A DNA stretch of 64,000 nucleotides from Oscillospiraceae bacterium (GTDB lineage: Bacteria > Bacillota > Clostridia > Oscillospirales > Oscillospiraceae): assembly GCA_017538965.1 (NCBI GenBank), contig JAFYHU010000029.1:1-64000 (forward strand), in the 5' to 3' direction. A model generated the notes under the pieces. The model was given only the letters and a program-made list of their open reading frames with translations. It was not told the origin of the DNA and searched no databases. Numbering within the stretch: the first letter of the stretch is position 1; every line of letters begins with the position of its first letter. Below, piece by piece: positions 1-64,000 of this stretch. Position numbers and translations under genes: made by a program.

Positions 1-668
1 CGTCCATCACCCGCGACGTGTCGGGCGAGGGCGTGCAGCAGGCGCTGCTCAAGCTGCTGGAAGGCACCGTGGCAAACGTGCCGCCGCAGGGAGGACGCAA
101 GCATCCGCATCAGGAGTTCATCCAGGTGGACACGACCAATATCCTGTTCATCTGCGGCGGCGCCTTCGACGGTCTGGACAAGATCATCGAGCGGCGCACC
201 GACCGGAAGAGCATGGGCTTCGGCGCGGAAATTCCGAGCGGGAAGGAAAAGGATCCCGGCGTGCTCTTCGAGCAGGTGCAGCAGCAGGATCTGCTGAAAT
301 ACGGCATCATCCCCGAGCTGATCGGACGTCTGCCGGTTGTGGCAACCCTGGACAGCCTGAAGCGCGAGGATCTGGTCCGGATTCTGACCGAACCGAAGAA
401 TGCCATGACCAAGCAGTATCAGACGCTGATGAAGATGGACGGCGTGGAGCTCCTGTTTGAGCCGGAGGCGCTGGAGCTCATCGCAGACAGGGCGATCGAC
501 CGGAAGATCGGGGCCCGCGGCCTGCGCAGCATTCTGGAATCGGTCATGACCGATCTCATGTACACGGTGCCGTCCGATACCGGCATCCTTCAGATCACCA
601 TCACACCGGAATGCGTCCGCGGAGAGAGCGAACCGCGGATCGTCCGCGCGAAGGACATGGCAGGGTAA
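1..668 (+). CDS. clpX: ATP-dependent Clp protease ATP-binding subunit ClpX (C-terminal part)
   Basis: ClpX is the AAA+ unfoldase that feeds substrates to the ClpP protease in the cytoplasm. The reading frame is open from base 3, so the gene begins outside the window and only about 221 C-terminal residues are present. What is visible fits ClpX closely: the segment [20 protein letters not shown], the sensor-1 region ([13 protein letters not shown]), the FGAEI stretch, and the sensor-2 motif with its arginine ([10 protein letters not shown]) near the end. Length and order match the ClpX C-terminal half. The zinc-finger and Walker motifs would lie upstream. It is followed by a short purine tract and a hairpin, so it probably ends its transcript here. 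Confidence 0.97.
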
Positions 669-692
669 GAGAGATAAGAGAGAAGAGAAACG
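669..692 (+). repeat. Degenerate purine heptamer tract after clpX
   Basis: Directly after the clpX stop codon is a run of GAGAGAT, AAGAGAG, AAGAGAA-like units ending in ACGGG. It resembles the clearer heptamer tracts at 4781, 6449, 11591 and 13238, which also start right at a stop codon and end in GAC/AAC plus G-run. Confidence 0.5.
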
Positions 693-720
693 GGCTTACA
701 AAACCCATATAAAGACAGAC

Positions 721-757
721 GGAGTCAGGCATATCAGGCCTGACTCCGATATTTATT
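721..757 (+). terminator. Hairpin between clpX and the convergent PTS genes
   Basis: GGAGTCAGGC at 721-730 pairs perfectly with GCCTGACTCC at 738-747 around a 7-base loop, followed by GATATTTATT. The U-tract is weak, but the site sits between convergent genes, where a terminator is expected. Confidence 0.6.
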
Positions 758-758
758 G

Positions 759-787
759 TGAGTCAAGGAACCTGTCCCCATGACTCA
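759..787. repeat. REP-like palindromic element, copy 1
   Basis: TGAGTCA and TGACTCA flank the core GGAACCTGTCCCC. The same 13-base core with TGACTC flanks recurs at 27605-27633. The GGGGACAGGTTCC core resembles palindromes known beside Y1 (RAYT/TnpA-REP) transposases; none is encoded in this window. Confidence 0.6.
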
Positions 788-812
788 AAGATGAGAAGAA
801 AGCCAATTTCCT

Positions 813-2783
813 TCAGGCGCAGCGGACGACGATTACCATGGGAGAAAGACCTGCCGAGCGAATCATATCGAGATCAGCTTCCATGATTTTCTGGCCTTCC
901 TTTACCCGCTCTCCGACTTTGCCGTAGATGGTATAGGGTTTGCCGCCGAGGGAGACGGTATCGATGCCGACATGGATCAGAACGGACTTGCCCGTTTCAT
1001 CAGAGATGGTAACGGCATGCTTCGTCTCCGCGATTTCCGAGATGGTTCCGGAGCAGGGCGCAAAGATGCTGCCGTTATCCGGGAGAATCCCGAAACACCG
1101 GCCAAGGGTTCCGGAGGAGAACGCCGGATCGGGGATGTCCTGCATCGGAACGAGCTGTCCGTCGACCGGAGAGGCAACGGTATCGGTTTCCTCTTCCTCA
1201 AGAAGGCTTTTTTCCGTTTCAACCACACGGCTTCGGATCTCTTCGACTTTAGACACGGAAACCGACAGTTCATCAATCCCGGCCTGAATCAGCCTTCGGA
1301 TCGCGGCAGGGTTTGCGGCCAGTTCCCCACAGATCGCTGTGGGGATTTTCTTTTTGTGTCCGGCCTCGACGGTCGTCTCAATCATGCGGAAAATCGCTTC
1401 ATGGCAGGGATTGTAATACCGCTCCAGGCCCTGCGCTTCCCGATCGAGGGCGAGCGTATACTGGGTCAGGTCATTGGTCCCGATGCTGAAAAACGCCGCC
1501 TTGTCCGCCAGCTCCTCTGCGATCATCACCGCCGCCGGGGTCTCTATCATGACCCCGAGAGGGGGAATCTTGCAGGGGACTTTTTCCGCAGTCAGTTCCG
1601 CGGCAACTTTTTCGATCAGCTGGCGGACAGCATCCACTTCCCAGAGCGAGATCACCATGGGGAGCATGATGCTGATATTGCCGCAGACGGCGGCACGAAG
1701 CAGCGCACGAAGCTGCGTGCGGAAAAGGCTTTCATTGCCCAGGGACACTCTCAGTCCCCGGCAGCCGAGAGCCGGATTCTTTTCGGGCGGAAGCTTCAGC
1801 CATTCCGCTTTCTTATCCGAACCAATATCCATCGTCCGGATCACGACTTGCTTTTCACCCATTGCCTCGGCGACGCTGCGATAGGCCTGAAACTGCTCCT
1901 CCTCCGTCGGGGCTGTCTCGCGGTCCATAAACAGAAATTCCGTGCGGAAAAGCCCGACGCCCTCCGCCCCTGAGGCGAGCAGCGCCTCGATATCCTGCGG
2001 ACCGGTGATGTTGGCACAGACCCTGGTGCGGCTTTTTTCTCCGGAAGCCGGCTTTTTCTCTTCGCGCTCCATTTTCGCCATGGCGTCGTATCGCTGAGCG
2101 GCAGCCTGAAAGGCTTCGTCATCGGGGTTTACCGTCAGTTTTTCTCCGTCAAGGATCAACCTGTCTCCGCTTCTGATCGACGCAACGGCTTCCACCGAAC
2201 CGTAAAGATACGGGATTCCGAGGTTACCGGCAAGAATGGAGACATGCGAAGAAGGGGCACCCTTCACGGTAACAATACCGCGAAGGAGACTATCATCCAG
2301 GCCGGAAAGCTCCGCGGGGCTCAGTTCATCGGCAATGAGGACGGAGGGGCTGCTCAGACCCTTCTGCTTTTCTCCCCGGAGAATTCGCAGCAGGCCGTCC
2401 GTCAGGCCCTTGACGTCGTCCGTCCGCTGACGGAGATAGGCGCTGCCGCTTGCCGAAAGCTCTTCGATCACAGACCGGCCCGCACGCTCCACCGCGGTTT
2501 TCGCATCCAGCCCTTCTTTTTCGATCAGGGCATGCGCCTCGCCGATAAAGTTCGGATCCTCCAGCATCATGATTTCCGCTTTGTAGATCCCGGCGTTCTC
2601 GCCCTTTGCCTTTTCGGCCGCGGAGGCAAGCTCCTGCCGGAGGGAAGATACCGCAGAATCAAGACGGGCAGATTCGTCTCCCGCGGCCTTCGGGGAATCG
2701 CTGCCGCTGCCGCCGTCTTTCAGCAGAAATGCCTCTCCGACAGCAAAGCCGCTCTGGGCGGTCTTCAGAATGTATTCCTTCAT
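813..2783 (-). CDS. ptsI: PTS enzyme I fused to a C-terminal glucose-type EIIA domain
   Basis: Enzyme I takes phosphate from phosphoenolpyruvate and passes it to HPr; EIIA passes it on to EIIB. Residues 1 to about 510 form a complete enzyme I: phospho-histidine region GAPSSHVSILA (His180), the PEP-binding barrel with GVGLFRTEFLFM, and the late AICGELA cysteine motif. After an acidic linker, residues about 525-656 are a glucose-type EIIA with His589 (KHAVTI) and the active-site His604 in HVGIDTVSLGG. The ATG has a GGAG site upstream. It lies 13 bases after the EIIBC-HPr gene, so the two are an operon. EI-EIIA fusions are known in multiphosphoryl-transfer proteins, but together with its neighbour this gives a self-contained PTS. 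Substrate is not shown by this gene. Confidence 0.93.
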   Translation of the reverse strand: MKEYILKTAQSGFAVGEAFLLKDGGSGSDSPKAAGDESARLDSAVSSLRQELASAAEKAKGENAGIYKAEIMMLEDPNFIGEAHALIEKEGLDAKTAVERAGRSVIEELSASGSAYLRQRTDDVKGLTDGLLRILRGEKQKGLSSPSVLIADELSPAELSGLDDSLLRGIVTVKGAPSSHVSILAGNLGIPYLYGSVEAVASIRSGDRLILDGEKLTVNPDDEAFQAAAQRYDAMAKMEREEKKPASGEKSRTRVCANITGPQDIEALLASGAEGVGLFRTEFLFMDRETAPTEEEQFQAYRSVAEAMGEKQVVIRTMDIGSDKKAEWLKLPPEKNPALGCRGLRVSLGNESLFRTQLRALLRAAVCGNISIMLPMVISLWEVDAVRQLIEKVAAELTAEKVPCKIPPLGVMIETPAAVMIAEELADKAAFFSIGTNDLTQYTLALDREAQGLERYYNPCHEAIFRMIETTVEAGHKKKIPTAICGELAANPAAIRRLIQAGIDELSVSVSKVEEIRSRVVETEKSLLEEEETDTVASPVDGQLVPMQDIPDPAFSSGTLGRCFGILPDNGSIFAPCSGTISEIAETKHAVTISDETGKSVLIHVGIDTVSLGGKPYTIYGKVGERVKEGQKIMEADLDMIRSAGLSPMVIVVRCA

Positions 2784-2796
2784 GCCTGTCTTCTCC

Positions 2797-4617
2797 TCAC
2801 AGATTCTCTTTCAGAAATTCCTCCGCAGCCCGGAGGGCGGCGGGGGCATCCTTCCCTTTGGCCGTAACGGTAAGCCTGGTGCCCTGAAGGGCGCCCAGGT
2901 CCATCAGCTCCACGACACTCGCCGCAGAGGCGGTCTTCCCGTTTGCGGAGACCGTCATATCACAGTCGAAGCCTTTCGCGAGCGCTGCCAGCTCTCCGGC
3001 AGGGCGGGCATGGATTCCGACGGCATCGGTAATCGTATATTCGAAGCTGCCGTCCGCACTGTCAAAGGAAACCGGCTCTCCGTGATGAATCTTGCGAACA
3101 GGCTGCTCGGCAGACGGAGGGATCGCAGGCGTTTTCGCCGGTTCCGGCTGCGTCTTTTTTTCTTCCGATGCAGGAGAGAGTTCCTGTTTGTCAAGGACCA
3201 GATCCGTGATCACAAAGCTGCAGATATAGGAAACAACAAGGCCCGCGAGGTAGAAAAGGACGCTTTTCACGGCCCCGTTCGGACCCGCCGTCATCACGAA
3301 GGCCCCGAGCAGACCGGAAGGCCCCCAGGTGGTGGACGCGACTTCCATGGCCATCACCAGCGCGCCGCCAAAACCGGCGCCGAGCCCGGCCGTCAGAAAA
3401 GGTTTTCCCAAGGGGAGCGTGACCCCGTAAATCAGGGGTTCTCCGACGCCCAGGAGGCCTGCAGGAAGTGCGCCTGCTGTGACTTTGCAGAGATGGTCGT
3501 TCCCGACGGCTTTTGCCTTTCTCCAGATGGCAAGAGCCGCTCCGACCTGGCCCGCTCCCGCCATGGCGAGCGCGGGGTAAAGCGTGACATAACCCAGTTC
3601 CTCCAGTTGGACCGAATACAGCGCAACCAGGCCGTGGTGCATGCCGGTTGCAACCAGCGGTAGGAAGAGCGTGGCAGAGACAAAGCCCACAAGCGCCCGC
3701 ACCAAAATATGCTGGGAAAGACACAGGCGGCTGAAGACCCACACAATGCCGCTCGAAACATAGCCGAAAAACGGCATGAAAAGCGTAATATACGGGATCG
3801 CACAGATCAGAAGCGACAGCAGCGGCGTGAAGATGATATCCACATTGTCCGGCATTCTGGAGCGTATTTTTTTCTCTACGTACGACAGCAGAAGGACGCC
3901 GGTGATGACCGCAAGGACGCCGCCTTTGCCGACGTGCAGCACGGAGTTCAGCGGGACGGCTTCATCATACAGGCCGAGCAGTTTCGCGATCTCATTGATC
4001 CCGTCCAGCGAAGTAATCAACCCTAGCATTCCGCCGAGGATCGGGGTCGCGCCGAAGCGCTCGGCCGCACGGTACCCCACCCAGGCGCTGATATAGGTCA
4101 TGAAGGAGACGTTCACAAGCGAGAGCAGATTGAAAAGGAGAGCCCATCCTTTGCTCTCGGCATAGTTCGGAACCAGCTGGGAAATCAGCGATGCAAAGCC
4201 GGCACAGAGGCCTGCCGTAATGATACCGGGAATCAGCGGGATGAAGATATCCCCGATGGTCTTGAGGGCGGATTTGACGCGGCTGTTCGTCTGACGGCTG
4301 TCCCAGTCCGCTTTGTTTTGCTGCCAGTTTTCTCCGGCAGTCATGCTCTCTTCCGGATTGCTCCCGAGCCCCATTTCGCGGCAGAGATCTGCGTATCTTC
4401 TGCATTTTCCGGGACCGACAACGATTTCATAGGCATTGACGCGATTGTGCAAGAGACTGAGAACCGCATCGCAGTTCTTCAGGCTTTGCTCGTCCACAGG
4501 CGCTTCGTCCTTTACGACAACCCGCAGACGCGTCATGCAGTTGGATACCGCAGCAATATTGCCGGCGCCGCCGAGGCAATTGATGATAGCCTGTACGGTG
4601 TTCCTGTCGTCTTTCAT
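2797..4617 (-). CDS. PTS transporter EIIBC fused to a C-terminal HPr domain
   Basis: This is the sugar-transporting membrane subunit. Residues 1-80 are an EIIB of the glucose superfamily with the phosphocysteine Cys27 in SNCMTRLRVV. Residues about 110-460 are a multi-spanning EIIC domain containing GVGEPLIYGVTLP, the form of the GITEP substrate motif seen in MurP-like N-acetylmuramate permeases; sucrose-type substrates remain possible. A Pro/Glu-rich linker leads to an HPr domain (about 520-606) with the active His536 in GIHARPAG and a serine (Ser567) at the HprK-regulated position. HPr on an EIIBC is uncommon. I start at the ATG at 4617, which has AGGAAGG upstream, rather than a GTG 21 bases earlier. 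No MurQ etherase is nearby, so the substrate is not fixed. Confidence 0.9.
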   Translation of the reverse strand: MKDDRNTVQAIINCLGGAGNIAAVSNCMTRLRVVVKDEAPVDEQSLKNCDAVLSLLHNRVNAYEIVVGPGKCRRYADLCREMGLGSNPEESMTAGENWQQNKADWDSRQTNSRVKSALKTIGDIFIPLIPGIITAGLCAGFASLISQLVPNYAESKGWALLFNLLSLVNVSFMTYISAWVGYRAAERFGATPILGGMLGLITSLDGINEIAKLLGLYDEAVPLNSVLHVGKGGVLAVITGVLLLSYVEKKIRSRMPDNVDIIFTPLLSLLICAIPYITLFMPFFGYVSSGIVWVFSRLCLSQHILVRALVGFVSATLFLPLVATGMHHGLVALYSVQLEELGYVTLYPALAMAGAGQVGAALAIWRKAKAVGNDHLCKVTAGALPAGLLGVGEPLIYGVTLPLGKPFLTAGLGAGFGGALVMAMEVASTTWGPSGLLGAFVMTAGPNGAVKSVLFYLAGLVVSYICSFVITDLVLDKQELSPASEEKKTQPEPAKTPAIPPSAEQPVRKIHHGEPVSFDSADGSFEYTITDAVGIHARPAGELAALAKGFDCDMTVSANGKTASAASVVELMDLGALQGTRLTVTAKGKDAPAALRAAEEFLKENL

Positions 4618-4673
4618 CTCGTTTCCTTCCTTTGCCACAGACGGAACTGTTTTCAGAATGTTTCTGTCTCGAA

Positions 4674-4701
4674 ATTATAGCACAGTTAGCTCAAAGTTCA
4701 A
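4674..4701 (-). promoter_or_regulatory. Promoter of the PTS operon
   Basis: On the minus strand TATAAT (4674-4679) lies 16 bases from TTGAAC (4696-4701). The -35 region is made of TTCAAAG heptamer units, so it sits inside the repeat tract at 4690-4724. Confidence 0.6.
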
Positions 4702-4724
4702 AGTTTAAAGTTCAAAGTTCAAAG
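4690..4724. repeat. Five tandem TTCAAAG-type heptamers
   Basis: Units CTCAAAG, TTCAAAG, TTTAAAG, TTCAAAG, TTCAAAG are followed by ACGAGG. The period is exactly seven bases, the same as in the GAGAGTT tracts nearby, and the trailing ACGAGG resembles their ACGGGG tail. Confidence 0.85.
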
Positions 4725-4780
4725 ACGAGGGATTTTTCCGCTGTAAATTTGACTTGAAGGGGAAAAGAGAGTATATTTGA

Positions 4781-4815
4781 GAGAGTAGAGAGTGGAGCGT
4801 TGAGAGTTGAGAGAC
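4781..4815 (+). repeat. Five tandem GAGAGTT-type heptamers
   Basis: Units GAGAGTA, GAGAGTG, GAGCGTT, GAGAGTT, GAGAGAC precede GGGAG. The tract lies just upstream of the gene starting at 4842. Confidence 0.85.
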
Positions 4816-4841
4816 GGGAGTTTGACGAGGGGGGAGAGCAA

Positions 4842-5495
4842 GTGAGACGGGTTGCGGTTGGAATACTTGTTTTATTTGTATTGGTTTTTGCCGGGATGAC
4901 GATGAGCAGCTTCCGGGGGCAGGGAGAAAACGGACAGCGTGTTCCGGAGGCGGCGGAACCGGACGTTCCGGAGACGGACGAAGCGGAAATGCAGGAAGCA
5001 TTCGAAGCGGAAGAGCCGGAAGAGCAGGAGGAGCTTGAAGACTCTGAAGAGGCAGAAGGGCCGGTGGAAAGTCCGGAAGAGGATGAGAGAAAGGAAACGG
5101 AAAGCATCACGCCCGACCAGATCAAAAAGGAAATCCTGGAGCCGGCGATATCCTTCCATCCCGGGACGGCCGGGTCTTCGCTGAAGCAGGCACAGGCCGC
5201 CGCGGAGATCATGAGCAATATTTCCGGGCCAGACTATCGCTATGCGGATGCAGAACAGCTGAAGCAGTCGATGGTCACGGCTTTCGGCATGCTCAGCGAG
5301 GAGGAACAGGGCTGGCTGAAGGAGAATCTGCCGGGAGTGCTGGCAACGGTCGATGAGCTCTTTGCGAGTTATCCGGAAATCCCGGGGGTGTTTGACGACG
5401 CCGGGGCCGAGGAGCTTGTCGAGGAGGCCATGCAGACGAATATGACGGCGGAAGACTGGGGGAAGATCAAATCAGCAGCGGAGCAGCTGATTTGA
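4842..5495 (+). CDS. Secreted or membrane-anchored protein with acidic linker, unknown function
   Basis: I do not recognise this family. The chosen GTG start at 4842 follows GAGGGGGGAGAG; an open frame reaches back to 4800 but that part is the heptamer repeat. The 217-residue product has one hydrophobic N-terminal segment (about residues 4-20, a signal anchor or signal peptide), then a very acidic Glu/Pro-rich spacer (about 30-85), then a roughly 130-residue mostly helical C-terminal domain with no cysteines. The layout suggests an exported protein held away from the membrane by the spacer. It is followed by two similar secreted proteins on the same strand. Confidence 0.65.
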   Translation: MRRVAVGILVLFVLVFAGMTMSSFRGQGENGQRVPEAAEPDVPETDEAEMQEAFEAEEPEEQEELEDSEEAEGPVESPEEDERKETESITPDQIKKEILEPAISFHPGTAGSSLKQAQAAAEIMSNISGPDYRYADAEQLKQSMVTAFGMLSEEEQGWLKENLPGVLATVDELFASYPEIPGVFDDAGAEELVEEAMQTNMTAEDWGKIKSAAEQLI

Positions 5496-5514
5496 GAAAG
5501 TTCAAAGTTCAAAT
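5494..5514. repeat. Short TTCAAAG heptamer tract
   Basis: GAGAAAG, TTCAAAG, TTCAAAT: three seven-base units that overlap the stop codon of the preceding gene. They belong to the same type as 4690-4724. Confidence 0.7.
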
Positions 5515-5561
5515 ACACCTGCTGCGGCGGGGAGAGACAGTTTAGTAAGGAGGATGGAAGG

Positions 5562-6446
5562 ATGAAAAAGGTAATCAGTATAATTACGATTCTTGTGATG
5601 TTCTGCACGCTGGCGGGAATGGCGGCGGCAGAAGGAGAGGTAACCACGACGGAGGCGGGTGGGGCGGTCACGATCCTTACCCCTGCGGACGAAGGAGCCG
5701 GCGAGAATACGGGAAACACGGAAGGAAGCGGCGAATCGGTTGTGGTAGTAGGACCGGGCACGGAGAACGAGACCAGCCCGGAAGGCCCGGACTCGGAGAC
5801 AACGGAACCGACGCCGACTCCATCACCAAGCCCCACAACGCAGATAACCGTATCTACGACGCCGCCGACCGTCACCAAGCATCCGACGGACGAAACCGTC
5901 GACATTGGTGGCGAGTGTGTATTCATCGCCAATTATTCCAACGCGATCTGGGCAGTCTGGCATTTCGTCAGCCCGGACGGGAAGACGGACTATCGCTTTG
6001 ACGACAAAGCAATAGCGACGGCGTTTCCGGGCCTGAAGGTTGAAAACGGGATGTACAGCAACATGTCACTGAAGAATATTCCGGCCGAACTGAACGACTG
6101 GCGCGTATGCTGCGAATACAGCAACAAAAGCGGCAGCGTAAGAACCAACTATGCCACCGTGACGGTACGGGGAGCTGAACAGGCGCTGGCGACACCGACC
6201 CCGACGCCTACGCCTACACCTACCCCCACGCCGACGTCGACACCGGAGGCGACACCGACGCCGGAAGCAACAGCAACGCCCGAACCGACGCCGACGCCGA
6301 GCGAGAGCCCGGAGAAAAGCTCGGCGCCGGAGGAGATCAAGAGTATGGGTTCCGGCGGGCATTTCCTGTTGCTGCTGGCCGTCGGATTCGGCATAGCGGC
6401 GGTGGTGATCTGCGGGGGAATTTGGCTGGTATACAATAGGAGATAA
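5562..6446 (+). CDS. Cell-surface protein with Ig-like domain, TP-rich stalk and C-terminal membrane anchor
   Basis: The 294-residue product has a signal peptide (MKKVISIITILVMF to about residue 24), a Glu/Thr-rich spacer, an Ig-like domain (about 105-208) with the expected cysteine, core tryptophans and a second cysteine pair (DWRVCCEYSN), then a Thr-Pro repeat stalk of about 45 residues. It ends with a hydrophobic segment and the basic tail YNRR. This tail layout is that of sortase substrates, and a class B sortase lies at 9475, but no LPXTG- or NPQTN-like motif is present; the residues before the anchor are SMGSGGH. The start has a strong AAGGAGG site. Likely role is surface display or binding; the partner is unknown. 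Confidence 0.75.
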   Translation: MKKVISIITILVMFCTLAGMAAAEGEVTTTEAGGAVTILTPADEGAGENTGNTEGSGESVVVVGPGTENETSPEGPDSETTEPTPTPSPSPTTQITVSTTPPTVTKHPTDETVDIGGECVFIANYSNAIWAVWHFVSPDGKTDYRFDDKAIATAFPGLKVENGMYSNMSLKNIPAELNDWRVCCEYSNKSGSVRTNYATVTVRGAEQALATPTPTPTPTPTPTPTSTPEATPTPEATATPEPTPTPSESPEKSSAPEEIKSMGSGGHFLLLLAVGFGIAAVVICGGIWLVYNRR

Positions 6447-6448
6447 GA

Positions 6449-6476
6449 GAGAGTTGAGAGTGGAGAGTTGAGAGAC
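6449..6476 (+). repeat. Four tandem GAGAGTT-type heptamers
   Basis: GAGAGTT, GAGAGTG, GAGAGTT, GAGAGAC followed by GGGG. The tract starts three bases after a stop codon and ends just before the next gene's start at 6488. Confidence 0.9.
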
Positions 6477-6487
6477 GGGGGAAAAGG

Positions 6488-7552
6488 ATGAAGAAGATAG
6501 GGTGTTTTTTGATTTGTCTGGCGTTTGCGGTTGTTATGGCGGGATGCGGGAATTTTACCGTCAGGACATCGAGGAATCATCAGATAGTTTTGCCTGAGGA
6601 TATTCAGACCGGCGCTGAAGAGACGGAAGGGACAGACGTGCCAGAGGGGACAGAAGTGCCGAAAGAGACGGAAGTTTCGGATGGGGCGGAAGTGCCAGAA
6701 GAGACGGTAGTTTCAGAGGAAACGGAAGAGAGCGCGGAGGAGAGTGCGGAGACCGCGGCAGAGATAAGGGAGACGGAGGAGAGTACGGTGGTGACGGATC
6801 CGAAGCTGACGTACAGCTGGGAGGATCTGGTGCAGGCGAATAAGCTGAGCAGCGTGCTGACCTTGTATCCGTCGGTGAAGATCACGAGCCCGATTTACAG
6901 CCCGGACGACTGCACCCGCATCTTTCTGCACGCGGGAGAGCCGGTTCTGATTTCCGAGGGACCGGGGTATCTGAGCGGGCAGATCCGAGGATGCTATTTT
7001 GATATGGACGACACCGGAGACGGAGAGGTTCGCCCGGTGATCGGCGGGTTTTATGAAGAGAACAACAGCGAGAGGCTGGAGAACTGCCTGATCGAGTATT
7101 TCGCGGAGCCGGAAGAGATGAAGCTCGACCGGATCGAGGGCGACCTGATCTGGGCGGACTGCTTCTATGGAGACGGCTTCCGGACGAAGCTGGCGGTGGA
7201 CCGCGGAACGCTGGTCGTGCGGGAGATCATGAGCCTGACAGAGAACGAAGAAGTGCTCGGGATCACGGACTTCGACTATCTGGAGGAAATCCGCGCGGAC
7301 GAGGACTATCTCTTCCTGTACAGCTGGGATCGGCCGCTCAGAACCGTGACGGTGACGTGGGAGAGCTTTTACGCCGGGAAACAGGACGTTCGCACGGAGA
7401 CGTTCAGCATTCCACAGGACTGGGAGCTGCTGCCCTGGGAGGGGCGCTATGGGGACTATACCGTGTACACGAACCTGGACTATATCGGGGATTATGCTTA
7501 TCCCGGGGATGGGGAAGATTACGTGCTGTTTCTTACGACGGTGAAGGGGTGA
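6488..7552 (+). CDS. Lipoprotein of unknown function
   Basis: The first 20 residues form a lipoprotein signal with lipobox VMAGC (Cys20), so the product should be lipid-anchored on the outer face of the membrane. Residues about 38-95 are a low-complexity Glu/Thr/Val spacer made of degenerate five- to six-residue repeats (TEVPEG, TEVPKE, TEVSDG). The remaining 260 residues look globular, with many acidic and aromatic residues and a conserved-looking beta-rich pattern, but I cannot name a family. It is the third exported protein in a row on this strand and lies upstream of the tsa promoter. Confidence 0.7.
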   Translation: MKKIGCFLICLAFAVVMAGCGNFTVRTSRNHQIVLPEDIQTGAEETEGTDVPEGTEVPKETEVSDGAEVPEETVVSEETEESAEESAETAAEIRETEESTVVTDPKLTYSWEDLVQANKLSSVLTLYPSVKITSPIYSPDDCTRIFLHAGEPVLISEGPGYLSGQIRGCYFDMDDTGDGEVRPVIGGFYEENNSERLENCLIEYFAEPEEMKLDRIEGDLIWADCFYGDGFRTKLAVDRGTLVVREIMSLTENEEVLGITDFDYLEEIRADEDYLFLYSWDRPLRTVTVTWESFYAGKQDVRTETFSIPQDWELLPWEGRYGDYTVYTNLDYIGDYAYPGDGEDYVLFLTTVKG

Positions 7553-7573
7553 GCAGCGGCGGAGCCGCGGAAT

Positions 7574-7602
7574 TTGACAACGATGGCGAAAGGTGGTACA
7601 CT
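7574..7602 (+). promoter_or_regulatory. Sigma-A promoter for tsaE
   Basis: TTGACA (7574-7579), a 17-base spacer and TACACT (7597-7602) preceded by TGG, an extended -10. It lies 26 bases before the tsaE start. Confidence 0.8.
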
Positions 7603-7628
7603 GAACCGAATGGGGTCAGGGAGAAAGA

Positions 7629-8066
7629 ATGCAGGAAATCATCACGCACAATGAAAGAGAAACCGAGCTTTTCGGGAGCAGTCTGGCGAAGCGGCTGAAG
7701 CCGCCCGCGGTGCTCTGCCTGTACGGCGAGCTGGGCGCGGGGAAGACCGCGCTGGTGCGGGGAATCGCGGAAGGACTGGGCCTGCAGTGCACGGTTTCGA
7801 GCCCGACCTTTACAATCGTGAACGAATATCCCGGGAAATGCGAGCTGATTCATTTCGACATGTACCGTCTCAACGGCGCGGACGAGCTGTTCGACATCGG
7901 ATGGGAAGACTATCTGCGCAGGGACGCGATTCTCGCGGTCGAATGGAGCGAGAATGTGGAGGATGCGTTCGACGGGAGCGAGATCCGGGTCCGGTTCGAG
8001 AAACTCAACGGAAACGAACGGCGGATCACCGTGGAAGGAGGGCCAGATGCTGACACTTGCGTTTGA
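7629..8066 (+). CDS. tsaE: tRNA threonylcarbamoyladenosine biosynthesis ATPase TsaE
   Basis: TsaE is the ATPase of the TsaB-TsaD-TsaE complex that puts threonylcarbamoyl on A37 of ANN-decoding tRNAs. The 145-residue product has the family length, a Walker A motif (GELGAGKT) near residue 40, the SSPTFTIVNEY segment and the HFDMYRL motif, followed by VEWSE. A GGGAGA site precedes the ATG. The end overlaps the tsaB start by 20 bases, so translation is coupled. tsaD is not in the window. Confidence 0.95.
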   Translation: MQEIITHNERETELFGSSLAKRLKPPAVLCLYGELGAGKTALVRGIAEGLGLQCTVSSPTFTIVNEYPGKCELIHFDMYRLNGADELFDIGWEDYLRRDAILAVEWSENVEDAFDGSEIRVRFEKLNGNERRITVEGGPDADTCV

Positions 8067-8742
8067 ATCCTCGGCAAAGGCCGCCTCGGCGGCACTCTGC
8101 GAGGGGGAGAACCTGATCGCGGCGGTGACGCAGGTCAGCGGCCTGACGCACAGCAGAACCCTGCTGCCGATGGCGGAGGACCTGCTCAAGAACACGGAAC
8201 TGAGCATGAAGGACGTCGAGTGCTTCGCGGTGGCGCAGGGACCGGGCTCGTTCACCGGGATCCGGATCGGAGTTTCCACCGTGAAAGGCCTGGCCTGGGC
8301 AGCGGAGAAGCCCTGCGTCGGGGTGTCGACCCTGGCGGCGATGGCCTGGAACGGGACGGCCGCGGGCGGACTTGTGTGCGCGGTAATGGACGCGAGACGC
8401 AGGGAAGTGTACAATGCGCTGTTTCGCATTGAGGACGGGAAACCGAGGCGCCTGTGCGCGGATCGCGCGATTTCGCTTTCGCTGCTGGCGGAGGAACTGG
8501 CAGAGACCGGGGAGGCGCCCTTCCTGATCGGAGACGGCGCCGGCATCACGGAAGCCTTTCTGCGCGAGAAGGGCCTGCCGTTTCGGACGGCGCCGGAGAA
8601 TCTGCGCTGGCAGAACGCGTGGGGCGTCGCGATGGAAGCCTGCGGCAAACCGCTTCAGACGTCGCAGGAGCTGCTTCCGGTCTATCTCCGCCTGTCGCAG
8701 GCGGAACGGGAGCGCCAGGCGAGAATGCTGAAGCAAGACTGA
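8047..8742 (+). CDS. tsaB: tRNA threonylcarbamoyladenosine biosynthesis protein TsaB
   Basis: TsaB is the inactive ASKHA-fold partner of TsaD in t6A synthesis. The start MLTLAFESS with GAAGGAGG upstream is the typical TsaB N-terminus (an ASKHA phosphate-1-like segment); an upstream in-frame extension to 7954 is only a shadow of tsaE. Other family marks are GLTHSRTLLPM and the glycine-rich AQGPGSFTGIRIG, followed by a variable C-terminal half with VMDARRREVY. The length of 231 residues is normal. There is no fused RimI acetyltransferase. Confidence 0.95.
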   Translation: MLTLAFESSAKAASAALCEGENLIAAVTQVSGLTHSRTLLPMAEDLLKNTELSMKDVECFAVAQGPGSFTGIRIGVSTVKGLAWAAEKPCVGVSTLAAMAWNGTAAGGLVCAVMDARRREVYNALFRIEDGKPRRLCADRAISLSLLAEELAETGEAPFLIGDGAGITEAFLREKGLPFRTAPENLRWQNAWGVAMEACGKPLQTSQELLPVYLRLSQAERERQARMLKQD

Positions 8743-8753
8743 AGTAATCAAAC

Positions 8754-8775
8754 CTGCCGCCGGGAAAGGCGGCGG
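8754..8775 (+). terminator. GC hairpin between tsaB and upp
   Basis: CTGCCGCC (8754-8761) pairs with GGCGGCGG (8768-8775) around GGGAAA. No U-tract follows, so it may be a weak terminator or an mRNA stability hairpin. Confidence 0.35.
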
Positions 8776-8805
8776 GAGAAGAAAGCAATAAAGGAGAAAG
8801 AGACC

Positions 8806-9435
8806 ATGAGTACTGTCTGCGTATTCGACCACCCGCTGATCCAGCACAAGCTTTCCATTCTGCGCGATAAAAACACGAGCGTCAAGGAATTCCGCGAGAT
8901 TATCTCTGAAATTGCCATGCTGATGTGCTATGAGGCGACCCGCGACCTTCCGCTGGAGGATGTGGACGTGGAGACGCCGGTTGCCATGGCAAAATGCAAA
9001 CGGATTTCCGGAAAGAAGCTGGCCGTGGTTCCCATTCTGCGTGCCGGCCTCGGCATGGTGGACGGCATGGTGAGCATGATGCCGAACGTCAAGGTCGGGC
9101 ATATCGGCCTCTTCCGCGACCCTGAGACGCTGGAGCCGGTCAAGTATTACTTCAAGATGCCGCCCGACATCCAGGAGAGAGACGCTATCGTGGTGGACCC
9201 GATGCTGGCAACCGGCGGGAGCGCCTCTGCGGCGATCCGCTTCCTGAAGGAGACGGGAGTCAAGCACATCAAGCTCATGAGCATCATCGGTGCGCCGGAG
9301 GGCGTGAAGAAGATGCAGGAGGATCATCCGGACGTCGACATCTTCGTCGCGGCGCTGGACGACCATCTGAATGACCACGGGTATATCGTCCCCGGCCTCG
9401 GAGACGCCGGCGACAGAATCTTCGGCACCAAGTAA
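8806..9435 (+). CDS. upp: Uracil phosphoribosyltransferase
   Basis: Upp salvages uracil with PRPP to make UMP in the cytoplasm. The 209-residue product is full length and carries the PRPP-binding segment ([12 protein letters not shown]), the [14 protein letters not shown] motif, the [13 protein letters not shown] hood region and the uracil-binding [13 protein letters not shown] near the C-terminus. An AAGGAG site lies upstream of the ATG. It shares direction with tsaE-tsaB and the sortase downstream, but no functional link is evident. Confidence 0.98.
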
Positions 9436-9474
9436 GCACAGGAAACACAGAACACAACAGAGGAGAGAGGGCAA

Positions 9475-10347
9475 GTGGGGAAAGGCAAAAAGATACTGCT
9501 GACGCTGGTGGGCGTGCTGGTCCTGGGGCTTGCCCTGGGAGTAGGCGCATTCTTCATCCATCAGATGTTCAGCCGGAATCAGAATCCGCAGCCGAGCCCG
9601 ACGCCCACGCCCGTGGAGACGCCGGAGCCGACCCCCGAGCCGACTCCGACGCCCGAACCGACGCCGGAACCGACCCCGACCCCCGAGCCCTATGACCCGC
9701 CGGAGGAGCTGCTGGAACTGCGGGAACAGAATCCGGACGTGATCGCGCTGCTGGATATTCCGGGCACGAGGATCCACTATCCGATTCTGCAGAACCCGAA
9801 CCAGGAAGACGACCCGATCGAACCCTACTACCTGAACCATACGATCGACCATCAGGCCGGGTATCCGGGATCGCTCTTCGTGCTGCTGCCGGACGGGCAG
9901 AACTTCGAGACCTTCAACACGGTGATTTACGGGCACAACATGGCCGACGGCAGCATGTTCGGCACGCTGCACGACTTTGACGACCCGGAATTCATGAAGA
10001 ATCACCGCGACATCACGATCTGGACCATGACGCAGCGGCATGACTATACCGTATGCGCGATCGTGGTCTACGATGACCGCTATATCACCTATACCTACGA
10101 CGACGATGTGCAGGCGGACAGAGCGGCCTATCTGCGCTCGCTGCAGGGCGGGACCTGGATGGACGACGTCGAGGTGACGACGGACAACCATGTCATCACG
10201 CTTTCCACCTGCATCGGCGGGATGCCGGAGAACCGCCGCCTGCTGATCGCCGTGGAACAGGAGGACGAGAACACGAGGATGCCCGCGTGCATGAACATTC
10301 AGCCTTCGGGGACTGTCACGACCGTGTTCAGCGAGTCTTCAGACTGA
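9475..10347 (+). CDS. srtB: Class B sortase
   Basis: Sortases are membrane transpeptidases that attach surface proteins to the cell wall. The product (290 residues, GTG start after GAGAGGG) has an N-terminal membrane anchor (about 5-28), a Pro/Thr/Glu repeat spacer (about 40-75) and a class B catalytic domain. The catalytic triad is visible: His154 in VIYGHNM, Cys246 in LSTCIGG and Arg254/255 in ENRRLLIAVE. The long PT/PE spacer is unusual and matches the style of the surface proteins at 5562 and 6488. No clear sorting motif is found among the exported proteins of this window, so its substrates are unknown. Confidence 0.93.
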   Translation: MGKGKKILLTLVGVLVLGLALGVGAFFIHQMFSRNQNPQPSPTPTPVETPEPTPEPTPTPEPTPEPTPTPEPYDPPEELLELREQNPDVIALLDIPGTRIHYPILQNPNQEDDPIEPYYLNHTIDHQAGYPGSLFVLLPDGQNFETFNTVIYGHNMADGSMFGTLHDFDDPEFMKNHRDITIWTMTQRHDYTVCAIVVYDDRYITYTYDDDVQADRAAYLRSLQGGTWMDDVEVTTDNHVITLSTCIGGMPENRRLLIAVEQEDENTRMPACMNIQPSGTVTTVFSESSD

Positions 10348-10360
10348 GGAATCGGGTTTT

Positions 10361-11698
10361 ATGACAGAGACGGAACAACCGAGACAGGCCTGCTTCAGCG
10401 CTGCAGATATTCTCATCCCGGAGGGATGTGATCTGCAGCGCTGGGCAGTCATAGCCTGCGATCAGTTCACCTCCCAGCCGGAATACTGGCAGAAAGTCGA
10501 GGCGCTCACGGAGGGCGTGCCCTCGGCGATGCACCTGATTCTGCCGGAATCAGAGCTGGACCGGAATCCGGAAGAGCGGATCCGGGCCATCCACGAGACG
10601 ATGCTGCGCTATCTGCAGGAGGGCATCTTCCGGCGGTGGCCGGACAGCTATGTCTATACCGAGCGCAGACTGCGGAGCGGAGCGCTGCGGAGAGGCCTGA
10701 TCGGCAGGGTAGATCTGGAACGCTACGACTACGGCGGGAAGGAAAACGCCGAAGTGCGGGCAACGGAGCAGACCGTCTCGGAGCGCATTCCGCCCCGGAT
10801 GGCCGTGCGGCGCGGGGCCGCGCTGGAGATGCCGCACGTGCTGCTGCTGTGCAACGACGAGAGCAGGGAACTGATCGAACCGCTGGGGAAACAGCGGGAG
10901 CAGCTTCCGAAACTCTATGACTTCGAGCTGATGATGGGCGGCGGGCACGTGGAAGGATGGCTCGTCGCAGGAGAGGAAAAGGAGAAGCTGGACCGGCGCA
11001 TCGCCGCGTACGAGGCGCGGGAACGGGAGAAGCACCCGACGGAGAAGCTCCTCTATGCCGTCGGGGACGGGAACCACTCTCTGGCTACGGCAAAAGCCTG
11101 CTGGGAAGAGGAGAAGAGCCGGAATCCGGAGGCCTTACAGGGCCCGGCGCCGGCGCGGTATGCGCTGTGCGAGCTGAACAACATCCATGACCCGGTGCAG
11201 ATTTTCGAACCGATTCACCGCGTGGTCAAGGGCTGCGATGCGGAGAGGCTGATCCGAGAGGCGGAAAAAGTGTTCTGCGGGGAGAGCGGTTGGGAGATTC
11301 CCTGGATCAGCGGAGAGCGGGAGGGAATTCTGCACGTCCCGGCGGGGACAGGTCTGCCGCTTCAGACCCTGCAGGGTTTTCTGGACCGCTGGCTCGAAAC
11401 GCATGCGGGAGAGCTGGACTATATCCACGGGCGCGAGGCGCTCGAGACTGTGGGACGCGAGCCGGGGAACGTCGGGTTTCTGCTGCCGCCGATCCCAAAG
11501 GAGATGCTGTTCCCGGAGATTCTCGCAGGGGGCGTGCTGCCGCGGAAGACCTTTTCCATGGGCGAGGCCGAGGAAAAGAGATACTATTTGGAGAGTAGAG
11601 AGTTGAGAGAAGAGAGACGGGGGATGGCGCCTGCGGGCGCGGGGATTGCTCCCAATCAGCCTGTACCGTTACGCGGCCATAGAAGCAACAGCCCCTGA
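10361..11698 (+). CDS. DUF1015 family protein with a repeat-derived C-terminal extension
   Basis: This matches the DUF1015 family, of unknown biochemical role. Family segments seen are FSAADILIP near the start, WAVIACDQFTSQPEYW, the YAVGDGNHSLATAKACW motif near residue 235, ELNNIHDPVQIFEPIHR and VLPRKTFSMGEAEEKRYYLE near residue 410. In relatives the protein ends shortly after that last motif. Here the frame continues through a GAGAGTT heptamer tract (11591-11618) and adds about 35 residues (ESRELREERRG and on) with no family resemblance. The start follows the sortase stop by 13 bases. Confidence 0.85.
   Translation: MTETEQPRQACFSAADILIPEGCDLQRWAVIACDQFTSQPEYWQKVEALTEGVPSAMHLILPESELDRNPEERIRAIHETMLRYLQEGIFRRWPDSYVYTERRLRSGALRRGLIGRVDLERYDYGGKENAEVRATEQTVSERIPPRMAVRRGAALEMPHVLLLCNDESRELIEPLGKQREQLPKLYDFELMMGGGHVEGWLVAGEEKEKLDRRIAAYEAREREKHPTEKLLYAVGDGNHSLATAKACWEEEKSRNPEALQGPAPARYALCELNNIHDPVQIFEPIHRVVKGCDAERLIREAEKVFCGESGWEIPWISGEREGILHVPAGTGLPLQTLQGFLDRWLETHAGELDYIHGREALETVGREPGNVGFLLPPIPKEMLFPEILAGGVLPRKTFSMGEAEEKRYYLESRELREERRGMAPAGAGIAPNQPVPLRGHRSNSP
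11591..11618 (+). repeat. Four GAGAGTT-type heptamers inside the end of a reading frame
   Basis: GAGAGTA, GAGAGTT, GAGAGAA, GAGAGAC followed by a G-run. This copy is translated as part of the DUF1015 protein's C-terminus. Confidence 0.9.
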
Positions 11699-11881
11699 CG
11701 AAACAACTGCTGCCGCGAATGGATAGAACAGAAAGTTTTACCTCTCTATAAAACGCGGCGGGGAAAGGTTCGTGCGAGGGAGCAGGTAATCTTCCGCGTA
11801 AATGCAGAAAGCCGGAGTCGGGCATTTGTTGACGAGAGAAATACGGAGTTCTGCAGAGTTGAAGACGGAGAGAGAATCTGG

Positions 11882-11909
11882 TTGACTTTGGGGGATAACA
11901 TGGTATAAT
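11882..11909 (+). promoter_or_regulatory. Sigma-A promoter of the histidine operon
   Basis: TTGACT (11882-11887), a 16-base spacer and TATAAT (11904-11909) with an extended -10 TGG. The leader to hisD is only about 40 bases, too short for a T-box. The 180 bases before it (11699-11881) show nothing else I can name. Confidence 0.85.
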
Positions 11910-11957
11910 CGCCGTGGTGATAATTTAGTACGATAAAGCGATAAAGTGAGGCCTGTT

Positions 11958-13253
11958 ATGAAGGAGAGAGAATCTGTGATCCGGGTGCTGAACTATGCGG
12001 ATACCGATCCGAAGGAACTGACGAAACCGAGAGGAAGTCATACCGACGTGTCGGAGACCGTGAGCAGGATTCTGGACGAGGTGCGCAGAGAAGGGGACGC
12101 CGCCCTTTTCCGCCTGACAGAAAAGTTTGACCGGGTGCGGCTCGAGTCGCTCGCGGTCTCGGAAGAGGAATGGAAAGAAGGCCTGCGGCACGCGGACCCG
12201 GAGTTCCTGAAGATTCTGGAGGACGCGCACGCACGGATCAGCCGCTATCATGAACAGCAGCGCAGGCAGAACTATGCGATCACCGGAGAGCACGGCGTGG
12301 TGCTCGGGAAGATCTACCGGCCGATTGAGAAGGTCGGGATGTATGTGCCGAACGGGACGGCGGCCTATCCGTCGACCGTGCTGATGGACATCGTGCCGGC
12401 GCGGATCGCGGGCTGCAGGGAGATCGTGATGGTGAGCCCTCCGGGACCGGACGGGAGACTGAATCCCTCGATCCTGGCCGCGGCAAAGACGGCCGGGATT
12501 ACGAAAATCTTCAAGGTCGGCGGGGCGCAGGCCATCGCGGCGCTGGCCTACGGGACCGAAAGCATCCCGAGCGTGTATAAAATCATCGGGCCGGGCAACG
12601 CATATGTGGCGGAGGCCAAGAAGCAGGTGCACGGGCTCGTGTCGACCGACACGGTCGCGGGGCCGAGCGAGGTGCTGATCATCGCGGACGGGAACAACGA
12701 TGCGCGCATTCTGGCCGCAGACATGCTGGCGCAGGCGGAGCACGATCCGGACGCGTCGGCGATGCTGGTCACCGGAAGCGCGGCACTCGCGGACGCGGTG
12801 GCGGAGGAGCTGGAGAAGCAGCTGGCCGTACTGCCCAGGCGGGAGATCGCCGAACGGTCGATCCGGAACAACGGGATGATCCTGCTGACCGACGGCAGGA
12901 TGGAGACGGCGCTGGAGATCGCGAATCTGATCGCGCCGGAGCATCTGGAAATCTGCGTTGACGAGCCGATGCAGTATCTGGGCGGCGTGCGCAACGCCGG
13001 GTCCATTTTCCTCGGACGCTTCAGCCCGGAGCCGCTGGGCGACTATATGGCGGGACCGAACCATACGCTGCCGACCGGCGGTTCGGCGAAGTTCTCGTCG
13101 CCGCTGTCGGTGGATGACTTTCTGACGGCCTCGCAGTTTACGTACTACACGGAAGAAGCGCTGCGGTCCATCGCGCCGTCCATCGTGCGGTTTGCCGAAG
13201 AAGAAGGACTGGAAGGGCACGCGAGAAGCATTTTAGAGAGAGTTGAGATTTGA
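11958..13253 (+). CDS. hisD: Histidinol dehydrogenase
   Basis: HisD carries out the last two oxidations of histidine synthesis, histidinol to histidine, with NAD and zinc. Full-length family features include YVPNGTAAYPSTVLM, the NAD-site KVGGAQAIAALAYGT, GPGNAYVAEAKKQV, GPSEVLI, the zinc/catalytic pair in IAPEHLEI, and AGPNHTLPTGG near the end. I use the ATG at 11958 (GTGAGG upstream); a GTG at 11946 is the alternative. The last codons run into a heptamer repeat tract. It is the first gene of the operon. Confidence 0.97.
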   Translation: MKERESVIRVLNYADTDPKELTKPRGSHTDVSETVSRILDEVRREGDAALFRLTEKFDRVRLESLAVSEEEWKEGLRHADPEFLKILEDAHARISRYHEQQRRQNYAITGEHGVVLGKIYRPIEKVGMYVPNGTAAYPSTVLMDIVPARIAGCREIVMVSPPGPDGRLNPSILAAAKTAGITKIFKVGGAQAIAALAYGTESIPSVYKIIGPGNAYVAEAKKQVHGLVSTDTVAGPSEVLIIADGNNDARILAADMLAQAEHDPDASAMLVTGSAALADAVAEELEKQLAVLPRREIAERSIRNNGMILLTDGRMETALEIANLIAPEHLEICVDEPMQYLGGVRNAGSIFLGRFSPEPLGDYMAGPNHTLPTGGSAKFSSPLSVDDFLTASQFTYYTEEALRSIAPSIVRFAEEEGLEGHARSILERVEI

Positions 13254-13312
13254 GAGTGGAGAGTTGAGAGACGAAGGATAGAGTTGAGAGAAGAGATAAG
13301 AGAGAAGAGAGT
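13238..13312 (+). repeat. Heptamer purine tract between hisD and hisC
   Basis: GAGAGTT, GAGATTT, GAGAGTG, GAGAGTT, GAGAGAC at 13238-13272, then a second degenerate run of GAGTTGA, GAGAAGA and GAGATAA units to about 13312. It overlaps the hisD stop codon and fills most of the 100-base gap before hisC. Confidence 0.88.
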
Positions 13313-13353
13313 TGAGCAGCGGCGAAGCCGATGCGGAGAGAAGAGAGATTTTT

Positions 13354-14430
13354 ATGAGTGTGTTTTTTACGGAGCGGTTTGCGCAGCTGGAGCCCTATAC
13401 GCCCGGGGAGCAGCCGCAGGACCGGCGCTATATCAAGCTGAATACAAATGAATCGCCGTTTCCGCCTTCGCCGGGCGTGACGGCGGCGGTGGAGGAGGAG
13501 GCGCGGCGCCTGCAGCTCTATTCCGATCCGGAGAGCCGCATCGTGACGCGCGCGATTGCCGAACATTACGGGCTGGAGCCGGAGGAGGTTCTGGTGGGGA
13601 ACGGCTCGGACGAGCTGCTGAACTTTGCCTTCATGGCCTACTGCGACGAGGGCTGCCCGGCGCTGTTTCCGGATGTCACCTACGGGTTTTATCCGGTCTT
13701 CGCCGAACTGAACCGGGTTCCGATGATCGAGGTTCCGCTGCGGGAGGACTTTTCCGTCTGCATCGAGGACTATCTCGAGCTCGACGGGACGGCCTTTCTG
13801 GCAAACCCGAACGCGCCGACGGGGATAGCGCTGAAGGCGGAGGAGATCGAGAGGATGCTGCGGGCGAGGCCCGATCGGATGCACGTGATTGACGAGGCCT
13901 ATGTGGACTTCGGCGCGGAGAGCGTGCTGCCGCTGGTTCACAAATATGAAAACCTGCTGGTGATCCAGACCTTTTCCAAGTCCCGGTCGCTGGCCGGGGC
14001 GCGGCTCGGCTTTGCCGCCGGGCAGGCGCCGCTGATCCGCGATCTGAACACCCTGAAATATTCCACCAACCCTTATAACGTCAACCGCATGACCTCCGCG
14101 GCCGGGACGGCAGCGATCCGCGAGGACGAGTATTACCGGCGCAACGCGCAGGTCATCATGGAGAACCGGGCCTGGACGGCGAAGGAACTGAAGCGGCTCG
14201 GCTTCGAGGTGACGGATTCGCGCTCGAACTTCCTGTTCGCAAGGTCGCCGGCGCTGCCGGGCGGCGAGCTTTACAGGGCACTGAAGAAACGGGGGATTCT
14301 TGTACGACATCTGAAGGGGCTGCGCCTGGACCCGTTCGTGCGCATCACGATCGGGACGAGGGAGCAGATGGAGGCCCTGATCCGCGAGACGGAAAAGCTT
14401 TTGAAAACGGAGGCGAGAGAGGATGCGTGA
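13354..14430 (+). CDS. hisC: Histidinol-phosphate aminotransferase
   Basis: HisC moves the amino group from glutamate to imidazole acetol phosphate, using PLP. The 358-residue product shows the fold-type I pattern: KLNTNESPFPPSP at the substrate site, GNGSDELL, ANPNAPTG, DEAYVDF, the PLP lysine in TFSKSRSLAGARLG and a C-terminal VRITIG arginine. I start at the ATG at 13354; the frame extends to 13312 but that part is repeat DNA. The gene overlaps hisB by 8 bases (ATGCGTGA). Confidence 0.96.
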   Translation: MSVFFTERFAQLEPYTPGEQPQDRRYIKLNTNESPFPPSPGVTAAVEEEARRLQLYSDPESRIVTRAIAEHYGLEPEEVLVGNGSDELLNFAFMAYCDEGCPALFPDVTYGFYPVFAELNRVPMIEVPLREDFSVCIEDYLELDGTAFLANPNAPTGIALKAEEIERMLRARPDRMHVIDEAYVDFGAESVLPLVHKYENLLVIQTFSKSRSLAGARLGFAAGQAPLIRDLNTLKYSTNPYNVNRMTSAAGTAAIREDEYYRRNAQVIMENRAWTAKELKRLGFEVTDSRSNFLFARSPALPGGELYRALKKRGILVRHLKGLRLDPFVRITIGTREQMEALIRETEKLLKTEAREDA

Positions 14431-15013
14431 AGCGACAATCAAACGGGATACCAGCGAAACCAGGATCAGCCTGACGCTGAACCTGGACGGGAAGGGAACC
14501 GCGGAGGTCCGCTCCGGATGCGGCTTTCTCGATCACATGCTGAGCCTGTTTGCGAGGCATGCGATGATGGATCTGAAGCTGGAATGCCAGGGGGATACCT
14601 GCGTCGATTATCACCACACGACGGAGGACATCGGCATCTGCCTCGGGCGCGCCGTGAAGGAGGCGCTCGGCGGAGCGGTCGGCATCAAACGCTACGGCAG
14701 CGCGATCATCCCGATGGATGAGACGCTGATTCTCTGCGCGCTGGATATCTCGGGCCGGGCCGGCTTTTATCCCGCACTGAACATCGCCTCCGAGAAGGTG
14801 GGCGACTTCGACACGGAGCTCGGGGAAGAATTCTTCGCCGCCTTCGTGCGCGAGGCGGGGATCACCCTGCACCTGCGGCAGGCGGCGGGCGCGAACGCGC
14901 ACCACATCCTCGAGGGATGCTTTAAGGCCTTTGCGCGCGCGCTGCGCGAGGCGGTATCCAGAGATGAACGGAATCCGGACACCGTTCCGAGCACCAAAGG
15001 AGTGATCGGATGA
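14423..15013 (+). CDS. hisB: Imidazoleglycerol-phosphate dehydratase
   Basis: HisB dehydrates imidazole glycerol phosphate. This is the stand-alone dehydratase form (196 residues), without the N-terminal phosphatase domain of enterobacterial HisB. The manganese-binding histidine motifs are present: GFLDHMLSLFARH and DYHHTTEDIGI in the first half, and the repeats LHLRQAAGANAHHILEG and FKAFARAL in the second. It overlaps hisC by 8 bases and hisH by 4. Confidence 0.97.
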   Translation: MREATIKRDTSETRISLTLNLDGKGTAEVRSGCGFLDHMLSLFARHAMMDLKLECQGDTCVDYHHTTEDIGICLGRAVKEALGGAVGIKRYGSAIIPMDETLILCALDISGRAGFYPALNIASEKVGDFDTELGEEFFAAFVREAGITLHLRQAAGANAHHILEGCFKAFARALREAVSRDERNPDTVPSTKGVIG

Positions 15014-15624
15014 TAGCGATTGTCGATTACGGCGTAGGGAACCTGTTTTCGCTGCGCTCGTCGCTGCAGGCGATCGGACAGCCGGCCGAGGTGACGGGAG
15101 ACAGCGCGGTGATCCGGGCGGCCGAAAAGGTCATCCTGCCGGGCGTCGGCGCCTTCGGGGACGCGGCCGACAAGCTCCGCGCGAGCGGACTGGACCGGGT
15201 CGTGTGCGAGGCGGCGGCGGAGGGAAAGCCCCTGCTGGGCATCTGCCTCGGGATGCAGCTGCTGTTCGAGAAGAGCAGCGAATTCGGCGAACATGAGGGC
15301 CTCGGACTGCTCCGGGGGAACATCGTGCCCATGCAGGGGACAATCCCCGCAGGGCTGAAGATCCCGCAGATGGGATGGAACGCGCTGATCAAAAAGCGCG
15401 AGCATCCGCTGCTGCGCGAGGTGCAGGAGGGGGACTGCGTGTACTTTGTCCATTCCTTCTACGCGACCGACTGCGAAGACAGCGTGGTGGCGGTCTGCGA
15501 CTACGGCAGGGAGATTACGGCGGCGGCGGCGAAGGACAACGTGATGGGCTGCCAGTTTCACCCGGAGAAGAGCGGGCCGGTCGGCCTGTCTATCCTGAAA
15601 GCTTTCTGTGAGGTGAGCCTGTGA
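15010..15624 (+). CDS. hisH: Imidazole glycerol phosphate synthase, glutaminase subunit
   Basis: HisH is the class I glutamine amidotransferase that supplies ammonia to HisF. Seen: start IVDYGVGNLFSL, oxyanion segment PGVGAFGDA, nucleophile cysteine in GICLGMQLLF, and the His/Glu pair in GCQFHPEKSG. The length, 204 residues, is standard. It overlaps hisB (ATGA) and hisA by 4 bases each. HisF, its obligate partner, is two genes on. Confidence 0.97.
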   Translation: MIAIVDYGVGNLFSLRSSLQAIGQPAEVTGDSAVIRAAEKVILPGVGAFGDAADKLRASGLDRVVCEAAAEGKPLLGICLGMQLLFEKSSEFGEHEGLGLLRGNIVPMQGTIPAGLKIPQMGWNALIKKREHPLLREVQEGDCVYFVHSFYATDCEDSVVAVCDYGREITAAAAKDNVMGCQFHPEKSGPVGLSILKAFCEVSL

Positions 15625-16337
15625 TTCTCTATCCGGCCATCGACCTTTACGGCGGACAGGCGGTCCGCCTGGAGAAGGGCGATTACAGCAAGATGACGGT
15701 CTATGACCCCGACCCGGTCAGTCGGGCGAAGGCGATGCGCGACGAGGGAGCGGATCATCTGCATCTGGTGGACCTCGAAGGGGCGCGCAGCGGGCGGACT
15801 GACAACCTGCCGGTTATCCGGCGGATTGCCGAGGAGACCGGCCTGTTTCTGGAGCTGGGCGGCGGTATCCGCGATCTCGAAACCGCGCGGCGGTATCTGG
15901 AGCTCGGCGTGAGCCGGGTGATTCTCGGGACCGCGGCGGCGGAGGACGACGAGTTTCTGCAGCGCGCGCTGGAGCGCTTCGGTGACGCGGTGGCGGTCGG
16001 CGTAGACCTGCTGGACGGAAGGGTGCGGACACGGGGCTGGGAGAAGGACAGCGCCTGGACGGCGGAGGAATTCTTCGCGCACCTGGACCTGCTCGGCGTG
16101 AGCACCGTGATCTGCACGGATATCTCGCGCGACGGCATGCTGGCCGGGACGAACCTCGGGCTCTATGAGAGGCTGAACGCGGACTACCGGATGGATCTGA
16201 TCGCTTCGGGCGGCGTCTCGTCGCTGGAGGATCTGCGCGCGCTGAAGGCGCTCGGCATGGCGGGAGCCATTGTCGGGAAGGCGTATTATACGGGGGCGGT
16301 CAGCATTTCTGCAGCAGTGGAACTGCTGCAGAAATGA
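15621..16337 (+). CDS. hisA: ProFAR isomerase HisA
   Basis: HisA isomerises the ProFAR intermediate in the fourth step of the pathway. It is a (beta/alpha)8 barrel of 238 residues with the N-terminal PAIDLYGGQAVRL (catalytic Asp), the HLVDLEGA segment, the first phosphate motif LGGGIRDLETA and the second IASGGVSSLED. GTG is the start, overlapping the hisH stop. Confidence 0.96.
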   Translation: MILYPAIDLYGGQAVRLEKGDYSKMTVYDPDPVSRAKAMRDEGADHLHLVDLEGARSGRTDNLPVIRRIAEETGLFLELGGGIRDLETARRYLELGVSRVILGTAAAEDDEFLQRALERFGDAVAVGVDLLDGRVRTRGWEKDSAWTAEEFFAHLDLLGVSTVICTDISRDGMLAGTNLGLYERLNADYRMDLIASGGVSSLEDLRALKALGMAGAIVGKAYYTGAVSISAAVELLQK

Positions 16338-16340
16338 TAG

Positions 16341-16357
16341 AAGAGAGAAGAGAGTGG
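16341..16357 (+). repeat. Degenerate purine heptamer tract before hisF
   Basis: AAGAGAG, AAGAGAG followed by TGGG, just after the hisA stop and before the hisF start. It also provides the Shine-Dalgarno-like purines for hisF. Confidence 0.45.
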
Positions 16358-16364
16358 GAATGTT

Positions 16365-17147
16365 ATGTTAACCAAGAGGATTATTCCCTGTCTGGACGTG
16401 CGGAACGGGCGCGTCGTGAAGGGCGTGAATTTTGAAGGATTGCAGGATGTTTCCGACCCGGTCGAGCTGGCCGCGTTTTACTCGGACAGCGGGGCGGACG
16501 AACTGGTTTTCTACGATATCACGGCGAGCTTTGAGGAGCGGAAGCTGTTTACCGACTGCCTGCGCACCGTGGCTTCGAAGATCTTTATCCCGCTGACGGT
16601 CGGCGGCGGCATCAACACGATCGAGGACTTCGACCGCGTGCTCAAGTGCGGCGCGGACAAGGTCAGCGTCAATTCCGGCGCGATCCGGGATCCCGGGCTG
16701 ATCTCCGCCGCGGCGAAGAAATACGGCTCTCAGTGCGTGGTGCTGTCGGCGGATGTCAAACGCGCGGAGGGAGGCTTTCGCGTCTTTTCGCACGGCGGCC
16801 GCGTGGACACCGGACTGGACGCGCTCGAGTGGATCCGGAAGGGTGTGGCGCTCGGCGCGGGCGAGGTGGTGCTGAACTCCATCGACACGGACGGCGTCAA
16901 GAACGGCTTCGACATCGAGATGCTCAACGCGCTGGACGTCGAGGTGCCCGTGGTCGCGTCCGGCGGCGCGGGATGCATGGAGGACTTCGTCGAGCTCTTC
17001 CGGGCCTGCCCGGGAGTGGACGCGGGCCTCGCAGCGTCGATCTTCCACTTCGGAGAGGTCGCGATTCCGGAACTCAAAAAACGGCTTGTCGACGCGGGCG
17101 TCCCCATGCGCCCCGTGCCGAGCCGGAAACAGGAGACAGCCATATGA
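16365..17147 (+). CDS. hisF: Imidazole glycerol phosphate synthase, cyclase subunit
   Basis: HisF uses ammonia from HisH to form imidazole glycerol phosphate and AICAR. The 260-residue barrel shows [18 protein letters not shown] with the catalytic aspartate (Asp11 region), FYDITAS, the phosphate motifs [11 protein letters not shown] and [11 protein letters not shown], and the second catalytic Asp in [13 protein letters not shown]. It overlaps hisIE by 4 bases. Confidence 0.97.
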
Positions 17148-17785
17148 TCAGCACAGACGATCTGAAATTTGATGAAAAGGGCCTGATTCCCGCGATCGTG
17201 CAGGATGCCGACACCGGACGCGTTCTGACCCTGGCCTATATGAACCGGGAGAGCCTCGGCATTTCGCTCGAGCGGAAGCTGACCTGCTTCTGGAGCCGGT
17301 CGCGGCAGGAGCTCTGGCTCAAGGGCGAGACCAGCGGAAACTATCAGCATATCGTGTCGATCACGGCCGACTGCGACAGGGACGCGCTGCTTGTACGGGT
17401 GCATCCGGACGGACCGGCCTGCCATCTGGGGACCGAGTCCTGTTTCGAAAACCCGCTCGTCAACGGCGAGGAGGCCTTTTCTCTGGACGGACTCTACGAG
17501 CTGCTGCTCGACAGAAAAGAACAGCTTCCGGAGGGCTCGTATACCAGCTATCTGTTCCAGAAGGGCATCGACAAGATCCTGAAGAAGGTCGGAGAAGAGT
17601 GCACCGAGGTCATCGTCGCCGGCAAGGGCGGCGAGCGCGCGGAAACCGTGTACGAGATTGCGGATCTCGCCTATCACGTGATGGTGCTGATGGTCGAGAT
17701 GGGAATTCGCCCGGAGGAGGTCCGGCGCGAGCTGCAGTCCAGGCATGTCATCGACCACAAGGTCAAACAGGAGAAGATGGCCTGA
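17144..17785 (+). CDS. hisI: Bifunctional phosphoribosyl-AMP cyclohydrolase / phosphoribosyl-ATP pyrophosphatase
   Basis: This fusion performs the second and third pathway steps. Residues 1 to about 110 are the cyclohydrolase (HisI): [22 protein letters not shown] and the zinc cysteines in [10 protein letters not shown] and [10 protein letters not shown]. Residues about 118-213 are the MazG-like pyrophosphatase (HisE): [23 protein letters not shown] and [14 protein letters not shown]. The start at 17144 overlaps hisF (ATGA); the longer frame from 16646 is a shadow. The end overlaps the next ATG. Confidence 0.97.
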
Positions 17786-18552
17786 TGTTTTCAAACTATC
17801 ATACCCACAGCCTGTTCTGCGACGGCGCGGACAGCCCGGAAGAGCTGGTTCAGGAAGCCATCCGCCTCGGCTGCCCGGAGATCGGTTTCTCCGGGCATTC
17901 GCATCTTGCGGAAGACGTCGGGAGCATGAGCGAAGAGGGAACGAGGGAATACTGCGCGGAGGTGCGGCGGCTGCAGAAGCAGTACGAAGGGCGCATCCGC
18001 ATTCTGCTCGGAATCGAGCAGGACATCTTTTCCGAGATCGAGCGGCCGCTGTTCGACTATGTCATCGGGGCCGTGCACTATGTCGAGAAAAACGGCGTGA
18101 AGTACGCGGTGGACGAGAGCAGGGAGAACTTTCTTGCCGCCGCGGAAGATGTGTACGGCGGGGATTATCTCGCCATGGCGGAGGACTATTATGCGCTGGT
18201 CGGGGCGCTGCCGGAGAAGACCGGCTGCGATATCGTCGCGCATTTTGACCTGATCACCAAATACAACGAAGGGGATGCGCTCTTCAGCACCGCGGATCCG
18301 CGCTATATCGCGGCGGCGGATGCCGCGCTCGAGCGCCTGCTGGAGGCCGGGCCGAGGCCGCTGCTCGAGGTAAACACGGGCGCGATGGCCCGCGGATGGC
18401 GGAGCGAAGCCTTTCCCGAACGGCGTATCCGGGAGCGCTGGCTCGGAGAGGGAGGGAAACTGATCCTCGCTTCCGACTGCCACGACAGGCGGAATCTCCT
18501 GTATGCGTTTGACGAGTTCGCGGCGCTTCCGCATGTAACAACATTATGTTAA
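17785..18552 (+). CDS. hisK: PHP-family histidinol-phosphatase
   Basis: The 255-residue product is a PHP-domain phosphoesterase with metal-binding histidines and acidic residues in NYHTHSLFCDGADSPEE, GFSGHSH, LGIEQDIF, GAVHYVE, IVAHFDLI and LASDCHD. These are the marks of the Gram-positive-type histidinol-phosphatase (HisK/HisJ), which fills the step that HisB's phosphatase does in enterobacteria. Its place at the end of the his operon, with a TGATG overlap, supports that job. It overlaps the next gene by 7 bases. Confidence 0.92.
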   Translation: MFSNYHTHSLFCDGADSPEELVQEAIRLGCPEIGFSGHSHLAEDVGSMSEEGTREYCAEVRRLQKQYEGRIRILLGIEQDIFSEIERPLFDYVIGAVHYVEKNGVKYAVDESRENFLAAAEDVYGGDYLAMAEDYYALVGALPEKTGCDIVAHFDLITKYNEGDALFSTADPRYIAAADAALERLLEAGPRPLLEVNTGAMARGWRSEAFPERRIRERWLGEGGKLILASDCHDRRNLLYAFDEFAALPHVTTLC

Positions 18553-19880
18553 CCAAAAACCAACAATATACCGTATCGATCGAGTCCTGTACCGTCGAGG
18601 GCTACGGCGTCTGCCGCCTCGACGGGCGGGCTGTTTTTGTCTCGGGCGCGCTGCCGGGGGAAGAGTGGGAGATTCTGATCCTGAAAGCGACCAACAGCGC
18701 CGTCTGGGCGAAGGGGATCCGCCTGATAGCCGCGTCCGATGCGCGCATTGCGAACGACTGCCCGAATCCCTGCGGGGGCTGCAGCCTCCGCCACCTCGAG
18801 TATGCGGCGGAACTCGCGGTCAAGAAGCAGCATACGGACGACTGCCTGCGGCGCCTCGGCGGGCAGGAGAAGGGGACCGACTGCATCCATCCCAGCCCCG
18901 CGATCGAGCGGTATCGAAACAAGGCTGTATTTGCCGTCGGGGAGCGGGAAGGGAAGGCCGTTTTCGGCTTTTACCGGCCGCGGAGCCATGATCTGATCCC
19001 GATTACGGACTGCCTGCTGCAGAGCGAACGCTGCCTGCGGGCGGCGAGGGCCGTGACCGATTTCATGAACCGGGAAGGAATTGCCGCCTATTGCGAAGAG
19101 AGCGGAAAGGGGACCGTGCGGCACATCTTCTGGCGGGAATCCGAGCGGGATGCGGTTCTCTGCATTACGGCCGCGCGGGGCTTCGGAGGACGGACGGAGG
19201 CGCTGGTCGCGTTTCTGCGCGAGGAATGTCCCTTCCTCACCGGGATTGTGCTGAATATCAACAAGGCGCGTCTGAACACGGTTCTCGCCGGGGAGTTTTA
19301 CACTCTCTGGGGAAGCGGGAGCGTACGGCAGGATTTCTGCGGAGTCGAGTTTGCGGTGCAGCCGCAGGCCTTCCTGCAGGTGAATCCCAGGCAGGCGGAA
19401 GCGATCTACGAGAAAGTGCGGGAATGGGCGGTGCCGGAGGGCAGCAGGGCGGAGATTCTCGACCTCTACTGCGGCGCGGGGACCATCAGCCTGGGTCTGG
19501 CCGGGAGCGCGGAGCGGGTCACCGGCGTGGAGATCGTCCCCGAGGCGGTGGAGAACGCGAAACAGAGCGCCGCGCGAAACGGCATATCCAATACCGAATT
19601 CTTCTGCGCGGATTCTTCGGAGCTGGGCCAGCTGGTGATTCACCCGGACACGGCCGTGGTCGACCCGCCGCGCAAGGGGCTGGATGAGCGCGTCGTGGCC
19701 GATCTGGCTGCGCTCGGACCGGAGCGGATCGTCTATGTGTCCTGCAATCCGGCAACTCTCGCCCGCGACCTGAAGCGCTTTGAAGAACGGGGCTACACAA
19801 TGGAGCGCGCGGAAGCCTACGACATGTTCCCGCGCACCGCACATGTCGAGACTGTCTGTTTACTGACACATAAAGCGTAA
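18546..19880 (+). CDS. rlmD: 23S rRNA (uracil-C5)-methyltransferase, RlmD/RlmCD type
   Basis: The enzyme methylates U to m5U in 23S rRNA using SAM. Residues 1-60 form a TRAM domain. The Fe-S cluster cysteines are in CPNPCGGCSL, with a fourth in ITDCLLQ. The SAM-binding core shows DLYCGAGTISLGLA, and the catalytic cysteine lies in YVSCNPATLARD. Length (444) suits the family; in Bacillota the enzyme may methylate two sites (RlmCD), which the sequence cannot tell. It overlaps hisK by 7 bases, so it is co-transcribed with the his genes, perhaps only by position. Confidence 0.93.
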   Translation: MLTKNQQYTVSIESCTVEGYGVCRLDGRAVFVSGALPGEEWEILILKATNSAVWAKGIRLIAASDARIANDCPNPCGGCSLRHLEYAAELAVKKQHTDDCLRRLGGQEKGTDCIHPSPAIERYRNKAVFAVGEREGKAVFGFYRPRSHDLIPITDCLLQSERCLRAARAVTDFMNREGIAAYCEESGKGTVRHIFWRESERDAVLCITAARGFGGRTEALVAFLREECPFLTGIVLNINKARLNTVLAGEFYTLWGSGSVRQDFCGVEFAVQPQAFLQVNPRQAEAIYEKVREWAVPEGSRAEILDLYCGAGTISLGLAGSAERVTGVEIVPEAVENAKQSAARNGISNTEFFCADSSELGQLVIHPDTAVVDPPRKGLDERVVADLAALGPERIVYVSCNPATLARDLKRFEERGYTMERAEAYDMFPRTAHVETVCLLTHKA

Positions 19881-19908
19881 AAAGGGACGCAGAAGGCTCG
19901 AAATCAAG

Positions 19909-19962
19909 GGGTTTCCGTCATCGGGAGCGAACCGTGCTCCGCGTGACGGGAACCCTCTTTTT
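19909..19962 (+). terminator. Strong intrinsic terminator of the his-rlmD operon
   Basis: GGGTTTCCGTCA (19909-19920) pairs with TGACGGGAACCC (19944-19955; one G-U pair), with an inner GGAGC/GCTCC stem, followed by TCTTTTTT. Confidence 0.92.
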
Positions 19963-20021
19963 TCTCCGCGCGAACCTGTCGAAAGCAGGGATTCGGGGGC
20001 GCTTTTTTTCCGTTCGCAGGG

Positions 20022-20050
20022 TAGAAATCTACAATATAGTGTGCTATAAT
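20022..20050 (+). promoter_or_regulatory. Promoter and probable operator of the XRE regulator
   Basis: TATAAT (20045-20050) with TAGAAA 17 bases upstream. The region holds two dyads: TAGAAATCTA, and AATATAG/CTATAAT overlapping the -10 box. Such overlap suggests autorepression by the XRE protein encoded next. Confidence 0.6.
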
Positions 20051-20087
20051 ATTAATCTATGAGTTAACAAATTAGGGAGGTGTGACG

Positions 20088-20315
20088 ATGCTGCGAAACG
20101 ATGTAGAGCTTGATCTGAAAACCCGGGTTATTGAGGATCGGACCACTCAGAAAGAAATTGCTGAGAGAATCGGCGTTTCCTTGCCCTATGTAAACCGTAT
20201 CATCCGGGGACACGAACAAATCGTGAATAAAACCTTCATTAAGATGTTGGATGAGCTTGGCTATGACGTAGAACTAACCTATCGGAAGAAACAAGATGAT
20301 TCTAAGGATGCATAG
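20088..20315 (+). CDS. Small XRE-family DNA-binding regulator
   Basis: A 75-residue helix-turn-helix protein. The motif region is TTQKEIAERIGVSLPYVNRI followed by IRGHEQIVNKTF, a typical Cro/C1-type HTH with a recognition helix around SLPYVNRIIRG; little else is attached, so it acts as a bare DNA-binding domain, probably as a dimer. The ATG at 20088 has AGGGAGGT seven bases upstream; the GTG at 20082 is too close to it. The stop is TAG, and the same frame stays open for 57 more codons to just before the kinase gene. Target genes may be its own and the downstream signalling genes. Confidence 0.88.
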   Translation: MLRNDVELDLKTRVIEDRTTQKEIAERIGVSLPYVNRIIRGHEQIVNKTFIKMLDELGYDVELTYRKKQDDSKDA

Positions 20316-20489
20316 CGGCTTCAATCAGCAGAATGGCATGAAGGAGGCGCATCCTCGGATGCATTCAATTCGAACGAAATTCACTCTTTCCTGTTATACT
20401 GCCAGCATCAGGACGATTATGAGAGAATCCTGGAGGAGTTCCTGAGATACTGCGACTTGAAGGGATACGGGAAAGCACAAAAGGAGTGA
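20316..20489 (+). other. Open frame continuing after the XRE amber stop
   Basis: After the TAG at 20313 the frame is open for 57 codons to TGA at 20487. Its last part reads like a protein end (DDYERILEEFLRYCDLKGYG) and its stop codon lies inside the AAGGAGTGA Shine-Dalgarno of the kinase gene. There is no ATG or GTG start in frame with a ribosome site. It may be the remnant of a small gene or a read-through extension; I cannot decide. Confidence 0.3.
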
Positions 20490-20495
20490 ACAGAC

Positions 20496-23105
20496 ATGGC
20501 AAAGGATACTGAAATGCAGGTATTGGATCAGCAAAAAATCATTATCAACGACCTCTTGATGGAATGCATTACCATTTTGCGCAGGAACGGAGACCATGAG
20601 GTCGCCTTTAACAAACTGCTGGACCTGGTCGCGTCGTTTTACGACGCAGACCGCTCCTATATTTTTGAATTTGACCTGGGTTCCCAGCGGATGAGCAACA
20701 CCTATGAGTGGTGCGCCGAGGGCATTGAAGCGGAAATATCCCTGCTGCAGAACATGGACATCGCCATTGTGGACCGCTGGATTGTGCAGTTTGAGGCTCA
20801 GGGCGAGTTCTATATCAATTCTACCGACGGCGAGCTGGATCACGACTCGGATGAGTACAAGATCCTCGCAATGCAGGGTATCCAGTCGCTGATGGCAGCG
20901 CCGCTGCGGCTTGGCGGTGATATTGTCGGTTTTCTCGGCGTGGACAATCCCCGCGCCAATACCAACACGCTGCTGGTTTTGCAGGCGGTGTCGTCCTTTG
21001 TGGTCAACCAGTTGGGCAAGCAGAGCGAGGAGCGGCAGCAGATGATGCTCAGTGCACTGACGGACGATTATGATGTTTTGATCCGCTCGGATATCGACCG
21101 CGACACCTTTGCGGTGCTGCGCACGAACGACAGCTATAAGGAGCATTGCCCGGAGCTGTATTCCTACCGCTCCCTCTCCGCTTTTCTCGACCGTATCAGC
21201 CATCTGAACGAAGAGGAATATGAGGCCTTCCACACCCGCGTAAACTGCGAAAGCATTGTACAGCACCTGACGCGGGACCATGCGCTGTACCACAATTTCA
21301 GGCTTACGGATCAGGCGGGGAACAGCACGACCTATCAGGTAAAAATCGTTCCGGTCGGCGCATGGCCGGAGTCCCGCCGGATCCTCCTGGGCATCCACAA
21401 CATTGAGGAAACCGTACGCGCAGAAGAAAGTCAACGGCGGATGCTTCAGGAAGCACTGGATAAGGCGGAGCGCATCCAGCATTCCCTCGCACAGCACTCC
21501 GCCGTGATCGAGGCGCTGACCCGCGTCTACGATTCGGTCTGGCTTATCGACGATCCCAAGACCGAACATTTCCAACTGTATCGCATAGACGAGAGCATGA
21601 GCCATCTTCTGCCCGCGCAGGCCGCGGCAAAGCTCACGAAGGCTTCCGATGCCTTTGCGTTCTATTCCAATCTGGTGCTGGAAGAAGATCGTCAGGAATT
21701 TCTGGAAGCTGTCAGGATGGAAAATATAATCCGCAATACGGAGAACAGGCTGATCTATTCGGTGCCGTTCCGACGGGTCTTTGACAGCGGGATCCGCTAC
21801 TACAGGGTGGAGTTTGCCAGACTGGCGCTTGAAGATGATCTCTCCAACATCGTGCTCGGTTTTAAGGACGTGGACGAGGAAGTGCGGAAGGAGCAGCAGA
21901 TCCAGCAGACCCTGCGGGAAGCCATCGCCGCCGCCAACGCCTCCAACATGGCAAAAACCAGCTTTCTCTCCAACATGAGCCACGAGATCCGTACACCCAT
22001 GAACACCATCATCGGTCTGGACAACATCGCTCTGAATGATCCGGATCTCACACCGCATACCAGAGAACAACTGGAAAAGATCGGCAGCAGCGCCAAGCAT
22101 CTTTTGGGCATCATCAATGATATTCTGGATATGAGCCGCATCGAATCCGGGCGCATGGAGCTCAAGGACGAGGAGTTCAGTTTCCGGCAATTTCTGGAAC
22201 AGATCAATGTGATGGTGAGCGGGCAGTGCGCGGACAAAGGCCTGCAATACGAGTGCAGGAAGATCGGGAAAACCGAGGACTACTACATCGGCGATGAGAT
22301 GAAGCTCAAGCAAGTGCTAATCAACATACTGGGCAACGCAGTCAAGTTCACGCAGGCGCCTGGTTCGGTCACCTTTACCGTGGAGCAGACCTCCAGCTTT
22401 GATGATCACCGCAGCCTTCGCTTTACTGTCAGCGATACCGGCATCGGCATGAGCAAGGATTACATTCCCAAAATATTTGAGGCGTTCTCCCAGGAAACAG
22501 AGGGGGCCGGCAACAAGCTCGGCAGCACAGGCCTGGGTATGGCGATCACCAAAAACATCGTCGCCATGATGAACGGCGACATCCACGTGGACAGCGAAAA
22601 AGGCAAAGGCTCCACCTTTACCGTCACCGTGACGCTCAAGGGCTCCGACCGCCGTGATGAGGCAGAGCCGGAGCAGGCGCAGGAGCCGTCCGCTCAACCG
22701 GAGGATTCTGGTGTTGCGCTGGCAGGCAGCCTGGTTCTGATCGCAGAGGATATGGAGCTCAACGCAGAGATTCTGATGGATCTGCTGGAGATGGAAGAGA
22801 TTCGCTCTGAGCACGCGGAGAATGGTCAGGCAGCTGTTGACATGTTCTCGGAGCATCAGGCAGGATATTACGACGCGATTCTCATGGATGTGCGCATGCC
22901 CGTGATGGACGGTCTGGAGGCCACCCGCGCCATCCGTGCTCTGGATCGGCCGGATGCAAAAAGCATCCCCATCATCGCCATGACCGCCAACGCCTTTGAC
23001 GAGGACGTACAGCAGTCCCTGCAGGCGGGGATGAACGCGCATCTTTCCAAACCGGTCGAACCGGAGCGCCTGTATGAAATGCTCAGCCAGATGATTCACA
23101 GATAA
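20496..23105 (+). CDS. Hybrid sensor histidine kinase with GAF and PAS-like domains and a receiver
   Basis: An 869-residue cytoplasmic hybrid kinase. In order: a GAF domain (about 25-180, ending with PLRLGGDIVGFLGVDNPR), a PAS-like region (about 190-310), a second sensory module (about 335-465, IEALTRVYDSVWLIDD onward), a HisKA dimerisation domain with phospho-acceptor His496 in NMSHEIRTPMN, a HATPase domain (NILGNAVKFT, DTGIGM, GLGMAI boxes), and a C-terminal receiver with Asp798 in ILMDVRMPVMDG. No transmembrane segment is seen. There is no separate output protein; the partner may be a phosphotransfer protein elsewhere. The second sensory module is shared with the EAL gene downstream. A clear AAGGAG site precedes the start. 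Confidence 0.93.
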   Translation: MAKDTEMQVLDQQKIIINDLLMECITILRRNGDHEVAFNKLLDLVASFYDADRSYIFEFDLGSQRMSNTYEWCAEGIEAEISLLQNMDIAIVDRWIVQFEAQGEFYINSTDGELDHDSDEYKILAMQGIQSLMAAPLRLGGDIVGFLGVDNPRANTNTLLVLQAVSSFVVNQLGKQSEERQQMMLSALTDDYDVLIRSDIDRDTFAVLRTNDSYKEHCPELYSYRSLSAFLDRISHLNEEEYEAFHTRVNCESIVQHLTRDHALYHNFRLTDQAGNSTTYQVKIVPVGAWPESRRILLGIHNIEETVRAEESQRRMLQEALDKAERIQHSLAQHSAVIEALTRVYDSVWLIDDPKTEHFQLYRIDESMSHLLPAQAAAKLTKASDAFAFYSNLVLEEDRQEFLEAVRMENIIRNTENRLIYSVPFRRVFDSGIRYYRVEFARLALEDDLSNIVLGFKDVDEEVRKEQQIQQTLREAIAAANASNMAKTSFLSNMSHEIRTPMNTIIGLDNIALNDPDLTPHTREQLEKIGSSAKHLLGIINDILDMSRIESGRMELKDEEFSFRQFLEQINVMVSGQCADKGLQYECRKIGKTEDYYIGDEMKLKQVLINILGNAVKFTQAPGSVTFTVEQTSSFDDHRSLRFTVSDTGIGMSKDYIPKIFEAFSQETEGAGNKLGSTGLGMAITKNIVAMMNGDIHVDSEKGKGSTFTVTVTLKGSDRRDEAEPEQAQEPSAQPEDSGVALAGSLVLIAEDMELNAEILMDLLEMEEIRSEHAENGQAAVDMFSEHQAGYYDAILMDVRMPVMDGLEATRAIRALDRPDAKSIPIIAMTANAFDEDVQQSLQAGMNAHLSKPVEPERLYEMLSQMIHR

Positions 23106-23246
23106 CCGTGCACGGCAAAACGCGCTGAGGTGCACAGAAAAAACACGTTCATAAGCTCGATCATACTGCCGGCGGAACTTGAGAAATATGCCTCGCGGAT
23201 CATGACGGTTTGGGATAATGCCAGGAAAGCAGGACTGAAATCATGA
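23106..23246 (+). other. Possible coding remnant before the EAL gene
   Basis: The frame after the kinase stop is open to a TGA that overlaps the next ATG as ATGA. Its last 25 codons read like a real C-terminus (ILPAELEKYASRIMTVWDNA). A lost gene once coupled to the EAL gene is possible. Evidence is weak. Confidence 0.25.
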
Positions 23247-26203
23247 AGAAATACGAATTTACAAAAGAACAGCGCGCCTTTATCGAAGGCATGCGCCTGC
23301 CTTTCGCCATTTGCTAGTTTCTTGAGAAAGGCGTTGCGACCCTCGTCGTATCGGACGGCTTCTGTGCGATGTTTGGTTATCAGGACCGAGCCCAGGCGTA
23401 TTCCGACATGAATCAGAACATGTTTAAGGATATTCACCCGGATGACACGGCCAGGTTCACGAATGCCCTTCTCCGCTTTGGCGTCGGAGGGGGCAGGCTG
23501 GAATTGCTGTACCGCACAAAGAAGAGAGATACTGCCGGATATAAGGTCATCCACCTGCTCGGCGAGCATGTGGATACGGACGACGGACTGCGCCTTGCTC
23601 AGATCTGGTTTACCGAAGAGGGCGATTATCAGGAAGAGAGCGGGACTGACCTTCAACGCGGCGTTCAGAAAGAGCTTCAGGAGGAAAGCTTCAAAAACAG
23701 CGCCAGGTATGATTACCTGACCGGGCTTCCGAACATGAGTTCTTTCTTTGAACTGGCTGAGATCGGCAGAAAGACCATATTGGATCAGGGAGGCCTGCCC
23801 GCGCTTTTGTATTTTGATCTGGGAGGAATGAAGTCCTACAACCATAAATACGGCTTTTCCGAGGGCGATATGCTGCTCAGGCATTTCGCGGGACTCCTGA
23901 GCCGGACTTTCGGTACGGAGAGGTGCAGTCATATCAACGCGGATCATTTTGCAGCATTTGCGGATGAGAACGGACTGGAAGACCGGCTGGGCCGTCTGTT
24001 CCGGGAATGGCGGGCGATGGAGAACAACAAGCATCTTCCGATATGCGTCGGCGTCTATCCGAACCGGATCGAAGCTGTACCGGTAGGCATGGCGTATGAC
24101 CGTGCGAAGATCGCGTGCGACGCCATCAAGGGAACCTATGCCTCATCCTTCAATTATTACAGCCATGCCCTGAGCGAAGGGATCGTCAGGCAGCAATATA
24201 TTCTTGAAACCTTTGAACGGGCGCTGTCCGAGAACTGGATACAGGTCTACTATCAGCCGATCGTGAGGGCCATCGACGGGAAAGTCTGCAATGAAGAGGC
24301 CCTGGCGAGATGGATCGACCCGGTCAAGGGCTTCCTGTCGCCCGCGGAGTTTATCCCCTATCTTGAGGATGCGGGCCTGATCTACAAGCTGGATCTGTAT
24401 ATCCTTGACCAGGTACTGAGGTATATCAAAATCAAGGAGGCCGAGGGCTTCTACATCGTGCCGCATTCCATCAATCTTTCCCGATCTGATTTTGATGCCT
24501 GCGATATGGTTGAAGAAATCAGGCGCCGCGTGGACGCTGCCGGTGTCAGCCGGGACAGAATCAATATCGAAATCACGGAAAGCGTGATCGGGAGCGATTT
24601 TGATTACATGAAAACGCAGGTTGAACGCTTCCAGGCCTTCGGCTTCCCCGTGTGGATGGATGACTTTGGCAGCGGCTATTCCGCGCTGGATATGCTTCAA
24701 AGTATCAAGTTCGACCTGATCAAATTTGACATGGGTTTTATGCGAAGGCTGGACGATAACGACGACGGAAGGATCATATTGACCGAACTGATGAAGATGG
24801 CATCGGCTCTGGGCGTGGATACCATCTGCGAGGGCGTGGAGACGGAGGAGCAGATGCGTTTTCTTCAGGAAATCGGCTGCTCCAGGCTTCAGGGTTTCTA
24901 TTTCAGCAAACCTGTTCCGATTCTGCATGTCCTTAAATATCACAGAGCGCACAGGCTGACGGGGTATGAAAACCCCGAGGAGTCCGAATACTACGAGTCG
25001 CTGTGCAGCCTGAATCTGTATGATGTCGGCGTCGTTGCGCGCGAGGAAAAGACTTCTCTCCGGAACACGTACAACACCCTGCCGATGTGCATTATCGAAG
25101 TCAAAGGCGACAGCACGCGGTTCGTGCGCACTAACCAGTCCTACCGCGACTTCTTCATGCGATTCTTCCATCTTGATCCGTCGGCGCTTGGCCCGGCATT
25201 CGCCAAATATGACGCGGCTTTCATGCACAATGTCGTAAAGGCCTGCTGCGAAAAGGGAATCCGCACTTTCTATGATGAAAAGATGCCGGACGGTTCCATC
25301 GTCCATTCCTTTGCGCGCCGTGTCGATGTCAATCCGGTTAACGGCGTTACGGCGATTGCCATCGCGGTACTGTCCATCCGGGAGCCGAATGAAAAACTGA
25401 TGACCGAACAGATCCTGACTGTGATCGAACAGTTCGGAGAATACATGCCCGGCGGCTTCTTTATCTACAGAGCTGATGATGGGAGACTGCTGTATGCCAA
25501 CAAAGCCGTCTTTGAGGTGTTCGGCTGCGACAGTCTGGAGGAATTCAAGGCGTTGACCGGCTTTACTTTCCGCGGCATGGTCCATCCGGATGACTACGAG
25601 AGGATCTCTACGTCGATCAAGGATCAGATAAAGGACAGCCAGTCCGACCTCGATTTTGTGGAATATCGGATCATCCGCAAGGACGGCGCGGTGCGCTGGC
25701 TCGACGATTACGGCCATTACATTGAATACGACGACCAGAACAGCCTGTATTATGTGTTCATCTCGGACATCACCGACAAGTATGAACAGGCAGAATCGGA
25801 TAAGGCGCAGCGCGCCGCCGTTATTGAGGCGCTGACCAGGGCCTACGATTCGGTCTGGCTCATCAACGACGTTGAAACCCAGAAATTTGAATTGTTCCGC
25901 ATCGACAAAGAAATGGAACATCTCATCCCGGCAGACGTTGCCGTGAAGATCGAGAAATTCTCCCAGGCCTTCGCTTTCTATTCAAAACTGGTGCTGGAGG
26001 AAGACCGACAGCGGTTCCTTGAGGCTCTCACGCCGGAGTGCCTCGTCAGAAACACGGAGAACATGCCGATTTATTCCGTGCCCTTCCGGCGGGTGTTTGA
26101 TGATGGCATCCGCAACTACAGGGTGGAGTTTGCAAAGCTCGATCTGCCCGGCGGAAAAACCGGCATCGTATGCGGCTTCAAGAACGTGGACAAACAACAG
26201 TAA
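23243..26203 (+). pseudogene. PAS/GGDEF-like/EAL cyclic-di-GMP protein interrupted by an amber codon
   Basis: The natural start is the ATG at 23243 (MKKYEFTKEQRAF); codon 25 is TAG (23315-23317), after which the frame runs intact for 961 codons. Domains: an N-terminal PAS (split by the TAG), a degenerate GGDEF domain whose signature is NADHF, so no cyclase activity is expected, an EAL phosphodiesterase domain with EALARW, DDFGSGYSALD and EGVETEEQ, which looks catalytic, a PAS-like region, a PAS with HPDDYERI, and a C-terminal module shared with the upstream kinase. The first ATG after the stop (23369) has no ribosome site. Most likely a recent nonsense mutation; readthrough or internal start is possible. 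Confidence 0.75.
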
Positions 26204-26335
26204 GAATGATCAATTTTCGATACAGCGCAGCAATCGTATGTGCCATAGCAACTTTTGCAGCTGTTCAGGAAGGGCATTTCATCAGGACGGGAAGAGAGCA
26301 ATAGAGAACGAAAATCGGAATTTGAGAGGCTGATT

Positions 26336-26746
26336 ATGAGACTGGACGGTTTTGGATTGCTTGTTGAAAATATGGCTGAAATGATTCGGTTTTACAGAGA
26401 TGTGCTCGGCTTTGAGATTAAAGAAGCAGAGGATACATCGAATGTCTATCTTGTTAAGGATGGCACCCTGTTTCTGCTGTATGGAAGAAACGACTTTGAA
26501 AAGATGACAAATCGCAGATATGACTATATCAAAGGTCTGAACGGACACTTTGAAATGGCTCTTTATGTTGATACATTTGATGAGGTCGATGCTGCGTTCA
26601 AAAAAGCAGTGGAAAACGGAGCAACGCCTGTTTTGGAGCCGGAACTTGAGCCGTGGGGCCAGAGAACCTGTTATATTGCTGATCCTGAAGGGAATCTGAT
26701 CGAGATCGGTTCATGGGATAAACCCTACGAAGAAAAAGATTCATAA
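26336..26746 (+). CDS. VOC (glyoxalase/bleomycin-resistance fold) protein
   Basis: A 136-residue vicinal-oxygen-chelate protein, a metal-dependent fold found in glyoxalases, dioxygenases and drug-resistance proteins. Seen: the N-terminal GFGLLVENMAEMIRFYRDVLGFEIK, the central FEMALYVDTFDEVDAAFKKAVENG and the C-terminal YIADPEGNLIEIGSW, the usual two beta-alpha-beta-beta-beta halves. The substrate is not predictable. I use the ATG at 26336; the frame extends to 26255 but without family resemblance. Base composition is more AT-rich than in most neighbours, shared with the next gene, 2 bases on. Confidence 0.85.
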   Translation: MRLDGFGLLVENMAEMIRFYRDVLGFEIKEAEDTSNVYLVKDGTLFLLYGRNDFEKMTNRRYDYIKGLNGHFEMALYVDTFDEVDAAFKKAVENGATPVLEPELEPWGQRTCYIADPEGNLIEIGSWDKPYEEKDS

Positions 26747-26748
26747 CC

Positions 26749-27603
26749 ATGAATGACTATTTGCGTGAAAGCCTGAGTTACTTCGGACTGTACCGGAAAA
26801 TGCTTCAGGTTAAGAAAAAGCATAAGCCTGTGTCGGTTTCCTATGGAAAGCACAAGGATCAGTATTTCCTGTACTATGAACCGAACAGCGTGATCAGCAA
26901 CAAGATCATTGTATGGGTTCATGGCGGAGGTTGGAATGCAGGCAATCCCAGGCTTTTTGATTTTGTCGGGCAGTGTGTATGCAATCAGGGATACCGTTTC
27001 GTTTCTCTGGGATACAGATTATCTCCAAAGTATAAATACCCCTGTCAGATTCAGGATGTCTGTGAAGCGTTTCATTCCGCAGTCGGCTATATGGCAGACA
27101 ACGGGATCGATGGTTCAGAGATTATTGCAGCAGGACCGTCGGCCGGAGCCCATCTGACATCCATCCTGTGTTACAGCCGAAAGGTTCAGGAAAAGTATGG
27201 CGTGGATGTTTCAAACATCAAGGGCTTTATCGGGTCGGGCGGTCCGTACAGTTTCAGGGAAGATCAGGGACTGACAATCCGTCTTCTGCTGGGGCAGCTC
27301 TTCAGGAAGGGCTATAACAGAAAAAACGGTGAACCGTTAGCTTTGATGGATAAGAGCAATATTCCCATGCTTCTTATTCAGAGCAAACACGACGGGCTGG
27401 TAGAATATGCCTGCGCAGAGGATTTTGCCGAGAAGGCAAGGAAACTGGGGATCCCTTGTGAACTGTACAGCGTGACAGATAAGAAAAATACGCATTCATG
27501 GTATACGGCAGGAATGTTTTTGGAGAGCAGAGAAGAGAATCAAGGATTGGACAAGTTCTTTTCCTGGATAGAAGAGAAAAAGGATGAAACATCAATCACA
27601 TGA
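26749..27603 (+). CDS. Alpha/beta hydrolase (esterase/lipase, HSL-like)
   Basis: A 284-residue cytoplasmic esterase-type hydrolase. The oxyanion motif is VHGGGWNAG (about residue 62), the nucleophile serine lies in AAGPSAGAHLTS (about 130), the acid in QSKHDGLVEYA and the histidine in NTHSWYTAG. The HGGG form is that of the hormone-sensitive-lipase/carboxylesterase group. No signal peptide. The gene begins 2 bases after the VOC gene, so they form a pair, and both are AT-rich compared with the rest of the window, a sign that they arrived together by transfer. Confidence 0.88.
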   Translation: MNDYLRESLSYFGLYRKMLQVKKKHKPVSVSYGKHKDQYFLYYEPNSVISNKIIVWVHGGGWNAGNPRLFDFVGQCVCNQGYRFVSLGYRLSPKYKYPCQIQDVCEAFHSAVGYMADNGIDGSEIIAAGPSAGAHLTSILCYSRKVQEKYGVDVSNIKGFIGSGGPYSFREDQGLTIRLLLGQLFRKGYNRKNGEPLALMDKSNIPMLLIQSKHDGLVEYACAEDFAEKARKLGIPCELYSVTDKKNTHSWYTAGMFLESREENQGLDKFFSWIEEKKDETSIT

Positions 27604-27604
27604 A

Positions 27605-27633
27605 ATGACTCAGGGAACCTGTCCCCGTGACTC
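27605..27633. repeat. REP-like palindromic element, copy 2
   Basis: TGACTCA, the core GGAACCTGTCCCC, then GTGACTC. It shares the 13-base core and flanks with 759-787. A degenerate relative (ATGAGTCAGGGAGCCT) begins at 28002. Confidence 0.6.
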
Positions 27634-27650
27634 GTTTGGAGGGAAGAAAA

Positions 27651-27965
27651 ATGGCATCAAGTAAAAGCTATCTGGATTTCATATTGGAGCAGCTGTCTGA
27701 ACTGGAGGACGTTTCTTATCGTGCGATGATGGGAGAATATATTCTCTACTATCAGGGCAAGGTGATCGGCGGCATCTATGACGACCGGTTTCTGGTAAAG
27801 CCCACAAAGTCAGCGCTGGCCATGATGCCGGACGCGGACAGGGAGATCCCATATGAAGGCGCGAAGGAAATGCTGCTTGTGGATCATGTGGAGAACAGGG
27901 AATTTTTGAGAGTACTGCTGGAAGCAATGGTTGATGAGCTTCCGGCGCCGAAGAAAAAGAAATAA
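27651..27965 (+). CDS. TfoX N-terminal-domain protein
   Basis: A 104-residue protein of the TfoX/Sxy N-terminal domain family: FILEQLSELEDVSYRAMMGEYILYY, then GGIYDDRFLVKPT and the closing helix EFLRVLLEAMVDELP. In proteobacteria Sxy/TfoX acts as a competence co-regulator, but stand-alone N-domain proteins in Bacillota are uncharacterised. The C-terminus is a lysine run. The ATG at 27651 with GGAGGGA upstream is chosen. It sits directly after REP-like copy 2. Confidence 0.85.
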   Translation: MASSKSYLDFILEQLSELEDVSYRAMMGEYILYYQGKVIGGIYDDRFLVKPTKSALAMMPDADREIPYEGAKEMLLVDHVENREFLRVLLEAMVDELPAPKKKK

Positions 27966-28079
27966 CATGATCCGGCGATCGAACAGAAAAGAACGAGATA
28001 AAATGAGTCAGGGAGCCTCCTCGAACAGCTCCTGGTCAGCCTGTCATAAGCTCCTGACGGCAGAGAGAACAGAACAAAG

Positions 28080-28562
28080 ATGATCAGCCTGAAAAAGATA
28101 AGCAGCAGAAATGTATGGGATATTCTGAAACTGAGGGTGTCCGAGGAACAGAAGAGCTTCGTGGCGGGGAATGAGATCAGCATAATCGAAGCCTATACCA
28201 CGATTACGGCAAACGGATTTGCCTTTCCTTTCGGCATCTATGAAAATGAAACGCCTGTCGGGTTTCTGATGATCGGTTACGATGTGGATGACGACTGGGA
28301 GGATCCGCCTCAGATCGCGAAAGGGAACTACAATCTCTGGCGCCTGATGATCGATCAGGCCTGTCAGAATAAGGGCTACGGAAAAGAAGCCCTAAGCCTC
28401 GCGCTGGATTTCATCCGGACATTTCCGTGCGGAGAGGCAGAATACTGCTGGCTGTCCTATGAGCCGGAGAACAAGGCGGCCAGAGAACTGTACCGGTCGT
28501 TTGGTTTCACGGAAACAGGCGAAAAGGACGGGAACGAGCTGATTGCCGTCCTGAAGCTGTAG
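28080..28562 (+). CDS. GNAT-family N-acetyltransferase (spermine/spermidine-type)
   Basis: A 160-residue GCN5-related acetyltransferase. The acetyl-CoA pyrophosphate loop is QNKGYGKEAL, preceded by NLWRLMIDQ and followed by CWLSYEPENKAARELYRSFGF, which resembles the BltD/PaiA polyamine-acetylating group. Substrate assignment is tentative. The stop codon is TAG at the natural end of the family, evidence that TAG is a real stop in this genome. The ribosome site is weak. Confidence 0.85.
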   Translation: MISLKKISSRNVWDILKLRVSEEQKSFVAGNEISIIEAYTTITANGFAFPFGIYENETPVGFLMIGYDVDDDWEDPPQIAKGNYNLWRLMIDQACQNKGYGKEALSLALDFIRTFPCGEAEYCWLSYEPENKAARELYRSFGFTETGEKDGNELIAVLKL

Positions 28563-28599
28563 CGCAGAAGATCGTTTAGAAGCCGGGGAGGGAATATCC

Positions 28600-29412
28600 A
28601 TGGTGAATTACGGACTGAAGGACAGAGTGGCTCTGATTACGGGGGCGAATAACCCGCAGGGGATCGGAGCAGCGACGGCACTTGCCTTCGCGCGCGAAGG
28701 GGCAAAGGTGGTTCTGGTATATAAGAAGATATTCCGGCAGTTTGATGAGAGCAGGACGGACAGAAACGGAGTCGACAGATACTATGCGGCGAATGCAGGG
28801 AATGCGGATTTCGTGGAGGGCAGACTCAGGGAAATGCATGCCGATTATCTGATTCTGGAAAGGGATATCTCCGATGAGGAGGCCGTGAAGGAAATCTATG
28901 CAGCTGTGATGGAGAAATACGGGAGAGTTGATATTCTGGTGAACAATGCGGCGGCAGATGATGAAAACGGCCTTGATACCATCGAAAAAATCACCCGGAA
29001 GGTGATTGACGAGACCTTTGCGGTCAACGTTCGGGGAAGCATTCTGATGACCAGGGAATTTGTCCGGCACCGCGGTGATTACGGCAGAATTATCAATCTT
29101 TCTACAGACGCATCCCAGGTCTTCGCCGGTCAGATTACCTACGGAGCGAGCAAGGCAACGCTGGAGGCGCTTACCCGCAGCATCGCGCTTGAAGTCGGAA
29201 AGTACGGCATTACGGTCAATTGCGTGGCACCCGGTCCGACACAGACCGGATGGATCGATGCCGATCTGGAGGAGGCGGTCATACCGCTGATTCCGATGGG
29301 AAAACTGATCCAACCGGAGGATATCGCCGAAACCATTCTGTTTCTGGCAAGCGAGCAGGCAGGAATGCTCACGGGACAGGTAATCAAAGTATCCGGCGGG
29401 CATGCGCTCTGA
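28600..29412 (+). CDS. Short-chain dehydrogenase/reductase (3-oxoacyl-ACP reductase-like)
   Basis: A 270-residue classical SDR. The dinucleotide motif is TGANNPQGIG, with a three-residue insertion relative to the usual glycine motif. VNNAAAD marks the fold; the catalytic serine lies in LSTDASQ and the Tyr-Lys pair in YGASKATLEA. The family C-terminus with PEDIAETILFLAS and SGGHAL is intact. An extra stretch of about 35 residues sits after the second strand (KKIFRQFDESRTDRNG). The cofactor and substrate are unknown. A GGGAGGGA site precedes the ATG. Confidence 0.88.
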   Translation: MVNYGLKDRVALITGANNPQGIGAATALAFAREGAKVVLVYKKIFRQFDESRTDRNGVDRYYAANAGNADFVEGRLREMHADYLILERDISDEEAVKEIYAAVMEKYGRVDILVNNAAADDENGLDTIEKITRKVIDETFAVNVRGSILMTREFVRHRGDYGRIINLSTDASQVFAGQITYGASKATLEALTRSIALEVGKYGITVNCVAPGPTQTGWIDADLEEAVIPLIPMGKLIQPEDIAETILFLASEQAGMLTGQVIKVSGGHAL

Positions 29413-29448
29413 AGCGGTGCATCATGAATGGCGGGAGAAAATCAAACT

Positions 29449-29949
29449 ATGACAGGAAATGACGGCAATGAAATACGGGATCTCGGCACACGTGTGGTCA
29501 ACAATTATCTGATCTCCTCCGAAGCCGGACTGATTCTGATCGACACCGGCTACGAGGGCGGCTTTCCGCATTTTATAAAAATGCTGGAGAAGAACCGCAT
29601 CGAGCCGAAAGAGATCAGATAGCTCTTTCTGACCCACGCTCACGATGATCACGCCGGCTTCCTGAACGAGGTGCTGGAGACACCCGGCCATACGGCAGAC
29701 CATATCTCGCTGATGACGGGGGACAGAGTTTTCTGCGGAGACGCGGCGATGAACGGCTTCCCAAGCAGAAGACGGACGACCATCTGGATCGAGAATCTGC
29801 AGCAGTACAGACAATCCTGGGAAACAATCCTCGCGAAGAATCCGGATATGCTTTACCCGGCGCACGGGAAACCCTTCAGGGCGACAGACCTCAAAAAGTA
29901 TTTGAAATCGCCGGATAAAGGAAAACTCTATGCTTTGAAATCAAAATGA
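29449..29949 (+). pseudogene. Decayed metallo-beta-lactamase-fold hydrolase
   Basis: The N-terminal half (NNYLISSEAGLILIDTGYEGG) leads to TAG at 29620, directly followed in frame by the metal site LFLTHAHDDHAG. Then GFLNEVLETPGHTADHISL joins two motifs that are normally tens of residues apart, so a central segment has been lost in frame. The remaining GDRVFCGDAAM and YPAHGKP metal-binding motifs are in place. Two independent lesions argue for a dead gene. Confidence 0.82.
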
Positions 29950-30016
29950 AGCTTTGAAACGGGGAGAACAGAATATTGCCGAATCGGGAATGATCAGAAC
30001 AGGAGTACGGGGGAAG

Positions 30017-30895
30017 ATGCACTTTACGGAGGCAAAAGGAATCCTGACCGGAAGCGGCGGCAGATACGGCATGAATATCTATCGGGGATGTACGCACGGC
30101 TGCATCTACTGCGACAGCAGAAGCAGGTGTTATCAGTTTACGCACCCTTTTGAGGACGTCGAGGTGAAGCGGAATGCTCCGGAACTGCTGGAACAGGCGC
30201 TGAAATCCAAAAGACGGAGATGCATGATCGGGACGGGCTCCATGTCCGATCCGTATATGCACTGTGAAGAGGAACTTCAGCTGACGAGAAGATGCCTGGA
30301 AATCATCCGGAAATATGGCTTCGGGGTTGCCGTGCAGACAAAATCAGATCGGATTCTTCGGGATATCGATCTGCTGGATGAGATCAACCAATCCGCCAAG
30401 TGCGTAGTGCAGATGACGCTGACAACCTGGGACGAAGAGCTGTGCAGGATCATAGAACCGAATGTATGCGGAACCGGACGGCGGATCGAGGTACTGGACA
30501 AAATGCGGGAAAGGGGAATCCCGACCGTTGTATGGCTGACCCCCATCCTGCCGTTTATCAACGATACGGAAGAAAACATCAGCGCGATCCTGAAGGAATG
30601 CGCCCGTGTCGGAGTGAAAGGGATCATCGACTTCGGTATTGGCCTGACGCTTCGGGAAGGAGACAGGGAATACTATTACGCGGCGCTTGACCGGCACTTT
30701 CCGGGAATGAAGGAACAATACATCCGGCGCTACGGAGACGCCTATGAGTGTCCGAGCCCGAAAGCAAAAGAACTGACGGCACTGTTTCAGAGATTCTGCA
30801 GAGAAAACGGAATCCTGTCAAAGCCGGACGAATGTTTTCGTTTTATGCAGGAACTGCCGGAGAAAAATGCACAGATGAGTATGTTTGACCTGTGA
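30017..30895 (+). CDS. Radical SAM protein (SplB-like)
   Basis: A 292-residue radical SAM protein. The cluster cysteines lie in RGCTHGCIYCDSRSRCY, the CX3CX2C pattern plus the DSRS sequence that marks the SplB-like group containing spore photoproduct lyase relatives. GTGSMSDPYMHCEEELQLTR and VWLTPILPFINDTEENI are further family segments. Its target is unknown. The start MHFTEAKGIL at 30017 matches the family N-terminus; the open frame goes back to 29954, and GGAG lies upstream. Not related in function to its neighbours as far as can be seen. Confidence 0.86.
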   Translation: MHFTEAKGILTGSGGRYGMNIYRGCTHGCIYCDSRSRCYQFTHPFEDVEVKRNAPELLEQALKSKRRRCMIGTGSMSDPYMHCEEELQLTRRCLEIIRKYGFGVAVQTKSDRILRDIDLLDEINQSAKCVVQMTLTTWDEELCRIIEPNVCGTGRRIEVLDKMRERGIPTVVWLTPILPFINDTEENISAILKECARVGVKGIIDFGIGLTLREGDREYYYAALDRHFPGMKEQYIRRYGDAYECPSPKAKELTALFQRFCRENGILSKPDECFRFMQELPEKNAQMSMFDL

Positions 30896-30928
30896 AAGGG
30901 AAGCGCAGTCAATAAGGAGAAAAGACGG

Positions 30929-32080
30929 ATGATAAAAGGCGAATCAAAGCTCAGCTTCTGGGAAGCAACCAGCATCATTATCGGACACGGAGTGGGCTCG
31001 GGCATTCTGGCGGTCCCGTACCTGGCTTCGCGAAACAGCTTTCGGGAGATGCTGCTGATTCTCTGCTTCTGTTATCTGTTCAATCTGGTCATGCACCTGA
31101 TTATCGCGGAACTCTCGTACAACAATAACGGGGCGCAGTTTATCAAGTGCTTTGACGCGGAGCTCTTCTCCGGGCGCCTGAAGACGGTTTTTACATGGCT
31201 TGCGTTCGGACTGCTGGGCCTGTCGGTCCTGGTCAACGTCAGTGCATTTCTCACCGGCGCAGCAGCGGTTTTTCGCAGCTGGTTCGGATTTCAGGACTAT
31301 CTCGGAATCCTGATTTTCTATCTGATCGGCGCAGGGGTTGTCTTTGTCGGGATGAAACTGGTCGGTTTCTGTGAGAAGATAGCCGTCGGATCGATGGTCG
31401 CGGTGGTCGGGATTCTCCTGGCCGCAACCCTGATGTCGGAAACCTCGCCGCTCCCGACCGGCTGGCACGGGGTCAACAATGCTCTGGCCCTGTTTGGAAT
31501 GATCTCGTTTTCCCTGTCGGCCGTCATGTCAACGCCTCAGGTCGTGAAAGGACTGGAGGGCGATGCCGGGCAGATCCGCGGTGCAATCGCGGCAGGACTC
31601 GGAATCAATGCCGGACTGATTCTTCTGATAACCCTGATGACCCTTCTGGGAGCGGGAAAGAATATCAGCCAGGACGGTGCGCTTGTGGACCTCTCGGCGC
31701 ACCTCGGCGGCTGGGTGAGCATCATCGGATATCTGTTTACGCTGCTTGCGCTGGCAACGTCTTTCTGGGCGAATACTCTGAACCTCCGGGACATCGTATA
31801 TGAACAGACAAAATGGCATCTGAAGCTCAGCTGGCTTGCGGCGACGCTCCCGTGCCTGATCCTGGCCTTCCTGGGCCTGACCAGCTTCGTGGGATTTACG
31901 AGGTTTGCCAGTATCATCCAGGTGGTAACGGGACTTGGCATCGTCATCGCGTATCACAACAGCCGGAAGCGGACAGGGGAAGCGGCGATCGTGGGGAGAT
32001 TCGGCACTCTCCCGTTTCAGATCCTCGTGATCCTGTGCACCTTTCTTGCAACCGTGGGATCCGTTCTCCCCGTTTTCTGA
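30929..32080 (+). CDS. Amino acid permease, AAAP/hydroxy-aromatic type
   Basis: An integral membrane transporter of 383 residues with about 11 hydrophobic segments. The first membrane helix holds the glycine-rich IIIGHGVGSGILAVPYLAS, which is the substrate and sodium/proton-site signature of the amino acid/auxin permease superfamily (TyrP/Mtr/SdaC branch). Further helices are interrupted by short polar loops, and the C-terminus is hydrophobic. Which amino acid it carries cannot be read. A strong AAGGAGA site precedes the ATG. Confidence 0.85.
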   Translation: MIKGESKLSFWEATSIIIGHGVGSGILAVPYLASRNSFREMLLILCFCYLFNLVMHLIIAELSYNNNGAQFIKCFDAELFSGRLKTVFTWLAFGLLGLSVLVNVSAFLTGAAAVFRSWFGFQDYLGILIFYLIGAGVVFVGMKLVGFCEKIAVGSMVAVVGILLAATLMSETSPLPTGWHGVNNALALFGMISFSLSAVMSTPQVVKGLEGDAGQIRGAIAAGLGINAGLILLITLMTLLGAGKNISQDGALVDLSAHLGGWVSIIGYLFTLLALATSFWANTLNLRDIVYEQTKWHLKLSWLAATLPCLILAFLGLTSFVGFTRFASIIQVVTGLGIVIAYHNSRKRTGEAAIVGRFGTLPFQILVILCTFLATVGSVLPVF

Positions 32081-32137
32081 GCCGGAAGACCCGCCCTGTT
32101 TTCCGGATCCGTGCAGAAAAATTCACTTGATGTTCAC

Positions 32138-32166
32138 TTGCGCTCCGGGGCGGAATGTGATAGTAT
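32138..32166 (+). promoter_or_regulatory. Promoter upstream of the DUF805 gene
   Basis: TTGCGC (32138-32143), a 17-base spacer and TAGTAT (32161-32166), 40 bases before the DUF805 start. Confidence 0.55.
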
Positions 32167-32205
32167 CTGCCTGTATAAAAATCAGCTTTCGGGAGGGAGT
32201 CAATC

Positions 32206-32583
32206 ATGGATTTTCAGACAATTATCGACTATGTCAAGGTATGCGTTCTGCAGAAGTATGCCGACTTCAGCGGCCGTGCCAGACGTGCGGAATACTGGAG
32301 CTTTGCGTTGAGCGCCGGCGTCATCAGCGCGATCCTGAATGCCCTTGGCAGAAACGGCAACGGCGGCTTTTTCAGCATCCTTGCTTATCTGTTCAGCCTT
32401 GCCATTCTCATTCCCAGCCTGGCGGTTGCATGGCGCCGTCTGCATGACATCGGGAAAAAAGGCACCTGGTACTTCATCGGCCTGATCCCTGTCGTGGGCT
32501 GGATCCTTTTGATCGTCTGGTTCTGCAGGGACAGCGAGCCCGGCGACAACGAGTTCGGACCGAACCCCAAGGGAGACCGGTAA
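32206..32583 (+). CDS. DUF805 family membrane protein
   Basis: A 125-residue small membrane protein of the DUF805 (YhaH-like) family, function unknown. Typical marks: YADFSGRARRAEYWSF near the start, three hydrophobic segments, AWRRLHDIGKKGTWY in the middle, and the C-terminal CRDSEPGDNEFGPNPKG. Preceded by its own promoter and GGGAGGGAG. Confidence 0.93.
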   Translation: MDFQTIIDYVKVCVLQKYADFSGRARRAEYWSFALSAGVISAILNALGRNGNGGFFSILAYLFSLAILIPSLAVAWRRLHDIGKKGTWYFIGLIPVVGWILLIVWFCRDSEPGDNEFGPNPKGDR

Positions 32584-32593
32584 AGCGAAAAGC

Positions 32594-32854
32594 ATGAAAG
32601 AATATGTTTACACACCGAAATACGTCTGCTCGCGGGAAATCCGCTTCGGCATCGAGGACGGAAAGCTTCACAACGTTCGCTTCAAAAGCGGCTGTGAAGG
32701 GAACCTGAAGGCCATCGGGAAACTTGTGGAAGGGCAGGATGCCGCCCGCATCGCGGAGATGCTGGAAGGCAACGACTGCCAGGGCCGGGGAACCTCCTGC
32801 GCGGATCAGCTCTCAAAGGCGATCCGGGAAGCGCTGGAGGAGGAGAAAAACTGA
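32594..32854 (+). CDS. TSCPD domain protein
   Basis: An 86-residue protein of the TSCPD family (the small form, related to the C-terminal domain of some ribonucleotide reductases). Seen: YVCSREIRFGIEDGKLHNVRF, GCEGNLKAIGKLVEG and the name-giving GRGTSCADQLSKAI. The two cysteines of CEGN and TSCAD are probably metal-binding. It starts 10 bases after DUF805 and ends at a strong terminator. Confidence 0.92.
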   Translation: MKEYVYTPKYVCSREIRFGIEDGKLHNVRFKSGCEGNLKAIGKLVEGQDAARIAEMLEGNDCQGRGTSCADQLSKAIREALEEEKN

Positions 32855-32892
32855 CAGCAAAAAACCACGCAGAGCTGCGTGGTTTTTTGCTG
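32855..32892. terminator. Bidirectional terminator between TSCPD and HD-GYP genes
   Basis: An 18-base perfect stem (32855-32872 with 32875-32892) with CCACGCAG/CTGCGTGG at its top and A-run/T-run arms, serving both converging genes. Confidence 0.95.
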
Positions 32893-32905
32893 CCCGGACG
32901 ACAGG

Positions 32906-35056
32906 TCAGATATTCATGTTGGCGTTCATGACGGTGCGGACTTCGTCGGCCGCTTCGGTAAAGGCATGGACGATCTTCGGGTCAAAGTGGGAGCCGGAGC
33001 CTTCCTGAATGATCTCCATGGCTTTTTCATACGAGAAGCCGTCCTTGTAGCTTCTCTTCGAGACCAGCGCGTCAAAGACATCGGCGACGGCCATGATTCG
33101 GGCGGACAGCGGAATCTCTTCTCCCTTCAGCCCTTCCGGATAACCGGTTCCGTTCCATTTCTCATGATGATACATCGCCAGATTGGAGGCTTCCTTCAGG
33201 TAGGCCGAGTCTTCTTCGGAAACGATATTCATCGCGTGCCGGATGACGTCGGAGCCAGCCGTGGTGTGCGACTTCATGATTGCAAATTCTTCATCGGTCA
33301 GCTTGCCCGGTTTGTTCAGAATGATGTCGGAAACGTTGATCTTTCCGATGTCATGCAGAGGCGCCGAGTTGACCACGTCGTACATGTACTCTTCCGTCAG
33401 CTGATCGGTATAGACGCCCTCCTTCAGCAGTTCGCGCATGATGATGTCGGTATAGGCCGCCGTTTTGCGGACGTGCTGCCCGGTGTTTTTGTCCCGGCTT
33501 TCTACCATGTCGGCAAGCACCAGAATCAGACCATTCTGCAGGCGGCTGATGACCTGCTTCTGCTGTTCTTCGTTCTCGATGGCGGCGACCATGTCTTCGG
33601 TCGTCTTGGTTACCGAGTGATACAGGTTTTCAATCTCGTCGCCGGTCTGGATGTCCAGTTCGCGGATGCTTTCGACGGCTTCATCACGGGCGGCCCCGGT
33701 ATCATAGGCAAAGCGCCCGGTTGAGAGAGCCATGGCGTTGATCGGGAGAATGATGTTGTACTCTGCAAGCCAGATCGCCGCTGCCAGAATCAGCAGGAAG
33801 AATCCGAGAAACAGCGAGAGAACGCGCGCCAGGAACTGGTATCCGCTGGTCGCGATGTGCTTCATGTTGATGTCGACGCCGACGTAGCATTGGCACACGC
33901 CCTTGCTGTCATACATCGGGTGATACACCGTGAGCAGCCATCCGTATTTCTCGTTGGAGGTGATCGGCTCAATCTCTTCCCCGGCCAGCAGGGCGGGCAG
34001 GTATTCCGCGAAGGCTTCGTCAAATTCAATGACTTCGCCGGGCTCCGATCCGGGCACATCGGGAGTATCGGCGTCAAAAACGACATGACAGCCGTCTTCC
34101 ATGATTTTGTAGGCATAGACATACTCAATGCTTTCCGAGCTCAGCGCCAGATCATTAAATCGGGCATCGATCACATCATAGCCTTCCGCGTCATGCCCCT
34201 TTTCCATGTATTCGTCTACACGGTCGCCGTCGATGGAGGCAGCAGCCACCCGGACCACGCCCCGGGCCAGGCTGATCTGCTCATCGATCGCGGCGGTCCG
34301 ATAGTGGATATAGCTGATCCCAGTGACCACGAGAGCGATGATGATCATCGCGGAAGCCACCAGCACGATGAGCTTCGACTGCAGCGACTTGTGCCGGGAG
34401 ATCTTCTTTTCCGCCTCGGCCAGCTTTTCATCCGAGAGCGGCGCCTGGTGCCAGCCGGTGAAGAAGAGGTTCTTCCGCAGCTTTCTGGGAAGCAGACTGA
34501 GCACCGCGGTCACGATCAGCACGGTGATGGTCTTGTCGGCAAAGTCGATCAGCATGTCCGCGGTGAATTGCGCCCAGAACTCCGAAAAGGCACCGGACGC
34601 ATAAAGACGCTGTGCCAGCGGCGCGGAAATGCCCGAGCCGAAGCTGAAACCGTACAGCGTCCAGGTGAGAATCGAGCCGAGACCGCCGCCGATCAGCGTG
34701 AAGACAAGAATGACGAGCAGAAGCTTTCCGGGCTTTTTGAAGTCGTAGAAGCCTTTGCGTTCAAACTGCGTCGAGCAGATGGCCATCATTACGTTCAGGG
34801 TACCGTAATAAGCGGTTTCATAATCGCCGATGGCATTGAAGAGGTTGGTAAGAAAGCCGACGGTGATGCCGGGGATGATGCCGCCCAGCGCACCGGCCAG
34901 GGCACTGCCGATGTTGTCCAGAAAGAGAGTCCATCCGGCGGCACGCGCCAGCTGAGCGCCAAAAATGTTGACAAGCAGGCAGACCGCACACAGGACGAAC
35001 AGATAATGGCGCCGTGATCTGCGTTCCGCTTCTTTATCGACAAGGCTGTGATTCAT
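32906..35056 (-). CDS. Membrane HD-GYP phosphodiesterase with ECF-like and extracytoplasmic sensor regions
   Basis: A 716-residue protein. The first about 190 residues hold five or six membrane helices rich in glycine (NIGSALAGALGGIIPGITVG), resembling ECF-transporter S components. A further helix (about 205-230) leads into an extracytoplasmic Cache-like domain, another membrane helix, a HAMP-like linker, and an HD-GYP domain with APLHDIGKI, HHEKWNGTGYPEGL and DVFDALVSKR. HD-GYP domains degrade cyclic-di-GMP. I start at the ATG at 35056 with GGGAGGG upstream; the frame opens at 35080. This and the damaged EAL gene are the two c-di-GMP-related genes here. Confidence 0.9.
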   Translation of the reverse strand: MNHSLVDKEAERRSRRHYLFVLCAVCLLVNIFGAQLARAAGWTLFLDNIGSALAGALGGIIPGITVGFLTNLFNAIGDYETAYYGTLNVMMAICSTQFERKGFYDFKKPGKLLLVILVFTLIGGGLGSILTWTLYGFSFGSGISAPLAQRLYASGAFSEFWAQFTADMLIDFADKTITVLIVTAVLSLLPRKLRKNLFFTGWHQAPLSDEKLAEAEKKISRHKSLQSKLIVLVASAMIIIALVVTGISYIHYRTAAIDEQISLARGVVRVAAASIDGDRVDEYMEKGHDAEGYDVIDARFNDLALSSESIEYVYAYKIMEDGCHVVFDADTPDVPGSEPGEVIEFDEAFAEYLPALLAGEEIEPITSNEKYGWLLTVYHPMYDSKGVCQCYVGVDINMKHIATSGYQFLARVLSLFLGFFLLILAAAIWLAEYNIILPINAMALSTGRFAYDTGAARDEAVESIRELDIQTGDEIENLYHSVTKTTEDMVAAIENEEQQKQVISRLQNGLILVLADMVESRDKNTGQHVRKTAAYTDIIMRELLKEGVYTDQLTEEYMYDVVNSAPLHDIGKINVSDIILNKPGKLTDEEFAIMKSHTTAGSDVIRHAMNIVSEEDSAYLKEASNLAMYHHEKWNGTGYPEGLKGEEIPLSARIMAVADVFDALVSKRSYKDGFSYEKAMEIIQEGSGSHFDPKIVHAFTEAADEVRTVMNANMNI

Positions 35057-35115
35057 GCTGTTGCCCTCCCGGCTGAACAAAGCACTGTAATAACCATGCT
35101 TCCTGATACAAAACG

Positions 35116-35144
35116 ATTATCTCAGATTTCCTCTGTTTTGTAAA
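35116..35144 (-). promoter_or_regulatory. Promoter of the HD-GYP gene
   Basis: On the minus strand TTTACA (35139-35144), 17 bases, GATAAT (35116-35121), 60 bases before the start. Confidence 0.75.
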
Positions 35145-35195
35145 GCGGAAACACGCGCTCAGAATGAGAATTCATGGCGTTTTCACAATGATTCC

Positions 35196-35224
35196 TTGTC
35201 GCCGGGCAGAAAATATGGTAAAAT
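35196..35224 (+). promoter_or_regulatory. Promoter of the PHP-amylase genes
   Basis: TTGTCG (35196-35201), 17 bases, TAAAAT (35219-35224) with extended -10 TGG. Confidence 0.7.
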
Positions 35225-35273
35225 ACCCCCGTTTTCAACACAAGATATGGAAATGAACCGGAGAAGATGGCCT

Positions 35274-36143
35274 ATGAGCACGCAGACAGGCAAAATCGAT
35301 CTGCATATCCACACGAGCGTTTCAGACGGTACCGACCGCCCGGAACAAATCCTTCCGATCATCCGGGAAACGGGGATCGAGCTGTTCTCCGTCACCGATC
35401 ACGATGACATCAAGGCAGGCCGCCTGATCCGGCCGCTGCTGAAGGAGGGCGATCCGCGCTTTCTCTCGGGAGTGGAGTTCTCCTGCCGGGATGATAACGG
35501 CCGGTATCACGTTCTCGGTTACGGATACGACGAGAATGCGGAGTCCATCCGCCGTGTCGTGGAGAAAGGACATGCGCTGCGCATGATAAAGACCCGCGCC
35601 CGCCTCGAATATGTCCAGGAGGCCTTCGGATTCCGCTTCCCGGAGGAAGAACTGCGGCAGCTGCTTGCCATGGACAATCCCGGGAAACCCCATATCGGGA
35701 AACTGATGGTGGAGCACGGATATGCCGAGAGCATCGGCCAGGCGATTCATAACTACATCAACGGCATCCGTTTCCGGGATCAGTTCCTGAAGCCCGAGGA
35801 AGCCATCCGCGGCATCCTGGATGCCGGCGGGATTCCGGTCCTGGCCCATCCCCCCTTCGGGGACGGGGATGAGAATCTCAGCAGGGAAGAGCTGGAGACG
35901 AGGCTGAAGCACGTGCTTGACTTCGGCCTGCAGGGGGTCGAGGCCTTCTATTCGGGCTTTTCCGACAGGCGGCGCGACGAGGTGCTGGCCCTGGCGGAGA
36001 AATACAGACTCTATGTGACCGCGGGAAGCGATTATCACGGCGCCAATAAAGTGGTGATGCTCGGCGATACGGGGCTGGATCGTGTACGGAATCAGCCGGA
36101 AGGTCTGCTGCGCTTCCTTGCGGAGGTCGCGGACAGATGCTGA
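35274..36143 (+). CDS. PHP-domain phosphoesterase (nucleoside 3',5'-bisphosphate phosphatase-like)
   Basis: A 289-residue PHP phosphoesterase of the YciV/RNase AM type, enzymes that remove phosphate from 3',5'-bisphosphates and the 5' end of short RNAs. Metal-binding residues are in KIDLHIHTSVSDGTDRPEQ, FSVTDHDDIKAG, SGVEFSC, KPHIGKLMVEHGY, PVLAHP and TAGSDYHGANK. The ATG at 35274 has GGAGAAG upstream. It is followed by the GH13 gene after 36 bases, with no evident functional tie. Confidence 0.9.
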   Translation: MSTQTGKIDLHIHTSVSDGTDRPEQILPIIRETGIELFSVTDHDDIKAGRLIRPLLKEGDPRFLSGVEFSCRDDNGRYHVLGYGYDENAESIRRVVEKGHALRMIKTRARLEYVQEAFGFRFPEEELRQLLAMDNPGKPHIGKLMVEHGYAESIGQAIHNYINGIRFRDQFLKPEEAIRGILDAGGIPVLAHPPFGDGDENLSREELETRLKHVLDFGLQGVEAFYSGFSDRRRDEVLALAEKYRLYVTAGSDYHGANKVVMLGDTGLDRVRNQPEGLLRFLAEVADRC

Positions 36144-36179
36144 ACGCGGAGAAAAGACAGCAGAAAGGAAATTCCATCT

Positions 36180-37772
36180 ATGGCATGGTATGACGAGGCG
36201 GTATTTTATCACATTTACCCGCTCGGTCTCACCGGCGCGCCGAAACAGAACGACTATGGCGAACCGGTACACAGACTGAATACGCTTGTTCCCTGGATCG
36301 GGCATATGAAAACCATCGGAGTCAACGCGCTCTATATCGGGCCTCTTTTTGAATCGGTCGGTCACGGCTACGAGACGACGGACTACAGGAAGCTGGACAG
36401 CAGACTCGGGACGAACGATGATCTGACGGCTTTTGTAAAACAATGTCATGAGGCGGGAATCCGTGTCATTCTTGACGGCGTGTTCAATCACACGGGGCGC
36501 GACTTTTTCGCCTTTCGGGATCTCCGGGAGAAACGGGAAAATTCCGCCTATCGGGACTGGTACTGCAATGTAAACTTCTGGGGAAACAACGAATACAACG
36601 ACGGATTCTCCTATGAAAACTGGGGAGGCTACAACCTTCTGGCGAAGCTGAACCAGAGAAACCCCGCGGTCCGGGAGTATATCTGTGACGTGATCCGCTT
36701 CTGGGTGAGAGAATTCGACATTGACGGTCTGCGTCTGGATGCGGCGGATGTGCTGGATTTCAATTTCATGAAGGAACTGCGTCGGACCGCCGAAACCGTA
36801 AAGCCCGATTTCTGGCTCATGGGGGAAGTCATCCACGGCGACTATTCCCGATGGGCCAATGAGAACACCCTTCACAGCGTGACGAATTACAGCCTGCACA
36901 AGGGCCTGTACAGCGGTATGAACGACCACAATTTTTTTGAGATTGCGCATACCGTGAAACGCTGCAGGGAGATGGTTCCCGCCCATATCAAGCTCTACAA
37001 TTTCGTGGACAATCATGATGTGGAAAGAATCATGACGAAGCTCAGAAACAAAGCGCATTTCACCCCCGTTCACATCCTGCTGTACACGCTGCCCGGCGTA
37101 CCCTCAGTGTATTACGGGAGCGAGTTCGGAATAGAGGGGAAAAAAGAGCGGCATTCCGACGATTCTCTCCGTCCGTATATCGATCTCCGTGAGCATCGGG
37201 AGGATTATGAGAAGAATCCCTGCACAAGGCTGATCGCCGCTCTCGGCAGAATCCGGGAAGCCTGCAGGCAGGAGCTTGCATGGGGCGAATATCGGGAGCT
37301 CTGCCTGACAAACAGACAGTACGCATACAGTCGCGGAAGCCTGATCATAGCGGTCAACAATGACGATGAGGAGGCGGAGCTGCATATACCCGCGCGCGAC
37401 GGGGAATACCGGGGCCTCCTGTACGGGGGCAAAGCGACGGCAGCGGGAGGAAGGCTGACAATCCGGATCCCGGCCAATAACGGAGAGATTTACGCACCCG
37501 CCTGCCTGCAGAGCGAGCCGGAGCAAAGCGGCATGCTACCTGTACCCGAAAAGGCAAAACCTGTCATCCGGACGGAATCTGTTAAAAAAACACCTCCTGA
37601 GAACACGAGGATCCCGGAGATTCCGTATGAGCAGATGAGCGTGGAGCAGCTCCAGGCAGTGATTCTGCAGAAAATGGCAAGAAACGGTCCCGTGACCGAT
37701 CAGATGCGAAGAGACGTGGAGCAGAACATCTGGCAGAATTCCCTGATCAACTGGGCAAGAAGCTTTCAATAG
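36180..37772 (+). CDS. GH13 alpha-amylase-family glycosidase
   Basis: A 530-residue cytoplasmic glycoside hydrolase acting on alpha-glucans or maltodextrins. The catalytic triad is clear: nucleophile Asp187 (GLRLDAAD), acid/base Glu216 (LMGEVIHGD) and Asp280 (VDNHDVER). The conserved VILDGVFNHTGRDF motif is present. After the barrel and a beta-sandwich domain comes a Pro/Lys linker and a helical tail of about 50 residues (YEQMSVEQLQAVILQKM to WARSFQ) that is not part of GH13 enzymes. No signal peptide. TAG stop at the natural end, followed by a terminator. Confidence 0.93.
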   Translation: MAWYDEAVFYHIYPLGLTGAPKQNDYGEPVHRLNTLVPWIGHMKTIGVNALYIGPLFESVGHGYETTDYRKLDSRLGTNDDLTAFVKQCHEAGIRVILDGVFNHTGRDFFAFRDLREKRENSAYRDWYCNVNFWGNNEYNDGFSYENWGGYNLLAKLNQRNPAVREYICDVIRFWVREFDIDGLRLDAADVLDFNFMKELRRTAETVKPDFWLMGEVIHGDYSRWANENTLHSVTNYSLHKGLYSGMNDHNFFEIAHTVKRCREMVPAHIKLYNFVDNHDVERIMTKLRNKAHFTPVHILLYTLPGVPSVYYGSEFGIEGKKERHSDDSLRPYIDLREHREDYEKNPCTRLIAALGRIREACRQELAWGEYRELCLTNRQYAYSRGSLIIAVNNDDEEAELHIPARDGEYRGLLYGGKATAAGGRLTIRIPANNGEIYAPACLQSEPEQSGMLPVPEKAKPVIRTESVKKTPPENTRIPEIPYEQMSVEQLQAVILQKMARNGPVTDQMRRDVEQNIWQNSLINWARSFQ

Positions 37773-37780
37773 AGGAAAGA

Positions 37781-37819
37781 AAAACGGCGAGAATCCGCAG
37801 CATGGACTCTCGCCGTTTT
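37781..37819. terminator. Bidirectional terminator after the GH13 gene
   Basis: AAAACGGCGAGA (37781-37792) pairs with TCTCGCCGTTTT (37808-37819); serves the GH13 gene and the converging lipoprotein gene. Confidence 0.9.
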
Positions 37820-37835
37820 CAGGTCCGACAGGTTG

Positions 37836-38396
37836 TTATTTACTCAGAACAAAGCTGCTGTCGCGGTTGGCATAGAGCTCGCCGTACATGTACAGGGCAT
37901 CCGCTTCCGCGTCATAGGTCAGGGGCGTGATGAACTCGCCGTTGACGTCATGATAGTTTTCATGCAGTTCATAGCTGTTGCTGCCGGTTTTCAGCCAATA
38001 GAAATCTTCGTTTGTCTGGATGGTCTGGGTATAGGAGCCGCTGCTGCCCGAGGTATACAGGTTCGTTGCATACAGCCAGCTTCCGTCCTCGTTCAGAACA
38101 ATGTACTTGTCAAAGTCGCCGCCGTAGGGATTGGCAGGGTATTTCCAGGAACCGACGATCGCGTCAAGTTCTTTCTCTTCCGCTGCCGGAACCGGTTCGG
38201 GTGCCAGGGTGCTCTCTGCCGCAGCCGGGACGGCCTGCTCAACCGCAGCGGGAACGGGGGTGCTTTCCGTTAGTGCAGGCGCGGGCGTGCTCTCCGCGGG
38301 AGCCGGTTTTTCGGAATGATCCGCACAGGCGGTGATCATGGTCAGCGAGAGAACAAAGGCAAGAACAAAAGCCAGAGTCATGAATACCTTCTTCAT
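37836..38396 (-). CDS. Lipoprotein with Ala/Pro-rich linker and lipocalin-like domain
   Basis: A 186-residue lipoprotein: signal peptide with lipobox MITAC (Cys24), an Ala/Pro/Glu linker (about 28-75), and a 110-residue beta-rich domain beginning IVGSWKY and containing YIVLNEDGSWLY, which resembles small lipocalin-like sensors of unknown ligand. RBS GGAGG precedes the ATG. It is transcribed away from the LRR gene, with divergent promoters between. Confidence 0.75.
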   Translation of the reverse strand: MKKVFMTLAFVLAFVLSLTMITACADHSEKPAPAESTPAPALTESTPVPAAVEQAVPAAAESTLAPEPVPAAEEKELDAIVGSWKYPANPYGGDFDKYIVLNEDGSWLYATNLYTSGSSGSYTQTIQTNEDFYWLKTGSNSYELHENYHDVNGEFITPLTYDAEADALYMYGELYANRDSSFVLSK

Positions 38397-38431
38397 TGGT
38401 TTTCCTCCGTGATCAGAAAAGTATGGAATGT

Positions 38432-38460
38432 ATTATACACTATAAACCAGCAATTGTCAC
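38432..38460 (-). promoter_or_regulatory. Promoter of the lipoprotein gene
   Basis: Minus strand GTGACA (38455-38460), 17 bases, TATAAT (38432-38437). Confidence 0.75.
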
Positions 38461-38494
38461 ACAACTGTCACATAAAAAACAGGGGCGGAAACAG

Positions 38495-38523
38495 TTGCAG
38501 AGAAACCGAAGATATGGTATCTT
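38495..38523 (+). promoter_or_regulatory. Possible promoter of the LRR gene
   Basis: TTGCAG (38495-38500), 17 bases, TATCTT (38518-38523) with TGG before it. The -10 is imperfect. Confidence 0.45.
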
Positions 38524-38576
38524 ATTATGATAGGGATAATAGGATTATCAGCATATTTGCAGAAAGGGACGGCATT

Positions 38577-40736
38577 ATGAAAAACGAAAAAGTCCTTCGG
38601 AGTATTTGGCAGGGAAGCATCTGCTTTCTTCTCCTGATCCTTGCCATTTCTGTGTTTTCGGCAAGCGCCTTTGCCGACAGCGAATTTACGGTGGATGCGT
38701 CGGGCGTCCTGACAAAATACAAGGGTACGGACACCGAGATCGTCATACCGGATAACGTGAAGACCATCGGACCCGGCGCCTTCAGCGGAAAGCAGTATCT
38801 CACAGGCGTTACGATTCCGGAAGGCGTGACGCAGATCGGCAGCAAAGCTTTTTACAACTGCAGCGGTCTGCGGCGTCTGTCTCTGCCGCAGTCTCTGGTC
38901 AGCATCGGCAGCCAGGCTTTTGACAACTGCGATGCGCTGCAGGATCTGAATCTGCCGCGCAGCCTGCAGATCATCGACGACGGGGCATTTGCCAACTGTG
39001 ATTCGATCAGCTCGGCGGCAATCCCGGACAGCGTTCATACGATCGGAAGGAATGCCTTCACCAACTGCAGCAAACTGTGTGAAGTCACGCTCGGCCGCGG
39101 TGTTCGAAAGCTCGGCGGCGGCGCTTTCGGCCGCTGCATCAAACTGACGGATATCAGCCTCAACGACGGCCTGCAGGAGATCGGGCCCAACGCCTTCTCC
39201 TACAGCCCGATTACCGAACTCATTTTCCCGGACAGCATTACCAAGCTGGATTTCAGTGCCGTCAATGCCAACAGCACCTCGGATGCCCTGCGTGGTTCTC
39301 TGAGAAAGGTACGCTGGCCGGCTTCCCTCCCGACGGTCCCGATCAGCCAGTTCAGCGGGTTTCGGGCTCTGGAGACCGCAGAACTGCCGGAAGGCGTAAC
39401 CGAGATCAAAGGCAGCGCCTTTCTGGAGTGCGTTTCCCTTCGCTCGGTCTCTCTTCCCCAGAGCCTTTCCGTGATCGGCAATCAGGCCTTCAGCGGCTGT
39501 ACCGGTCTGGAAACAATCAGCTTTCCCGGGCAGCTGAGAGAAATCCGGGAACAGGCTTTCTCAGACTGCCACGGGCTGACGAGCATCTATATCCCTGACA
39601 GAGTGACGATCATCGCCGACCGCGCGTTTATGCACTGCAGAAATCTGCAGAGTGTCTCTGTTGGGAGCGGTGTGCAGAAGATTGGCATTTCGGCCTTTTC
39701 CGGCTGCCCGGAACTGAGCGAGATGAACCTCAGCGAGGGCTTGAAGACCATCGAAAGCAATGCCTTTACCTACACCAATCTGAAGGAGCTGCGCATTCCG
39801 GACAGCGTTACCCGGATGGAGACTTCGGCCATCAATTCCAACAAGATTGACGATCCGCTGCGGAACAGCCTGAAGAAGGTCTGGTGGTCTCGCGGCATGA
39901 CCAAAGTCACCGACCGGCAGTTTAACTCCATGACCGCCCTGGAAAAAGTGGTGCTCCCGGAGGGCGTGACGGTGATCGGCGCGGGCGCCTTCGGCGAATG
40001 CCCCTCGCTGACGGTGGTGGAGCTGCCTTCCACGGTGACGGAGATCCAGGCAAAGGCATACTTCCACTGCGAAAACCTGACGGCGATCAAACTGCCGGAC
40101 AGACTGAAAACCATTGGCGACAACGCCTTCTACGACTGCGACAGACTGATTGCGGTTATCCTGCCCGACAGCGTGAGCAAGATCGGCTCGGCATGCTTCA
40201 GCTGCTGCGACCGGCTGGCGACGGTCAGCTTCGGCTCCGGGCTGAAATCAATCGGGGCTTCCGCCTTTGACAGCTGCAGCAGACTGGAAACCGTCAACTT
40301 CAAAAAAGGACTGGAACAGATCGCTAACAACGCCTTTACCAACTGCCCGATTACCGAGCTGGATTTCCCGGATACGGTAACAACCATGTCCGGAACGGCA
40401 TTCAGCACAAAGAAGAACAACGATGTCATGCGATCCACACTCAGACGGGTTCATTGGCCCGCAGGCGTCAGTACAATCCCTGACAGCGAGTTTATTGATT
40501 TTGCCGCATTGGAAGACGTGGAAATCCCGAAGGGGGTCACCAGCATCGGCCCCAATGCCTTTACCCGCTGCACGGGCCTTACCAGTGTCGTGCTCCCGGA
40601 CGGACTGAAGAGCATCGGAGCAAAGGCTTTCTCCCAGTGCACCGGGCTTCAGACCCTGAGCCTTCCTTCCAGCGCCACAAGCATCAATCTGAACGCCTTT
40701 GAAGGCTGTGACAGCCTGACGATTATAAAACGCTGA
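38577..40736 (+). CDS. Secreted BspA-like leucine-rich repeat protein
   Basis: A 719-residue exported protein. A signal peptide ends near SASAFADS; a short beta module (EFTVDASGVLTKYKGTDTE) follows, then about 22 LRR_5 (BspA/TpLRR) repeats of 23 residues of the form ...AFxxCxxLxxVxLPxxLxxIGxx. Four places break the regular register with a longer insert (for example FSAVNANSTSDALRGSLRKV), so the solenoid has a higher-order repeat of about 165-185 residues. Such proteins usually bind host or other cell surfaces. There is no C-terminal anchor, so how it stays on the cell is not evident. The ATG at 38577 is chosen; upstream frame to 38316 is non-coding. Confidence 0.9.
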   Translation: MKNEKVLRSIWQGSICFLLLILAISVFSASAFADSEFTVDASGVLTKYKGTDTEIVIPDNVKTIGPGAFSGKQYLTGVTIPEGVTQIGSKAFYNCSGLRRLSLPQSLVSIGSQAFDNCDALQDLNLPRSLQIIDDGAFANCDSISSAAIPDSVHTIGRNAFTNCSKLCEVTLGRGVRKLGGGAFGRCIKLTDISLNDGLQEIGPNAFSYSPITELIFPDSITKLDFSAVNANSTSDALRGSLRKVRWPASLPTVPISQFSGFRALETAELPEGVTEIKGSAFLECVSLRSVSLPQSLSVIGNQAFSGCTGLETISFPGQLREIREQAFSDCHGLTSIYIPDRVTIIADRAFMHCRNLQSVSVGSGVQKIGISAFSGCPELSEMNLSEGLKTIESNAFTYTNLKELRIPDSVTRMETSAINSNKIDDPLRNSLKKVWWSRGMTKVTDRQFNSMTALEKVVLPEGVTVIGAGAFGECPSLTVVELPSTVTEIQAKAYFHCENLTAIKLPDRLKTIGDNAFYDCDRLIAVILPDSVSKIGSACFSCCDRLATVSFGSGLKSIGASAFDSCSRLETVNFKKGLEQIANNAFTNCPITELDFPDTVTTMSGTAFSTKKNNDVMRSTLRRVHWPAGVSTIPDSEFIDFAALEDVEIPKGVTSIGPNAFTRCTGLTSVVLPDGLKSIGAKAFSQCTGLQTLSLPSSATSINLNAFEGCDSLTIIKR

Positions 40737-40747
40737 GGTTTTCAACT

Positions 40748-42241
40748 ATGACCGAATCCGACCGTGATCCTGCAATGCCGGAAGGCAGACTGTGGGAATT
40801 TGCGGAAAAATGCGCCGCGCGCAATGCCGTCGTGAACGCCTGCCTTGCGCAAGGAGAAATGAGTCTGGACGAGTTCCTTGAGCGGCAGGCGGAAAAGGTC
40901 CGGAAAAACCTTGCGGCCTGCCCACTCCGAAATCCGGCGGATTTCATCGAAGCCTCGGTCTCCATGACGGAAAAACGTCTTGGAAAGACGGCTGCCGCCG
41001 ATGTCCGAGACGCGCTGCGCTGCGGCGTAATCCTGACGGCCGATCATCACGGCGGCATCTATTGTGCGCAGACCTTTCAGGGAGACATTCTTTATGCCGA
41101 ACTGCTTCGGAGACTGGGATATGCCGGTCGGCACATCCCGATTCTCGGCGGTGCGCAGGTCGAACTGGGCAATGTTACATTTGCCAGGGGAATCTGTGTC
41201 TACACCGAACCGGACGGAAAAATCTTTCTGCCCATGTTCGGAGGAAAGTACCGAAACATGATTGCCCTGCGCGCGCCTTCTCTCACGAAAAACGAAATCG
41301 ACCGTTTCCGCTCCGAGTGCATCCGCCTGGTCTCCGCTCCCCGCATGCGTGATGCTCTGAATTCAATCTGCTCCGATGTGTATGAAACGGATGAGGTTTT
41401 GTCCGCGCCGGATTACTGCTCTCAGATCACGCAGCTTGGGGTGCGCCTCTCCGAACAGCTTTTTCCGGAGGACGGGTCCCCGGCTTTCACCTATCTCGAA
41501 ATCGAAGAGGCGATTCTGCCGATCCTGATCGGCGAGCTGCGTGAAGAAGGATCGCTGCTTCGTCACCTTCTCAGCGATCCGGCTGCGCGGGCGCAGTTTG
41601 CTTCCGTGAAAACGGGCGAGGGTGCCCCTCTTATCTCTTATCTTTTCGGCGCTACGGACGAAAAGGGAAGAAAAGTCTTTCTGCAGCCCGATGAGGACGG
41701 CTTTCTATCCGGTACTACGATGGACGGCGGCCGGCTTTCCTTCCCCTTCGAGCCGGATGCCGTCAGCGATCTCCTCGAACAGCGCGTTCTGTTTCCTCTG
41801 CTGTATGCCGCCGTGTTTCTGCTTACTTTTGAGCGCGGCATCACCATGACCGGCGGCATGTTTCAGGCCCTCTATCTTCCGGACTGGCACCGCTGTACCG
41901 TGGCCCTTCTGGAGGATCTTGCACTGTCCGAGACAGCTGAACGGATCCGAAACCTTGACTGCAGCGGCTATCTCTGCGGACCGATGTCCGCACTCTGCGC
42001 CTGCGGTGACTATGCTGTTCCGGCAGGGCCTGCCGAGATGTGGATGCTCGGTACCGGCTTCCCTGAAATCCGCCGTCTGATCTCAGCAACAGGGCTCTGG
42101 AATGCCCATCTTGTCGGACTTGCCGAGATGTATTACGATCTCTTTCATAAGAACGAACGGGAAGAAAACTGGTACCGTACAATCGGCGAAAGCCTGTACC
42201 GGAACTGCCGGAGGAATATCCTGCATGATGAATCTGCATAA
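40748..42241 (+). CDS. Unrecognised 497-residue protein, first of a coupled cluster
   Basis: I do not recognise this protein. It has no signal peptide and only one markedly hydrophobic stretch (about 355-370, FPLLYAAVFLLTF). The most conserved-looking part is TADHHGGIYCAQTFQGDILYAELL (about 98-121), a His-His-Gly-Gly plus acidic pattern that could be a metal or catalytic site, followed by HIPILGGAQVELGN. Cysteines are scattered (CSGYLCGPMSALCACGDY near the C-terminus). It begins 11 bases after the LRR stop and overlaps the alanine-racemase-like gene by 17 bases, so it is translated with it. An enzyme acting with the racemase is a reasonable guess only. Confidence 0.6.
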   Translation: MTESDRDPAMPEGRLWEFAEKCAARNAVVNACLAQGEMSLDEFLERQAEKVRKNLAACPLRNPADFIEASVSMTEKRLGKTAAADVRDALRCGVILTADHHGGIYCAQTFQGDILYAELLRRLGYAGRHIPILGGAQVELGNVTFARGICVYTEPDGKIFLPMFGGKYRNMIALRAPSLTKNEIDRFRSECIRLVSAPRMRDALNSICSDVYETDEVLSAPDYCSQITQLGVRLSEQLFPEDGSPAFTYLEIEEAILPILIGELREEGSLLRHLLSDPAARAQFASVKTGEGAPLISYLFGATDEKGRKVFLQPDEDGFLSGTTMDGGRLSFPFEPDAVSDLLEQRVLFPLLYAAVFLLTFERGITMTGGMFQALYLPDWHRCTVALLEDLALSETAERIRNLDCSGYLCGPMSALCACGDYAVPAGPAEMWMLGTGFPEIRRLISATGLWNAHLVGLAEMYYDLFHKNEREENWYRTIGESLYRNCRRNILHDESA

Positions 42242-43364
42242 ATCGGCCTGGGCTGAGATCCGGACCGAGGACCTGAAAAACAATATTGCCGTGATCCGCA
42301 GCCAGCTGCCCGCGCATACCGCTGTCTGCGCTGTCCTGAAGGCCGACGCTTACGGCCACGGCATGACGGGACTGCGAAACTGGCTTGCGGAAAAGCATCT
42401 GGTTGATCTGATTGCAGTCGGAAAGATGAGCGAACTGGTGAAGCTGACGGCGGCTTCCGGTTCCGACGGCCCGAAGATGCTTCTGCTCGGACCGACGGAG
42501 ACCGACGAACTGGAAGCCTGCCTTGCCGCAGGGAAGGTTAAGCCGGACAGAACCGTCTTTTCGGTTACCGGCATGCGGCAGTTCGGCGAACTCGAGGTTC
42601 TGGCGGAAAAGCGTTCCCTGCGCCTGAGCGTCCATATCCGAACCGATGGCTGGAACTCGGGAATGGGTCTTTCCTATGAGGAATTTCTCCGGAACGAGGA
42701 TGCGCTGTTTTCCTCTCGGCATCTGAATGTGTGCGGACTCTACAGTCATCTGTATACCTCGTATTCCGGTGACGTGGAAGGGATTGCGCGTGAACTTGAA
42801 CGCTTCGATGCCTTCCAGAGACAGATCTGTCCGGAACACCGCGAAAAGCTGACCGTACACATTCTGAATTCCTCGCTGGTGTTTCTCTTTCCGCAGTATG
42901 CCTATGACATGGTGCGCGTGGGGACGGCGATGTACGGCCTGCCAAGCTATGACGGAGGCCGGCTGCGCCCGATTCTGAGGGTCTGCGCCCATGTTTTCGA
43001 TGTGAGGGAAGTCAGCGACGATGCGCCGCTGTGCTACGAATCGCATGTGGAGAAGCCGCATGAGGGCAGCCGAAAAATTGCCCGCATCATGCTGGGCTAC
43101 TGGGACAGCCCCCTGCTGCTGACACAGAAGGAAATCCGGATCTTGATCCGGGGGCGGCTCTTTCTTCCGGCGGACGATATCTGCATGGATAATCTTGCGG
43201 TCGATGTGACGGGAGCCGATGATATTGCGGTCGGCGACGAGGCGGTGCTGCTGGGCGATAAGGGAGTCAGCCTGGAAGAGACGCTGGAGAGAAACGGAAT
43301 TTCCATCGCGCGCAGCGAATGGCTCTGCATGACAGCAGGAAGATTGGAGAAGATATTTGTATGA
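42225..43364 (+). CDS. Alanine-racemase-like PLP enzyme
   Basis: A fold-type III PLP enzyme of 379 residues. The PLP lysine is Lys39 in VLKADAYGHGM; the second catalytic base, Tyr271, is in LCYESHV where ordinary alanine racemases have SYG. The C-terminal beta domain has ILIRGRLFLPADDICMDNLAVDVT, matching the racemase pattern. The divergent N-terminal half and the unusual tyrosine context suggest a specialised amino acid racemase rather than the housekeeping Alr. Start at 42225 follows GAGGAA; it overlaps the previous gene by 17 bases and the next by 4. Confidence 0.85.
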   Translation: MMNLHKSAWAEIRTEDLKNNIAVIRSQLPAHTAVCAVLKADAYGHGMTGLRNWLAEKHLVDLIAVGKMSELVKLTAASGSDGPKMLLLGPTETDELEACLAAGKVKPDRTVFSVTGMRQFGELEVLAEKRSLRLSVHIRTDGWNSGMGLSYEEFLRNEDALFSSRHLNVCGLYSHLYTSYSGDVEGIARELERFDAFQRQICPEHREKLTVHILNSSLVFLFPQYAYDMVRVGTAMYGLPSYDGGRLRPILRVCAHVFDVREVSDDAPLCYESHVEKPHEGSRKIARIMLGYWDSPLLLTQKEIRILIRGRLFLPADDICMDNLAVDVTGADDIAVGDEAVLLGDKGVSLEETLERNGISIARSEWLCMTAGRLEKIFV

Positions 43365-44557
43365 CAGGACGAAGAAAAGGAAAAAAGCTCACAGCGCTGC
43401 TGATAGCCGTGCTGATGCTCACAAGCCTGCTGATTCCGACAGCCTTTGCCGATGAAGCCGCAGTCGAAGAGGAATACAGTACGGAGCCGCATGCCCGGCC
43501 GGACGGAGGAAAATACCGCATCGCCTATATCGACTATGACGAATATCTGGTCGCGAGCCGCCAGTTCTACTACATCCTCGCAGGACTGGAAGAACTCGGC
43601 TGGATTCAGGAGGGAAGCCTGCCCTTCGGCATAGAAGATATCGATCGCGAGAATCTTTCCACCCGTGATCTGTTTTCGCTGCTGACAAAAGCGGACCTGG
43701 GACCGTATCTCAGCTTTGCCGACGGCGCCTTCTTCTATCTGGGCTATGACGACCCTGAGGTCGTCGCCGAGACGCTGACTTCCCGGGCGGGGAAGGACAT
43801 CGATCTGGTGATCACCTTCGGAACCAGCGCCGGCGTATTCGTCAAGGAACTCGGTCTTCCGATTCCGATGTTCGATTTTTCCGCGACCGACCCGGTCGCT
43901 TCCGGCATTATTGACTCGGCTACCGAGGGCAGCGGCAATCCCATGGTCTGGGCGCAGGTAGAGCCTACCCCGTTTTTCCGTCAGCTGAAGTACTATAACT
44001 CCATCTGCCCCTTTCACAGACTCGGAGTGATTATTTACGGAGATGAAACCATCTCCGGAGTGCCGGATATCCTCTCAGCATCGGAGATTCTCGGATTTTC
44101 CGTATGTAAGGACAACATTGACGAGCAGCCCCGCGAGACCGAAGAAGAACTGGAACGCTACTATGAACTGGTGGCGGAGCGGATTCAGACCATGGCCGAG
44201 CAGGATATCGATGCTTTTTATCTCGCCATCGACCTGATCAACGACCCGACGCTGCTGAAGGACATGCTGAAGCCGTTTTACAGAAAAAATATCCCTGTTT
44301 ATCTGATGGAAGACGTCGAGGCTGTCAGAAACGGCGCACTGATGCTGATTTCGGCCAGTGACATGATCAACGTCGGCCGCTTTATTGCAGATGCCGTTGC
44401 AAAAGTCCTGAACGGTGCCGAAGCAGGCTCGCTGCCCTGCATTTACTTCAGCGCCCCGGGTATTTATCTGAATTACGATGTAGCAAGAATGATCAATTAT
44501 CCGCTGAATTTTGAATTTCTGTCCATCTGTGACAGTATCTTTGTTGAGGAAAGCTGA
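43361..44557 (+). CDS. ABC transporter substrate-binding protein (ABC_sub_bind / TrpX-like)
   Basis: A 398-residue exported binding protein of the type-1 periplasmic fold. A signal peptide (LTALLIAVLMLTSLLIPTAFADE) is clear. The body shows IAYIDYDEYLVASRQFYYILAGLEELGW, LVITFGTSAGVFVK and the hinge region, as in the ABC_sub_bind family, whose TrpX members bind aromatic amino acids. No matching permease or ATPase gene is adjacent; instead it is coupled (ATGA) to the racemase-like gene and followed by a sensor-MFS gene. It may therefore present a ligand to a sensor, not import it. Confidence 0.82.
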   Translation: MTGRRKGKKLTALLIAVLMLTSLLIPTAFADEAAVEEEYSTEPHARPDGGKYRIAYIDYDEYLVASRQFYYILAGLEELGWIQEGSLPFGIEDIDRENLSTRDLFSLLTKADLGPYLSFADGAFFYLGYDDPEVVAETLTSRAGKDIDLVITFGTSAGVFVKELGLPIPMFDFSATDPVASGIIDSATEGSGNPMVWAQVEPTPFFRQLKYYNSICPFHRLGVIIYGDETISGVPDILSASEILGFSVCKDNIDEQPRETEEELERYYELVAERIQTMAEQDIDAFYLAIDLINDPTLLKDMLKPFYRKNIPVYLMEDVEAVRNGALMLISASDMINVGRFIADAVAKVLNGAEAGSLPCIYFSAPGIYLNYDVARMINYPLNFEFLSICDSIFVEES

Positions 44558-44558
44558 T

Positions 44559-46934
44559 ATGGCAGACAAGAAGAAAGAAAACAGAATCTATCTGCTGAGC
44601 ATGATTCTGGTGGCGGTTTTTGCCGTGTGCTTTGTCTCGGCCATGGGCTACCTGAACTACCGCACGACGGCAATCGGACTGGAAGAGCAGGTCATCGCCC
44701 GGGTAGAGAAAGATACCGTGTCCACGGTCGAAACGGCGGTCAGCTTCGGCAAAAGCTTTGAGAATTTCTACGGCATGGACGATGTCTTTGCCGCTTTCAG
44801 CGAACAGTATCCCGGCCCGCTGCCCTTTGTGATCGATACGGAAGGCAATCTCCTCTACTGTGCGGAGAGCGAGAATACCGACGCAGAGAATGCCCTGGAT
44901 CATTTTCTGAACTCCGGTGAGTTCCGGCGGGCGCTTCCCGTGCTTATGTCGCGCGAGGGCAGCCCCGTCGAATCGGGAAAACAGCGCGCCATCTTTGTAA
45001 GTATCCATCAGGACGAGGATGTTGTCGGCTATTTCGGAAGTCTGTATGAGAACAGCCTGTTTCGGAGCAGCTTCGGCTCCCTGATGAAGCATATCGCTCT
45101 GCAGGCGGTGCTGACCCTGCTGTTTGAGTGCCTGGCGATCTTCCTGCTCTTCAAGCTTGTGCGCGGCGACAACTGGATGCGTTCCCTGGAAGAGCCGGTT
45201 TTCCGGAGAATCGAAAGAATTCTGTCCGTTCTGATTCTGGCGTCAGGCATCCTGATTCTGTCCGCCTCTTCCATTTATACCTACCAGAAGGATTACCGGC
45301 ACAGAACGGAGGATTCCGTACGGACATCCCTGCAGGGCCTTGAGAGCCGCATTAGCCATGTCAGCAACCAGGGCGTCAATCTGCGGTACGTCCAGGGCCT
45401 GAAGGAATACATCAGCGATCGGGTCAACACGCTCGAAATGCTGCGGGCGGTGCGCATTTCCGAGCATATCTCCGAGGTTTTCCGCACCGAAGAAGAGTCC
45501 GACATGATCATCTTTACCTTCCGCACAGGGTCGGGAGCGAAAGAACAGCTTTATCTGGAGGCGGAGATTTCCGATGAAGCGATCGCCGCCGAGATGAGAA
45601 GCGTGATTCTGGTTCTTGCTTCCACCAGTATCATTTTGCTGGTCTTTGTATTTGAACTGAACAATCTGACCGATCTGCTTGCCATGCGCGTCGCGGAACC
45701 GGAAGAAAGAAGCGCTTCTTCCGAAAAACAGGTCAGCCTGGCCCTGCGCTTTACGGGCTTCCTCTGTTCGACGGCCGAATACATGTGCGTCCCGTATGCG
45801 GCGATGATGATCCGAGCCAGCGGGGAATCGCTGTTCGGACTGTCCGTCGGCATGACGGCGGCCCTCCCGCTGACGATGGAGGGTCTGACCCAGATGGTCG
45901 GCATGCTCATTCTGCCCCGCTATGTGCGCAAGTTCAACACCCGTGTGGTGCTGCTTTTCTCAACGGCGCTGATGGTGCTCTGCAATCTGACCGCCTTCTC
46001 GCTGGGCGGTGCCCTGACCGTGGTGCTCTGCCGTGCTCTGGCGGGCTTTGCCTATGCTGGCTTTAAACAGGTATCCAACTATCTGATTACGCGCGGCTAT
46101 GAGACCGAGCGCGGACGCAGCGAGAACATCGCTCAGGACAACGCGGGCCTTCTTGCCGGTGCCACCTGCGGCGCCGGTCTCGGCGCGATTCTGTCGGCCA
46201 ACGCCGGCTATGCGGCGACCTTCCTCTGCTCCGCGGTTCTCTTCGGAATCTATCTGGTCTTTACCATGTGGCTTACTCCGTGGAAGCTTCTGGCCCGGCG
46301 CGTCCGTCAGGCAGGGGAGGTAAAGCCGGTCTACTTCAGAAACGTCGTGAAAATGCTTTTCTCGCGCGAGATGATGGTATTCATTCTCACGGTGGGCATC
46401 CCGCTCAACATCGGCGTCATGCTCTGCGTGACGCTGGTTCCGGCGATCTCTCAGGTCCTCGGCATTTCCTCGGTTATGCTGAGTTACTGCTATATTGCAA
46501 ACGGTCTTGCGGGCATTTATATCGGCCCGATGCTGGTCGCGCGCGCAAAAGAACGCTTCGGCGTGGCTCCCTGCCTGGCCTTTGCCTTCGCGCTGACGGC
46601 GGTCGGAATCTTCATTCTGCGCATCCCGCCGGTGGCGGTCATGCTCATCCTGACAAGTTCGATTCTCGGCTTCCTGGACGGATTTGGCACGCCGCTTACG
46701 ACCGACCGCTTCATGAGCCTGCGCGTAGTGCGTACGGCTGTGGACGAGCCGACCGCGCTGATCTTTTCCGTGGTGCTCTCCTATGTGCTGCTGACCTTCG
46801 CCCCCATGGTGGCCGAACTGCTGCTTCTGCCCGGCAGAGGGGCGTTCTCCCCGATGCTTCTGGGTGCGGCACTCTACGCACTTGCCGCAGTTGTTCTGAT
46901 CCTGTTTCGTGAACGGAAGGAGACAAAGCAATGA
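44559..46934 (+). CDS. MFS transporter fused to N-terminal extracytoplasmic sensor modules
   Basis: A 791-residue membrane protein. The first about 400 residues carry two successive sensor-like units, each a membrane helix, an extracytoplasmic domain and a second helix: helix about 10-32 with a domain to about 165 (SFENFYGMDDVF, FVIDTEGNLLYC), helix 170-195, then helix about 220-245 with a domain to about 345, then another helix. Residues about 395-790 form a 12-helix major facilitator domain. There is no HAMP, kinase or phosphatase output in the chain, so the sensor may gate the transporter itself. The gene starts one base after the binding-protein stop and overlaps the SpoIIE gene by 4 bases. 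Confidence 0.8.
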   Translation: MADKKKENRIYLLSMILVAVFAVCFVSAMGYLNYRTTAIGLEEQVIARVEKDTVSTVETAVSFGKSFENFYGMDDVFAAFSEQYPGPLPFVIDTEGNLLYCAESENTDAENALDHFLNSGEFRRALPVLMSREGSPVESGKQRAIFVSIHQDEDVVGYFGSLYENSLFRSSFGSLMKHIALQAVLTLLFECLAIFLLFKLVRGDNWMRSLEEPVFRRIERILSVLILASGILILSASSIYTYQKDYRHRTEDSVRTSLQGLESRISHVSNQGVNLRYVQGLKEYISDRVNTLEMLRAVRISEHISEVFRTEEESDMIIFTFRTGSGAKEQLYLEAEISDEAIAAEMRSVILVLASTSIILLVFVFELNNLTDLLAMRVAEPEERSASSEKQVSLALRFTGFLCSTAEYMCVPYAAMMIRASGESLFGLSVGMTAALPLTMEGLTQMVGMLILPRYVRKFNTRVVLLFSTALMVLCNLTAFSLGGALTVVLCRALAGFAYAGFKQVSNYLITRGYETERGRSENIAQDNAGLLAGATCGAGLGAILSANAGYAATFLCSAVLFGIYLVFTMWLTPWKLLARRVRQAGEVKPVYFRNVVKMLFSREMMVFILTVGIPLNIGVMLCVTLVPAISQVLGISSVMLSYCYIANGLAGIYIGPMLVARAKERFGVAPCLAFAFALTAVGIFILRIPPVAVMLILTSSILGFLDGFGTPLTTDRFMSLRVVRTAVDEPTALIFSVVLSYVLLTFAPMVAELLLLPGRGAFSPMLLGAALYALAAVVLILFRERKETKQ

Positions 46935-49132
46935 GTAAGAAAAAAAGTCTGGGCCGGCAGTTTGCGATTCTGTTTCTGATTTTTGCGCTGGTGACGACTG
47001 TGGTCAGCGGCTTTGTGACCTATGGCGAGACGACAGAAACCTATCACGTAGAATGCGTGACGGATCTGAAGAAGCTCACGCAGCACATCGTCAGCCTGAT
47101 CCAGAAGGAAGGCGATGATTTCGTCGCGCTGAGGGACTGGTTCGAGAATCATGCGGACGAGCTGAAGGTTCCGGTCGACTTCCGGGAGGATCTGCCGCTT
47201 TCGCGCAATGCCTTCCTCAACTATATGAAAGATCACTACGGCAGTGCGATACCGAACAATGACATTCCCCTTGAAGAGTTGGACGAAACCGCACAGCGTC
47301 TCTATATGACCTGGCGCTTTGAATACTGGTTTTCCGTGATGATGGACGCTGCGGACGAGTTCCGTCTGAGCTATGTCTACTTCGTTTACCCGACTCCGGG
47401 AAAAGAACTCACCGTAACCTATATGTTCGATCCGTCCATGGTGACCATGACACAGGAAGACGGCAGTGAGATTCTCTTCTTCGGTGATCAGATCTATGAA
47501 GATCCCGCCGAGCATGCCGTCATGTGGCGTGCCTGGGAGACCGGCGAGGATCAGAATACCGTTGATTCCGTCGACAACGAGTACGGCTATGTGTATACCT
47601 ATTGCCAGCCTCTCATCATCAACGGAGAAAAGATCGGCCTGGTCTGTGCTGACGCGAGTGTCAACCGCGTGACGCAGGCAACGCGTGACGCGGTGATGCA
47701 CCTGTCCGTTGTTTCTGCCGTCATTCTGCTCATTGCGACGGTATTTCTGTTTCTGCTTCTGCAAAGCAAGGTTCTCCGCCGCATCATCCGGCTGGAAAAG
47801 GACGTCGAGACTTATTCCGAGACGAAGGATCCCGAAACCGCCGTCACCATCCGCGAGAATAAAGGCGCCAACGACGAGCTGGGCTCGCTTTCCGACCGCT
47901 TTGCCGAGATGATCGGCTCGCTGGACGAGTATATGATCAACCTCCAGCATGTCACGGCTGAAAAGGAACGCATCGGCGCTGAACTCTCGGTGGCTACCCA
48001 GATCCAGGCTGATATGCTGCCCCGTATCTTCCCGGCTTTTCCGGACCGGAGCGAGTTTGACCTCTATGCCACGATGACCCCGGCTAAGGAGGTTGGCGGC
48101 GACTTCTACGATTTCTTCCTGGTCGATGAGAATCACCTGGGCGTCGTCATGGCGGACGTCTCCGGCAAGGGCGTGCCCGCGGCGCTGTTCATGGTCATCG
48201 CCAAGACACTCATCAAGAACCGTGCCCAGTTGGGCGCCTCCCCCGGCGAAGTGCTGGCCTATACCAACGAGCAGCTCTGCGAGGGCAACGATGCCGAGCT
48301 CTTCGTGACGGTCTGGATGGCGATTATCGAGATCTCTACCGGCCGCGGCATTGCCGTGAACGCCGGTCACGAGCACCCGGTCATCCGCCGCAAAGACGGC
48401 AAATATGAGCTGGTCATCTATCGGCATTCGCCTGCGGTCGCCACGATCGAAGGCCTGCGTTTCCGGGAACACGAATTCCGGCTGAACCCCGGCGACAGCC
48501 TCTTCGTCTACACGGACGGCGTCCCTGAGGCGACAAATGCCGAAAACGAACTCTTCGGCAATGAGCGGATGCTGGATGCCATCAACGAGGTAATCGACCG
48601 GCCGCCGGAAGAGCGCCTGAAGCACATCAAGGAAGCAATCGACGCCTTTGTGGGCGACGCCCCCCAGTTTGACGACATCACGATGCTCTGCCTGGATTAC
48701 CACGGAACGGAAAAGGAGGACAACATGCTGACGCTCGATGCGACGATCGAAAACCTCGACACGGTTCTTGCCTATGTGGATGAACAGCTCGAGAATCTCG
48801 ACTGCCCGATCCGCAAGAAGATGCAGATCGACGTTGCCGTGGAAGAACTCTTCGTAAACATTGCAAGCTATGCTTACGGGCCCGAAGGCGGCAAAGCCAC
48901 CGTGCAGGTGACTTCCGGAACCGATCCGGACCGCGTATCGATCACGCTCTCCGACCACGGCATTCCCTATAACCCGCTGGCACGCGAAGACCCCGATGTG
49001 ACGCTTTCGGCAGAAGAGCGGAAGATCGGCGGCCTCGGCATCTACATGGTCAAGCAGTCCATGGACGAGGTCTGCTACGATTACCGCGACGGACAGAATA
49101 TCATTACCATTACCAAGTATCTGGAAAAATAA
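46931..49132 (+). CDS. Membrane sensor SpoIIE-type PP2C phosphatase fused to an anti-sigma-like ATPase domain
   Basis: A 733-residue protein. Membrane helix (about 9-31), extracytoplasmic Cache-like sensor (32-255), second helix (256-280), HAMP (to about 335), a PP2C/SpoIIE domain (about 343-591) with KEVGGDFYDFF, MADVSGKGVPAALFM, DGVPEATN and FDDITML metal-site motifs, and a HATPase_c_2 domain (about 598-733) of the RsbW/SpoIIAB type with DVAVEELFVNIASYAYG and KIGGLGIYMVKQ. In partner-switching systems the phosphatase and kinase act oppositely on a STAS protein; none is encoded nearby. An internal ribosome site lies at the domain junction. Coupled to the MFS gene by ATGA. Confidence 0.9.
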   Translation: MSKKKSLGRQFAILFLIFALVTTVVSGFVTYGETTETYHVECVTDLKKLTQHIVSLIQKEGDDFVALRDWFENHADELKVPVDFREDLPLSRNAFLNYMKDHYGSAIPNNDIPLEELDETAQRLYMTWRFEYWFSVMMDAADEFRLSYVYFVYPTPGKELTVTYMFDPSMVTMTQEDGSEILFFGDQIYEDPAEHAVMWRAWETGEDQNTVDSVDNEYGYVYTYCQPLIINGEKIGLVCADASVNRVTQATRDAVMHLSVVSAVILLIATVFLFLLLQSKVLRRIIRLEKDVETYSETKDPETAVTIRENKGANDELGSLSDRFAEMIGSLDEYMINLQHVTAEKERIGAELSVATQIQADMLPRIFPAFPDRSEFDLYATMTPAKEVGGDFYDFFLVDENHLGVVMADVSGKGVPAALFMVIAKTLIKNRAQLGASPGEVLAYTNEQLCEGNDAELFVTVWMAIIEISTGRGIAVNAGHEHPVIRRKDGKYELVIYRHSPAVATIEGLRFREHEFRLNPGDSLFVYTDGVPEATNAENELFGNERMLDAINEVIDRPPEERLKHIKEAIDAFVGDAPQFDDITMLCLDYHGTEKEDNMLTLDATIENLDTVLAYVDEQLENLDCPIRKKMQIDVAVEELFVNIASYAYGPEGGKATVQVTSGTDPDRVSITLSDHGIPYNPLAREDPDVTLSAEERKIGGLGIYMVKQSMDEVCYDYRDGQNIITITKYLEK
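48713..48727 (+). promoter_or_regulatory. Internal ribosome binding site and ATG inside the SpoIIE-ATPase gene
   Basis: AAGGAGGA (48713-48720), four bases, ATG (48725) in frame at codon 599. Starting here gives a free 135-residue RsbW-like protein (MLTLDATIENLDTV onward). It sits exactly at the boundary of the phosphatase and ATPase domains. Confidence 0.6.
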
Positions 49133-49135
49133 ACG

Positions 49136-50878
49136 ATGATTAAAACGATGCTGAAAAGCCTCCGTGAATTCCGGAAGCCTACCATCCTGACGCTCGTTCT
49201 CATGGTCGCCGAAGTCCTGATCGACGTTCTGATCCCGTTCTATACGGCGGATCTCGTGAACAGCGTCAAGGCCGGCGTCCCCATGAACGAGGTGATCGGT
49301 CCCGGCTTGATCCTCGTCGTGATGGCGATCCTGTCTCTCATCTTCGGCGGTGCGGCCGGCGTTACCGGCGCGCACGCTTCCGCGGGCTTTGCGCGAAACC
49401 TCCGCGGGGATCTTTTCAAACGGATTCAGACCTTTTCCTTTGAGAATATCGACCATTTCTCCGCCCCGTCGCTGGTCACGCGCCTGACGACGGATATTCA
49501 GTATGTCCAGATGGCCTTCATGATGTCCATACGGCTGGCCGTGCGCTCGCCGCTGATGTTCCTGTTTTCGGTGATCATGGCCTTCATCATGGGCGGCGCC
49601 CTCGCCATGGCCTTTGTCATCGTGATTCCGATCCTGGCGCTGGGCCTGATCTTTGTCGCGAAGAAGGCCATGCCGGCTTTCCGCTCGGTCTTTTCCAAGT
49701 ATGACCGCATGAACGAGTCAGTGGAGGAAAACGTCCGGGCTATGCGGGTGGTCAAAGGCTTCGCACGCGAACCCTTTGAGAAGAAAAAGTTTGCGGCGGC
49801 CTCTGATAATATCCGCAGGGACTTTACCTATGCCGAGCGCATCGTCGCTCTGAACGGCCCCCTGATGCAGCTCTGCCTCTACCTGAACATGGTCTTCATC
49901 CTCTATGTCGGCTCGCGCATGATCATCTCCTCCGGCGGCTCGACCATCGATGTCGGCCAGATTGCCGCCATGATGACCTACGGCGTGCAGATTCTGATGA
50001 GCCTGATGATGATTTCGATGATCTACGTCATGCTCACCATCTCACTGGAGTCCATGCGCCGTATTGCCGAGGTGCTCTCGACCGAAGCCAGTCTCAAGAA
50101 TCCGCCGAGCCCGCTCACGGAAGTCCCGGACGGCTCGATCGACTTTGAGAACGTCAGTTTCAAATACTCTGTCGACGCGCCCCGCTGCGCCGTTGAGGGG
50201 ATCAATCTGCACATTCCTTCCGGCGCCACCGTCGGCATCCTGGGAGGCACGGGCACGGGCAAATCCACCCTGATCCAGTTGATTCCGCGCCTCTACGACG
50301 CGACCGGAGGGCGGGTGCTCGTCGGCGGCAGCGATGTGCGAGACTACGACCTGAAAACCCTCCGGGACGCGGTTTCGGTCGTGCTGCAGAAGAATATGCT
50401 TTTCTCCGGCACCATCCGCTCGAACCTCCGCTGGGGCGATGCGGATGCAACGGACGCGGAGATCGAAGAAGCCTGCCGGCTTGCGCAGGCTGACGAGTTT
50501 ATACGCGCCTTTCCCGACGGGTATGACACCCGCATCGAACAGGGGGGCACCAATGTCTCGGGCGGGCAGCGCCAGCGCCTCTGCATTGCGCGCGCGCTGC
50601 TCAAGAAACCGAAGATTCTCATTCTCGACGATTCGACCAGCGCGGTGGATACGCGCACCGACGCCCTGATCCGTCAGGGCTTCCGCAGCTATCTGCCCGA
50701 TACCACCAAGATCATTATCGCGCAGAGGGTTGCGTCCGTACAGGATGCCGACCTGATCCTCATCATGGAAAACGGCCGGATTGTCGCCTCGGGCACCGAT
50801 GAGACGCTGCTCAAAGACTGCGCCATCTACCGCGAGATTGTCGAGCAGCAGACGAAAGGAGGCGGCGAAGATGCATAA
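49136..50878 (+). CDS. ABC exporter half-transporter, subunit 1
   Basis: A 580-residue type IV ABC exporter: six membrane helices (about 15-310), then an ATPase domain with Walker A LGGTGTGKSTLIQL, signature NVSGGQRQRLC and Walker B ILILDDSTSAVD. The residue after Walker B is Asp (LDD), not the usual catalytic Glu, so this is the degenerate-site half of a heterodimer; its partner at 50871 has LDE. It starts 3 bases after the SpoIIE gene and overlaps the partner by 8 bases. It is a drug/lipid/peptide-exporter-type transporter of unknown cargo. Confidence 0.93.
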   Translation: MIKTMLKSLREFRKPTILTLVLMVAEVLIDVLIPFYTADLVNSVKAGVPMNEVIGPGLILVVMAILSLIFGGAAGVTGAHASAGFARNLRGDLFKRIQTFSFENIDHFSAPSLVTRLTTDIQYVQMAFMMSIRLAVRSPLMFLFSVIMAFIMGGALAMAFVIVIPILALGLIFVAKKAMPAFRSVFSKYDRMNESVEENVRAMRVVKGFAREPFEKKKFAAASDNIRRDFTYAERIVALNGPLMQLCLYLNMVFILYVGSRMIISSGGSTIDVGQIAAMMTYGVQILMSLMMISMIYVMLTISLESMRRIAEVLSTEASLKNPPSPLTEVPDGSIDFENVSFKYSVDAPRCAVEGINLHIPSGATVGILGGTGTGKSTLIQLIPRLYDATGGRVLVGGSDVRDYDLKTLRDAVSVVLQKNMLFSGTIRSNLRWGDADATDAEIEEACRLAQADEFIRAFPDGYDTRIEQGGTNVSGGQRQRLCIARALLKKPKILILDDSTSAVDTRTDALIRQGFRSYLPDTTKIIIAQRVASVQDADLILIMENGRIVASGTDETLLKDCAIYREIVEQQTKGGGEDA

Positions 50879-52787
50879 AACAGCCAATCGTTCTCCTTCC
50901 GACCTCTCGAAGAACTTTTCGTCGCTCGGCCGCGTCATCCGAAAGCTCTTCTCGTATTATCCCCGCCTGGCCCCGCTGACTGTCTTCTGCATTCTCTTCT
51001 CCGCCGTTGTTTCGGCCATTCCGTCTCTCTTTGTGCAGAAAGTTCTGGCCGTCGTGGAAGAACTGTTTGTCAGCCGCGACTGGGAAGCCGCCCGGCCGGT
51101 CATCGTTCATTACCTCCTCATTCTCGTTTCGCTCTACCTTCTGTCCCTGATTGCCATGACGCTCTATACCCAGATCATGGCCTTCATGACGCAGGGCTTT
51201 CTGGACAAGCTCCGGCGCGAGATGTTCGACGGCATGCAGGAGCTGCCGCTGCGCTACTTCGATACCCACGCGCACGGCGACATCATGTCGCACTACACCA
51301 ACGATATCGATACGCTGCGCCAGCTGGTCTCACAGGCGCTGCCGAACCTGATCCAGTCCGGCGCCATTGTCCTGGCGGTTTTCGCCGTCATGCTCTGGTT
51401 CAGCCTCTGGCTGACGCTTGTCCTGGTCCTCGGCATCGTCGCCATGTTCTATACCACCAAGTTTGTCGGAGGCGGCAGCGCCCGTTACTTCATGCGCCAG
51501 CAGGAGGCGACGGGGACCATGGAAGGCATGGCACAGGAACTGATGAGCGGCCAGAAGGTCATCAAGGTCTTCAATCACGAGCAGGAGAGCATCGCGGACT
51601 TCGAAAAGGCCAATGACGAGCTCTTCGAGGTCAGCCGCAAGGCCAACACCTATGCCAGCCTCCTCGGACCGATTATGGCCAACATCGGCAATCTCCTCTA
51701 TGTCGTGCTGGCGCTCGTCGGAGGAGTCTTCCTGCTCTCCGGCATCCGGAACGTCAGCCTTTCGGGCCTTCCCTTCAGCATCTCCATCCTGGTGCCCTTC
51801 CTGAACATGGCCAAACAGTTCACCGGCAATGTGAACAATCTTTCCCAGCAGTTCAACGCCATCGTCATGGCCGGTGCGGGCGCCGCCCGCGTCTTCTCGC
51901 TGATTGACGAAGCCCCCGAAACCGACGACGGCTATGTCACGCTTGTCAACGTCCGCGAAGAAAACGGCGTCCTTGTCGAGACCGAAGAGCGCACAAGGCA
52001 CTGGGCCTGGCGCCATCCCCATACCGCAGACGGCGCCGTCACCTATACGCCGCTGCGCGGCGATGTACGCATGGTCGATGTCGACTTTGCCTATGAGGAG
52101 GACAAACCGGTTCTCTTTGACATCTCGGTCTATGCCGAACCCGGCCAGAAGGTTGCCTTTGTCGGCGCGACCGGGGCAGGAAAGACCACCATCACAAACC
52201 TCATCAACCGTTTCTACGATATCGCCGACGGCAAGATCCGCTATGACGGCATCAACGTCAACAAGATCAAAAAGGCCGATCTGCGCCGCTCGCTCGGCCT
52301 GGTTCTGCAGGATACCCATCTTTTCACGGATACCGTCCTTGAGAACATCCGCTACGGCCGTCTCGATGCGACGGACGAGGAATGCATCCGCGCGGCCAGA
52401 CTCGCCGGCGCCGACGACTTCATCACGCGTCTGCCGCAGGGCTACCAGACCGAACTGGTGGGCGACGGTGCCAACCTCTCTCAGGGGCAGCGCCAGCTGA
52501 TCGCGATTGCCCGCGCGGCCGTTGCCGACCCGCCGGTTATGATCCTCGACGAAGCCACCAGCTCCATCGACACGCGCACCGAGGCCATCGTCCAGCGCGG
52601 TATGGACAAGCTGATGGAGAAACGCACGGTCTTCGTGATTGCGCACCGGCTCTCCACCGTGCGCAACGCCGATGTGATCATGGTTCTCGACCACGGCCGC
52701 ATCATCGAGCGCGGCAGCCACGCTCAGCTGATCGCCGAGAAGGGAACCTATTACCGCCTCTACACCGGCGCTTTCGAACTCGAATAA
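50871..52787 (+). CDS. ABC exporter half-transporter, subunit 2
   Basis: A 638-residue partner of the preceding subunit. Six membrane helices (about 25-340), a roughly 60-residue insert before the ATPase domain (VNVREENGVLVETEERTR), Walker A VGATGAGKTTITNL, signature LSQGQRQLIA, Walker B MILDEATSSID with the catalytic Glu. The signature is LSQGQ, not LSGGQ, as in many heterodimeric exporters. The shadow frame back to 50781 is not used: the ATG at 50871 has AAGGAGG upstream. Ends the cluster with a hairpin. Confidence 0.93.
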   Translation: MHKTANRSPSDLSKNFSSLGRVIRKLFSYYPRLAPLTVFCILFSAVVSAIPSLFVQKVLAVVEELFVSRDWEAARPVIVHYLLILVSLYLLSLIAMTLYTQIMAFMTQGFLDKLRREMFDGMQELPLRYFDTHAHGDIMSHYTNDIDTLRQLVSQALPNLIQSGAIVLAVFAVMLWFSLWLTLVLVLGIVAMFYTTKFVGGGSARYFMRQQEATGTMEGMAQELMSGQKVIKVFNHEQESIADFEKANDELFEVSRKANTYASLLGPIMANIGNLLYVVLALVGGVFLLSGIRNVSLSGLPFSISILVPFLNMAKQFTGNVNNLSQQFNAIVMAGAGAARVFSLIDEAPETDDGYVTLVNVREENGVLVETEERTRHWAWRHPHTADGAVTYTPLRGDVRMVDVDFAYEEDKPVLFDISVYAEPGQKVAFVGATGAGKTTITNLINRFYDIADGKIRYDGINVNKIKKADLRRSLGLVLQDTHLFTDTVLENIRYGRLDATDEECIRAARLAGADDFITRLPQGYQTELVGDGANLSQGQRQLIAIARAAVADPPVMILDEATSSIDTRTEAIVQRGMDKLMEKRTVFVIAHRLSTVRNADVIMVLDHGRIIERGSHAQLIAEKGTYYRLYTGAFELE

Positions 52788-52797
52788 ACAAAAAGCA

Positions 52798-52826
52798 TTC
52801 CCGCCCATCGCAGCGATGGGCGGGAA
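52798..52826 (+). terminator. Hairpin after the ABC exporter genes
   Basis: TTCCCGCCCATCG (52798-52810) pairs with CGATGGGCGGGAA (52814-52826) around CAG. There is no U-run, so it may only partly stop transcription into the HD gene. Confidence 0.6.
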
Positions 52827-52854
52827 GATTGTTCCAAAACAGGGAGGACCCTAT

Positions 52855-53424
52855 ATGAACGCACGCGAATATCTGGAAATCTTGCATGTTGCCGAACGCC
52901 TGAAGGACACCCCGCGCCACTGCACGACCTCCGGGCGGCGCATCGAAAGTGTTGCCGAGCACAGCTGGCGCGTCTCGCTGATGGCTATGCTTCTGCGGCG
53001 CGAGTTTCCCGAGCTTGACATCGACCGGGTGACGGACATGTGTCTGATTCACGATCTCGGCGAGTGTTTTACCGGCGATATCCCGACCTTCCGCAAGACT
53101 GACAGCGACCGCGACACCGAGGATTCTCTCCTCCGCCGGTGGCTCCGCTCTCTGCCTCCCGAGGTCGCGCAGGATCTCATCGCGCTCTTTGACGAGATGG
53201 ACCGGCAGGAAACCCCCGAGGCCAGACTTTATAAGGCTCTCGACAAGCTCGAGGCGCTGATCCAGCACAACGAATCGCCCCTCGACACCTGGTCCGAGAA
53301 CGAGTATTCCCTGAACCAGACCTATGCCTTTGATACGGTCGCGTTCTCCGAATGGCTCACCGAACTGAGAAAGACCATCCTCGCCGACACGCTTGCAAAA
53401 ATCAATCACGGAACCCAGGCATGA
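52855..53424 (+). CDS. HD-domain hydrolase (YfbR/HDDC2-like 5'-nucleotidase type)
   Basis: A 189-residue HD-family phosphohydrolase resembling deoxynucleoside 5'-monophosphatases. Metal residues: ESVAEHSWRVSLMA (first His), MCLIHDLGECFTGDIP (the HD pair and the following Glu/Asp) and a late Asp in ALDKLEALIQHNE. The ATG at 52855 has AGGGAGGA six bases upstream. It is convergent with acpS, 12 bases apart, and has no evident link to the ABC cluster upstream. Confidence 0.9.
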   Translation: MNAREYLEILHVAERLKDTPRHCTTSGRRIESVAEHSWRVSLMAMLLRREFPELDIDRVTDMCLIHDLGECFTGDIPTFRKTDSDRDTEDSLLRRWLRSLPPEVAQDLIALFDEMDRQETPEARLYKALDKLEALIQHNESPLDTWSENEYSLNQTYAFDTVAFSEWLTELRKTILADTLAKINHGTQA

Positions 53425-53436
53425 AGCGCCCGTTTC

Positions 53437-53817
53437 TCATTCCGCAACGACAAAGGCGGCTGCATAGTCTCCTTCGGTGGTGATCGAAAGATGCAGCGTC
53501 CCTATGCCTGATTCTTCCAGATAAGGCTGAAGCGCATCCGTAATCCGGACGACCGGGCTTCCGTCCGGACGGTGGACGCTTTCCACGATCCGCAGATCAA
53601 AGCCGTTTTTCGTCAGCGGCGCGACGGCCTTGTATACCGCTTCCTTTACCGCAAAGCGCGCGGCATAGAAAGAAGCCAGATCATGACGAAGGGACGCTTC
53701 TTCCTGTTCGGCATCCGAGAATGCGCGCCGGAAAAAGGCCCCCTCAGGCCCCTCGCGATCGAGAATGTTCCGGATCCGGGAAATGCTGCAAAGATCCACA
53801 CCAACGCCTTTTACCAT
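53437..53817 (-). CDS. acpS: Holo-[acyl-carrier-protein] synthase
   Basis: AcpS moves the 4'-phosphopantetheine arm of CoA to acyl carrier protein. The 126-residue product has the family length and both magnesium-site motifs, VGVDLCSISRIRNIL near the start and YAARFAVKEAVYKAV in the middle, with the closing LHLSITTEGDYAAAF. A GAAAGGAG site precedes the ATG. It is divergent from the flavoprotein gene. Confidence 0.96.
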   Translation of the reverse strand: MVKGVGVDLCSISRIRNILDREGPEGAFFRRAFSDAEQEEASLRHDLASFYAARFAVKEAVYKAVAPLTKNGFDLRIVESVHRPDGSPVVRITDALQPYLEESGIGTLHLSITTEGDYAAAFVVAE

Positions 53818-53887
53818 TCCGCGTCTCCTTTCGGAAAAGATTTCTGTCGAAAGTATAGCATAAGCCTGTCAAAAAGGAAAGAATGTG

Positions 53888-53916
53888 TTGCAAACGGATC
53901 GCTTTTCATGTAAAAT
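53888..53916 (+). promoter_or_regulatory. Promoter of the giant flavoprotein gene
   Basis: TTGCAA (53888-53893), 17 bases, TAAAAT (53911-53916), about 45 bases before the start; RBS GAGGAGGA follows. Confidence 0.8.
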
Positions 53917-53967
53917 ATAAGGTACTCAATAAGCAGAACCGAAAATCATTATTTAGAGGAGGACAGC

Positions 53968-56900
53968 ATGGAGAAAAGTAGGACGAAAGACCTGATTGCG
54001 CTGCTCATTGCGGCTGTTCTGTTAGTCGTTTTGATTGTCGGCCATGTCCGGGTAAACCAGAGCCAGGTTTTCCGCATGCCCGAAGACGGTCAGCTGCTGA
54101 CGGCTACGGTGCAGGGAAGAAACGGTCCCGTCGCGGTCGAAGTTGCGGCAGGCCCGACGGAGTTCTATCGCGTCAAAATCACCTCACATGAAGAAACGGA
54201 AGGCATCGGCACGCTGGCCGTGGATGCGCTTCCCGATACGATTATGGAAAGCCAGCGTCTGGATTTTGACGCTGTCAGCGGTGCCACGATCACCTCTGAA
54301 GCCATCCGCCTAGCGGTTGCCGAGGCGCTTGAGTCCGGCGGAATCGATCCCGCTGCCTTCGGCTATGTAGCCAAGACAGAAGGGACGGAGGAAAAAGGGA
54401 CGGAGCAGGCTTCTGCAGAACCGGCGGCTGCGCCTGTCGCTGCAGCCGGCGCCTATGTGCCCGGAACCTATACTGCGGAAGCGACCGGCATGGGCACGGT
54501 GAAGGTCAGTGTCACGGTGGACGAGAGCTCAATCACGGAAGTTGTGCTTGACACCTCGGGCGAGACGCCTGAGATCGGCGGCGCGGCGACGGAAGAGCTT
54601 ACTGCCCAGGTCATGCAGGCACAGGGCGCTGCGATTGACGGCGTTTCCGGTGCAACCCTGACGAGCAACGCGGTCAGCACGGCGGTTGCCGACGCGCTTG
54701 CACAGGCAGCGGCCGCACCTGCGGAAGAGACTGCTGCAGCCGGCGCCTATGTGCCCGGAACCTATACTGCGGAAGCGACCAGTATGGGCAAGGTGAAGGT
54801 CAGCGTTACGGTGGACGAAAGCGCAATCACCGATGTTGTGCTCGACACCTCGGGCGAGACGCCTGAGATCGGCGGCGCAGCGACGGAAGAGCTCACCGCT
54901 CAGGTCATGCAGGCACAGGGCGCTGCGATTGACGGCGTGTCCGGTGCAACGCTGACGAGCAACGCGGTCAGCACGGCGGTTGCCGATGCGCTTGCACAGG
55001 CAGCGGCCGCACCTGCCGAAGAGGCTGCGCCTGCTGAAGAGACCGCGCCTGCCGAAGAAGAACAGGCGGCCGAACCGGAGGCTGCTGCCGCAGCGACGGA
55101 AGCGTCCGCCGATGCCCAGACCCTGACGGGGTCCGGAATGGGCAAGGTCGGCAATGTCGATGTCGAGGTGGTGGCCGATAACGATGCCATCTACTCGATT
55201 GCGGTTACCAAGCATGATGAGACGCCCGGCATCGGCACCATCGCCGTGGATCAGATTCCCGGCGCGATTGTTGCCGCTCAGAGCCTGAAGGTCGACGCCA
55301 TTACCGGCGCCACCATGACGACGGATGCCATAAAGGAAGCCGTCGCTGCGGCTCTTGCATCCGGCGGCATCGATGTTTCAAAATTTGAAAAGGATATAGA
55401 AGCCGACGCCGAGCCCAAGGAAAAGACTCCGGAGACCCTTGACTGTGACGTGGTCATCGTTGGTGCCGGCGGTGCCGGTCTGACGGCTGCGGTGCGTGCC
55501 TCCCAGGAGGGCGTCAAGGTCCTCGTGCTCGAGAAGATGCCCATGGTGGGCGGCAACTCGAACCGTGCCGAGGGCGGCATGAACGCTGCCGGCACAAAAC
55601 TGGAGGAAGAACTCGGGCTGGATGACAGCACGGTTGAAAACTTTGCGGCGGATACCCTCCGCCTCGGACACGACCTGGCCGACCCGGATCTGGTTCAGAC
55701 CCTGGCTGAGAACAGCTCTGACGCGGTCGAGTGGCTCAAGACCGTCGGTGCCGAGTTTACCGACGTCCATGCCACCGGCGGCTGCGAAGGACGCAAGTAC
55801 CTGCATCAGCCGGAAGGCGGCCGTGCAGTCGGCGAGTTCCTGGTAGAAAAACTGAGCGCCGCGGCGGAAGAGCAGGGAATCGAGATCATGCTCAACACCA
55901 GGGCCACCGAAATCCTCCTGGATGACAACGGCTGCGCCGTCGGCGTCATGGCTGAGGACAGCGATCATATCTATACCGTCAACGCAAAGGCGGTTGTGCT
56001 GGCCACCGGCGGCTTCGGATCGAACTTTGAGATGATGTGCAGCTACGATCCCAGCCTGGAGAACGCCGTGACCACCAACCACTCCGGTGCGACCGGCGAC
56101 GGCATCGTGATGGCGCAGGCCATCGGCGCTGACACGGTCGACATGGAGCAGATTCAGCTGCATCCGACGGTGATTCAGGAAGACGGCACGCTGGTTTCCG
56201 AGTCCCTGCGCAGCAAGGGAGCCATCGTGGTCAACACCGAGGGCAAGCGCTTTGTGAACGACCTGGCCGGCCGTGACGTGGTCTCCCAGGCGGAACTCAA
56301 GCAGCCCGACGGCTATTGCTTCATCATCTTCGACCAGCACTTGGTAGACGGCCTCGCGCTGGCGCAGAAGTTTATCGATCGCGGCTATGCGATCAGCGGC
56401 GACACCTATGAAGAGCTCGCCGTGAACATGGGCCTTACCGACGACGCGGTGCAGAACTTCGTCAATACCATGAACACCTGGAACGAGTCCGTTGCGAAGG
56501 GGATCGATGAAGAGTTCGGCCGCAACAACGGCATGGACGATGATCTGACCACCGCTCCGTTCTACGCGATCAAGATCGCCCCGGGCATCCACCATACGAT
56601 GGGCGGCATCAAGATCGATACCAACGCGGAAGTCATTAATACCGACGGCAACGTCATTCCCGGTCTGTTTGCGGCCGGCGAGACGACCGGCGGCATTCAC
56701 GGCGGAAACCGTGTCGGCGGCAACGCCGTCTGCGACTTTGTCGTGTTCGGCCGGATTGCCGGCACCAACGCCGCCGCCTATGTCAAAGGAGAGAGCATCA
56801 CTGCGGAGCCTGCTTCTAAGGAAGCGGCTCCCGCGGCGGGCGCTGTCTATGTGCCCGGAACCTATACCGCGGAAGCGAACGGTATGGGGAAGGTGAAGGT

Positions 56901-59355
56901 CAGCGTCACGGTGGACGAAAGTGCGATCACCGAAGTTGTGCTCGACACCTCGGGCGAGACGCCTGCAATCGGCGGCGCGGCGACGGAAGAGCTCACCGCC
57001 CAGGTCATGCAGGCACAAGGCGCCGCAATTGACGGCGTGGCCGGCGCAACAATGACGAGCAACGCGGTCAGTACGGCGGTTGCCGACGCCCTTGCACAGG
57101 CGGCCGCTCCTGCCGAGGCGGAAGAGACGGCTGAGACAGCAGGGACGGAGCCTGTGGAAGAGAAAACGGATGCGGCCGAAGCACAGACCCTTTCCGGAGT
57201 CGCCGAAGGCAGAAACGGTCCCATCGAAGTGGATGTTGTCGCGGACAAGAACGGAATCTATTCCGTTGAAGTGATCTCTCACTCGGAGACCGCAGGCATC
57301 GGTACGATCGCGGTGGACCAGATTCCTGCCGCCATTGTGGAACAGCAGAGCATTCTGGTGGATTCCGTCAGCGGTGCCACGGTGACATCCGATGCAATCA
57401 AGACCGCGGTTTCGGCTGCCCTGACCGGCGGCAAGATCGACCCGGCGAACTTTGAAGTGGCCGCTGCGGCCGTTGAGACCGTCGAAGACGTGATGATGGA
57501 TGTCGATGTCGTCGTTGTCGGCGCCGGCGGCGCCGGTATGACGGCCGCCATTACAGCTGCGGATGCCGGCAAGTCGGTCGTGGTTCTGGAAAGCCAGGGC
57601 ATCGTCGGCGGCAACTCCGCCCGCTCCACGGGCGGCATGAACGCCGCTCCGACCGAGTGGCAGCAGGCCAACGAATTCGGCGAGAGCGCCGGCGTGGAAA
57701 GCACGCTGAAGAAAGTAGAAAACTATCCCGACAACGAGAGAATTCAAGAACTCGGCAAGATTGTCGCCGACCAGTGGGAAGAGTACCAGAAGAATCCGGA
57801 AGGATACTTTGATTCTGCCGAACTCTTCCAGCTGGATACCATGATCGGCGGCGGCGGGATCAACAACCCCGCGCTGGTCAAAAAGCTTGTGGAAAACAGC
57901 CCAGACGCGATTGACTGGCTCGGCCAGCTCGATCCCGAAGTCATCCTGCACAATGTTGCTGCATTCGGCGGCGCTTCCGTCAAGCGCATCCACCGTCCGG
58001 TTGACGAGAACGGCAAGACCCTCTCGGTCGGCGCCTATATGGTGCCTCTGCTGAAGGAGAATCTGGACAAGCGCGGCATTGAAGTTCTCACCAACACCAC
58101 CGCAAAAGAGATTTTGATGGATAACGGCACTGCCGTCGGCATTGTCGCCGAGACCTCGGACGGCGCGACGGTAACCGTGAACGCGAAGGCCGTTGTGATT
58201 ACCACCGGCGGCTTCGGCGCCAACAACGACATGATCGCGTCCATCCGTCCCGAACTGGACGGCTTCATCACCACCAACGCACCCGGCATTCAGGGCCAGG
58301 GCATCCAGATGGCTCAGGCCGTCGGGGCCGATACCGTTGACATGGATCAGATCCAGCTGCATCCCACGGTCCATGTCCAGGGGAGCGACGCAGTTCTGAT
58401 CACCGAAGGTCTCCGCGGCGACGGCGCCATCCTTGTCAATCAGGAAGGCGAGCGCTTCTTTGACGAAGTCTCCACCCGTGACAAGGTCTCCAATGCCGAG
58501 TTTGCCCAGACCGGCGGCTACGCCTGGCTGATCATCGACAGCCGCATGAGCGACGCGTCCAACGTCATTCAGGGCTACATCAACAAGGGCTATGCCGAGA
58601 CCGGCGAAACCTACGAAGAGCTGGCCGAGGCCATCGGAGCACCGGCGGATGCTTTCGCAGCCACGATGGAGAAATGGAACAAGTGTGTCGAAGCCAAGGA
58701 AGATCCGGACTTCGGCCGCGTGTCCTTTGCCAACCCGCTGGATCAGGCACCCTATTATGCCATTAAGGTTCAGCCCGGTATCCATCATACCATGGGCGGC
58801 ATCAAGATCAACGACAATGCCCAGGTCATCGACACCGACGGCAATGTGATCCCCGGCCTGTTTGCAGCCGGTGAGACGACCGGCGGCGTCCACGGAAACA
58901 ACCGCCTCGGCGGCAATGCCGTAGCCGACTTCACGATCTTCGGCCGCATTGCCGGCAGCAGCGCTGCGGCTTGTGTCGACGGGGAGAGCCCCGCTGCAGA
59001 ACCCGCTTCCGAGGAAGCCTCCTCCAGCCGGACACAGACGCTTACCGGCTCCGCGATGGGCAAGGTAGGCCCGGTCGAGGTTGAGGTTGTTGCCGACGAT
59101 GACAGCATTCTCTCTGTCACCGTAACCAACCATGGAGAAACTCCGGGGATCGGCACCATTGCCGTTGACCAGATTCCCGGCGCCATTGTTGAACGCCAGG
59201 GGCTGGATGTCGATGCGGTCGGCGGTGCAACCGTGACCTCCGAGGCGATTATTGAGGCGGTATCTCAGGCGCTCGAATCCGGCGGCATCAACCCCTCCGC
59301 CTACGGCGGCTCCGGCGATGCGCATGACGGCGCACCGATCGGCAAAGAAGTATAA
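53968..59355 (+). CDS. Giant exported flavoprotein: seven FMN_bind modules and two fumarate-reductase-like FAD domains
   Basis: The 1795-residue product has one N-terminal membrane anchor (about 9-27) and is otherwise extracytoplasmic. Order: four FMN_bind modules, FAD_binding_2 domain A (about 492-945), two FMN_bind modules, FAD_binding_2 domain B (about 1178-1670), a final FMN_bind module. FMN_bind domains carry FMN covalently on a Thr placed by ApbE; the candidate threonines, each in a GAT motif, are 107, 230, 328, 449, 1028, 1138 and 1755. Both FAD domains have the dinucleotide motif VGAGGAG, LHPT and HHTMGG, and keep the arginine of fumarate reductases (Arg769 in AGRD, Arg1504 in STRD). 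Likely role: reduce an external electron acceptor with electrons from the membrane. Substrates, and whether domains A and B differ, are unknown. No apbE is in the window. Confidence 0.93.
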   Translation: MEKSRTKDLIALLIAAVLLVVLIVGHVRVNQSQVFRMPEDGQLLTATVQGRNGPVAVEVAAGPTEFYRVKITSHEETEGIGTLAVDALPDTIMESQRLDFDAVSGATITSEAIRLAVAEALESGGIDPAAFGYVAKTEGTEEKGTEQASAEPAAAPVAAAGAYVPGTYTAEATGMGTVKVSVTVDESSITEVVLDTSGETPEIGGAATEELTAQVMQAQGAAIDGVSGATLTSNAVSTAVADALAQAAAAPAEETAAAGAYVPGTYTAEATSMGKVKVSVTVDESAITDVVLDTSGETPEIGGAATEELTAQVMQAQGAAIDGVSGATLTSNAVSTAVADALAQAAAAPAEEAAPAEETAPAEEEQAAEPEAAAAATEASADAQTLTGSGMGKVGNVDVEVVADNDAIYSIAVTKHDETPGIGTIAVDQIPGAIVAAQSLKVDAITGATMTTDAIKEAVAAALASGGIDVSKFEKDIEADAEPKEKTPETLDCDVVIVGAGGAGLTAAVRASQEGVKVLVLEKMPMVGGNSNRAEGGMNAAGTKLEEELGLDDSTVENFAADTLRLGHDLADPDLVQTLAENSSDAVEWLKTVGAEFTDVHATGGCEGRKYLHQPEGGRAVGEFLVEKLSAAAEEQGIEIMLNTRATEILLDDNGCAVGVMAEDSDHIYTVNAKAVVLATGGFGSNFEMMCSYDPSLENAVTTNHSGATGDGIVMAQAIGADTVDMEQIQLHPTVIQEDGTLVSESLRSKGAIVVNTEGKRFVNDLAGRDVVSQAELKQPDGYCFIIFDQHLVDGLALAQKFIDRGYAISGDTYEELAVNMGLTDDAVQNFVNTMNTWNESVAKGIDEEFGRNNGMDDDLTTAPFYAIKIAPGIHHTMGGIKIDTNAEVINTDGNVIPGLFAAGETTGGIHGGNRVGGNAVCDFVVFGRIAGTNAAAYVKGESITAEPASKEAAPAAGAVYVPGTYTAEANGMGKVKVSVTVDESAITEVVLDTSGETPAIGGAATEELTAQVMQAQGAAIDGVAGATMTSNAVSTAVADALAQAAAPAEAEETAETAGTEPVEEKTDAAEAQTLSGVAEGRNGPIEVDVVADKNGIYSVEVISHSETAGIGTIAVDQIPAAIVEQQSILVDSVSGATVTSDAIKTAVSAALTGGKIDPANFEVAAAAVETVEDVMMDVDVVVVGAGGAGMTAAITAADAGKSVVVLESQGIVGGNSARSTGGMNAAPTEWQQANEFGESAGVESTLKKVENYPDNERIQELGKIVADQWEEYQKNPEGYFDSAELFQLDTMIGGGGINNPALVKKLVENSPDAIDWLGQLDPEVILHNVAAFGGASVKRIHRPVDENGKTLSVGAYMVPLLKENLDKRGIEVLTNTTAKEILMDNGTAVGIVAETSDGATVTVNAKAVVITTGGFGANNDMIASIRPELDGFITTNAPGIQGQGIQMAQAVGADTVDMDQIQLHPTVHVQGSDAVLITEGLRGDGAILVNQEGERFFDEVSTRDKVSNAEFAQTGGYAWLIIDSRMSDASNVIQGYINKGYAETGETYEELAEAIGAPADAFAATMEKWNKCVEAKEDPDFGRVSFANPLDQAPYYAIKVQPGIHHTMGGIKINDNAQVIDTDGNVIPGLFAAGETTGGVHGNNRLGGNAVADFTIFGRIAGSSAAACVDGESPAAEPASEEASSSRTQTLTGSAMGKVGPVEVEVVADDDSILSVTVTNHGETPGIGTIAVDQIPGAIVERQGLDVDAVGGATVTSEAIIEAVSQALESGGINPSAYGGSGDAHDGAPIGKEV
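54442..54720 (+). repeat. FMN_bind direct repeat, copy A
   Basis: About 280 bases encoding the second FMN_bind module (YVPGTYTAEA to DALAQAAAAP). Nearly identical to 54735-55014 and closely similar to 56838-57110. Confidence 0.9.
54735..55014 (+). repeat. FMN_bind direct repeat, copy B
   Basis: The third FMN_bind module, next to copy A. Few base differences, so a recent tandem duplication. Confidence 0.9.
56838..57110 (+). repeat. FMN_bind direct repeat, copy C
   Basis: The fifth FMN_bind module, between the two FAD domains. Same sequence family as copies A and B, with AGAT in place of SGAT. Confidence 0.88.
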
Positions 59356-59378
59356 TTATAAAAGAATAATCACAGCAA

Positions 59379-59408
59379 AACTCCCCTGACCGTTTCGGCA
59401 GGGGAGTT
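59379..59408 (+). terminator. Terminator-like hairpin after the flavoprotein gene
   Basis: AACTCCCCTG (59379-59388) pairs with CAGGGGAGTT (59399-59408); weak U-tract after it. The following 150 bases hold no recognised element apart from the ribosome site of the next gene. Confidence 0.65.
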
Positions 59409-59558
59409 CTGCGGTCTCGGAGGACCTTGCAAAGTTGTTAATTTTTTGTGAACGGCTCCAAAAAGGCTAAGAAAATGCTATACTGTTCAAGCATAGCGAA
59501 AGCTCGGTTTTCTATAATTCTGTCATCATAACAAAAAAAGAAAAAAGGAGAAAACAAC

Positions 59559-60245
59559 ATGCAGTACAAAATTCAGGGAGATAATATGCCGGTCGTGATC
59601 TGCGCCCTTGAGGACGGAGAATCCATGGTCTGCGAAGCGGGGGCCATGAGCTGGATGAGCCCCAACATGGAGATGGAGACGAAATCCAAGGGCGGTCTCG
59701 GCGGCTTTTTCGGCCGCGCGCTGTCCGGCGAAAGCGGCTTCCAGAACTTCTACACCGCGCGGGGCGGTCAGGGCCTGATTGCGTTTGCCTCGTCCTATGT
59801 CGGAAATCTCCTGGCAGTGGAAATCACGCCGGACAAACCCATCATCATTCAGAAGCGGGCTTTCCTCGCATGCACGACGGGCGTTGAGATGGAGGTCTTC
59901 TTCCAGAAGAAAATCGGCACGGCGCTGTTCGGCGGCGAAGGCTTCATCATGCAGAAGCTCTCCGGCAGCGGCACCGTCTTCCTTGAGCTGGACGGTTCGG
60001 TTATCGAGTACGAGCTCAAGGCCGGCGAAAAGATGCTGATCTCCTCGGGCCATCTCGCCATGATGGACGAGACGGTTACCATGGACATCCAGCAGATCAA
60101 AGGCGTCAAAAACGTCCTCTTCGGCGGCGAAAGCCTCTTCAACACCGTCGTCACCGGCCCGGGCGTCGTCACGGTTCAGAGCATGCCGCTCTCCAATCTG
60201 ATCGGTCTGATTGCCGCCCGCATACCGACAAGCAGCAGCAACTAA
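59559..60245 (+). CDS. AIM24 / TIGR00266-family protein
   Basis: A 228-residue protein of the AIM24 family, a double beta-barrel of unknown bacterial function. Seen: YKIQGDNMPVVICALEDGES, AGAMSWMSPNMEMETKSKGG, the glycine-rich FFGRALSGESGFQNFYTA and the C-terminal GVVTVQSMPLSNLIGLI. No signal peptide or membrane segment, so it is cytoplasmic. Strong AAGGAG site. Its place between exported redox proteins may be chance or a real link. Confidence 0.92.
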   Translation: MQYKIQGDNMPVVICALEDGESMVCEAGAMSWMSPNMEMETKSKGGLGGFFGRALSGESGFQNFYTARGGQGLIAFASSYVGNLLAVEITPDKPIIIQKRAFLACTTGVEMEVFFQKKIGTALFGGEGFIMQKLSGSGTVFLELDGSVIEYELKAGEKMLISSGHLAMMDETVTMDIQQIKGVKNVLFGGESLFNTVVTGPGVVTVQSMPLSNLIGLIAARIPTSSSN

Positions 60246-60292
60246 ATCAATCTGAAATTCAGGCAGTCCCGCAGAATCAAAGGAGAAAACCC

Positions 60293-61621
60293 ATGAAAAA
60301 GCTGATTGCGATGATGCTCCTTGTGAGCCTCATGATGAGCATTGCCGTCTCCGCCTGTGCAGAAGGTACGGTCGACCGTGCCACCGCGGAAAAAGACGAC
60401 TTCCCAAAGATCGGAGTAACCCTTTATTATCCCGATAATTTCAAAGTAGAGAAAGGCATTTACACCGTTGCGGCAGACGACGACATTCTTGGTCCCGGCA
60501 TCTATCTTGCCCAGGCCAATTACATCGGCGTCAGCATGGAATGGTATGAATCCGCGCTTCATGTCGAAGACATCAAACAGGAAGATATCGAGAAATACAT
60601 GAATTCGATGGCGGCTCTGTTCATGCTGATCGGTATTGATCAGAACCGGAACGCGGAGGATATCTGTGCCGCCTATAAGGCGCTTACCGGCGCAGACGTC
60701 CTCTCCCCGGACGACATGACCGAAGTCGGGCAGTTCGAGGACATTACCTGGTATCTGCTTGAGAAGGACTTCACCGGCAACGTTCAGAACCTCGACCCGG
60801 TATTTGCGGCAGAATACGACAGCCTTCGCGCACTGGTCGGCACGATCGCTTCCAATGCCGATTATCACCGGCCCTTGGGTACCTATGACGCCATCGCTGA
60901 TCAGACCGTTTCCTTTGAGACCACGGACCTTGACGGCAATCCCGTCACCAGCGAAGAAATCTTCAGCAAGTATGACGTGACCATGATCAACGTATGGGCG
61001 ACCTGGTGCAGCGCCTGCCTCAGCGAACTGAGCGAGTTGGAGGAGATCAACAACCGCCTTGCTGAGAAAAACTGCGCCATTGTCGCTCTCCTCGGGGACG
61101 GTGATGAGGAAGAGACTGTCGCCCTGGGCAGGAAGCAGCTTGAAGAAGCGGGCTGCACTTATCTGTGCCTGCGTCCCTTTGAGGGATGGGAAGAAATGTT
61201 CATCATGAACGAAGGCTGGCCTACGTCGTTCTTCTTTGATTCGACAGGCAAGATGGTTTCCAAACCGATCATCGGTGCCGCAGTGGACAGATATGAGAGC
61301 AGGATAGACGACATCCTCAACGGCGCCGAAACCGGTGAAGCCATCGTAAGCAACGGCAATGAGAATCAGGCAAATGCCTACCGGATCTTTGTTGTGGACC
61401 AGAGCGCCAATCCGGTTGTCGGTGCTATGGTTCAGTTCTGCACCGCCGACACCTGCCAGATCGGCAAGACCGACGAAAACGGGATGGCTTCCTTTGACAA
61501 TCCGGAAGGCATCTATGAGGTGCACATTCTGAAGGTGCCCAAGGGCTACGTGAAAAACGAGTCGCTCTATACAACGCCCGAGACCTACAGCGACATGACC
61601 ATCGTGGTGGAAGCGGCATAA
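60293..61621 (+). CDS. Exported TlpA-like thioredoxin-fold protein with C-terminal SpaA-like domain
   Basis: A 442-residue exported protein. The signal peptide ends in AVSACAEG, which fits both a lipobox (Cys22) and a signal-peptidase I site. Residues about 25-195 are a helical/beta domain I do not recognise. Residues about 210-350 are TlpA/ResA-like with the active-site pair Cys239-Cys242 in WATWCSACL and the cis-proline region GWPTSFFFD. Residues about 363-442 form a small beta-sandwich (carboxypeptidase-regulatory or SpaA-like: VDQSANPVVGAMVQFCTAD). It probably handles disulfide or thiol redox outside the cell. AAGGAG precedes the start. Confidence 0.87.
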   Translation: MKKLIAMMLLVSLMMSIAVSACAEGTVDRATAEKDDFPKIGVTLYYPDNFKVEKGIYTVAADDDILGPGIYLAQANYIGVSMEWYESALHVEDIKQEDIEKYMNSMAALFMLIGIDQNRNAEDICAAYKALTGADVLSPDDMTEVGQFEDITWYLLEKDFTGNVQNLDPVFAAEYDSLRALVGTIASNADYHRPLGTYDAIADQTVSFETTDLDGNPVTSEEIFSKYDVTMINVWATWCSACLSELSELEEINNRLAEKNCAIVALLGDGDEEETVALGRKQLEEAGCTYLCLRPFEGWEEMFIMNEGWPTSFFFDSTGKMVSKPIIGAAVDRYESRIDDILNGAETGEAIVSNGNENQANAYRIFVVDQSANPVVGAMVQFCTADTCQIGKTDENGMASFDNPEGIYEVHILKVPKGYVKNESLYTTPETYSDMTIVVEAA

Positions 61622-61648
61622 AAGACGTTTCCCGCGAGCAACCAGTCT

Positions 61649-61698
61649 CCCCGGCTGCGCACGAATGAGGTGCGCAGCCGGGGCTGCATCGTTTTTTT
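61649..61698 (+). terminator. Intrinsic terminator after the TlpA-like gene
   Basis: CCCCGGCTGCGCAC (61649-61662) pairs with GTGCGCAGCCGGGG (61670-61683); GTTTTTTT follows after eight bases. Confidence 0.75.
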
Positions 61699-61713
61699 AC
61701 AGATAGGAGCGTG

Positions 61714-62484
61714 ATGTTTGTGACAAGAAACAAGGTGCCGCTGCTTGTGCAGTCGGCGCTGTGTGTTGTGCTGGTCGTCATGCTGGCGGCCGGGGCAATC
61801 GGCATTTACCGTGAGGGCATTGCCGAAAAACAGGAAGACCCGCTTGCCTGGGTCTACACCCGTGAGAAGGCCGCCGCGGCGCTCAGACCCGTTGCGCCGG
61901 TATTCCTGGCGGCTGTCGCGGTAACGGTCGTCTGTGCGGTGCTGAACGTCCGGGATGAAAACGAAAACAAGCCCGTAAAGGATGTGGAGCTCAACCGCAA
62001 CCTGATGCGGGAGCGTGTAGCGGAACCGAGTGAAGCCATGCGCAGGGAACAGGCTTGCCAGAAGAAACTGCTGATCGGCGGCTGGGCGGGATTTGGCATA
62101 TGCATGCTGCCCGTTCTGCTGTATATGATAAACGGCAGTCACTTTCAGAACGGGGATCTCGAGGAAATGATCGGGGGCGTAGCCCTGCATGTGTTCCCCT
62201 GGATTATTCTCGGTCTGGCCTGTCTCATAACGTCCGAGATTCTTCAGGGCAGGAGCATTCAGCGGGAGTATGATGCCGTCATGGAGCGCATCAAAGAGGA
62301 AAAGGCCGCCGGGATCAAAGTGGACCCGAAGGAAAAGCAACTCGAAAAAAGCTGTACGCTGCTGCGGGTGATTCTGCTCGTTGTCGCTGTGGTGTTCATC
62401 CTTGTCGGCATCCGCAACGGAAGCATGAACGCCGTCATCAATAAGGCGATCAGAATTTGTACGGAGTGTGTTGGCCTTGGATAA
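61714..62484 (+). CDS. Membrane protein with C-terminal CXXC motif (CD1871A-like tail)
   Basis: A 256-residue membrane protein with about five hydrophobic segments (near 10-28, 55-75, 125-145, 155-175, 215-232). The last 40 residues, ending in NKAIRICTECVGLG, match the small CXXC proteins of the CD1871A type that sit next to Fe-S membrane proteins in clostridia; here that tail is part of a longer protein with four extra helices. The CTEC pair lies just after the final helix. The ATG at 61714 is preceded by AGGAG; a GTG at 61711 is an alternative. It overlaps the next gene by about 8 bases. Confidence 0.75.
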   Translation: MFVTRNKVPLLVQSALCVVLVVMLAAGAIGIYREGIAEKQEDPLAWVYTREKAAAALRPVAPVFLAAVAVTVVCAVLNVRDENENKPVKDVELNRNLMRERVAEPSEAMRREQACQKKLLIGGWAGFGICMLPVLLYMINGSHFQNGDLEEMIGGVALHVFPWIILGLACLITSEILQGRSIQREYDAVMERIKEEKAAGIKVDPKEKQLEKSCTLLRVILLVVAVVFILVGIRNGSMNAVINKAIRICTECVGLG

Positions 62485-64000
62485 TTTGAAAGTTTCATGG
62501 TGGGAATCCCACCGCCCGTCCAGGAGACGGCTGATTCAGCTCTACTGTGCCCTGCTCTACAACGCCCATATCAAGGGCTTTCTGGAGGGCGAGATCTATA
62601 AGAGCAAAGTGCCCACAACAAAGGGAATCTGCGTTCCCGGTTTTAACTGCTATTCCTGCCCCGGGGCGGTCGGAGCCTGCCCGCTGGGCTCTCTGCAGAA
62701 TGCCATCGGGACGACCAACAAGCAGATCGGTTTCTATGTTTTCGGAATCCTGATGCTCTACGGGTTGATTCTGGGCCGCACGATCTGCGGCTGGCTCTGC
62801 CCTCTGGGACTCATTCAGGAGCTGCTGCACAAACTGCCGACGCCGAAGATCAGGAAGAGCCGTGTTACCCGCGCACTGTCCTATCTGAAATACATCATTC
62901 TAGCGGTCTTTGCCATCGGGATTACGGCCTGGTACGGCATTGCCCATGGCGTGGCTCTGCCGGGCTTCTGCAAATACATCTGTCCCGCGGGCACATTCGA
63001 GGGTGCGATCATGCTGCTCTCGAATCCGAATAACGCCGGTGATTTCAGCATGCTGAATATCCTGTTCACGCGCAAGTTCGTCATCATGCTGATCATCGGC
63101 CTCGCCTGTGTATTCTGCTACCGCAGCTTCTGCCGCTTTCTCTGCCCGCTGGGCGCCATCTACGGTTTCTTCTGCAAACTTGCCGTTGTAGGCGTGAAAG
63201 TGGATACAACTCGCTGCAACGGCTGCGGTTCCTGCGTACGCAATTGTCAGATGGACGTCCGCCATGTGGGCGACCATGAATGCATCCACTGTGCCAAATG
63301 TATGGATGTCTGCAATCAGAAGGCGATTAGTCTGAAAGCGGGCAGGTTTACATTGAAAGCGCCCGCCGGCGGCTGCACCGATGACAGACCCGATGCAGAA
63401 TCAAAGCGAAAGAAGATTGAAAAAATCGCCTGGGGCATTGCCCTTGCCGTGCTCTGCTTTGCCCTGCTTTGGTACAATGTGCTTGATCCCAATATTAAGA
63501 AGAAGACGAAAGAACCCGCATCACAGCCGCCCATTGAAACGACAGCGGAGACTCCGGCTGCGGCGAATGATGAATCGGCCGTGGAGCAGCCGGCAGCAGA
63601 AGACTGGAGCAGCGACGCGCCGCTCGGCTGTGAAGTCGGCAATCAGCTGCCCAATTTCAGCATCGAGTGCCTGGACGGCTCCGTATTTACCCTGTCGGAG
63701 ACGCGCGGAAAGCCGGTGTTCATCAATCTGTGGGCGACCTATTGCGGCCCCTGCGTCAAGGAACTGCCGCATTTCAGCGAGCTCTATAAAGAGCATGAGG
63801 GTGACATTGCCATGCTTGCGCTGCACTCGGATATTGTTGCCGACGATCCGGCCGAGTACCTGGAAGAATTCGGCAGCGACTGGGTTATGCCTTTTGCCGT
63901 CGAGACGGATGACGAAGAGATCTGGGACCTCGTGGGCGGCACGACCGCCATGCCGCAGACCATCGTCCTGAACCGTCACGGCGAGGTCATTTACAACCAG
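62477..64000 (+). CDS. NapH/YccM-type Fe-S membrane protein fused to a TlpA-like thioredoxin domain (partial)
   Basis: The frame is open to the window end (508 codons) with no stop. The N-terminal part has cysteine motifs CVPGFNCYSCPGAVGACPLGS, CGWLCPLGL, CKYICPAGTF and CRFLCPLGA between membrane helices, as in NapH/YccM quinol-oxidising Fe-S proteins. Two 4Fe-4S ferredoxin motifs follow (CNGCGSCVRNC and CIHCAKCMDVC). After a membrane helix (about 318-336) and a Pro/Glu linker comes a thioredoxin domain with the pair Cys423-Cys426 in WATYCGPCVKEL. The start is uncertain: TTG at 62477, GTG at 62468 or TTG at 62471. Likely it passes electrons across the membrane to a periplasmic-side thiol or flavin partner. 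Confidence 0.88.
   Translation, partial: MDNLKVSWWESHRPSRRRLIQLYCALLYNAHIKGFLEGEIYKSKVPTTKGICVPGFNCYSCPGAVGACPLGSLQNAIGTTNKQIGFYVFGILMLYGLILGRTICGWLCPLGLIQELLHKLPTPKIRKSRVTRALSYLKYIILAVFAIGITAWYGIAHGVALPGFCKYICPAGTFEGAIMLLSNPNNAGDFSMLNILFTRKFVIMLIIGLACVFCYRSFCRFLCPLGAIYGFFCKLAVVGVKVDTTRCNGCGSCVRNCQMDVRHVGDHECIHCAKCMDVCNQKAISLKAGRFTLKAPAGGCTDDRPDAESKRKKIEKIAWGIALAVLCFALLWYNVLDPNIKKKTKEPASQPPIETTAETPAAANDESAVEQPAAEDWSSDAPLGCEVGNQLPNFSIECLDGSVFTLSETRGKPVFINLWATYCGPCVKELPHFSELYKEHEGDIAMLALHSDIVADDPAEYLEEFGSDWVMPFAVETDDEEIWDLVGGTTAMPQTIVLNRHGEVIYNQ

Follow-up and report, generated by a model that had tools for sequence, protein, structure and literature searches.

The frame at positions 53968 to 59355 of the window (the whole stretch of 64,000 nucleotides that was analysed) raises the question of whether a single gene encodes seven FMN_bind modules together with two reductase domains and, if so, what such a protein would do and whether its two sites would serve one acceptor or two. 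We propose, at a probability of roughly 0.7 for the explanation as a whole, that the product is a respiratory reductase, anchored in the membrane and located outside the cytosol, whose string of FMN groups feeds two FAD sites.

Gene layout and likely membrane anchor

The frame 53968-59355 (+) is uninterrupted, starts with ATG and encodes 1795 residues, in which Pfam found FMN_bind in seven stretches (8.3e-94, 308.8 bits) and FAD_binding_2 in three (3.4e-168, 560.6 bits), one of the latter corresponding to domain A and two to domain B, where the match is split. Proteins with more than one FMN_bind are classed as multi-flavinylated, and by its seven stretches the window protein would belong among them. 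A reading made from the letters of this DNA (the sequence-only reading) had described seven FMN_bind modules and two full FAD_binding_2 domains, and the Pfam profile search bears this out; the GAT threonines that it placed at residues 107, 230, 328, 449, 1028, 1138 and 1755 are all at these positions. The modules form two classes, X (modules 1, 4, 6 and 7, 48-67% identity) and Y (modules 2, 3 and 5, 91-96% identity), with 33-37% identity between X and Y modules, and the parts of the gene are arranged as follows.

53968..59355, + strand: whole gene, anchor-X1-Y2-Y3-X4-[FAD A]-Y5-X6-[FAD B]-X7, 1795 aa, ATG start (profile matches)
53989..54048, + strand: N-terminal hydrophobic segment, about residues 8-27, with a basic start before it (read from the protein sequence)
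54073..54360, + strand: FMN_bind module X1, motif DAVSGAT, Thr107 (Pfam and motif)
54442..54729, + strand: FMN_bind module Y2, motif DGVSGAT, Thr230, 94% DNA identity to Y3 (Pfam and motif)
54736..55023, + strand: FMN_bind module Y3, motif DGVSGAT, Thr328 (Pfam and motif)
55099..55386, + strand: FMN_bind module X4, motif DAITGAT, Thr449, immediately upstream of FAD domain A (Pfam and motif)
55429..56802, + strand: FAD domain A, fumarate-reductase-like (Pfam, alignment with Fcc3)
56836..57126, + strand: FMN_bind module Y5, motif DGVAGAT with Ala replacing Ser/Thr, Thr1028 (Pfam and motif)
57166..57453, + strand: FMN_bind module X6, motif DSVSGAT, Thr1138, immediately upstream of FAD domain B (Pfam and motif)
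57490..59013, + strand: FAD domain B, fumarate-reductase-like, with 42 residues extra relative to A (Pfam, alignment with Fcc3)
59017..59304, + strand: FMN_bind module X7, motif DAVGGAT with Gly replacing Ser/Thr, Thr1755 (Pfam and motif)

The protein starts with MEKSRTKDLIALLIAAVLLVVLIVGHV, that is, basic residues followed by a hydrophobic stretch, which by its composition is likely to be an uncleaved membrane anchor with the remainder of the protein outside. On the opposite strand, an open frame of 1315 aa (55378-59325, -) overlaps the gene and is likely a shadow of the gene's codon use.

A second record with the same domain order

RUG282 (ONGJ01000032.1, uncultured Clostridiales bacterium isolate RUG282) matches the window protein across residues 1-1790, with 74% identity in the best segment, and has the order X-Y-Y-X-X-A-Y-X-B-X with eight modules. 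The scan over genome contigs gave a single locus, that of RUG282, and the genome G094, which has the same frame, was taken as the same record and counted once. Domains A and B are under purifying selection, with dN/dS between the window and RUG282 of 0.094 for A and 0.077 for B before its break, and module X1 gives 0.074. Upstream of both genes lie two ABC-transporter-like genes and an HD-like gene, and the gene that follows the RUG282 copy differs from that following the window copy. Domain B of RUG282 is interrupted near GIHHTMGG and resumes in another frame (L029:12940-13614, +); since a stretch like GIHHTMGG also occurs in domain A, this break may be an assembly fault.

The sequence-only reading had raised the danger that two separate genes were joined by an assembly error, and we checked for an assembly or annotation error of this kind. 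The suspicion is natural in a gene that contains repeats of 84-94% DNA identity and whose relatives in several cases lie on contigs ending within such genes. Against it, RUG282, a separate record from another species, has the matching domain order (one X module more), and dN/dS is low for both FAD domains; therefore we treat the frame as one gene and an artefactual join as ruled out, its chance being very close to nil.

FMN_bind modules and the ApbE motif

The ApbE motif as published is D-x-x-[S/T]-G-A-[S/T] (PMC12052999). GAT is found in all seven modules of the window and the strict motif in five, the exceptions being modules 5 and 7. Among 140 modules at 43 loci, including the window, 101 have the strict motif and 24, 1 and 1 have Ala, Gly and Cys, respectively, at the fourth place, the sole Gly variant being window module 7, and the string D-x-x-x-G-A-[S/T] is absent from the other 13.

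At the DNA level the Y copies of the window are 85-94% identical. The first two Y copies of RUG282 have 92.4% identity to each other versus 82.6-84.7% to their window counterparts, and as they are nearest each other, this fits repeated copying inside the gene.

One alternative holds that most modules are spacers which keep the reductases off the membrane, with X4 and X6 alone carrying electrons. The two modules off the strict motif, the 13 of 140 without the string and the variable module count among relatives suit such an idea; however, GAT is retained in every window module and the strict motif in five, X1 has a dN/dS of 0.074, and plain spacers do not need flavin sites, and we consider this alternative improbable.

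Modules without D-x-x-x-G-A-[S/T] were observed at loci L044-L047, L049, L066-L068 and L081, a recurring departure from the ApbE motif; in the 10 of the 13 that were inspected, the Gly is replaced (e.g. SSAT, ATAT, STAT).

Family and active sites of FAD domains A and B

The curated models scoring best on the window protein are flavocytochrome c models, and TIGR01813 reached 925.6 bits (cut-off 285.45, whole protein scored). Likewise, the solved structures nearest to A and to B are flavocytochrome c fumarate reductases. Tricarballylate dehydrogenase TcuA (NF006130) scored 411.5 versus a cut-off of 369, with the whole protein and its two stretches scored together. Vinyl phenol reductase VprA (NF053717) was set aside at 357.5, below its cut-off of 600 (whole protein scored).

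When aligned with Fcc3, His732, Glu745, Arg748, Arg769, His875 and Arg915 of domain A and His1465, Glu1480, Arg1483, Arg1504, His1606 and Arg1646 of domain B correspond to His365, Glu378, Arg381, Arg402, His504 and Arg544, where the numbers 504 and 544 were counted on the aligned structure chain. We take UrdA His520 and Arg560 to be the counterparts of Fcc3 His504 and Arg544. In the relevant part of PMC7921117, Fcc3 His364/365, Arg380/381, Glu377/378 and Arg401/402 are named, and the UrdA carboxylate contacts, including His520 and Arg560, are described as conserved in fumarate reductases. The six Fcc3 residues are invariant in 17 A rows and 32 B rows, except for one X and 1-3 gaps per site in B. 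An identity as urocanate reductase was ruled out by His732/His1465 in place of Tyr373 and by Glu745/Glu1480 where UrdA lacks Glu.

The sequence-only reading had argued for different acceptors of A and B from AGRD (767) against STRD (1502) and SESLRSKG (744) against TEGLRGDG (1479). The four strings are present as described, but they hold the same Fcc3-type Glu378, Arg381 and Arg402 in A and B, and AGRD and STRD each include the Arg proposed as proton donor, so that this tempting substrate inference fails and is corrected here. The groups do differ elsewhere: the Fcc3 Met375 position is Leu in both, and the Fcc3 Met236 position is Thr in 17/17 A and Phe in 31/32 B, with a gap in one B; in the window protein these are Thr603 and Phe1333. 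The Met236 position presumably lines the pocket. It is one of 39 alignment columns in which at least 90% of A and at least 90% of B each share a residue that is different between the groups.

Fused, neighbouring and separate parts in the genus

We surveyed 102 genomes from the genus to which the window belongs, counting that of the window itself, at a threshold of E 1e-100. The A query matched in 33/102 genomes and the B query in 38/102, each query also picking up the other domain. Two such FAD domains in one frame were present in at least 10 of the 102 genomes, counting matches at E 1e-100, with fragments below the threshold and the genomes G059 and G103 outside the count. Five are A+B (the window, G094 taken as RUG282, G068, G084 and G114), one is A+A (G047) and four are B+B (G106, G097, G105 and G088); contig ends truncate the double frames of G105, G088 and G114, and G094 has a broken B domain.

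In six genomes an FMN frame without FAD domain lies directly upstream of a reductase on the same strand: G068 (seven modules, followed by X-A-X-B), G084 (six, X-A-X-B), G106 (five, X-X-B-B), G097 (six, X-B-X-B), G107 (six, X-B) and G041 (six, X-B, cut by the contig end). Proteins with at least five FMN_bind domains, which the sequence-only reading had suggested looking for in related genomes, were thus found as FMN-only frames of 5-7 modules and as the RUG282 fusion with eight. In G075, G104 and G051, A is followed by a run of at least three modules and a separate X-B gene lies nearby on the same strand; such a run also precedes A in G075 and G051, and in G104 the gene lacks its start because the contig ends there. 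G060 has a six-module FMN-only frame, with the B gene on another contig. Immediately before each complete A or B domain in the surveyed loci, the same frame holds an FMN module; the exceptions are the second B of G106 and, with their modules in an adjoining frame, A of G013 and B of G108. As read from the sequences, the FMN-only proteins of G068, G041 and G060 have anchor-like starts, and the reductases of G068, G041, G084, G106, G097 and G107 have signal-peptide-like starts.

Two further loci were observed in the survey. The window genome carries on contig C76 a separate X-B reductase (L030:3277-5169, +) with a signal-peptide-like start and a FAD domain 90% identical to window B. The B reductase of G013 (L031:974-4492, +) has two N-terminal repeats of about 200 aa behind a lipoprotein-like start, one of which gave a weak OB-fold match below the cut-off.

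Origin of the doubling

The domain tree was built from 17 A rows and 32 B rows, outside of which stand domains of 400 bits or less (e.g. the partial A of G114 and the first B of G088), the B fragments in L036, L047, L059, L061 and L065, and the matches in G059 and G103. The tree separates A from B (support 100/100). For domain A, the window and RUG282 are sisters (100/94); for domain B, RUG282 is nearer to the separate X-B gene of the window genome than to the window's fused B (100/89). A single A+B origin, with the window, RUG282, G068 and G084 as one clade, was rejected for both domains (p-AU 4.45e-07 for A and 3.08e-07 for B), this four-row grouping having been named after the tree was seen. 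On the tree, 10 changes are needed to account for the label "double", which 18 of the 49 rows carry. In G047 the two A copies pair as sisters, and in G106 and in G097 the two B copies do not. Taken together with the rejected A+B clade, this means that the doubling, or its reversal, took place more than once; recurrent fusion and recurrent splitting may fit the tree equally.

One acceptor or two

These groups bear on what the two sites may reduce. An acceptor difference between A and B is possible from the alignment, but it would act through positions other than those of the earlier argument, such as the Thr/Phe position. The sequence-only reading's idea that A and B reduce different acceptors, as one wire with two specialised outlets, is plausible at a little under even odds: A and B are separate clades (100/100) with 39 group-specific columns, the Met236 position is Thr in A and Phe in B, B has the 42-residue extra stretch, and selection keeps both kinds in one protein, yet the six Fcc3 residues are the same in A and B, the UrdA-type Tyr is in neither, and doublings of A alone and of B alone occur. 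Since A+A and B+B proteins exist, the doubling needs no second acceptor. We rate as possible, at less than even odds, that A and B act on one and the same dicarboxylate, probably fumarate, and that the doubling provides more sites per anchored chain; the six residues common to A and B, the flavocytochrome c fumarate reductases as nearest solved relatives and the A+A and B+B proteins agree with it, and the long separate histories of A and B with their fixed differences, one at the Met236 position, speak against it. To judge from the aligned residues, both domains most likely act on fumarate or a similar acid.

Partners and candidate electron donors

The window genome has two ApbE matches, 20 FMN_bind matches, and Rnf-Nqr family genes with an FMN_bind gene beside them. 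Rnf-Nqr matches were present in 9/9 of the other double-reductase genomes and ApbE in 7/9; the two without an ApbE hit, G068 and G106, are draft genomes with 93 and 88% completeness. In both of these genomes the FMN-only string adjoins the double reductase.

The genes downstream of the reductase gene (window 59559-64000 and L039:2469-4055) code for a member of the AIM24 family, a redoxin-like protein, a product unmatched in Pfam, and a Fer4_5 (4Fe-4S) protein with a C-terminal redoxin. They were not found after the RUG282 gene, and a donor encoded next door was rejected on this ground. No donor gene was seen in a constant place beside the reductase gene, and therefore we infer the donor. The Fer4_5 protein with its redoxin is a possible electron donor. 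Its relatives occur in 8/9 of the other double-reductase genomes (absent from G047), on contigs other than that of the double reductase, the match in G084 being partial only (44%) and that in G088 lying about 6.4 kb from a separate A gene. A promoter and terminator scan, with 3 and 5 found versus 1.6 and 7.0 expected, was uninformative.

Proposed mechanism

Returning to the anchored respiratory reductase, we propose that ApbE would attach FMN to the Thr of the FMN_bind modules, at minimum the five with the strict motif. Electrons would enter from a donor in the membrane, for which the RNF complex or some other redox protein located there is the likeliest candidate, and would move along the flexible FMN string by contact between adjacent beads, X4 passing them to FAD A and X6 to FAD B. 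The two FAD domains would then reduce the double bond of an unsaturated acid, predicted to be fumarate or a close relative, with a hydride and a proton, the latter donated by Arg769 or Arg1504. The protein probably originated by duplication of FMN units and by joining of two old paralogous reductases.

The sequence-only reading had called the protein a multi-flavin wire with two terminal reductase sites, a description that agrees with the anatomy and with the relatives in which string and reductase are neighbouring genes; its biochemical role is predicted. The separate string and reductase in G068, G084, G106, G097, G107 and G041 argue for the explanation, as do the module and domain matches, the six Fcc3 residues common to A and B, the low dN/dS, the FMN modules next to nearly all complete FAD domains, and the ApbE and Rnf-Nqr genes of the window genome; flavinylation, topology, donor, direction of electron flow and substrates are predicted from these. 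It is weakened by modules 5 and 7, which depart from the strict motif, by the failure to find ApbE in 2/9 other genomes (G068 and G106) and by the lack of a conserved position for a donor gene; in addition, a loose FMN chain could be a poor conductor.

Flow in the opposite direction, with an external acid oxidised and its electrons passed to the membrane, or electron storage, is suggested by the dehydrogenases of the superfamily (succinate, 3-ketosteroid and TcuA among the curated matches). We consider it very unlikely, as flavocytochrome c models head the curated matches and the characterised FMN_bind relatives named in the relevant part of PMC8238504 are reductases.

A bolder version of the anchored reductase is speculative and, on balance, rather unlikely: the polypeptide would be a self-contained outer respiratory chain with nine flavins (seven covalent FMN and two FAD), a leash with a length determined by the module count and sufficient to cross the Gram-positive wall, and two coupled reductase sites. 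Pairing, mixed and like, would then have been selected several times in the genus since two sites on one string help, for example when two-electron turnovers are fed by one-electron hops.

Comparison with known systems

Within one genus, the same parts range from separate genes through neighbouring genes to fusions, a natural series that spans FMN-only strings of 5 to 7 modules, fusions of up to eight, and one or two reductase domains. With this series one can test the role of multi-flavinylated proteins, here physically tied to identified enzyme domains, and ask if electron reach depends on how many FMN beads there are. Little and colleagues are said to have dealt in 2024 with gut flavin reductases and their acceptors. 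The general kind has been known since 2021, when a study described multi-flavinylated proteins as well as multiple fumarate-reductase-like domains (PMC8238504), and beads-on-a-string models have been described (PMC11334425). In mainly open-access text, figures and supplements aside, we found neither the window protein nor the A/B pair of paralogues described, nor the pair formed by a string gene and a double-reductase gene. The present analysis adds to PMC8238504 that the two FAD domains are old paralogues, joined as A+B, A+A and B+B, and that some relatives encode the string in a gene of its own.

With its seven modules and two FAD domains, the protein is distinguished from several characterised flavoproteins. 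Its domain numbers differ from those of Listeria monocytogenes FrdA. FrdA links, as predicted for the window protein, an FMN-binding domain to an extracellular fumarate-reductase-like domain, and its donor chain is encoded elsewhere; Listeria FrdA and Shewanella UrdA are described there as shown to be flavinylated, with electrons from chain parts encoded elsewhere (PMC8238504). The Shewanella flavocytochrome c3 fumarate reductases (1qjd, 1qo8, 1d4c) belong to the same FAD family and have the same six residues as window A and B, but they have one FAD domain, and a cytochrome domain where the window has FMN modules (FccA, PMC8238504). UrdA (6t85, PMC7921117) has an FMN-bearing N-terminal domain, as predicted for the window protein, and shares a FAD domain and an Arg proposed as proton donor, whereas A and B have His for its Tyr373 and a Glu that it lacks. 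Finally, covalent FMN was found on SaFMN3 and CbFMN4, which were predicted to carry three and four and bear them at Thr like the putative carriers of the window; no reductase domain is named for them in the relevant part of the source, and they are more like the relatives' FMN-only genes than like the window protein (PMC10339131).
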